IMG/VR virus record: IMGVR_UViG_3300030104_002003
Span: 1 to 27,586 of that record
Direction: 5' to 3' (one strand)
Length of the DNA stretch: 27,586 bases
Source: a virus
Both the position numbers and the translations under genes were made by a program. The notes under the pieces are model-generated. The model ran no database searches and was not told where the DNA came from. It saw only the letters and a list, made by a program, of their open reading frames with translations. Every line of letters starts with the position of its first letter. Positions within the stretch are counted from its first letter, which is position 1. This document shows positions 1 to 27,586 of the stretch, piece by piece.

Positions 1-2
1 CA

Positions 3-200
3 GTTCAAACGGCTGGTTCAACCTCAATTGGTCGCAGTAAGAATGCAGTTGATTCTAGCACTGTGGCTACAACTAACACACTGCCGTTAAGGATCATTGA
101 CTTTGTTGATGGCCCGACTAGCACAGTGGGTGATGCGTTTACAGATGTCATCGTTAAGTTTAACGTAGGACATATATACGTTAACACCACTGGCATATAA
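3..200 (+). CDS. Small virion-associated protein upstream of capsid gene (5' partial)
   Basis: This is an open frame that enters from the left edge and ends with TAA at 198-200, so only the last 65 residues are visible. The visible part is rich in Thr, Val and Asn, with alternating hydrophobics typical of beta structure (for example LPLRIIDFVDGPTSTVGDAF). It lies 12 nt before the major capsid gene, the position where many tailed phages encode a decoration or head-stabilising protein. I recall similar sequences just upstream of this capsid type in marine phage genomes. The role is inferred from position only. The start and full length are outside the window. Confidence 0.7.
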   Translation, partial: VQTAGSTSIGRSKNAVDSSTVATTNTLPLRIIDFVDGPTSTVGDAFTDVIVKFNVGHIYVNTTGI

Positions 201-212
201 GGAGACTGACTA

Positions 213-1151
213 ATGGCTATTTCAAGAGCGCAAATGCTCAAAGAGCTGTTACCGGGTCTTAATGCCCTGTTCGGCTTAGAGTATGCAAAGTACGAAGATG
301 AACACACGTTGATTTACGAAAGTGAATCTTCTGAGCGTTCATTTGAAGAGGAAGTAAAACTTTCGGGTTTTGCTGCCGCACCAGTTAAAACTGAAGGCTC
401 TGCCATCAGCTATGACTCGGCGCAGGAATCCTTTACTGCTCGCTATAACCACGAAACCATTGCTATGGGTTTTTCGATTACTGAAGAAGCTATGGAGGAT
501 AACCTCTATGACTCTCTTTCAGCGAGATACACCAAGTCTTTGGCTCGCGCTATGGCGTATACCAAGCAGGTTAAGGCGGCGTTTCCTCTTAACAACGGTT
601 TCACCAATGCCTACCAATCAGGTGACGGGGTTAACCTGTTTACTGCTTCTGGTGATGGTGTAACTGGCGGTGACGGCCACCCTCTCGTTAGTGGTGGAAA
701 AAATAGCAACCGTCCAGCTACGGCGGCGGATCTTAACGAAACTTCATTAGAAGATGCAGTAATTAACATTTCTGGATTTACTGATGAGCGTGGACTTTTG
801 ATTGCGGCTCGCCCTAGAAGGCTTGTTGTTCCACCTGCGTTACAGTTTGTTGCTACTCGTCTTCTGGAAACAGATGGCAGGGTTGGCACTGCTGACAACG
901 ACATCAATGCTCTGAGGAATAACGGTTCGATACCTGAAGGTTATTCGGTCAATCACTACCTGACTGATACAAACGCTTTCTTTGTTATCACTGACATTCC
1001 TAACGGCATGAAGCACTTTGAGCGTACTGCGCTTGAAACTTCAATGGACGGTGACTTTGATACAGGAAACGTCCGTTACAAAGCCAGAGAGCGTTATAGC
1101 TTTGGTGTGTCCGACCCTCTCGGAATCTACGGATCTCCCGGCACATCATAA
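213..1151 (+). CDS. Major capsid protein
   Basis: At 312 residues this is the usual size for an HK97-fold major capsid protein, which builds the icosahedral head. The N-terminal part (AQMLKELLPGLNALFG), a charged arm around residues 20-45, the EEEV..SGF stretch and the helix-rich ITEEAMEDNLYDSLSARYTK segment (about 90-112) match a capsid family I know from many uncultured marine phages. The C-terminal half contains ARPRRLVVPPALQ and ends with a compact SFGVSDPLGIYGS motif, common at capsid C-termini. GGAGA at 201-205 sits 7 nt before the ATG. A strong terminator follows directly, so this gene can be over-expressed relative to what follows. No separate scaffold or protease gene is visible in this window. 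Confidence 0.9.
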   Translation: MAISRAQMLKELLPGLNALFGLEYAKYEDEHTLIYESESSERSFEEEVKLSGFAAAPVKTEGSAISYDSAQESFTARYNHETIAMGFSITEEAMEDNLYDSLSARYTKSLARAMAYTKQVKAAFPLNNGFTNAYQSGDGVNLFTASGDGVTGGDGHPLVSGGKNSNRPATAADLNETSLEDAVINISGFTDERGLLIAARPRRLVVPPALQFVATRLLETDGRVGTADNDINALRNNGSIPEGYSVNHYLTDTNAFFVITDIPNGMKHFERTALETSMDGDFDTGNVRYKARERYSFGVSDPLGIYGSPGTS

Positions 1152-1156
1152 CCACT

Positions 1157-1181
1157 GGGGGGCTTTTGCCCCCTTTTTTTG
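1157..1181 (+). terminator. Rho-independent terminator after the capsid gene
   Basis: A perfect GGGGGC/GCCCCC stem (1158-1163 with 1168-1173) closes a TTTT loop and is followed by seven T residues. It starts 6 nt after the capsid stop codon. This is a textbook intrinsic terminator and would lower transcription of everything downstream relative to the capsid gene unless read through. Confidence 0.9.
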
Positions 1182-1195
1182 TTCCACATGGAACA
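1180..1195. repeat. parS-like 16-bp near-palindrome
   Basis: The sequence TGTTCCACATGGAACA has 7-bp arms around a CA centre. It differs by one central base (CACATG instead of CACGTG) from chromosomal parS sites of the TGTTCCACGTGGAACA type bound by ParB. It begins in the T-run of the terminator. It could be a ParB-like or repressor operator, or a small hairpin; the sequence alone does not decide. No parB gene is visible in the window. Confidence 0.4.
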
Positions 1196-1293
1196 ATTTA
1201 AGAATTTAATCTGGGATAAAATAGCTGCAACGACCAGCCCAGTGGACGTTACGAAGACGTTGTAGCAAATCCTTTCGTAAATAGGTAATCAAA
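1196..1293 (+). promoter_or_regulatory. Leader with possible stem-loop RNA upstream of 1294
   Basis: This is most of the largest non-coding gap in the window. GCTGCAACG (1224-1232) can pair with CGTTGTAGC (1258-1266) with one G-U pair, enclosing 25 nt that contain a small CCA/TGG pairing and two ACGT copies. A weak -10-like GATAAAAT lies at about 1215-1222, without a convincing -35. It may be a 5' UTR structure or processing site that restarts or stabilises the message after the capsid terminator. It matches no RNA family I recognise. Confidence 0.3.
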
Positions 1294-1821
1294 ATGGCTA
1301 ATACAACCTTTAATGGCCCAGTCCGTTCAGAGAATGGATTTACGGTTATATCCAAAAACAGTACAACAGGTACTGTTACAACTGAGTTCACCCTTGACGG
1401 AAACGGCTTGCAGGTCACTCCAGTTGCCTTGGCAGATACAACGGCAATTTCGCTAACAGCAACGGCTCATGGTGGAAGAACTTCTGTAGTTCCTGCCCTT
1501 ACAGCTACTTGCACGTTAACTTTGCCTAGTCCTGCTGCTGGCGTATTCTTTAAGATAATTTACGGTGGTGCGGCAGAGGAAACTGAAAATCTGGTTATTG
1601 ATACAGGATCAGACACAAATTTCTATCTGGGCGGTATTGTTCATCTTGACTCAAACGCAGATAATGTTTCTGTGTACGCAGATGGAAACTCAAACTCAAT
1701 CCTGACATTAACGGATTTTGGTTTGATGGAGATTAACGTGTTGGCTAAAGATTCAACTAACTGGTATATCTGGGGCTATCAGGAAGGTGCAGATGTTCCT
1801 GCCTTTACTGACCAGTCATAA
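1294..1821 (+). CDS. Putative virion accessory/decoration protein
   Basis: This 175-residue, acidic, Thr/Ser/Asn/Gly-rich protein with alternating hydrophobics is probably all beta. The N-terminus (MANTTFNGPVRSENGF) resembles short virion fibre or decoration proteins of marine phages. The C-terminal part (NVLAKDSTNWYIWGYQEG) looks like the closing strand of a beta barrel. It is isolated between two hairpin terminators right after the capsid gene, so it is probably expressed as its own unit in high copy, consistent with a head-surface protein. There is no signal peptide or membrane segment. The specific role is not established from sequence; a head fibre is the main alternative. Confidence 0.7.
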   Translation: MANTTFNGPVRSENGFTVISKNSTTGTVTTEFTLDGNGLQVTPVALADTTAISLTATAHGGRTSVVPALTATCTLTLPSPAAGVFFKIIYGGAAEETENLVIDTGSDTNFYLGGIVHLDSNADNVSVYADGNSNSILTLTDFGLMEINVLAKDSTNWYIWGYQEGADVPAFTDQS

Positions 1822-1827
1822 TGACAT

Positions 1828-1851
1828 GGGGGCGTAAAGCCCCCCTTTATT
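1828..1851 (+). terminator. GC-rich hairpin, probable weak terminator
   Basis: GGGGGC (1828-1833) and GCCCCC (1839-1844) form a perfect 6-bp stem over a GTAAA loop, followed by CTTTATTT. It stands 6 nt after a stop codon, in the same position as the hairpin behind the capsid gene. The T-run is interrupted, so it may be a weak terminator or an mRNA 3' end stabiliser. Confidence 0.65.
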
Positions 1852-1864
1852 TCGGAGATATACA

Positions 1865-2272
1865 ATGGCTGATGCAGTAACCTCTCAGACAATTCAGGAT
1901 GGTGCGCGAAACCTGATTATGAAATTCACTAATGTTAGTGACGGTTCAGGCGAGTCTGCTGTTAAGAAAGTAGACGTATCTGCTCTTTCCTCTGATCCAA
2001 TGACAGGGAAAGAATGCACTCGCGTAGCAATTAGTAAAATACAATTTTCTACAGTCGGTATGAGCGTTAAAGTTGAATTTGATGCTTCCACTAACGTGTT
2101 GGCGGCACACCTGCCAGCAGATTACGCTGATGAATTAGACTTTACTTCTTTTACTGGTATACCTAATAATGCTGGTTCTGGCATTACTGGAGACATTGAC
2201 TTAACAACAGTCGGGCATAGCAGTGGCGATGCCTATACAGTGGTTTTAACAATGGTGAAATCCTATGGCTAA
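1865..2272 (+). CDS. Putative small virion protein
   Basis: This 135-residue protein begins MADAVTSQTIQDGARN. Its pattern of alternating hydrophobic strands (NLIMKFTNVSDGSGES, VGMSVKVEFDAS) and a C-terminal DAYTVVLTMVKSYG strand suggest a compact beta sandwich. I recall close relatives as conserved hypotheticals beside marine phage capsid genes. GGAG at 1854-1857 lies 7 nt before the ATG. It overlaps the next gene by 8 nt, so translation of the two is probably coupled. Position and composition support a head or head-tail structural role, but there is no diagnostic motif. Confidence 0.7.
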   Translation: MADAVTSQTIQDGARNLIMKFTNVSDGSGESAVKKVDVSALSSDPMTGKECTRVAISKIQFSTVGMSVKVEFDASTNVLAAHLPADYADELDFTSFTGIPNNAGSGITGDIDLTTVGHSSGDAYTVVLTMVKSYG

Positions 2273-2615
2273 ACTTGAAGTCTTTCAAAACGGAAACTGG
2301 AATAATGGAGATCCTGTATACCAAGTTGGTATAAAGAACTCTGATGGTACATATGAAACCGTTGTCTTTGACTTAATGACCAAATCGGAAGCAGAGCGAG
2401 TTTTGAAAGAAATGAGCAATGATGTGGAAGTTGTTAGATCAAGGACGAAAGACGGAACTTTTGCCAAGGATGATCCTGACACAAAAGAAAATGAGGCATG
2501 GGAAGTTAAAAAGAAAGCTCCTAGCAAGAAAAAAGCTCCAGTAAAAAAACCAACAGCTAAAAAAGCCCCTGCTAAAAAAGCCCCTGCTAAAAAGAAAACT
2601 GCTAAGAAGAAGTGA
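2265..2615 (+). CDS. Small protein with histone H1-like Lys/Ala/Pro tail
   Basis: This 116-residue protein is bipartite. Residues 1-81 form a globular-looking domain (KNSDGTYETVVFDLMTKSEAERVLKEM) of mixed charge. Residues 82-116 are almost only Lys, Ala, Pro, Ser and Thr in repeated KKAPA units, as in histone H1 and the bacterial AlgP/HctB-type tails that bind nucleic acid through charge. It starts inside the previous gene (8-nt overlap) and its stop overlaps the next ATG (TGATG). A DNA- or RNA-binding function during head filling is the simplest inference. The tail is coded by nearly perfect 15-nt repeats, so its length may vary between relatives. Confidence 0.75.
   Translation: MAKLEVFQNGNWNNGDPVYQVGIKNSDGTYETVVFDLMTKSEAERVLKEMSNDVEVVRSRTKDGTFAKDDPDTKENEAWEVKKKAPSKKKAPVKKPTAKKAPAKKAPAKKKTAKKK
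2556..2606 (+). repeat. 15-nt tandem repeats coding the KKAPA tail
   Basis: Two identical 15-nt units (2556-2570 and 2571-2585, GCTAAAAAAGCCCCT) are followed by a diverged third (2586-2600) and a fragment. They encode the AKKAP repeats at the C-terminus of the protein at 2265-2615. The long A runs could allow slippage and length change. Confidence 0.8.
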
Positions 2616-2842
2616 TGCGAAATTATCGCAAGGAGTATGATGAGTACCACTCTCAGCCAAAGCAAAAAAAAAGAAGGGCTGGGAGAAATGCCGCTCGCAG
2701 AAAAATGGTTTCAGCAGGCAAAGCAAAAAAAGGTGATGGGAAAGACGTTCATCATAAGGATAGAAATCCCATGAACAATAAATCAAACAATTTAAAAGTT
2801 ACTACGAAAGCAAAAAACCGTAGTGTAAAGAAAAAGGGTTAA
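2615..2842 (+). CDS. Mini HNH-like basic protein
   Basis: The ATG at 2615 overlaps the previous stop (TGATG) and is preferred to the upstream GTG at 2612; the product is 75 residues and very basic. Residues 44-68 carry the core of the HNH (beta-beta-alpha-metal) fold: DVHHKDRNPMNN, then NNLKV, then N68 where many family members have the last His. The His pair (46-47) and Asn 54/55 fit the metal and phosphate-contacting positions. The N-terminal half is an Arg/Lys-rich arm. Such short phage proteins are often labelled HNH endonuclease, but this one is near the minimum size and could be only a nucleic-acid-binding remnant or a packaging-associated nicking factor. Confidence 0.75.
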   Translation: MRNYRKEYDEYHSQPKQKKRRAGRNAARRKMVSAGKAKKGDGKDVHHKDRNPMNNKSNNLKVTTKAKNRSVKKKG

Positions 2843-2845
2843 AGT

Positions 2846-3910
2846 ATGGGCATGGGCGGCGCATTACAGCAAGGTTATAATCCTCAAGGAATGTATAATG
2901 TGGTTTACAATCCTGAAACAGCAAGTTTTGAGAATATAGGATTTACACCCTCTGACAGACCTGCTATTCAATCTACCCTAGGTGAAGGAAACTACGGGGA
3001 TGATATGATTTCTCGCTATAGTGGGCTTTCAGAATACCTGTCTACCGTGCAACCCAAGCAATTCGGTCAGAGTCAAACAGATGGAATTGTTAAAGGGGCT
3101 TTTCCTCGCCCAATGCAACTTAGCCCACGATACAGTCCTCCTATGGGCGGAATGGCAGGAGGCCCATCGAAAGGTGCGCCACAGCAAGGATATAATCCTT
3201 ACGGGATGTATGACAATCAAGGCGGATTTACTCCATCTGGGCAGCCTAGTGGGTTTGGTCGCTCTCCTTATTCTGTGCAAAACATAATACAGAGAGACAT
3301 GATGACTAGCGGCTATGGAATGAACCCCTATTCCTACAGGCAACCTATGGGGATGCAAGGTAAAGGCGGTCTTTCAATGGGTATGACTCCAAATTACGCT
3401 ACAACTAGCTACATGAATCCGTATAGCAGTCCCTACTCAAGACCATACTTCCCCCAAACAACTGGCTCATTTTTCAGAAACAACGCTCCAGCGTTTGGTT
3501 TTTACGGGCAACCAGAAACATTTGGAATGCCGGGGCCGGGATATCCAGATCCTTTTAATGTTAACCCCTATAGTGCCTATAATGTAATGGGAGGCCCATC
3601 GAAAGGTGCGCCACAACAAGGATATGGCGGCATTGGCATGTACAATCCTTCTTTTAGGCCGCCACCACAAATGGGTGGAAAAGGTGGAGCCGGAGGAGGA
3701 AAAGGCGGAGGACAGATACAGCAAGGTTACGATCCGTATGCAATGTATGATCCAACATTAAAATCTAAAGCTCAAGCATTTGCTGATGCTGCTAGACAGA
3801 AAGAATTTGATAAATATTTTCAAGAACAAGCAAGGCTAGAAGCAGAACGTCTAGCGGCAGGAGGAAAAGGCAGCGAAGGGGGTGACAAGCCTTTGCGTCC
3901 CAGAAGATGA
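2846..3910 (+). CDS. Gly/Tyr/Met/Pro/Gln-rich low-complexity protein
   Basis: This 354-residue protein has almost no predicted ordered core: it is dominated by Gly, Pro, Tyr, Met, Gln, Ser and Asn. A QQGY-x5-MY motif recurs four times (residues about 8-17, 113-122, 257-266 and 292-301), twice preceded by GGPSKGAP. A GGKGGAGGGKGGG run follows near residue 275, and a charged helical segment (FADAARQKEFDKYFQEQARLE) occurs near the C-terminus. The composition is like prion-like or phase-separating proteins. The motif and two long direct DNA repeats show internal duplication. It lies among head and connector genes. I do not know a function; a virion-internal linker or condensate-forming protein are guesses. 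Confidence 0.75.
   Translation: MGMGGALQQGYNPQGMYNVVYNPETASFENIGFTPSDRPAIQSTLGEGNYGDDMISRYSGLSEYLSTVQPKQFGQSQTDGIVKGAFPRPMQLSPRYSPPMGGMAGGPSKGAPQQGYNPYGMYDNQGGFTPSGQPSGFGRSPYSVQNIIQRDMMTSGYGMNPYSYRQPMGMQGKGGLSMGMTPNYATTSYMNPYSSPYSRPYFPQTTGSFFRNNAPAFGFYGQPETFGMPGPGYPDPFNVNPYSAYNVMGGPSKGAPQQGYGGIGMYNPSFRPPPQMGGKGGAGGGKGGGQIQQGYDPYAMYDPTLKSKAQAFADAARQKEFDKYFQEQARLEAERLAAGGKGSEGGDKPLRPRR
3158..3625 (+). repeat. Pair of 36-nt direct repeats in the low-complexity gene
   Basis: Copies at 3158-3193 and 3590-3625 are identical at 35 of 36 positions and are exactly 432 nt (144 codons) apart, in frame. Both encode GGPSKGAPQQGY. Near-identity including third codon positions suggests recent duplication or recombination, as opposed to selection on protein sequence alone. 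Confidence 0.9.
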
Positions 3911-4017
3911 AAAACAAACCAAAAAAAACACAATTTAAGCATGGCGGAAAAATAAAACCTGCCAAATGCCGAAACGGTCTTGCTAAAAGAGGCAGAACTA
4001 AAGGAATTGTTACCTAA
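3907..4017 (+). CDS. 36-residue basic microprotein
   Basis: This short gene starts with ATGA overlap of the previous stop and ends with TAATG overlap of the next start, which strongly suggests it is translated in a coupled chain. The product has about one third Lys plus Arg, starts MKNKPKKTQFKHGGKIKPAK and has one Cys at residue 21. Short proteins of the same style (a FKxGGK start, one Cys, a GxAKRGRTKG end) recur in marine phages as far as I recall. It has no membrane segment. A nucleic-acid-binding virion or assembly role is inferred only from charge and location. Confidence 0.65.
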   Translation: MKNKPKKTQFKHGGKIKPAKCRNGLAKRGRTKGIVT

Positions 4018-4712
4018 TGGCTACTAGCACTACATTTAATTTTACGTTAGATATAGGCGATATTATTGAAGAAGCCTATGAAAGGGCTGGTCTTGAGGTT
4101 CGTAGTGGCTATGACTACAGAACAGCAAGAAGAAGCCTTGATCTTCTTATGCTGGAGTGGCAAAACCGTGGTCTTAACTTATGGACAGTTAAAAGCGCAT
4201 CTCAAACATTAACGGCAGGAACAGCTACCTATGCTTTAACAGCAGAAAAAATAGAAATTATTGAAGCGTCTTTAAGAACGGATGTTGGAAATACAAGCAA
4301 TCAATCAGATTTAACAATGGAAAGAATTTCTGTTGTTCAGTATTCTCATCTTACTAACAAGTTAACAGAAGGAAGACCTTTGCAATATTATGTGCAAAGA
4401 TCTCCAGATAATATAACTTTTAATTTATGGCCTGTTCCTGATTCCCAGCAAACATATACCCTTGTTTATTATTATCTCGAAAGAATAGAAGATGCAGGAA
4501 AGCCAGCGTCTAATAACATGGATGTGCCTGATCGTTATCTCCCCTGTTTGGTTTCAGGGTTAGCGTATAATATTGCACTAAAGCGTCCAGAATCAGCTCA
4601 ATACGTTCCTGCTTTAAAAGAAATTTATGAAGAGCAATGGAACATGGTATCTGATGCGTTTAGAGAAAAAGCAGCTCTTTATGTTACCCCTGGAGGTTAC
4701 AACATAGTATGA
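4017..4712 (+). CDS. Head-tail connector, P22 gp4-like
   Basis: At 231 residues it matches the style of P22 gp4-type tail accessory (adaptor) proteins, which bind under the portal and start tail assembly. Its features are an N-terminal helical part (DIIEEAYERAGLE), ARRSLDLLMLEWQNRGLNLW near residues 40-60, a central beta part (YALTAEKIEIIEA) and RPLQYYVQRSP followed by LWPVPD, all typical of this family in marine podovirus-like phages. The C-terminal helices contain the YLPCLVSGLAYNIALKRPE segment. It starts on TAATG and ends with ATGA into the next gene. The assignment rests on remembered family features and gene order; P22 gp4 itself is shorter. Confidence 0.8.
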   Translation: MATSTTFNFTLDIGDIIEEAYERAGLEVRSGYDYRTARRSLDLLMLEWQNRGLNLWTVKSASQTLTAGTATYALTAEKIEIIEASLRTDVGNTSNQSDLTMERISVVQYSHLTNKLTEGRPLQYYVQRSPDNITFNLWPVPDSQQTYTLVYYYLERIEDAGKPASNNMDVPDRYLPCLVSGLAYNIALKRPESAQYVPALKEIYEEQWNMVSDAFREKAALYVTPGGYNIV

Positions 4713-5053
4713 GCAGTTTTGCAGAAGGCAAAAAAGCGTTTGGGTTTTGCGACAGAACTGGTTTTCGTTATCCCTTAAAAGAGCTTGTTCCACAGATTGT
4801 TAATGGAAGGGATAGCGGCTTGCGTGTAGGCAGGGATGTAGTTGACCAAGATCAGCCACAATATAAACTAGGGCAAATCAGGGTTGGCGATGCACAGGCT
4901 TTAAGAAATCCTCGTCCAGATAAAAATTTTGCAGAAAGCAGATCATTGTCTGCATTTGATCCAGTAGGTGGAGGATCAACAGATTATGGAACGGAAACGC
5001 TTAACCTTGATATAAAAGGCGAGGTAGGCAAAGTAACAGTGAGTACAAGCTGA
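4709..5053 (+). CDS. Small phage protein with degenerate zinc ribbon
   Basis: This 114-residue protein contains FCDRTGFRYPLKEL near residues 13-26 and QALRNPRPD near residues 65-73. As I recall, the family normally has two Cys pairs, CDRCG in front and VCPECWD about 25 residues later. Here only Cys14 remains: Thr17 replaces the second Cys, and Gly41 and Val44 stand where the second pair is expected. The fold may persist without zinc, or this lineage may have lost the metal site. The gene sits in the connector block with ATGA/TGATG overlaps on both sides, consistent with a structural or assembly role of unknown detail. Confidence 0.7.
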   Translation: MSSFAEGKKAFGFCDRTGFRYPLKELVPQIVNGRDSGLRVGRDVVDQDQPQYKLGQIRVGDAQALRNPRPDKNFAESRSLSAFDPVGGGSTDYGTETLNLDIKGEVGKVTVSTS

Positions 5054-5709
5054 TGGCGTGGACATTCACAACTTTAAAGAATGCTTTGCAGGACTATCTG
5101 GAGACAACGGAAACTACTTTCGTTAATAATCTTCCTACTATTATCCTGCAAGCAGAAGACAGAATACTTAAATCAGTTCAGTTGCCTGATTTTAGAAAAA
5201 ACGCAACAGGTAATACATCTCAGGGAAACCAGTATCTTTCTATGCCATCTGATTTTCTGGCTCCGTATTCCTTGTCTGTGGATAACACTGGGTACGAGTT
5301 TCTTATATTCAAAGATGTAAACTTTATACGAGAAGCGTACCCTGCTTCTTCAACGACTGGAACGCCAAAGTATTACGCAATATTTGATGAATCTAATTTT
5401 ATTTTAGCACCGACACCTAACTACCTGACTGGCACAACAAACTACACGGTAGAGCTTCATTACTTTTACAAGCCAGAATCAATTACCACGGCATCAAGTG
5501 GTACAAGCTGGTTAGGCACTAATGCAGAGTCAACCTTGTTTTATGGGTGCTTAGTTGAAGCATACACCTTCTTGAAGGGTGATGCAGACGTTATGCAGAT
5601 GTACATAGCAAGATATGAAGATGCGTTAGGAAAGCTCAAGAATCTGGGTGAAAATTACGATACTACAGACAGCTATCGTGCTGGGGCGGTCAGGAACAAA
5701 AGAGCATGA
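5053..5709 (+). CDS. Putative head-tail/tail adaptor protein
   Basis: At 218 residues, the N-terminal helices contain LKNALQDYLETTETTF and AEDRILKSVQLPDFRK, followed by YLSMPSDFLAPYSLSV and a beta segment YYAIFDESNFILAPTPN. The C-terminus is helical (YIARYEDALGKLKNLGENY). This order of helices, a PSDFL-type loop and a LAP-P strand is what I know from adaptor proteins of short-tailed phages (SU10-adaptor style, functionally like T7 gp11). Its position between the gp4-like gene and small virion genes agrees. Joining to neighbours is by TGATG and ATGA. The exact ring in the tail it forms cannot be told from sequence. Confidence 0.7.
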   Translation: MAWTFTTLKNALQDYLETTETTFVNNLPTIILQAEDRILKSVQLPDFRKNATGNTSQGNQYLSMPSDFLAPYSLSVDNTGYEFLIFKDVNFIREAYPASSTTGTPKYYAIFDESNFILAPTPNYLTGTTNYTVELHYFYKPESITTASSGTSWLGTNAESTLFYGCLVEAYTFLKGDADVMQMYIARYEDALGKLKNLGENYDTTDSYRAGAVRNKRA

Positions 5710-5996
5710 TTAGCTCGTTAGGAGAGGTAGAAGTAGGTTCTGTAGGGGTTCACACAACACATCAAAGAGGGATTGCTCCAGAAGAGGTAGCCTCAAGGTG
5801 TGCAGACAAGATTGTTTCTGTATCAGAAAATGCTAATCCCCTGATAAGGGAGCAAGCTAATGCGTTCAAACAGAACATACAGAAAGTAATTGAGTTTTAT
5901 GTCAGGCAAGGAATTAACGGGTACAAAACCGATTTGTATAACGAAGCGTTAAAGGCTGGAGATGACGGCCTAGCTAATATAATCAGGAGGCTATGA
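5706..5996 (+). CDS. Conserved small phage protein of unknown function
   Basis: This 96-residue protein starts MISSLGEVEVGSVGVHTTHQ and is followed by predicted helices (PEEVASRCADKIVSV; IREQANAFKQNIQKVIEFYV) and a C-terminal ANIIRRL. It is soluble and mostly helical after residue 25. I recall relatives at the same place in marine phage genomes but no assigned role. It overlaps the preceding and following genes by 4 nt and 1 nt, so it is part of the coupled connector and tail block. It might be a small assembly factor; this is an inference. Confidence 0.7.
   Translation: MISSLGEVEVGSVGVHTTHQRGIAPEEVASRCADKIVSVSENANPLIREQANAFKQNIQKVIEFYVRQGINGYKTDLYNEALKAGDDGLANIIRRL
5985..5990 (+). promoter_or_regulatory. 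Consensus Shine-Dalgarno choosing the 5996 start
   Basis: AGGAGG lies 2 nt before the ATG at 5993 and 5 nt before the in-frame ATG at 5996. The second spacing is normal for ribosome binding, so 5996 is the more likely start of the next gene. Confidence 0.6.
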
Positions 5997-6430
5997 TGGC
6001 TTTTAGCGGAAACTTTATGTGTACCAGCTTCAAGAAAGAGTTAATGGAGGCTGTACACAACTTTAAAAACTCTGGTGGCAATACCTTTAATATTGCCTTG
6101 TATACCAATAGTGCCAGCTTTACTGCGGCTACTACTGCGTATACCACTAGCAATGAGGTAAGTGGTACGGGCTATACGGCAAAAGGGGCTTCTTTAACCA
6201 GAGTAGACCCAACCACAAGCAGCACTACGGCTTTTACAGATTTTGCTGACGTAACCTTTAGTTCATCATCTATTACGGCTAGAGGTGCTTTAATATTTAA
6301 TGACAGTGCCAGTGGAGATCCAACCGTTTGCGTTTTGGATTTTGGTGCTGACAAATCATCAACAAGTGGAGATTTTACAGTACAGTTTCCAACTGCTGAC
6401 GCGAGTAACGCTATTATCAGGATTGCCTGA
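5996..6430 (+). CDS. Putative tail-associated structural protein
   Basis: This 144-residue protein, counted from the ATG at 5996, has a short N-terminal helix (FKKELMEAVHNF), then FNIALYTNSASFTAATTAYT and NEVSGTGYTAKGASL, and a Thr/Ser-rich beta C-terminus (ARGALIFNDS, VLDFGADKSSTSGDFTVQFP). The NEVSGTGYTAKG stretch is a hallmark I associate with a widespread family of small phage virion proteins found next to tail fibre genes. It probably forms a beta sandwich. The stop overlaps the next ATG. The function is inferred from context. Confidence 0.75.
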   Translation: MAFSGNFMCTSFKKELMEAVHNFKNSGGNTFNIALYTNSASFTAATTAYTTSNEVSGTGYTAKGASLTRVDPTTSSTTAFTDFADVTFSSSSITARGALIFNDSASGDPTVCVLDFGADKSSTSGDFTVQFPTADASNAIIRIA

Positions 6431-6900
6431 TGGCAGATGCTTTAACCACCTATATTGGCTGGAATAGCTCTGGTCAAAGCTGGAACGGTGGCTCTTGGAA
6501 TGTAGACCAAGCTATTGCTGGTGCTACAGCCTCGGTAGGTAGCGTTAGCTTTGAAGGCGATGTAATTGTAAGTCTTACAGGGGTTGCTGGCACAGGTGGT
6601 GTAGGAAGTGTTACAGCTACTGGATCTGCGGTTGTAGCTGTTACAGGAATTGCAGGAACAGGAGGAGTTGGTAGTGTCACCATAGAAGGTGATGCGTCTG
6701 CTTCAGTTACAGGTATTGCTGGAACTGGTGCTGTTGGTTCTGTCACGGTAGCTCCACAAACAATAGTTTCGGTTACAGGGGTTTCAGCTACTGGAGCAGT
6801 AGGCACTTCTGTAGTCTGGGTGCAAATTAGTCCAAATGTAGGAACAAGCTGGTCAACAATTAGCCCATCACAAAGTCCAAATTGGGAAGAGGCTGCGTAG
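6430..6900 (+). CDS. Virion protein made of 22-residue repeats
   Basis: At 156 residues, an N-terminal WNSSGQSWNGGSW segment is followed from residue 51 by 22-residue repeats of the pattern G[IV]AGTGxVGSVTxxxxxxxxVT (beginning at residues 51, 73, 95 and 117), with a diverged half unit before. Such Val/Gly/Thr repeats suit stacked beta strands, as in fibre or spike shafts. The C-terminus has the small module WVQISPNVGTSWSTISPSQ. It lies directly before the tail fibre genes. I recall repeat proteins of this type beside marine phage tail genes. A tail or head appendage is likely but not shown. Confidence 0.75.
   Translation: MADALTTYIGWNSSGQSWNGGSWNVDQAIAGATASVGSVSFEGDVIVSLTGVAGTGGVGSVTATGSAVVAVTGIAGTGGVGSVTIEGDASASVTGIAGTGAVGSVTVAPQTIVSVTGVSATGAVGTSVVWVQISPNVGTSWSTISPSQSPNWEEAA
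6580..6804 (+). repeat. 66-nt tandem repeats coding GxAGTGxVGSVT
   Basis: There are three full 66-nt units plus a partial fourth, in frame, in the gene at 6430-6900. Units differ mainly in the eight residues between GSVT and the next VT. The DNA has diverged (acaggaattgcaggaacagg against acaggtattgctggaactgg), so the expansion is not very recent. Confidence 0.85.
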
Positions 6901-6912
6901 AGGATATAAAAT

Positions 6913-8526
6913 ATGTCAAGTTCATATACAGATTTTTTAGGTATCGAGAAGATAGGATCTGGCGAACAGTCAGGTACTTGGGGTGATACCACTAACACCA
7001 ACTGGGATTTAACGGATGAAGCGATTACTGGTATTGTCTCTGTTACACTATCTAGTGCTGGCTCTTCTGGCTCTCCCACTGCCCTCCCGATTACTGATGG
7101 CTCAAGCTCGAATGGAAGAAATAAGTTTATCGAGTTCGTTGACGGAGGTGATCTCAGTTCAACAGCATATGTCCAGTTAACTCCAAACAATTCAGAAAAG
7201 ATATGTTATCTCCGTAACAGTCTTTCTGGAAGCCGTTCAGTTATTATCTTCCAAGGTAACTACAACGCTTCAAATGATTTTGAGATTCCTAATGGCAAAG
7301 ACGTTGTACTAAAGTTTAATGGTGGTGGCACAGGTGCTACAGTCACACAGGTATTTTCAAACCTTGCTATTGATGCCCTGACATCAGGAGCCGCAACATT
7401 TAGCGGTGATGTAACCATTACAGGCACAACCCCCACCCTCACAATAGGTGACGCAGGGGCAGAAGACACAAGTCTAGTTTTTGACGGCAATGCCAAGGAC
7501 TTCTACGTTGGTCTTGATGACTCAGCGGATAAGTTGGTAGTTGGTGTAGGATCTACCGTTGGAACCAACTCGATACTTACCATTGACGATGATTCGGTAA
7601 CAGTAGGCGATGGTGCAGCCGCTGACACTAAAATAGTTTTCGATGGCAACGCTCAAGATTTCTACGTTGGCCTCGATGATTCCGCTGATGATCTAGTCAT
7701 TGGCCTTGGATCGGCAGTTGGTACAACCCCTGCTATAGAGATTGATGAAAACCAAGATGTTAAGTTCGCCCAGAGCATTGGAGTAGGACAAGCAGCCTCT
7801 AGCACAACAGGCGATATAGTTGCCCAGACAATGGCATTGAAGGGTACAACCCCTACATTGACTATTGGTGATGCTGGTGCGGAAGATACCAAGATAGTTT
7901 TTGACGGGAACGCCAAGGATTTTTATATAGGTCTCGATGATTCCGCAGATAAATTGGTAATTGGAGAAGGCTCTACTGTAGGCACAAATAGCGTCCTGAC
8001 CATTACAGATGACGCTGTTACAATTGGCGATGCAGCCGCTGTGGACAGCAAGCTGGTTTTTGACGGGAACGCCCAAGACTTTTACGTAGCACTAGATGAT
8101 TCCGCAGATGACCTGTTGATTGGTGTAGGTTCTACGGTAGGTACGACCCCTGCAATACACATTGATGAGAATCAGGTAGTCAAGTTTGACGCAGGTATTC
8201 AAGAAGAAAGCACAGTGGTTAGCTCAAGTAGTAATGCCGCAACCCTTAACCTAAATCTGGGGACAGTGTTTACACATACGCTCAGTGAGAACGTAACCTA
8301 TACGTTCAGCAACCCTGCGGCTAGTGGCTATGCTAGTACCTTTATTTTCAAGATTACACAGGACTCTTCAGCAAGAACCATAACATGGCCGGGGTCAGTA
8401 GATTGGGCTGGAGGAACAACCCCCACGATCTCATCAGGTAGTGGCGATGTAGATGTATTTGTGTTTCATACGGTGGATGGCGGCACAATATACTATGGCT
8501 TTACAGCAGGACAGGATTTAAGTTAA
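6913..8526 (+). CDS. Tail fibre with nested beta repeats
   Basis: At 537 residues, the N-terminal segment (SSYTDFLGIEKIGSGEQSGTWG) is a tail-attachment type start that I know from marine phage fibres. Residues 171-426 hold two units 140 residues apart, each with two copies of a subunit carrying the pattern VFDGNAxDFYVGLDDSADxLxIG followed by VGTxxxxxI. The C-terminal about 100 residues (FTHTLSENVTYTFSN, ITWPGSVDWAGG) look like a beta-rich tip. Repeats of this kind occur in trimeric fibre shafts. It probably connects the virion with the larger receptor-binding protein encoded next, whose ATG overlaps its stop (TAATG). AGAGG about 11 nt upstream serves as ribosome site. Confidence 0.8.
   Translation: MSSSYTDFLGIEKIGSGEQSGTWGDTTNTNWDLTDEAITGIVSVTLSSAGSSGSPTALPITDGSSSNGRNKFIEFVDGGDLSSTAYVQLTPNNSEKICYLRNSLSGSRSVIIFQGNYNASNDFEIPNGKDVVLKFNGGGTGATVTQVFSNLAIDALTSGAATFSGDVTITGTTPTLTIGDAGAEDTSLVFDGNAKDFYVGLDDSADKLVVGVGSTVGTNSILTIDDDSVTVGDGAAADTKIVFDGNAQDFYVGLDDSADDLVIGLGSAVGTTPAIEIDENQDVKFAQSIGVGQAASSTTGDIVAQTMALKGTTPTLTIGDAGAEDTKIVFDGNAKDFYIGLDDSADKLVIGEGSTVGTNSVLTITDDAVTIGDAAAVDSKLVFDGNAQDFYVALDDSADDLLIGVGSTVGTTPAIHIDENQVVKFDAGIQEESTVVSSSSNAATLNLNLGTVFTHTLSENVTYTFSNPAASGYASTFIFKITQDSSARTITWPGSVDWAGGTTPTISSGSGDVDVFVFHTVDGGTIYYGFTAGQDLS
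7423..8190 (+). repeat. Nested fibre-shaft repeats
   Basis: Two large units start at 7423 and 7843 (420 nt apart, both beginning GTTPTLTIGDAGAED). Each contains two VFDGNA..DFY subunits. At codon level the copies have drifted while the protein pattern is kept, so they appear to be maintained by selection. Confidence 0.8.
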
Positions 8527-11414
8527 TGAGTTTTGGAGCTACAAAGTTATTATCTGCATCAGGTAGTAAAGATGCCTATGAAATAGAGCAGTCTTTGATG
8601 TTTGATCAAGCAGATTCCCCTAAATTAAGACGCACTCCTTCTTCAGAAGGAAACAGAAAAACTTTTACTTTTTCTACTTGGTGTAAAAGAAGTAGTTTAG
8701 GGCTGGGTGGAACTGCCGGAACTGATTATCATTATTTAATGGGAGCGTTTGTTTCTGTTGGCAGTCCAGACGATTCACATTATTTTGCATTCGGGTTTCA
8801 CCGTGAAGACCAATTGATTGTACAAGGTTGGTCTACAAATTGGCGCGTAACTAATAGAGTATTTCGGGATACTTCTGCTTGGTATCATTTGGTACTTCAG
8901 TTTGACACCACACAAGGAACAGCAGATAACAGAATTAAAGTTTATGTTAACGGAGTTCAAGAAACTTCTTTCTCTGTAAGTGCAAATCCTTCAGAAAATT
9001 TTGATGTCGCTGTAAATAATACAGTTCAACAGGCTATTAGCGATGTTGCGTATGACCAAGGAAGTGGGCCATACCATTTTGATGGTTATATGGCAGAAAC
9101 ATATTTATTTGATGGTGCTGTAGTAGCTCCAAGTGAATTTGGAGAAACCGATTCTGAAACAAACGCTTGGATTCCTAAGAAATATGTAGGTTCAACGTCT
9201 TACGGTACTAATGGCTACTACATGAAATTTGCATCAGGAGCAATAGGAACAGATAGCTCTGGCAATGGAAATAACTATACAACAACTAATCTAGGAAATG
9301 GAGATGTTCTGCTCGATACCCCCACCAATAATTTTCCAACAGTAAACGCATTAGAGCCTTACAACACTACAATTTCTACTTTTAGGCAAGGAAATTTAAA
9401 TATAAAAGCCACTGCTTATAGTAGTGGTAACTATGGTAATAACTTTGCGTCATTTATATTGCCCACTTCTGGCAAATGGTATGTTGAAATGTTAGCAGGT
9501 GTACAAGCTGGATCAGGAAACGTAGCACAACTTGGAATTAGCAAACAAGGGCCAGATGGATTAATTATACCTAATCAATCTCAATTAGTTACTACATTTA
9601 GCGGCACTACAGGTTTAAATATAGACCTATATTCAAACACAGCCGACTTGTATGACGGAGGATCATCGCTTGACCAAGACACAGGTTTAACAGCTACTTC
9701 TTATGTTACTGCTTTAGCCATTGATATAGATAACGATAAAGTCTGGGTAGGATATGATGGCGGCTCAAGTATTACTTGGTTAAATTCTGGCAATCCTGCT
9801 ACTGGTTCAAACGGTGCAGCACATACGTTTGATTCGGACAGTGGAATATACATGGCAGTTGCAACAAGCAGTGATAACTCAAATCGCTCATATATAATTA
9901 TGAACTTTGGGCAAAACGGAACTTTTTCCAATTACAAAACAGCAGGAGGCAATGCAGACGGAGCAGGAATAGGTAATTTCTTCTATTCTGTACCGTCCGG
10001 GTTCAAAGCGTTGTGTCAAAAAAACCTCCCGACTCCGGCAATTAAATTGCCCGGATCGCATTTTAACCCAGTAATTTATACAGGTAGCGACAACGATGCA
10101 GTTTCACAAAGTGTTACTGGAGTTGGTTTTGAACCTGATTTAGTAATAATTAAAAAACGAAATGCAGCGGCAAGTCCAGCTTGGTGGGATCAAGTGCGTG
10201 GAGAACATAAAGGTTTGAATTCGGATGGAACTCAAGCTGAAGTTACGGATACGTATGGACTTGAAACATTTGATTCAGATGGTTTTACTGTTAGAGAAAG
10301 CACTTCTGCACATGGACAAGTAAATACAGGATCGCTTGTAGCTTGGAACTGGCTGGCTGGAGGAACTGCACCTAGCAAAACGTATACTACGAAAGTGGTG
10401 TCAGACAGTGGCAACAAATATCGTTTTGATGATTATGGCACAAGTGCGGTAACGCTTAATTTGCAAGAGGGCGGCACATACACTTTCGACCAGTCAGACA
10501 GTTCTAACTCTGGACATCCTCTTAGATTCTCTACTACTTCTGACGGCTCTCACGGTGGCGGCTCAGAATATACGACAGGTGTAACAACCAACGGAACACC
10601 GGGATCGTCTGGAGCTTACACAAGAATTACTGTAGCGGCATCTGCCGCAACCCTCTATTACTATTGCACCGCTCACTCAGGAATGGGAGGTCAAGCAAAC
10701 ACAAACAGCACTCATGGATCAACCAACTTGAATGGTTCCATTCTTTCCGTTGTGTCTGAAAATACTACATCAGGATTTAGTGTAGTAAGTTACACTGGTA
10801 CAGGGTCTAATGCCACGGTTGGGCATGGGCTGGGTGTAGCACCATTATTAATTATTGTAAAAAATAGAAGTCAGGCAGATAAATGGGTTATTTATTCTAC
10901 TGTTACTGATGAGACAGATTATTTGCAGTTTGATCGAGACACTTCTACGGTAGATGATAATACGATGTGGAATGATACTGCGCCCACTTCATCTGTATTT
11001 TCTGTTGGCACAGCACATGAAGCGAATGCTAGTTCAGAAAATTATATTGCATATTGTTTTGCAGAAAAAAATGCCTTTAGTAAAATTGGTGCTTACCGTG
11101 GGAATGGCTCTGCTAACGGGCCTTTTATTTATACCCATTTCCAGCCGTCTTTTGTCATATGGAAACGAACAAATGATGTAGGGCGATGGCAAATATTAGA
11201 TGTTGCAAGAGATACTACCAATGCCGTAGGTAATGCAATGACCACTGGAATAAATTGGAATAGTTCTTCTCAAGAATATACAGGTTGGTTGGTAGATTTT
11301 TATAGTAATGGTTTTAAGCCTAAACAAACAGAAGTAGAAACTAATGCTAATGGATCTACATTTCTCTATATGGCCTTTAGTGAATTTCCAGACAAATACT
11401 CAAATGCAAAGTAG
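8526..11414 (+). CDS. Large receptor-binding tail protein (LamG-, SPRY- and cupredoxin-like)
   Basis: This 962-residue protein looks like a mosaic adhesin. Residues about 40-215 resemble a LamG/concanavalin A-like lectin (RKTFTFSTWCKRSS, WYHLVLQFDT, RIKVYVNG, FDGYMAETYLFDG). Residues about 280-490 resemble a SPRY-like sandwich (GKWYVEM, DKVWVGYDG). A GFEPDLVIIKKRN-type sandwich then occurs, with diverged copies in the C-terminal third (GVAPLLIIVKNR; QPSFVIWKR). Between them, residues about 618-725 form a cupredoxin-like domain with His664, Cys714, His717 and Met720 in type-1 copper order. It starts on TAATG after the fibre gene and precedes a tail-fibre assembly gene, which supports a role in host recognition. 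Domain names are my reading, without a profile search. Confidence 0.8.
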   Translation: MSFGATKLLSASGSKDAYEIEQSLMFDQADSPKLRRTPSSEGNRKTFTFSTWCKRSSLGLGGTAGTDYHYLMGAFVSVGSPDDSHYFAFGFHREDQLIVQGWSTNWRVTNRVFRDTSAWYHLVLQFDTTQGTADNRIKVYVNGVQETSFSVSANPSENFDVAVNNTVQQAISDVAYDQGSGPYHFDGYMAETYLFDGAVVAPSEFGETDSETNAWIPKKYVGSTSYGTNGYYMKFASGAIGTDSSGNGNNYTTTNLGNGDVLLDTPTNNFPTVNALEPYNTTISTFRQGNLNIKATAYSSGNYGNNFASFILPTSGKWYVEMLAGVQAGSGNVAQLGISKQGPDGLIIPNQSQLVTTFSGTTGLNIDLYSNTADLYDGGSSLDQDTGLTATSYVTALAIDIDNDKVWVGYDGGSSITWLNSGNPATGSNGAAHTFDSDSGIYMAVATSSDNSNRSYIIMNFGQNGTFSNYKTAGGNADGAGIGNFFYSVPSGFKALCQKNLPTPAIKLPGSHFNPVIYTGSDNDAVSQSVTGVGFEPDLVIIKKRNAAASPAWWDQVRGEHKGLNSDGTQAEVTDTYGLETFDSDGFTVRESTSAHGQVNTGSLVAWNWLAGGTAPSKTYTTKVVSDSGNKYRFDDYGTSAVTLNLQEGGTYTFDQSDSSNSGHPLRFSTTSDGSHGGGSEYTTGVTTNGTPGSSGAYTRITVAASAATLYYYCTAHSGMGGQANTNSTHGSTNLNGSILSVVSENTTSGFSVVSYTGTGSNATVGHGLGVAPLLIIVKNRSQADKWVIYSTVTDETDYLQFDRDTSTVDDNTMWNDTAPTSSVFSVGTAHEANASSENYIAYCFAEKNAFSKIGAYRGNGSANGPFIYTHFQPSFVIWKRTNDVGRWQILDVARDTTNAVGNAMTTGINWNSSSQEYTGWLVDFYSNGFKPKQTEVETNANGSTFLYMAFSEFPDKYSNAK

Positions 11415-11423
11415 AGGTAGACA

Positions 11424-12005
11424 ATGTACGCAATAGTTAAAGACGCAGCAATTACTGCTACGGGAACAATTAAACAATTATTTCCTAACACTTCTTTTGC
11501 AGGGGGTGTGGCAAATGAAGAGTTTAAAAAAGCAGAAAACGTAGAAGACGTTGTTAATGCTGAACAAAAAGACAGAACATATTATTTTGTCACGCAAGGC
11601 AATATTGTTCTTGTTGATGGTGTTCCCACACAGCAATTTACTAACACAGCTAAACAATTAAACGATGAAGATGCCAAAGATGAAGATGGCAATCAGCTTT
11701 ATGTGCAAGTCTGGGATGAAGACACAAAGAAAATGGTTGATACCAGCGAGAAAATAGTCAATCAAGGTCTTAAAACAGTAATGACAGAACAAGTTAAAAA
11801 TACTACTAATAAACTTTTATCAGCAACAGATTGGATGATTATAAGAAAGGTAGAGCGTAGCGTTAATGTACCTTCTGCTACAGAAACTTATCGGACTGCT
11901 GTGCTTACAGAGTGTGGAAGATTGGAGTCAGCAATAGCGGGAGTGTCTGACGTAGACGCACTGGCAACAGTTATGGCGGGACAAAATTGGCCTACAGAGG
12001 GATAA
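11424..12005 (+). CDS. Putative tail fibre assembly/chaperone protein
   Basis: This 193-residue, acidic, soluble protein begins MYAIVKDAAITATGTIKQLFPNT. It has a helical C-terminal part with TDWMIIRKVERSVNVPS, then TYRTAVLTECGRLESAI and a final WPTEG. The ATDW-x10-VPSATETYR layout is typical of caudoviral tail fibre assembly proteins, which help fold or trimerise the fibre encoded just upstream. AGAGG at 11413-11417 lies 6 nt before the ATG. The middle (residues 85-120) is rich in Asp and Glu. It might remain bound at the fibre tip; I infer assembly from the C-terminal motif and order. Confidence 0.75.
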   Translation: MYAIVKDAAITATGTIKQLFPNTSFAGGVANEEFKKAENVEDVVNAEQKDRTYYFVTQGNIVLVDGVPTQQFTNTAKQLNDEDAKDEDGNQLYVQVWDEDTKKMVDTSEKIVNQGLKTVMTEQVKNTTNKLLSATDWMIIRKVERSVNVPSATETYRTAVLTECGRLESAIAGVSDVDALATVMAGQNWPTEG

Positions 12006-12009
12006 ATCA

Positions 12010-12792
12010 ATGAGGATTATCGGACTGATATTGGCGGTACTAATAACGGGATGTCAAACAGCAGGGCAAGAGTATTATCAAGCTGTTCAACAGATAGCCA
12101 TAGCGCAGAGTCAGGCACAACAAGCTAAATCTGAGGCGTTATCCAAGATTGCCGCGAGTGGTGACTCGTCAGCGGCAGGATCTGCTGTCATGGCATTAGC
12201 CTTGATGCAAAGCCCTCAGACGCAGGTAATACCTCAACAATCGGCAGCACTTGAGTGGAGCAAGGCCGTCCTCCCAGTTGTCGGAAGCCTTGGAGCCATG
12301 TGGATTTCCAGTGATGCCCAGAAGACTACAGCTAGACACGCTATGACCTCTAACTTGGCTAGAATCGAGCAAGAAGGAAATAAGACCACAGCCCTGTATG
12401 ACATGTTAGGGTCTAACAACGAGAACATGCTAAACCTTGGGTTAGGATCATATGAAGCAATTAATGTAGCTGGTCAACAATCGGTTAATCTGGGTCTTGG
12501 GTTGGGCTTGGCAAGTATAAATGGAAGCACTGGCGGTGGCGATAATTCGGCAGTATTGGATGCAATTAGCAACCTGTCTTTCCCAGACTATACGGCTAAC
12601 TTTCAAGGCATTTTAGATGCCATTGGCGGCATAACAGTTCCTAACTACGATACTCAACTAGACAATATACTGGATAAAATAGAGCTTTCAAACACCGTTT
12701 GGATTGCTGGCGTAAATTGTGTAAACAATGCTACAAGTGGCGTTATCGGTGTAGGTGGAGTCAATACAGCCCTACCTGTGTGTCCTAATTAG
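12010..12792 (+). CDS. Predicted phage lipoprotein
   Basis: At 260 residues, residues 1-15 form a lipoprotein signal: Arg2, hydrophobic IIGLILAVL, then ITGC with Cys15 as the lipid-modified residue. Gln at +2 predicts the outer membrane in a Gram-negative host. After that comes an Ala/Gln/Ser-rich helical stretch (QEYYQAVQQIAIAQSQAQQ), a moderately hydrophobic patch near residues 87-102, Gly/Leu-rich repeats (LGLGSYEAI; LGLGLGLASI) and a C-terminal region with two more Cys. It lies between the fibre and lysis genes, so a spanin-like lysis component or a receptor-blocking superinfection-exclusion lipoprotein are both possible. I do not recognise the mature domain. Confidence 0.75.
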   Translation: MRIIGLILAVLITGCQTAGQEYYQAVQQIAIAQSQAQQAKSEALSKIAASGDSSAAGSAVMALALMQSPQTQVIPQQSAALEWSKAVLPVVGSLGAMWISSDAQKTTARHAMTSNLARIEQEGNKTTALYDMLGSNNENMLNLGLGSYEAINVAGQQSVNLGLGLGLASINGSTGGGDNSAVLDAISNLSFPDYTANFQGILDAIGGITVPNYDTQLDNILDKIELSNTVWIAGVNCVNNATSGVIGVGGVNTALPVCPN

Positions 12793-12804
12793 TAATAGTG
12801 GTGA

Positions 12805-12842
12805 TGGATATCAGATCATATTTTTTTTCTATAGGATATCCA
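12805..12842 (+). repeat. Inverted repeat TGGATATC/GATATCCA
   Basis: Arms of 8 nt (12805-12812 and 12835-12842) are separated by 22 nt that include a run of eight T. It is in the 69-nt gap between the lipoprotein gene and the next gene. The T-run is inside the loop, so it is not a standard terminator; an operator or mRNA hairpin before the lysis genes is possible. Confidence 0.4.
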
Positions 12843-12861
12843 AAACTCAGGAGCAAACATC

Positions 12862-13380
12862 GTGGCGGTAGCGGAAATCATGGCGATTATCTCAACCGTC
12901 AATGCGGCAAGCGCAGCAATAAACAAAGTCGCAGGAACGTGCAACGACCTTAGTACGATTGGTACATTTGTAGGAAAGTTAGGTCAAGCCCAAGTAGATA
13001 TTCAAGCGTATCAGAACAAACACAGAAACAACCTGTCTCAGGAAGAATTAATCCAGATAACTCTGGCAAAGAAACAATATCAAGACAGAATGAATGAAAT
13101 CCGTGAGTTATTTATTTATTCTGGGAATGCTCATCTCTGGGATGAGATTCAAATGGAAATGGCAAATGCGAGGAAAAGACGCATTGCTGAGATGAGAGCT
13201 AAAGAAGCTGCCAGAAAGAAAGCAATAAGCATTACGATCTGGGCTGGCTTTATACTTATTGTTGCCCTAGCGGTATTTTTAGCCATGCTGTATGCAATAT
13301 CCACGTATGCAGAACCGCTGATCACTAATACTGACCTGTCAACAGTATTGCTTTTGCTGGGAGGTTTACCATTATGGTGA
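12862..13380 (+). CDS. Coiled-coil membrane protein of the lysis region
   Basis: The GTG start is chosen because AGGAG at 12849-12853 lies 8 nt upstream; the next in-frame ATG (12880) is too far from it. The 172-residue product has an Ala-rich N-terminus, a long charged helix (residues about 45-120, ending with alternating Arg/Lys/Glu such as RKRRIAEMRAKEAARKK), a transmembrane segment at about 121-146 (ISITIWAGFILIVALAVFLA) and a hydrophobic C-terminal end (STVLLLLGGLPLW). It resembles an accessory membrane protein or antiholin-like regulator more than a classical holin. It overlaps the next gene by 7 nt. Confidence 0.7.
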   Translation: MAVAEIMAIISTVNAASAAINKVAGTCNDLSTIGTFVGKLGQAQVDIQAYQNKHRNNLSQEELIQITLAKKQYQDRMNEIRELFIYSGNAHLWDEIQMEMANARKRRIAEMRAKEAARKKAISITIWAGFILIVALAVFLAMLYAISTYAEPLITNTDLSTVLLLLGGLPLW

Positions 13381-13589
13381 TGGCATTTCTTCTAATTATG
13401 ATTGTTGATGGCGAACCAATTGAGTCAAATCAATTTATTTTTCGCAATGTTCATAGATGTAATTACTTTGCCAGAGCCTTGGAGCGTGGCGAGGTATCTT
13501 ACAGATATTCTTTTGTTGGAAGACAAACTAAAATAACGGCTTACTGTATACCTAAAATGGTATATCCAAACACAACTTTTCGAGACTAG
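13374..13589 (+). CDS. Small Cys-containing exported or membrane protein
   Basis: This 71-residue protein starts with a short hydrophobic stretch (MVMAFLLIMIVDG) that could be a weak signal or anchor, followed by a soluble part with two Cys (29 and 58) and many aromatic residues (NYFARALERGE, YRYSFVGRQTK). GGGAGG at 13359-13364 is 9 nt from this ATG and 15 nt from the alternative ATG at 13380, so 13374 is favoured. A disulfide-bonded periplasmic role is possible. It sits inside the lysis block. The function is unknown. Confidence 0.55.
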   Translation: MVMAFLLIMIVDGEPIESNQFIFRNVHRCNYFARALERGEVSYRYSFVGRQTKITAYCIPKMVYPNTTFRD

Positions 13590-13592
13590 ACT

Positions 13593-13970
13593 ATGAATAT
13601 ATTGAGCGCAGTTCTTGGGCCAGTCACTAATTTGGCTGGCACATGGATGAAGAATAAACATGAGCAGTCTCAGGCTAAACATCAGGCTAAGATGACGGTG
13701 ATACAGAATGATGCAAACTGGGAAGACAAGATGGCTTCAGCGTCTGGAACAAGCTGGAAAGACGAGTTCTGGACGCTTGTACTCTCTGTCCCTATCTTTA
13801 TGGTTGGGTACGCTGTGGCTTTTGATGATATTGCTGTCATGGATAGGGTTCACGCTGGTTTTGATGCTCTATCTAATCTTCCTGATTGGTATCAATACCT
13901 ACTCTTTATTGCGGTCTCAGCTAGTTTCGGCATTCGCGGAGCGGATAAACTGATGAAGTTACGCAAGTGA
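13593..13970 (+). CDS. Holin of the GTA_holin_3TM type
   Basis: At 125 residues, it has an N-terminal amphipathic and charged helix (LSAVLGPVTNLAGTWMKNKHEQ), a WEDKMASAS linker, then SWKDEFWTLVLSVPIFMVGY (membrane segment about 53-76), and finally LPDWYQYLLFIAVSASFG (second membrane segment about 95-113) ending IRGADKLMKL. The WKDEFWT ... P-WYQYLL ... ASFGIRG order is characteristic of the 3TM holin family known from gene transfer agents and marine phages. Holins permeabilise the inner membrane at a set time so that the endolysin (15033-15383) can reach the wall. Its stop overlaps the GTG start of the next membrane gene. Confidence 0.85.
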   Translation: MNILSAVLGPVTNLAGTWMKNKHEQSQAKHQAKMTVIQNDANWEDKMASASGTSWKDEFWTLVLSVPIFMVGYAVAFDDIAVMDRVHAGFDALSNLPDWYQYLLFIAVSASFGIRGADKLMKLRK

Positions 13971-14167
13971 GTCCCGAAGAGTTTGACAAATGGCGAGTGT
14001 TTCCAAGATTGTTAGTGTTGGTAATGGCAATAGCCACATGGGATGTAATACACTGGTTTATGAGTATTCAAGACCCCACGTTTGAACAGGCTGGTTTGGT
14101 TTCCGTAGTTACTGGGGCAATGACGGCAGTATTTGGATTATTCTTAGGACAAGGGAAGAAAGAGTAA
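13967..14167 (+). CDS. Small two-helix membrane protein, possible holin partner
   Basis: The GTG start overlaps the holin stop (GTGA), giving 66 residues. After a short acidic-basic start (SPEEFDKWRVFPR) there is one hydrophobic helix (LLVLVMAIATWDVIHWFM) and a second (GLVSVVTGAMTAVFGLFLG), ending GQGKKE. The two helices with a short QDPTFEQA loop are a common partner next to 3TM holins in marine phages. It could be a second pore former or an antiholin. GTG start and coupling predict expression linked to the holin. TAATG leads to the next gene. Confidence 0.7.
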   Translation: MSPEEFDKWRVFPRLLVLVMAIATWDVIHWFMSIQDPTFEQAGLVSVVTGAMTAVFGLFLGQGKKE

Positions 14168-14373
14168 TGGCAAAAGCAAAGGCAAAACCAAAGAAGAAAG
14201 CTAAATCTAAAGTTAATGAGGCAGGTAATTACACCAAGCCTACTTTAAGAAAGAGATTGTTTAGCAGAATTAAGTCAGGCACTAAGGGTGGAAAGGCTGG
14301 TCAATGGTCAGCTAGGAAAGCCCAGATGCTTGCTTCAGCGTACAAGAAAGCTGGTGGAGGATATAAAGACTAA
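14167..14373 (+). CDS. Lys-rich small protein (conserved in marine phages)
   Basis: The 68-residue product begins with a Lys/Ala tail (AKAKAKPKKKAKSK), then GNYTKPTLRKRLFSRIKSG and TKGGKAGQWSARKAQMLASA, ending KKAGGGYKD. The GNYTKP...KGGxxGQWSARKAQ...AYKKAGGGYK pattern is a conserved unknown family that I recall from marine phages and some bacteria. It is strongly basic and has no membrane segment. It opens a chain of four basic genes joined by TAATG stops and starts between the holins and the endolysin. Nucleic acid binding is suspected from charge only. Confidence 0.75.
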   Translation: MAKAKAKPKKKAKSKVNEAGNYTKPTLRKRLFSRIKSGTKGGKAGQWSARKAQMLASAYKKAGGGYKD

Positions 14374-14492
14374 TGGCAGAATTAACTTCAGCGCAAAAGC
14401 GCAAAATGATTTCTCAACTTAAAAAAGCATCTCAGATGCACTCGGCCCAAGCCAAGGCTATTGAAAAGACGTTGCCAAAGAAGAAAAAGTAA
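14373..14492 (+). CDS. 39-residue basic microprotein
   Basis: This very short gene is flanked on both sides by TAATG stop/start overlaps. The product starts MAELTSAQKRKMISQLKKAS, then HSAQAKAIEKT and a PKKKK end: one amphipathic helix with a Lys tail. Its place inside an unbroken coupled chain and its regular codon pattern support real translation. I recall near-identical microproteins in other marine phages. The function is unknown; it could be a DNA-binding or chaperone-like helix. Confidence 0.7.
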   Translation: MAELTSAQKRKMISQLKKASQMHSAQAKAIEKTLPKKKK

Positions 14493-14746
14493 TGGCTCTC
14501 AAGAAGTCGCAAAAGTCCCTTAAAAAGTGGACAAAACAGAAATGGCGTACAAAGAGTGGCAAACCCTCTACTCAAGGCTCAAAAGCCACTGGAGAACGCT
14601 ACCTGCCTGAAAAAGCTATTAAATCCATGTCTTCTAAAGAGTATGCAGCTACCACCAAAAAGAAAAGAGCAGACACTAAGAAAGGCAAGCAACATTCATC
14701 ACAGCCTAAAAAAATAGCTAAGAAAACAGCGAGGCATCGAAAATAA
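14492..14746 (+). CDS. Conserved 84-residue Lys-rich protein
   Basis: The protein begins with LKKSQKSLKKWTKQKWRTKSG and contains ERYLPEKAIKSMSSKEYAAT, then a basic tail KKIAKKTARHRK. The order KSLKxWTKQKWxTKSGK ... GERYLPxxAI ... SxxEYAAT is, from memory, well conserved in marine phage and environmental sequences. It shows no Cys and no membrane segment. Being tied to neighbours by TAATG overlaps, it belongs to the basic-protein cassette of this lysis region. No function is known to me. Confidence 0.75.
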   Translation: MALKKSQKSLKKWTKQKWRTKSGKPSTQGSKATGERYLPEKAIKSMSSKEYAATTKKKRADTKKGKQHSSQPKKIAKKTARHRK

Positions 14747-15039
14747 TGCGAGCATATTATAAGAAAGGTGGTCGTGTAGATAAGGGTGCAATGTCTTGCA
14801 ACAAGCCTAAAAGAACGCCTAGTCATGCCAAGAAGTCGCATGTGGTTAAAGCCTGTGAAGGCGGTAAAGAAAAAGTTATCAGGTTTGGTGAGCAAGGAGC
14901 AAGCACGGCTGGTAAGCCTAAGAAAGGCGAGTCTGCTAGGATGAAAGCTAAACGTAAAAGCTTTAAAGCAAGACATAGAAAGAATATAAAGAAAGGTAAG
15001 ATGTCAGCGGCATATTGGGCAAATCGTACCAAATGGTAG
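14746..15039 (+). CDS. Conserved 97-residue basic protein with RFGxQG motif
   Basis: It starts MRAYYKKGGRVDKGAMSC, then KSHVVKACEGGKEKVIRFGE, GKPKKGESARMKAKRKSFKA and a RHRKNIKKGKMSAAYWANR ending. The KACxGGKEKVIRFGxQG ... SFKARHRxNI ... KMSAAYWANRxKW pattern is conserved across many marine phages and some bacteria in my memory. Two Cys (18 and 37) may be structural. It carries strong positive charge and no membrane helix. Its 3' end overlaps the endolysin start by 7 nt, so the endolysin is translated in coupling with this gene. Confidence 0.75.
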   Translation: MRAYYKKGGRVDKGAMSCNKPKRTPSHAKKSHVVKACEGGKEKVIRFGEQGASTAGKPKKGESARMKAKRKSFKARHRKNIKKGKMSAAYWANRTKW

Positions 15040-15383
15040 AGTTTAAGTATTTTTCAAGAGATGAGTTTAAGTGTTCTGAAACAGGTAATAATCAAATTCA
15101 GGACGAGTTTATTCATGCTCTTGACAAGTTAAGAGAAAGCTGTGGTTTTCCTTTTGCAATTACGTCTGGCTATCGAGATCCTTCTCACAGCGTTGAAGCC
15201 AAGAAAGAAAAGGCTGGGCAGCACACTTTAGGTATTGCTGCTGATATAGCGGTTGCTGGAGGCGCACAACGCTTTATGATTGTATCCAAGGCTCTAGAGC
15301 TTGGGTTTTCTGGAATCGGAGTGGCTAAGACGTTTGTCCATGTGGATACAAGAACAACCGACCCAATGTTATGGTGTTACTAA
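15033..15383 (+). CDS. Endolysin, M15-family peptidase (VanY/DacB-like)
   Basis: The ATG at 15033 is chosen (116 residues) over an upstream TTG at 15015 because it gives the 7-nt overlap usual for this cluster. The motifs are those of Peptidase_M15_3: ITSGYRDPSH near 43-52, zinc ligands His64 and Asp71 in QHTLGIAADI, and His103 in FVHVD. M15 enzymes cleave D-Ala or L-Ala-D-Glu links in peptidoglycan, so this is the likely wall-degrading lysis enzyme. There is no signal peptide, so access to the periplasm should depend on the holin genes at 13593-14167. The length is typical for a single-domain phage M15 endolysin. Confidence 0.88.
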   Translation: MVEFKYFSRDEFKCSETGNNQIQDEFIHALDKLRESCGFPFAITSGYRDPSHSVEAKKEKAGQHTLGIAADIAVAGGAQRFMIVSKALELGFSGIGVAKTFVHVDTRTTDPMLWCY

Positions 15384-17243
15384 ATGGCTTTACAAAAAAT
15401 AAACATCAACCCCGGAATCAACAAGGAAAGCACCCAGTATACTAGGGATGGCGGTTGGTTTGACGGAGATAAAGTCAGGTTTAGGAAAGGCAAGCCTGAG
15501 AAGATAGGTGGCTGGGGAAAGTATGCTTCAGCTTCTTTTGAGGGTGTTGCCAGATCAATCTTAGACTGGGTAACTGCTGTAGGAACTAGGTATTTAGGCG
15601 TAGGAACAAACCTGAAGTTTTATGTAGCTGCTGGTTCAGCATACAACGATATTACCCCTATTAGGCTTACTACCAGTGCTGGCGATGCTACATTTGCAGC
15701 AACTAACGGATCTTCTACTGTGACCGTAACAGAAACAGCACACGGTGCGGTAAACAATGATTTTGTAACATTTTCAGATGCGGCATCACTTGGTGGGACA
15801 ATATTAGCAGCAGTGTTAAATCAAGAATACCAAATTGCAACTGTACTAACAGCTAACACTTACACCATAACGGCAAAAGATACCAACGGAAATACAGTAA
15901 CAGCCAATGCCAGTGACAGCGGAAACGGAGGAAGCTCTACTGTAGCCGCATATCAGATAAACACTGGTCTGAATACATGGGTAGATAGCACGGGCTGGGG
16001 TGTTGGAACATGGAATACAGGAACATGGAGTTCATCTACAGCACTTTCTTCTACTAATCAGCTAAGATTGTATAGTCAAGACTCTTTTGCTGATGACCTT
16101 TTGTTTAATGTCAGGGGTGGCAGTGTTTATTTCTGGGATGAAAGCGGAGGCACTGGAGCTAGAGCAGTAGCACTGTCTGCGGTAAGTGGAGCGTCAGATG
16201 CGCCAGTAGCAGCACTGCAAGTTATGGTGTCAGATGTAGATCGACATGTTATTTGTTTTGGTGCTAATCCTATTGGAAGCACAAGTGTTAACCCTTTGTT
16301 TGTTAGATGGTCTGATCAGGAAAATGCAGTAGATTGGACACCTACAGCGACTAATTCTGCTGGAGGCCAAGTATTAAGCTCTGGATCAGAAATTGTAGGA
16401 GCAGTAAAGACCAGACAGGAAATATTAATCTGGACAGATATTGGCATTCAGTCTATGCGATTTGTAGGCGCACCTTTTATATTTCAGTTTGGTTCGGTGG
16501 CAGAAGGCGTTTCCATGATTAGTCCTAAAGCAGCGGTTGCTATTGGAGACTCAGTGTTCTTCATGGATAACAGAGGATTTTACGTCTACAACGGTTCTGT
16601 GCAAAGGCTGGAGTGTGCTGTTCTTGATTTTGTTTTGAGCAATATAAACACAGAACAACTAGGAAAGGTGTTTGCGGCATCTAATCCAGACTTTAGTGAA
16701 GTGATGTGGTTTTACCCTGTAGGCATAGGAAACACTGATATTACTAACTATGTGTCTTATAACTATGTAGAAAACCTATGGATGATCGGAACTTTGTCTA
16801 GGGCTGCTTGGACGTATGCGCCTACCAGAGACAATCCGATTGCTAGTTCTGCTGACATTGACACGCCTCTAGTGCAATACTTATACAACCATGAGTTTGG
16901 GCATGACGATGATGGCGCAGAGATGGTGGCTTATATCGAGTCTGGTGATCTTGAGCTTGGTGATGGCGAACAATTTATTATGGTGAAAAGGATTATTCCA
17001 GATTTTAGTTTTGGTGGCGGATCTTCCAGCGATGCCAGTATGACCATAACTTTAAAAGGCAAAGACTTTCCTTTAAACACAGCATCAACGCTCACAACGT
17101 CTACAGTGGTTCCGACAAGCTCTCAGTCTTTTGTCAGGGCAAGATCAAGAGATATTATACTTAGGGTGGAGAATACAGGCACAGGTTATAGCTGGAGGCT
17201 GGGAACGCCTCGATTTGACATGAGATCGGACGGAAGACGGTAA
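15384..17243 (+). CDS. Tail nozzle/DNA stabilisation protein, P22 gp10-like
   Basis: At 619 residues, the N-terminus (ININPGINKESTQYTRDGGW, DGDKVRFRKGKPEKIGGWG) is diagnostic for the gp10-like packaged-DNA stabilisation family of podovirus-like phages; similar proteins form the tail hub or nozzle under the adaptor ring. About residues 95-195 are a Thr/Asn-rich insertion (TVTETAHGAVNNDFVTFSDA) that looks like an added beta domain. Repeated short beta blades follow (FVRWSDQENAVDWTP; SVFFMDNRGFYVYNGS; NYVENLWMIG), as in a propeller. P22 gp10 is shorter (472 residues). It is adjacent to the endolysin gene with no gap, and its stop overlaps the next start. Confidence 0.82.
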   Translation: MALQKININPGINKESTQYTRDGGWFDGDKVRFRKGKPEKIGGWGKYASASFEGVARSILDWVTAVGTRYLGVGTNLKFYVAAGSAYNDITPIRLTTSAGDATFAATNGSSTVTVTETAHGAVNNDFVTFSDAASLGGTILAAVLNQEYQIATVLTANTYTITAKDTNGNTVTANASDSGNGGSSTVAAYQINTGLNTWVDSTGWGVGTWNTGTWSSSTALSSTNQLRLYSQDSFADDLLFNVRGGSVYFWDESGGTGARAVALSAVSGASDAPVAALQVMVSDVDRHVICFGANPIGSTSVNPLFVRWSDQENAVDWTPTATNSAGGQVLSSGSEIVGAVKTRQEILIWTDIGIQSMRFVGAPFIFQFGSVAEGVSMISPKAAVAIGDSVFFMDNRGFYVYNGSVQRLECAVLDFVLSNINTEQLGKVFAASNPDFSEVMWFYPVGIGNTDITNYVSYNYVENLWMIGTLSRAAWTYAPTRDNPIASSADIDTPLVQYLYNHEFGHDDDGAEMVAYIESGDLELGDGEQFIMVKRIIPDFSFGGGSSSDASMTITLKGKDFPLNTASTLTTSTVVPTSSQSFVRARSRDIILRVENTGTGYSWRLGTPRFDMRSDGRR

Positions 17244-17440
17244 TGGGCGAATATAGAAGAGTTGTATTACCTGTAGCAACACCAGAGTACAACCCTAACA
17301 ATGAGCAAGTCTCAAGAGCTACAGTAACCCAGACCCTTGAAGAAATGCAAAGTGACATTGCGGCTAACACTAAGAAGACGAGCAAGGAAAGCTCCCTAGC
17401 TTTAAGAAGATTTCAGTTCTTGTTAATGGGAGCTAGTTGA
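17243..17440 (+). CDS. Small helical accessory protein after the nozzle gene
   Basis: This 65-residue protein has a beta-like start (MGEYRRVVLPVATPEYNPNN) and then one long helix (VSRATVTQTLEEMQSDIAAN), ending in LRRFQFLLMGAS. The YNPxNExxxRxxxxQxLExM pattern is typical of small coiled-coil proteins that I know beside phage tail nozzle genes. It overlaps the gene before (TAATG) and after (TGATG). It may bridge the tail hub and appendages. No enzyme motif is visible. Confidence 0.7.
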   Translation: MGEYRRVVLPVATPEYNPNNEQVSRATVTQTLEEMQSDIAANTKKTSKESSLALRRFQFLLMGAS

Positions 17441-17769
17441 TGGCTGATGCAATTAAAATCTTGGGGCAACTAGATGTTAGTGCCACAACCATCACAACAC
17501 TTTATACAGTTCCTGATCTAACCCAGACAACAGTTAGTTCTCTGGTTGTGTGCAACAGGAGCGGTTCGGGAATTACATTTAGGGTCAGCGTCCATGTAAA
17601 CGGGGCGGGGGCAGATGACAAACAATTTATATTTTACGATGAAGATTTAGCGGCAACTACTACTAGAACAGTAGTTATAGGAATATGTCTTGGACAAAAA
17701 GACGTAGTAAAGGTGTATTCAAGCGCGGCTAATGTAAGTTTTAATTTATTTGGTGTGGAGACAAGTTAA
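17440..17769 (+). CDS. Small beta-sandwich virion protein
   Basis: The ATG at 17440 (109 residues) overlaps the previous stop and is preferred to an in-frame TTG three bases earlier. The sequence has LYTVPDLTQTTVSSLVVCNR, ITFRVSVHVNG, DKQFIFYDEDL and a final NVSFNLFGVETS. This LYTVP..TxxxVSSLVVCNR ... FRVSV ... VYSSxxNVSFNLFGVE pattern is shared by many small virion proteins of tailed phages and suggests a jelly-roll-like fold. It lies between the nozzle and ejection genes, so a tail tip or surface position is plausible. Confidence 0.75.
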   Translation: MADAIKILGQLDVSATTITTLYTVPDLTQTTVSSLVVCNRSGSGITFRVSVHVNGAGADDKQFIFYDEDLAATTTRTVVIGICLGQKDVVKVYSSAANVSFNLFGVETS

Positions 17770-20591
17770 TGAACAAATACCCCATGAAACCTTATATGGA
17801 TGAAATGGCAACGCATGGTCGTTATGGCGATTCTATGTTAGTTCATATGAATCCAGCAGAAGTTCAGGGAATAGCCTCTCTAGCCCCACAAGGGCAATTG
17901 ACAATAAACCCTGTAACAGGTCAGCCGGAAGCCTTTTTACCCTTTCTAGCACCTTTGCTTGGCTCTATGGCGGGAACAGCATTGCTTCCAGCATTGCCAT
18001 CAGCTTTAGCAGGGGCAATAGGCTCTGGAGTTGCTACAGCGGCAGTGACAGGCGATATTAAAAGAGGTTTGGTGTCTGGATTAATCGGTGCTGGCACAGG
18101 TGCTTTGTTTGAAGGCGCGGCAGGTGCGGCAGATGCTACTTCTGGACTTCAAGACATAGCTACAAATATTGGAGCAGCAGGAGATGCTACTGTTGCTGAT
18201 GTTCTTTCACAAGCAGGTACAGAACAAGCATTAGCTTCCGAGGCTTTAAAAGAAGCATCTATTGGTGCTGGAAATATTTCTGCTGGAGAGGCATTTGCTA
18301 ATCAGTTTAAAGCAAATCAATTAGCAGAACAGGTTGGTGATATTAGCGCAGGTTTGGGAGATCGTCTTGGTGATCTTGGTGGAACTCAAATTTCTGATTT
18401 AAGTCCAGCAATGGAAGGAGCAAGATCTTTTGGTTCTGGAATGATGGGAGCAAAAGCTATTTTACCTACAGCAATGGGTTATGGTCAGCTAGCTCAAATG
18501 GATTATGAAGACCAGATGAAAGCGGCTGGAATGCAAAATTTAGAAGCAGAACAGGCGCAACGAGATGAAGCAGTTGGAAATCTACAAAGAGGTTATGCAA
18601 TGGCGCAACCCAATGTAGCAACTGGCCCTAGTGAATACAGAAAATATTTAAGTAACTATACGCCACCTTATGAATATGCGGCTCAAGGCGGGATTGTGTC
18701 TTTGATGGGAGGCGGCCCTGTAAAAAAGTACCAAGCTGGCGGTGAGTTTGATCCAAAAGTATATGCTCAAAGTTTGCCAGCAGGTGTTCGTGAAATATAT
18801 TTAAAATCAAATACTGACGGGTATGACTCTTTAACAGAAAAAGAAGCCGCCACGTTAAGTAATTACTATTCCTCTGCTGGAGCAGGTTTTATGGGAGGAA
18901 AAGGTGGGGCAATAAATATTCCTCAAACAGGCACTCAAGATGGAGCAGATGCAACCTCCCAAGACCCTGCGCCTCCAGCGTTACCAACATCTGGGTATAT
19001 GAGAGATCCTAATACAGGAGCTATTGTTTACTTAGCTGGAACAAGACCCGGAGCTGGAGAAGGATTAAACCGACAAGGAGGCTCGCCTTACATAGGTTCA
19101 GGAAAGTTTGGAACTGGAGGAATGGGTAACTTGTTAGGAAGTAACCCCGGATATGGGGGAATAGACCCTATTTCTATTCAAGCAAATCTTAGAGGTCAAT
19201 ATGCAGTAACACCTCCCAGTGGTTATGCCCTTGGTTTTGAGCCAGAATTTAGTTCTTTTCAAAACGATCCATTTAATGTTCAAGTGCCTTATAGAGGATA
19301 TTATCCAAAGGCTTTTGGCCCTATGCAGAGCGGCCCTTATTTCCATTCAAGTATTAATATGCCTAACTACCTAAATCAAATAGGAGATTATTACAGGACA
19401 CTAGGGGATTATTCAGTAACACCAGAAGTACCTTTAGGGGGAGGAACGCAACCTCCAGTGGTTGATGACACTCCACCACCGCCTACACCTCCGCCACTTG
19501 TGCAACCTCCAGTAACACCCCCAGTAACACCTCCAGTAACGCCTCCTTTGGCAGGGGTAGCTGAAAAAGCACCGGGAGCCATCCCTGCTGCATCTAAACC
19601 CAAGTCTTACGAGGACATGGTTACGTTTAATCCAGAAACAAAGCAGTTTGAAGCAAGACTAATAGATCAAGACTTAGGTGACTTTTTCTTTTCAGAAGCG
19701 GTTCAAGGGCCGGGAATTGGTGTTAGCGGCATAGGCAATGAGGTTGATGCAGCAGACTTACGAGAAACTGCCAGACAAAAAGTGGTAAGTCAGGTAAGAG
19801 AGCATTCTGAAAAACAATTAATGAAAAAATACCCAGCAGACTCTCCTTACTGGGATAACTATGCAAGCCAGTTTGGTTATATAAATCCTCACACTGGTAA
19901 AAAAGGAGCAAAGAAGGAAGCGGAGCCTAAAGCCAAGGGTCAGTCTCAGCGTACAATTCCAGAACATATAAGAAGAGCGGCAGAAAGACAAGCCCAGCAA
20001 ACAAACAGACCAACAGGAAGAGGACTATCCGTAACTGGCGCTTCTGGAAAGACTACATACTTTCAAGAAGGCGGAGATGTAACTTTAGAAACATCTCTTG
20101 GTGATATGTCAACTCCTGCGGGTGGAATTGCAAACGTAGAAACACAGTTTGTTAAGCAACAGCCTGCTATGCCTCAAATAGCTCCAGAAGAAACAATGAT
20201 AGTAGCGCAAGCAATTCTAGGAAGGATAGAGCAACCAGATGCTATTATTGACATGTTTATACAAAAATATGGCGTAGAAAACTTTTTAATGTTGAGGCAA
20301 CAAGTGCTTGCTTCTGTCGCTGGAGCTGAACCTCAAACAGAAGGAATGATTAAAGGGCAAGGCGGCGGCATGGACGATCAGGTAATGGGAATGATCGGAG
20401 ATCAACAGCCTGTTGCTGTAAGCCCCGGAGAGTATATAGTGCCTGCTGATGTAGTTTCTGGATTAGGCGATGGAAGTAGTGATGCGGGAGCTAAAGAGCT
20501 TGATCAAATGCTTGATGATGTTAGAAAAGCAAGACAGGGCGGAAGAATGGGTCAGCCGCCAGCAATTGACGCACAAAGGATGATGCCATGA
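17769..20591 (+). CDS. Putative internal virion/ejection protein (940 aa)
   Basis: The N-terminus HGRYGDSMLVHMNPAEVQGI followed by LTINPVTGQPEAFLPF, then a long Ala/Gly-rich hydrophobic region (about 56-120, with small-residue spacing suited to membrane insertion), is a layout I know from large structural proteins of marine podovirus-like phages. After a helical part (160-300) come GGIVSLMGGG (307-316) and YQAGGEF (321-327). Next is a low-complexity Gly/Pro/Tyr part with PPVTPP repeats (about 570-595), a FQEGGDVTLE site (765) and a conserved C-terminal VSPGEYIVPADVV ... ELDQMLDDVR. There is no tape-measure gene, so ejection through a short tail is the likely role; this is inferred. Confidence 0.7.
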   Translation: MNKYPMKPYMDEMATHGRYGDSMLVHMNPAEVQGIASLAPQGQLTINPVTGQPEAFLPFLAPLLGSMAGTALLPALPSALAGAIGSGVATAAVTGDIKRGLVSGLIGAGTGALFEGAAGAADATSGLQDIATNIGAAGDATVADVLSQAGTEQALASEALKEASIGAGNISAGEAFANQFKANQLAEQVGDISAGLGDRLGDLGGTQISDLSPAMEGARSFGSGMMGAKAILPTAMGYGQLAQMDYEDQMKAAGMQNLEAEQAQRDEAVGNLQRGYAMAQPNVATGPSEYRKYLSNYTPPYEYAAQGGIVSLMGGGPVKKYQAGGEFDPKVYAQSLPAGVREIYLKSNTDGYDSLTEKEAATLSNYYSSAGAGFMGGKGGAINIPQTGTQDGADATSQDPAPPALPTSGYMRDPNTGAIVYLAGTRPGAGEGLNRQGGSPYIGSGKFGTGGMGNLLGSNPGYGGIDPISIQANLRGQYAVTPPSGYALGFEPEFSSFQNDPFNVQVPYRGYYPKAFGPMQSGPYFHSSINMPNYLNQIGDYYRTLGDYSVTPEVPLGGGTQPPVVDDTPPPPTPPPLVQPPVTPPVTPPVTPPLAGVAEKAPGAIPAASKPKSYEDMVTFNPETKQFEARLIDQDLGDFFFSEAVQGPGIGVSGIGNEVDAADLRETARQKVVSQVREHSEKQLMKKYPADSPYWDNYASQFGYINPHTGKKGAKKEAEPKAKGQSQRTIPEHIRRAAERQAQQTNRPTGRGLSVTGASGKTTYFQEGGDVTLETSLGDMSTPAGGIANVETQFVKQQPAMPQIAPEETMIVAQAILGRIEQPDAIIDMFIQKYGVENFLMLRQQVLASVAGAEPQTEGMIKGQGGGMDDQVMGMIGDQQPVAVSPGEYIVPADVVSGLGDGSSDAGAKELDQMLDDVRKARQGGRMGQPPAIDAQRMMP

Positions 20592-21061
20592 ATTCAGCAA
20601 CAGTCCATGAAATAAAAGAAACAAAAGACTCTGTTAAACACACTATAAGCCTTGTTCCTATGGATCATTGTTCAACAATATGGAATCAAGTAAGAGTGCA
20701 TTTTGTAGAATCAATTGAAAGGTCTAATGGGCGATGGTCAATGGAGCATCTTTTAGCTGCGTTAGTATCGGGACAATATCAACTATGGATTGCCTATGAT
20801 GAAGAAAAAACTATTAATGGTGTTTTAGCAACACAAGTTATTCAGTATCCTTGCAGGTCTAATTTGGCTATGCATTTTTGTGGTGGTGTAGATTTTGATA
20901 ACTGGTATGCTGATTTATTAGCTGAAATAAGCAAATTTGCAAAAGAATCTAATTGTAGCGCATTAGAAGGAGTTGCTAGAAAAGGATTTTGGAAATGGTT
21001 TAAAGAAGACGGGTTTAGTAAAGAAACTCCGTTTTATGAAAAGGAGCTTAACGATGTCTAA
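20588..21061 (+). CDS. GNAT-like acetyltransferase fold protein
   Basis: The protein has 157 residues. Residues about 45-150 follow the GNAT order: a helix pair (WSMEHLLAALVSGQYQLW), strands with IAYDEEKTINGVLATQVIQY, a strand LAMHFCGGVDFDNW, a helix DLLAEISKFAKESNCS, a strand ALEGVARKGFWKWFKEDGF. The classic acetyl-CoA loop (Q/R-x-x-G-x-G/A) is not evident, so catalysis is unproven. Similar proteins sit between internal virion genes in marine phages from memory. ATGA overlaps the preceding stop. It might modify a virion or host protein, or be a structural use of the fold. Confidence 0.65.
   Translation: MNSATVHEIKETKDSVKHTISLVPMDHCSTIWNQVRVHFVESIERSNGRWSMEHLLAALVSGQYQLWIAYDEEKTINGVLATQVIQYPCRSNLAMHFCGGVDFDNWYADLLAEISKFAKESNCSALEGVARKGFWKWFKEDGFSKETPFYEKELNDV
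21041..21046 (+). promoter_or_regulatory. Shine-Dalgarno deciding the 21054 start
   Basis: AAGGAG ends 7 nt before the ATG at 21054. The frame is open further upstream (to a TTG at 20973), but that part overlaps the GNAT-like gene and has no ribosome site. Confidence 0.75.
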
Positions 21062-22040
21062 GGGCGGAGGAAGCGCACCAACACACACGACTTCTGAGGT
21101 AACTCAGTCTACTCTGCCTCCTTATGCAGAGCCATATTTTAAAGACCTTCTTGCAAGAACAGGATATGAAAGTGCCGTTCCTTATACACCTTATCCGGGT
21201 CAGCGTTTAGCGTATTTTGGGCCTCAAGAACAAGAGGCTATGAATAGAATGACGGCTTTAGGAACAAGCGGAACTTTGCCTGAATTAGAGGCGGCTACAG
21301 CAATATCAGGTCAAGTTGGAGCAGAAAGCCCTTATGTTCCTAACATGTTAAGAGCAACACAGATGTCCCAAGCAATGCCTAGTTCTGCCGCTCCCGGTTT
21401 AATGGGCATGTATATGAATCCGTATCAACAATATGTTACTGATATCTCTAAAAGAGAAGCCAGAAGGCAGTCAGATATTTTAGGTAGAGATATGGGCTTG
21501 AACGCGGCTAAATCTGGAAGTTTAGGGGGCTACAGAGAAGCCATAATGCAATCTGAAAGAGAAAGAAATTTGGGTCAGCAACTTAGTGATATTCAGATGC
21601 AAGGCTCTGAAAGGGCGTTTACCGATGCTAGGACTGCCTATGAAGCAGATAGAGCGGCAGCTAATAGAGCTGCACAGTTAGCCCAGTCCACTTATGGACA
21701 GTTACTTTCTGGAGACAGACAAAGATTAGCGGCGGCAGATGCATTATCAAAATCAGCAGCGCAAAAACAAGCTATGGAACTAGAAAGGTTAAAATCATTG
21801 ATGGCAACAGGACAGATAGACAGGGAGTTGTATCAAAAAGGACTAGATATTGGGTATGCAGACTTCCTGAGACAGCAAGCATATCCAAAAGAACAGTTAA
21901 CATTTTACAACGCCATGTTAAAAGGACTGCCTATAGAGCCGGGAGAAATACAAACTTCTTATGGTGTCGGCCCTAGCGCAGCTCAACAATTAGTAAGTTC
22001 AGGCATTGCTGGTGTCGGACTGTATAACGCCTTAACTTAA
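21054..22040 (+). CDS. Putative internal virion protein (328 aa)
   Basis: The start at 21054 follows AAGGAG and gives MSKGGGSAPTHTTSEVTQST, then LPPYAEPYFKDLLARTGYES. The middle (MNPYQQYVTDISKREARRQS, NAAKSGSLGGYREAIMQSER) and a long Ala/Gln/Arg-rich helix to residue about 260 suggest an extended coiled coil; the C-terminus (FYNAMLKGLPIEPGE) is conserved in what I recall of this family. Proteins with TLPPYAEPY and MNPYQQ...D motifs are common beside ejection proteins of marine phages. It is therefore likely to be packaged in the head or form part of the ejected channel, which is inferred from location. Confidence 0.7.
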   Translation: MSKGGGSAPTHTTSEVTQSTLPPYAEPYFKDLLARTGYESAVPYTPYPGQRLAYFGPQEQEAMNRMTALGTSGTLPELEAATAISGQVGAESPYVPNMLRATQMSQAMPSSAAPGLMGMYMNPYQQYVTDISKREARRQSDILGRDMGLNAAKSGSLGGYREAIMQSERERNLGQQLSDIQMQGSERAFTDARTAYEADRAAANRAAQLAQSTYGQLLSGDRQRLAAADALSKSAAQKQAMELERLKSLMATGQIDRELYQKGLDIGYADFLRQQAYPKEQLTFYNAMLKGLPIEPGEIQTSYGVGPSAAQQLVSSGIAGVGLYNALT

Positions 22041-22055
22041 TCTGGAGAAGTTAAT

Positions 22056-23765
22056 ATGATTGGTCGTCCTAACTTGTTAGAAGTTGAAGACATGGTTAAG
22101 GGTTTTCCTGACCAGATGTTATTTCAACAAGCTCAAAACCCTTCAGGTGAAATACCTCAGTTTTTGCTTGTTTCAGAAATACAACGCAGATCTAACATGC
22201 GTAAGGATTATGAAGCACAACAGCAACAACCAGAAAATACAGTGGCAGAGCAAATAATGCAGCAAGGAATAGCTGCATCTGTTCCAAACCAGCCACAGAT
22301 GCCATCTATGTCACAACAAAACATGGCTCCTATGCCAGATCAGATGCCTCCACAAGGAATGCCTCCACAAGCAATGCCTCCTCAACAGCCTATGATGCCC
22401 CCTATGGGACAACCACAAGGCATAGAGGCGTTACCCTCTCCAGAAATGGGTATGGCAGAAGGGGGTATTGTGAGCATGTTTGAGGGAGGAGATGCTCCCT
22501 CTATAGAAGAGCTAAGAAAGATGTATCCTGAATATACGGAAGAGCAAATTCAAACTATTTTTGAATCCAAAATAATGCCTGATGGCAACGTATTTTCTCG
22601 CACATTAGATAAGATTACAGGCACAGCAGACGCTTTTGGAAGCGAGTACCAAAGGATACAAGATGAAGCGGAAAAAGGTGGTTTTGCTGGAGGAGCTGGG
22701 GCTGCAACTATAGCCCCATTTAGGTTGGCAGCAAAAGGAATTGGGGCATTAGGTAAACAAGCATATGATGCTCCTCTTACGCAGTTAGGTATTTCGGCTG
22801 TAAAAGGTATTCCGGAGTTTGTTGGGGGAGTTACTGGATTGTCTGAATTGTCTATGGATGATCTTTCTTATCTTCCTGTGGCGTTAGGGGCAGATCCTAA
22901 TACGGTTGGGCTTCCTGATGCTATCTTAAACCGAAGAAAAAATTTACTTCAAGAAATAAATATTGATGATATTACTAAATTAAAGAGTTCTGGATCTGAA
23001 GAGCCAGTGATTGGCAACGCAGGCGTGTCGAGGAAAGATCTTATTGCTGGCTTGGAAGCTGACACTGAGCAAATGTCCAATGAAGCTGCGGCTAAAACGT
23101 CTGCTAATGTGCAAGGAGCCGGAAGAGAGGTGCAAGGAAAGGGAGTTTCTTCTAACGCTGTAGAGCAGCTTATGAATATGTTAGGACAAAAAAAGGAAGT
23201 CGCCTCCATTGATGATCTTATTAAAGACACTAAAAAAGAGGCTTTGTCTGGAGCTTTGTTTGATATTTCAGAAGGAATTATGGGCGGCAGTTTAGCTCAA
23301 GGACTTAGCAAAGCAGGAAGAACAGCTTTAGCAACTAAAGGAAAAGCAAGAGCATTAGAGGCTGAACAGAGACAGTTAGAGGCGAAAGCAAAAGATGCGG
23401 ATAGAACGAGAGATATAGGCATACTTGGCACGTTAGCAGGACTAGAGATTGACAGAGAGAAGATAGATGCCGAGATAGATATAGCCGCCACTGCGCTTTC
23501 CAGAGAGCTGGCAAAACAAACATCTTTGGATGAAAGAGAAACATTTAGGCAGATAACATTGCTAGCAAAAAGTTTAGTGGGAACAATGAAGCAGGATCTC
23601 AAAGATGGAAAAATGGTTCCTACAGGAGAAATGTATACTGTTGAAGAGGCGGTAGCTGCGGCAGCGGCATCATTAGGAATGCCTGCTCCTGCTAGCATGG
23701 GGCAGCTTACAGGTGGCGGTTCTGGAAATACTAATAAATATACAGAATACTCTATAGTTAGATAA
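22056..23765 (+). CDS. Putative internal virion protein (569 aa) with Met/Pro/Gln-rich region
   Basis: The protein starts IGRPNLLEVEDMVKGFPDQM, followed by IPQFLLVSEIQRRSNMRKDY. Residues about 50-132 are very rich in Met, Pro and Gln (repeated MPPQxMPPQ). A GGIVSMFEGG site follows at 136-145, then predicted helices with small hydrophobic stretches (GGFAGGAGAATIAPFRLAAK) and a long charged helix (about 425-480, KARALEAEQRQLEAKAKDAD). It ends in a Gly/Asn-rich tail. GGAG at 22043-22046 is the ribosome site. The QxLLxSEIQRRxxMRxxY start is known to me from marine phage virion proteins. A role in genome ejection is inferred from neighbours and the GG motif shared with the 940-residue protein. Confidence 0.7.
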   Translation: MIGRPNLLEVEDMVKGFPDQMLFQQAQNPSGEIPQFLLVSEIQRRSNMRKDYEAQQQQPENTVAEQIMQQGIAASVPNQPQMPSMSQQNMAPMPDQMPPQGMPPQAMPPQQPMMPPMGQPQGIEALPSPEMGMAEGGIVSMFEGGDAPSIEELRKMYPEYTEEQIQTIFESKIMPDGNVFSRTLDKITGTADAFGSEYQRIQDEAEKGGFAGGAGAATIAPFRLAAKGIGALGKQAYDAPLTQLGISAVKGIPEFVGGVTGLSELSMDDLSYLPVALGADPNTVGLPDAILNRRKNLLQEINIDDITKLKSSGSEEPVIGNAGVSRKDLIAGLEADTEQMSNEAAAKTSANVQGAGREVQGKGVSSNAVEQLMNMLGQKKEVASIDDLIKDTKKEALSGALFDISEGIMGGSLAQGLSKAGRTALATKGKARALEAEQRQLEAKAKDADRTRDIGILGTLAGLEIDREKIDAEIDIAATALSRELAKQTSLDERETFRQITLLAKSLVGTMKQDLKDGKMVPTGEMYTVEEAVAAAAASLGMPAPASMGQLTGGGSGNTNKYTEYSIVR

Positions 23766-23774
23766 GGTGTATTT

Positions 23775-26700
23775 ATGCCAATAACAACAGTTTCTCGCCC
23801 TGATGGTTCTACTGTAAAAATAGAACATCCAGAGGGAGCGTCTGATGAAGATATTCTAGGTTTTGCATATCAGCAAGATCAGTTAGGAATGCAGCAAGAT
23901 CCTCTTTTGGAAGAAGAAGAGGAAGAGGAAGACGACACCACCGCGATAGGGCAGATATTTGAAACAGGAAAAGCTATTCCCCGTGGCTTTGCCTCTAGCA
24001 TATTAACAGCAGGAGAAGGTTTAGCAGAGCTTGCTGATGCAGCCACAAATACCATAGGCTTAGAAGACCTAATAGACTCAGGCGATGAAAACGAGTTAAT
24101 ACGCCTTGCTAGAGAAGGACAGAAGAATGTCCAGTCAGTATTAGGTGCAGATGCCTCATATCAAGACAAGTGGACTACCAAGTTTGGCGAAGGCTTGGGT
24201 AGTTTTGCTTCTTTTCTCACTCCGGGTGGCGTTGCGAAGGGTTTAAGCCTTCTTGGAAGACCTTTTATTGCAGCAGAAAAACTAGCTAAAGCTGAAGAAA
24301 AAATAGGGAAATATGGAAGAAGGGCTTTAGCGGTTGGGTTTGGATCTGGAGATCAAGCTCAAAGAATACAAGCTGCTAGAGATTCAGGTATAGAGATATC
24401 TCAAGATCAAGAAGATAAAGCCATATTTCTTGGTGGCGCTATAGGTTTAACAGAACTCGCTCCAATTGAAAGACTCCTCAGAGGCTTACCTCTCAGTGTT
24501 AGAGACACTCCTTTCTTTGAATCCCTCAAGCCAAGACTAATGAATGCCGTTAGAACAGGCACCACTGAAGGCATCCAAGAAGTAACTGCTGCGGCAATGC
24601 AAAATGCCGTGGAAAGAGGCTTGTACAATCCCGATAGAGCTGTGTTTGAAGGCAGTTTGATGGATGATTTCACTGTTGGTGGCAGTGTTGGATTTGCCGC
24701 TGACTTGGTATTCAATGCTTTTGCTGGTAGAAGAAGTGACTCAACTAACAAGGCGGCGTTAGCTAAAGAGCAAGAAACCAGAGAAAAGATAGCAGAAGCT
24801 AATGCTCAAGGACAAAGCCGACCTCTCACCCCAGAAGAACCAGCCATTGATCCAGCCACGGTTGCCCTCGACCCAGCCGATCCTAACGCAGATCCTAGAG
24901 ATGTAGCTAGAGGAAGAGCCTCACAAATATCTACAACACTTGGAGCTTCATTCCCTGCTGGAGGACAGTTTCAATCCTTAGATGCAGATGGCAACCCCTC
25001 TACAGCAGTAACTAACTCAGATGGAGTTCAATTCGGCCCTTCTCTTAACACTGTAGAAGAAGCAGATGCTTTGGCAAATGCTTTGAATGAAGAGTTAATT
25101 TCCAGTCAAATCATAAACAGCACACAAAACCTTATTGATCAAAGCGGCATAGAAGTTTCAGAAGAAAACATGTCTCCCTTAAAGGAGCTTGGTGCAACAG
25201 TTATTGATCCAAAGCCGCACACATTTACGTCTAGTCAGGTTAACTTGGCAGGAGATACAACTGCTGAAAACGGATTTGATCACGAAACATTAAGCCTAGA
25301 AGATGCAGAACAAAACGGAATTGAAGAAAAAGATTTAACAATTGCCCAGAAATTAAACAAAAAAAGACTGGATAAGAAAAAGGCAGGCACTCCAGACACA
25401 AACGAATTTACGCCTGCTGAAATAAGAGAAATTTTTAAGGAAAATCCAGAGCAACACGCTAAATTAGTCAAAACGGTTCCTTCTTATAATGAGGAATCAG
25501 GTTCGTTTAATTATTCTGCACAAATTGATGGTAAAAACGTACAGGTTTCTATAAATAATCAGGTGGAGCCAGATATTGATTATGGAAACCTTACAGAAGA
25601 AGATTTTGTAAGCATACTTAATAGAAAAAATATAGATGCTTCTATTACTTCTGAAGAGTTTAAGACAGTAGCAAGATCAGTAGCAGGCATTCCAGCCAAC
25701 CTTTCCTTTGAAAAATATACCGCAGCAGACAAAGAGCTACTTTATAAGAGGCTTTCGTCTTTACCAAAACTTGCAACTAAATCAACTATTCCTAACTTTA
25801 GACCTAAAAATTACAACAAAAGCCAATTTGATCGAGCAAAAAAGGCGTTTGATCAAACAGGGGCGGTTCCTTCTCTAAAAGAGCTTGGTTTCAAAGGAAG
25901 AGGATCTAAGGCTGCCCATGAGCAGTTGACCACAGATGTAACAGGCATTAAAAAAGAAGGCAGAGCGCAATCAGAAAAAGCCGCACAAGAAGCTGAAAAA
26001 GTAATGAAGGGGTATGGCTTAGATAAAATAGGCTTGATGATTGCAGACAGACTAAGGAAAAGGTACAGGGGCGAAACTGGAGAATTGCAGCTAGGTGAAG
26101 CTATTGATGGTCAAGTCGCAGGTGCATACGATGAAGAAGTAAAAGCTGTTTTTTTGTATTCAGATGGTCTTATACAGCAATTTAAAAACAACAATAAAGG
26201 TAGAGAGCCAACAGAAGAAGAATACGTTCAGCTTGCTTTGGAGGTTCTTGATCACGAAGTTGTGCATGTTTTGCGTGATCTTGACTTGTTTACAGCAAAA
26301 GAATTTGAGTTTCTTGAGCGAAAAGCAAGAGACACAAGAATTCCAAACTCTGAAATGTCTTACCTAGATGTAGCAAAAAGGGATTATTCTAAATTAGATC
26401 AAGTGGCTCAGATGGAAGAAGCTGTTGCGGAGCTAATTCGTGACGGTTTAGCAGGAAGGTTAAAGATTGGCGGAAAGCCAAAATCCTTAATGCGTAGAGT
26501 TGCAGAGTTCTTTAAAAGATTATTCCGCATTACAAACAAGTTTGATTCTATTCTTGAAGGTATTAGAACAGGAGAAATTGGAGGAAGGGAAAGAGGTGTC
26601 ATTAGAACCCTAGTTAAAAAAGAGGCAGAAGAAGCTAAAGAAGAAGGAATATTACCAGAGCGGTATGCTGGCTATATGGCACCACCCCTAAGAGCTAGGG

Positions 26701-27586
26701 GTTCAGCTAGACCTCCAGTGCAAGAAAGAGCAGATTTTGAAGAAAGGACAGCAGAGCAAAATCAAGAAGAATTGGATGCATCTTTAGATAGGGGTGGCGC
26801 TCCAGAAGATCCTAAATTCTCTAAAGTTACAAAACCGATGTATGCCGCAAAGCAAACAACGGATGACCCTCTTGTAAACATACCAAGAAGAATACTTTCT
26901 GGAAAATACACTCCTGAAAACACCTTAAAGGCTTACAAGCTGTTCCGAACCGATGGGAATGTCATTAAGCCTTTGTATGTGGACTCAGACACGATAATAC
27001 CTATTGGCGATTGGTCTAGAGCTATAATGCCAGATGCAAATGCAAGAGGTAAAATTGTTTCTGACATAGGAGAATTAGCGTACAGACCTGGATGGCATGC
27101 GGCTACGTTTCCTATGGCTAATCATATAGGTGGTCGCACAGAGCAGCAAAAGCAACGAGCTAAAAAAATAAAAGAAAAAAGATTGCGAGAGTATGAGAGG
27201 CAAGGCGTTAATCCGAAAGGCGCAGAAGATAAAGCAAAAAGAAAAGCAATTAACAAACAAATTCCTATGCCAAAAATGTACGTTGAGGTGCAAGGTCAGA
27301 GAAAATTAGTAGATGCTAGCACTCCTATTTTTAGACAGCCAGATGAAGTGTGGGCAGAGGTAGAGGTAGCTACAGATTATGATTGGCAGCCTGTTGCAGA
27401 CAGTCGATCCTCTATTATTAAAACAGGCGATAATAAAGGAAAACTTAATCCAAGATTAGCACATATACAAGACCAAGTTCCTTATGGTGGTTTCTATTAT
27501 TACAATACCAGCGCAAATGTAGACGGTTCTTGGGTTATATCTGGAGAGTTAAAGGTTAACAGGATACTTTCTGACGAGGAAGTGTC
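23775..27586 (+). CDS. Giant polyvalent-type virion protein with zincin motif (3' partial)
   Basis: The frame opens with ATG at 23775 (AGGTG upstream) and has no stop to the window edge: 1270 codons and two bases. The N-terminus (TTVSRPDGSTVKIEHPEGAS) is followed by a Glu/Asp run (residues 46-54). Helical and mildly hydrophobic stretches come next (FLGGAIGLTELAPIERLLRG; GTTEGIQEVTAAAMQNAVER; SVGFAADLVFNAFAG). Residues 827-831 are HEVVH, and MEEAVAELI (881-886 Glu) stands about 50 residues later, the order of gluzincin metallopeptidases. From about 1040 to the window end lies a conserved module (IKPLYVDS, GELAYRPGWHA, HIGG, VWAEVEVATDYDWQPVA, GGFYYYN, SWVISGELKVNRILSDEE) that I associate with polyvalent proteins of phages and conjugative elements. 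It is likely packaged and ejected. Confidence 0.85.
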   Translation, partial: MPITTVSRPDGSTVKIEHPEGASDEDILGFAYQQDQLGMQQDPLLEEEEEEEDDTTAIGQIFETGKAIPRGFASSILTAGEGLAELADAATNTIGLEDLIDSGDENELIRLAREGQKNVQSVLGADASYQDKWTTKFGEGLGSFASFLTPGGVAKGLSLLGRPFIAAEKLAKAEEKIGKYGRRALAVGFGSGDQAQRIQAARDSGIEISQDQEDKAIFLGGAIGLTELAPIERLLRGLPLSVRDTPFFESLKPRLMNAVRTGTTEGIQEVTAAAMQNAVERGLYNPDRAVFEGSLMDDFTVGGSVGFAADLVFNAFAGRRSDSTNKAALAKEQETREKIAEANAQGQSRPLTPEEPAIDPATVALDPADPNADPRDVARGRASQISTTLGASFPAGGQFQSLDADGNPSTAVTNSDGVQFGPSLNTVEEADALANALNEELISSQIINSTQNLIDQSGIEVSEENMSPLKELGATVIDPKPHTFTSSQVNLAGDTTAENGFDHETLSLEDAEQNGIEEKDLTIAQKLNKKRLDKKKAGTPDTNEFTPAEIREIFKENPEQHAKLVKTVPSYNEESGSFNYSAQIDGKNVQVSINNQVEPDIDYGNLTEEDFVSILNRKNIDASITSEEFKTVARSVAGIPANLSFEKYTAADKELLYKRLSSLPKLATKSTIPNFRPKNYNKSQFDRAKKAFDQTGAVPSLKELGFKGRGSKAAHEQLTTDVTGIKKEGRAQSEKAAQEAEKVMKGYGLDKIGLMIADRLRKRYRGETGELQLGEAIDGQVAGAYDEEVKAVFLYSDGLIQQFKNNNKGREPTEEEYVQLALEVLDHEVVHVLRDLDLFTAKEFEFLERKARDTRIPNSEMSYLDVAKRDYSKLDQVAQMEEAVAELIRDGLAGRLKIGGKPKSLMRRVAEFFKRLFRITNKFDSILEGIRTGEIGGRERGVIRTLVKKEAEEAKEEGILPERYAGYMAPPLRARGSARPPVQERADFEERTAEQNQEELDASLDRGGAPEDPKFSKVTKPMYAAKQTTDDPLVNIPRRILSGKYTPENTLKAYKLFRTDGNVIKPLYVDSDTIIPIGDWSRAIMPDANARGKIVSDIGELAYRPGWHAATFPMANHIGGRTEQQKQRAKKIKEKRLREYERQGVNPKGAEDKAKRKAINKQIPMPKMYVEVQGQRKLVDASTPIFRQPDEVWAEVEVATDYDWQPVADSRSSIIKTGDNKGKLNPRLAHIQDQVPYGGFYYYNTSANVDGSWVISGELKVNRILSDEEV

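What the first reader, a model, noticed from the sequence alone, without database searches (positions are those of the whole stretch)
14167..15039. Cassette of four tiny Lys-rich proteins wedged between holin and endolysin
Four consecutive coupled genes (68, 39, 84 and 97 residues) all give strongly basic products. Three have well-marked conserved motifs (GQWSARKAQ, GERYLPEKAI, VIRFGEQG). Lysis genes normally sit side by side, so insertion of a nucleic-acid-binding-like cassette here hints at a shared task: DNA condensation, host nucleoid or ribosome targeting, or membrane disruption by cationic peptides.
Basis: partly seen in the sequence, partly recalled or inferred. Interest (0 to 1): 0.55.

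Follow-up and report, generated by a model that had tools for sequence, protein, structure and literature searches.

The report
Split basic DUF5872-like phage protein cassette
Four tiny, strongly positively charged phage proteins sit in one operon; two of them look like the separated halves of a little-studied protein that bacteria and algal giant viruses also encode, and they probably bind DNA or RNA while new virus particles are made rather than help burst the cell.

Summary
In detail: four tightly coupled genes (68, 39, 84, 97 aa) encode very basic proteins without hydrophobic segments, between holin-like genes and an M15 endolysin. The lysis setting looks incidental. In the window's nearest relatives the fixed unit is the 68-84 pair: among loci with 3 kb of flank, 32 of 32 found by p68 have p84 nearby and 28 of 28 found by p84 have p68. 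Named recurrent neighbours are adaptor, terminase, capsid and portal genes on the same strand; an annotated lysin is within 2 kb in 7 of 20 isolate records viewed. p68 and p84 are fused in some phages, and lie in one ORF in 78 of 80 bacterial/archaeal loci. Those fused proteins match Pfam DUF5872, so p68 and p84 are most simply its two halves; the window halves and fused phage forms stay below the Pfam cut-off. p97 is a separate family (phrog_7595), fused to p84 in four contigs. Phage copies carry about three times the charge density of bacterial ones. Best reading: nucleic-acid-binding proteins acting on phage DNA during head assembly. That they bind, are late, and are in the virion is inference. 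No relative of solved structure and no study of function was found.

The parts
14167..14373 (+). p68: 68-aa basic protein (+19), phrog_17747; corresponds to the N-terminal half of DUF5872-type proteins
14373..14492 (+). p39: 39-aa basic protein (+9); similar segments are fused N-terminally to p68 in L018 and L211
   Evidence: best family hit phrog_9364 at E=0.06, none in Pfam or NCBIfam
14492..14746 (+). p84: 84-aa basic protein (+25), phrog_14910; corresponds to the C-terminal half of DUF5872-type proteins
14746..15039 (+). p97: 97-aa basic protein (+26), phrog_7595; predicted beta-hairpin plus two helices
13593..13970 (+). holin-like 125-aa ORF (phrog_2524, unknown function; GTA_holin_3TM only E=0.17)
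   Evidence: same PHROG near the cassette in a cluster of 31 viral loci
13967..14167 (+). holin-like 66-aa ORF with two hydrophobic stretches (phrog_10198), GTG start, one-base overlap with p68
15033..15383 (+). endolysin, M15 peptidase, 7-base overlap with p97

Best explanation
A set of tiny cationic proteins, coded among the late genes, that bind nucleic acid, most likely the phage's own DNA while heads are assembled and filled. p68 and p84 are the two halves of a DUF5872-type protein encoded as neighbouring genes; p97 and p39 are further basic modules of the same kit. SHOWN: coupling, charge, absence of hydrophobic segments, conserved pairing of p68 and p84, fusions among modules, position on the strand of head/packaging genes, relation to a one-chain bacterial protein, higher charge than in bacteria. 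INFERRED: late expression (from position), nucleic-acid binding, DNA rather than RNA as the target, presence in the head, a role in compacting or neutralising packaged DNA.
For: p68-p84 pairing 32/32 and 28/28 loci with 3 kb flanks; p68 upstream of p84 on the same strand in 188/188 loci holding both (nine contigs are in the set under two locus ids). Nine phage ORFs hold p68+p84, four hold p84+p97; 78 of 80 GTDB loci have both halves in one ORF. Fused phage forms align to DUF5872 nearly end to end, below cut-off; NCBI names an Azospirillum relative DUF5872. Foldseek pairs the fused model with the CeV-01B DUF5872 protein, TM 0.54-0.56, E=0.045. Named recurrent neighbours: SU10-type adaptor, TerL, MCP, TerS, portal, all same strand. 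Sub-threshold Rho_N in 5 of 6 bacterial relatives. Median charge per residue of the p84 domain: phage split 0.27, phage fused 0.27, bacterial 0.08; 32 phage rows above 50% GC 0.28.
Against: No binding or virion-proteome data were found and two likely sources are not held. No significant PDB relative by sequence or fold. The Pfam DUF5872 model does not match HMO-2011 or the Hodr record at E<=1. p97 has p68/p84 within 3 kb in only 16 of 30 loci, so the four are not an obligate unit. Distance correlations are low for p68-p84 (0.24) and negative for p84-p97 (-0.17), though loci were picked by similarity to one or the other, which biases this. p84 is fused to a tape-measure-like segment in L108 and L109, which would fit a tail role. 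Bacterial loci are GC-rich (median 0.69) and phage loci not (0.42), so part of the charge gap may be composition: p68 charge falls with GC (r=-0.40), p84 hardly (r=-0.11).
Confidence: 0.4

Rival explanations
1. Host takeover late in infection: the proteins bind host DNA, RNA or ribosomes (compacting the nucleoid, altering transcription or translation) and are not packaged.
For: Charge and Rho_N-type relatives fit any nucleic acid. The two annotated bacterial neighbourhoods viewed do not look like prophages: transport/catabolism genes in Azospirillum, UdgX and a DNA-repair radical SAM gene near by in Phaeobacter.
Against: Position among head, packaging and lysis genes suggests late expression; takeover genes are usually early (general knowledge).
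Confidence: 0.27
2. Head-assembly accessory or connector proteins that contact the capsid, adaptor or portal; charge contacts structural protein rather than nucleic acid.
For: Frequent neighbours are SU10-type adaptor, portal, MCP and terminase; p84 fused to a tape-measure-like segment in L108/L109; distances of p97, p84 and p68 correlate with those of MCP (0.54, 0.44, 0.35 on 31, 40, 40 loci; permutation maxima 0.36, 0.30, 0.27), less with TerL (0.14, 0.20, 0.14; maxima 0.29, 0.17, 0.22).
Against: Position is not fixed relative to any one head gene; DUF5872 relatives occur in bacterial genomes and plasmids.
Confidence: 0.18
3. Lysis factors: cationic peptides that disturb the membrane or help holin and endolysin.
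For: Place in the window between holin-like genes and endolysin; annotated lysin within 2 kb in 7 of 20 isolate records viewed; phrog_2524 cluster near the cassette in 31 loci and a lysozyme-like cluster in 20.
Against: No hydrophobic segment; no annotated lysin within 2 kb in 13 of 20 records (some annotate none in the stretch); relatives in bacteria.
Confidence: 0.06
4. Dispensable, mobile small genes tolerated in late operons without a common task.
For: p97 has no p68/p84 within 3 kb in 14 of 30 loci; its order relative to the pair varies.
Against: Purifying selection, invariant p68-p84 pairing, repeated fusion or splitting.
Confidence: 0.05

Closest known systems
Pfam DUF5872 (PF19197): bacteria, uncultured tailed phages, algal giant viruses
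   Same: Fused phage forms align to positions 2-110 of 116; Foldseek pairs the fused model with the CeV-01B member
   Different: Here split into two genes; neither the halves nor the fused phage forms reach Pfam's cut-off; far more basic
PHROGs phrog_17747, phrog_14910, phrog_7595
   Same: Nearly full-length matches at E=6e-33, 8e-37, 3e-38
   Different: PHROGs lists them as unknown function, as three separate families
Bacterial DUF5872 + Rho_N-like proteins (Sphingomonas, Methylobacterium, Stutzerimonas and others)
   Same: Both halves in order in one chain
   Different: Extra Rho_N-like C-terminus, sometimes DUF3140 fused or near by; lower charge
T4-type internal head proteins and protamine-like condensing proteins (recalled, no call)
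   Same: Small, basic, proposed DNA-associated role
   Different: No sequence link looked for or found beyond the family searches; packaging not shown

Membership tests
DUF5872 (PF19197) | Match above Pfam gathering score (27.5 bits) | tested here: not met
   Window halves: no hit at E<=1, none in the window record. Fused phage forms 12.5-18.9 bits. HMO-2011 and Hodr: no match. Bacterial relatives: over the cut-off in 4 of 11 records searched, two of them only with neighbouring matches added; hmmscan gave 24.7-25.7 bits for three, 17.0 for one and nothing for L262, which one search scored 27.8, so the score is fragile
DUF5872 (PF19197) | Both halves in one polypeptide | tested here: not met
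   Separate genes p68 and p84 in the window with p39 between; met in 9 phage ORFs and in 78 of 80 GTDB loci
DUF5872 (PF19197) | Homology of each half to proteins that are themselves DUF5872 | tested here: met
   In the 78 fused ORFs the p68 profile scores E=1.6e-24 to 9.3e-12 and the p84 profile 5.5e-35 to 1.1e-21
DUF5872 (PF19197) | Shared fold | tested here: inconclusive
   CeV-01B DUF5872: TM 0.54-0.56, E=0.045; a phage DUF5872 protein E=8. Only a fused relative was modelled, not the window halves
PHROGs 17747 / 14910 / 7595 | Profile match over most of the profile | tested here: met
Holin-endolysin lysis cassette | Membrane segment and constant linkage to lysis genes | tested here: not met
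   Highest 15-residue mean hydropathy 0.01; annotated lysin within 2 kb in 7 of 20 records
Phage internal head / DNA-condensing proteins | Presence in purified virions and DNA binding | not testable with these tools
   needs MS and binding assays

The most novel reading that the evidence does not exclude
A modular kit of histone-like proteins: tailed phages of marine bacteria split and re-fuse a DUF5872 protein that bacteria and algal giant viruses also carry, recharge it to about +0.27 per residue, and package it with p97 to compact the genome in the head.
Probability: 0.25. Interest if true: 0.65.

Novelty: new variant of a known kind. Interest (0 to 1): 0.42.

Why it matters
Where the isolate records listed there annotate the gene, it is 'hypothetical protein'. 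Recognising two of the families as halves of one domain turns several unknowns into one testable question that reaches into bacteria and giant viruses.

Tried and rejected
Rejected: lysis role (no hydrophobic segment, variable neighbours); membrane-active peptide; holin partner. Tried without result: PDB sequence searches with three profiles (best E 0.48, 0.19, 0.34); PDB fold searches (no match at E<=10 for the fused model; best E=2.5 for p97; no VIA-align match with Z>=2); NCBIfam; literature on virion proteomes and on the family numbers. A mirror-tree test was uninformative for the cassette genes because loci were chosen by similarity to one of them. Bacterial neighbourhoods within 4 kb gave no constant partner: DUF3140 in 13 of 76 loci, a UvrD-type helicase ORF in 15 of 76 (four metagenome-bin loci were left out beforehand). 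A p97 profile found nothing in 190 genomes of the class of G001, without a positive control; the DUF5872 profile found 2 of 190, one being the centre genome itself, so the bacterial gene is patchy. The tree of p84 domains (169 rows after redundancy removal, 79 columns, 70 of 166 inner branches open) puts 58 proteobacterial rows in one supported clade among phage rows; the root is unknown, so the direction of transfer is not decided. Some hits of the p68 model were not p68 (a p39-like stretch in L018; L083) and were left out of A4. In some searches metagenome-bin loci L239, L276, L298 and L301 were counted with phages, so one of the nine 'phage fused' rows is L239 and L053 is not among them. 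Alignments used part of what was at hand: A5 54 of the 58 non-redundant fused rows plus L047; A7 71 of 104 non-redundant p97 rows plus the whole window protein (the list held its trimmed form); A2 42 rows plus the window, out of 56.

Full report
OBSERVATION. The four ORFs exist at the stated coordinates and lengths. From the 66-aa holin-like gene to p97 each stop and start share one base (TAATG), and the endolysin ATG at 15033 overlaps the end of p97. Net charges are +19, +9, +25, +26; none of 27 other listed window ORFs exceeds 0.095 per residue against 0.23-0.30 here. Among 1709 ORFs of 90 aa or more found mechanically near the cassette in 231 viral loci, 4.4% reach 0.20. Close homologues differ mostly at synonymous sites, so p68, p84 and p97 are under purifying selection; the 39-aa ORF has the weakest support.

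FAMILIES. The four window proteins have no Pfam or NCBIfam hit at E<=1 but p68, p84 and p97 match phrog_17747, phrog_14910 and phrog_7595, all of unknown function. In 50,697 phage records, tblastn at E<=1e-5 finds p97 in 49, p84 in 14 and p68 in 17.

THE PAIR. Loci were assigned to the query that first brought them in: 75 by p68, 76 by p84, 80 by p97. Of these 32, 28 and 30 have 3 kb of sequence on both sides. p84 is within 3 kb on the same strand in 32 of 32, p68 in 28 of 28, and p97-seeded loci have both in 16 of 30. p68 precedes p84 on the same strand in 188 of 188 loci holding both, with a median of 8 bases between the matched domains; nine contigs enter under two locus ids. Loci were the top matches to the window, so this describes its relatives, not all phages. 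Nine ORFs carry p68 and p84 in one frame (one, L053, is cut by a contig end) and four carry p84 and p97. A p39-like stretch precedes p68 in one frame in L018 and L211. The HMO-2011 p68 ORF and others carry another tiny module in front of p68.

DUF5872. A fused phage protein used as query found 406 relatives among 464 candidate stretches in GTDB genomes; 80 were kept, and in 78 of these both halves lie in one ORF. The two others, L276 and L298, are metagenome-bin contigs with separate p68, p84 and p97, like the phages. Pfam's DUF5872 model spans both halves in fused phage proteins, below its cut-off (12.5-18.9 of 27.5 bits). It is over the cut-off in 4 of 11 records searched (three bacterial genomes and an Azospirillum plasmid), some over only the first 70-84 positions, and finds nothing in HMO-2011 or Hodr; of 14 control genomes Caulobacter vibrioides alone rings, below the cut-off. 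hmmscan of the same protein of L262 gave no hit where one search scored 27.8, so the score is fragile. NCBI calls an Azospirillum relative DUF5872. DUF5872 is listed for the giant virus CpV-BQ1 (PMC12085832, one passage seen). I therefore read p68 and p84 as the two halves of a DUF5872-type protein; they are not formal members. On the p84 tree fused and split phage forms interleave (the fused label needs at least 3 changes by starred branches, one of its six rows being the bin contig L239), so splitting or fusion probably happened more than once; few columns make this tentative.

STRUCTURE. AlphaFold2 gives the fused relative L047 a mean pLDDT of 91.9 but pTM 0.60, with helices in both halves, so the halves' relative placement is uncertain; p97 gets 81.4, pTM 0.69, a hairpin plus two helices. 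The separate window halves were not modelled. Foldseek finds no PDB match at E<=10 for the fused model and none significant for p97; the viral library returns mostly unnamed or uncharacterised proteins and the CeV-01B DUF5872 protein. No coordinates were available to map charge or contacts.

CONTEXT. Of the 1709 neighbours, 1472 share the cassette's strand. Among the recurrent clusters that got a name are SU10-type adaptor (62 loci), tail fibre-like (54), TerL (53), MCP (48), a second adaptor/virion structural cluster (45), TerS (35), portal (29) and a lysozyme-like cluster (20); the window's own phrog_2524 and phrog_32327 families form clusters of 31 and 30 loci. All twelve clusters checked for strand, two of them of unknown function and not named here, are wholly same-strand. 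Other clusters, some as frequent (45 and 41 loci), match only unknown families or none and were not checked for strand. In 20 isolate records that I chose from the hit lists an annotated lysin lies within 2 kb of a cassette member in 7 (CRP-1, HMO-2011, S-EIVl, CRP-9, S-CRES1, HTVC106P, CRP-810); CRP-5 has a putative lytic transglycosylase at 1.5 kb, not counted; several annotate no lysin in the stretch, so 7 is a lower bound. In MEP402 p84 is next to TerL, in KBS-S-2A p97 lies between minor head and coat genes. The order holin-like, p68, p39, p84, p97, endolysin was seen only in the window itself, with profiles that detect only relatives of its own lysis genes.

MECHANISM. Strong charge, lack of hydrophobic segments, position among late genes and bacterial relatives with sub-threshold Rho_N tails point to nucleic-acid binding. 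Phage copies keep the DUF5872-type motifs but carry about three times the charge density (medians 0.27 against 0.08 for p84, 0.25 against 0.09 for p68). Among phage loci p84 charge hardly depends on GC (r=-0.11; 0.28 in 32 rows above 50% GC) while p68 does somewhat (r=-0.40; 0.25 in 29 rows). Bacterial loci are richer in GC than most phage loci (medians 0.69 and 0.42), so composition is not fully excluded, but selection for charge is the simpler reading, as expected if they act on crowded DNA in heads. This last step is inference, and a host-directed or purely structural role is not excluded.

LITERATURE. DUF5872 occurs in one held paper, DUF3140 in none and the three PHROG numbers in none; one paper was listed for PF19197 but a search of its main text shows it nowhere. 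Of PMC9038755 I read passages and section 17: HMO-2011-type core genes include several of no known function, and lysis genes were detected in the structural and packaging modules. Of PMC12753301 I read the abstract and section 12, which says in general that late phage clusters hold virion morphogenesis and lysis; I saw nothing there on these genes.

Noticed in passing
L108:5559-6518, L109:1055-2014: p84 fused to a stretch matching DUF6496 just under its cut-off (L109, E=1.8e-4) and a segment matching tape-measure PHROGs (L109, E=1.5e-8).
   Followed up: partly
L041:595-1359: p97 fused to a ~170-aa N-terminal domain (phrog_32745, unknown function, E=5.5e-6).
   Followed up: partly
L234:6258-6614, L107, L183, L120, L132, L167: Another tiny module (MPLT...VFYA..NKG) stands alone or is fused in front of p68; by pattern in 9 of 232 records (window plus L002-L232), 0 in reversed proteins.
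   Followed up: partly
L246:7989-8861, L240:3943-4299: Bacterial DUF5872-type gene fused to, or near, DUF3140; neighbour in 13 of 76 loci.
   Followed up: partly
window 12862-13380 and 13593-13970: Their PHROGs, phrog_32327 and phrog_2524, recur near the cassette in clusters of 30 and 31 viral loci; both of unknown function.
   Followed up: partly
L276, L298, L239: Contigs in bacterial or archaeal bins carry phage-like forms; L276 and L298 have p68, p84 and p97 as separate genes and look like viral contigs in a bin.
   Followed up: no
L325 (OQ414635.1): Record named phage EXVC031P Hodr carries locus tags 'EXVC032PBaldr', possibly a labelling slip; its DUF5872-like gene matches both halves of the fused query.
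   Followed up: no
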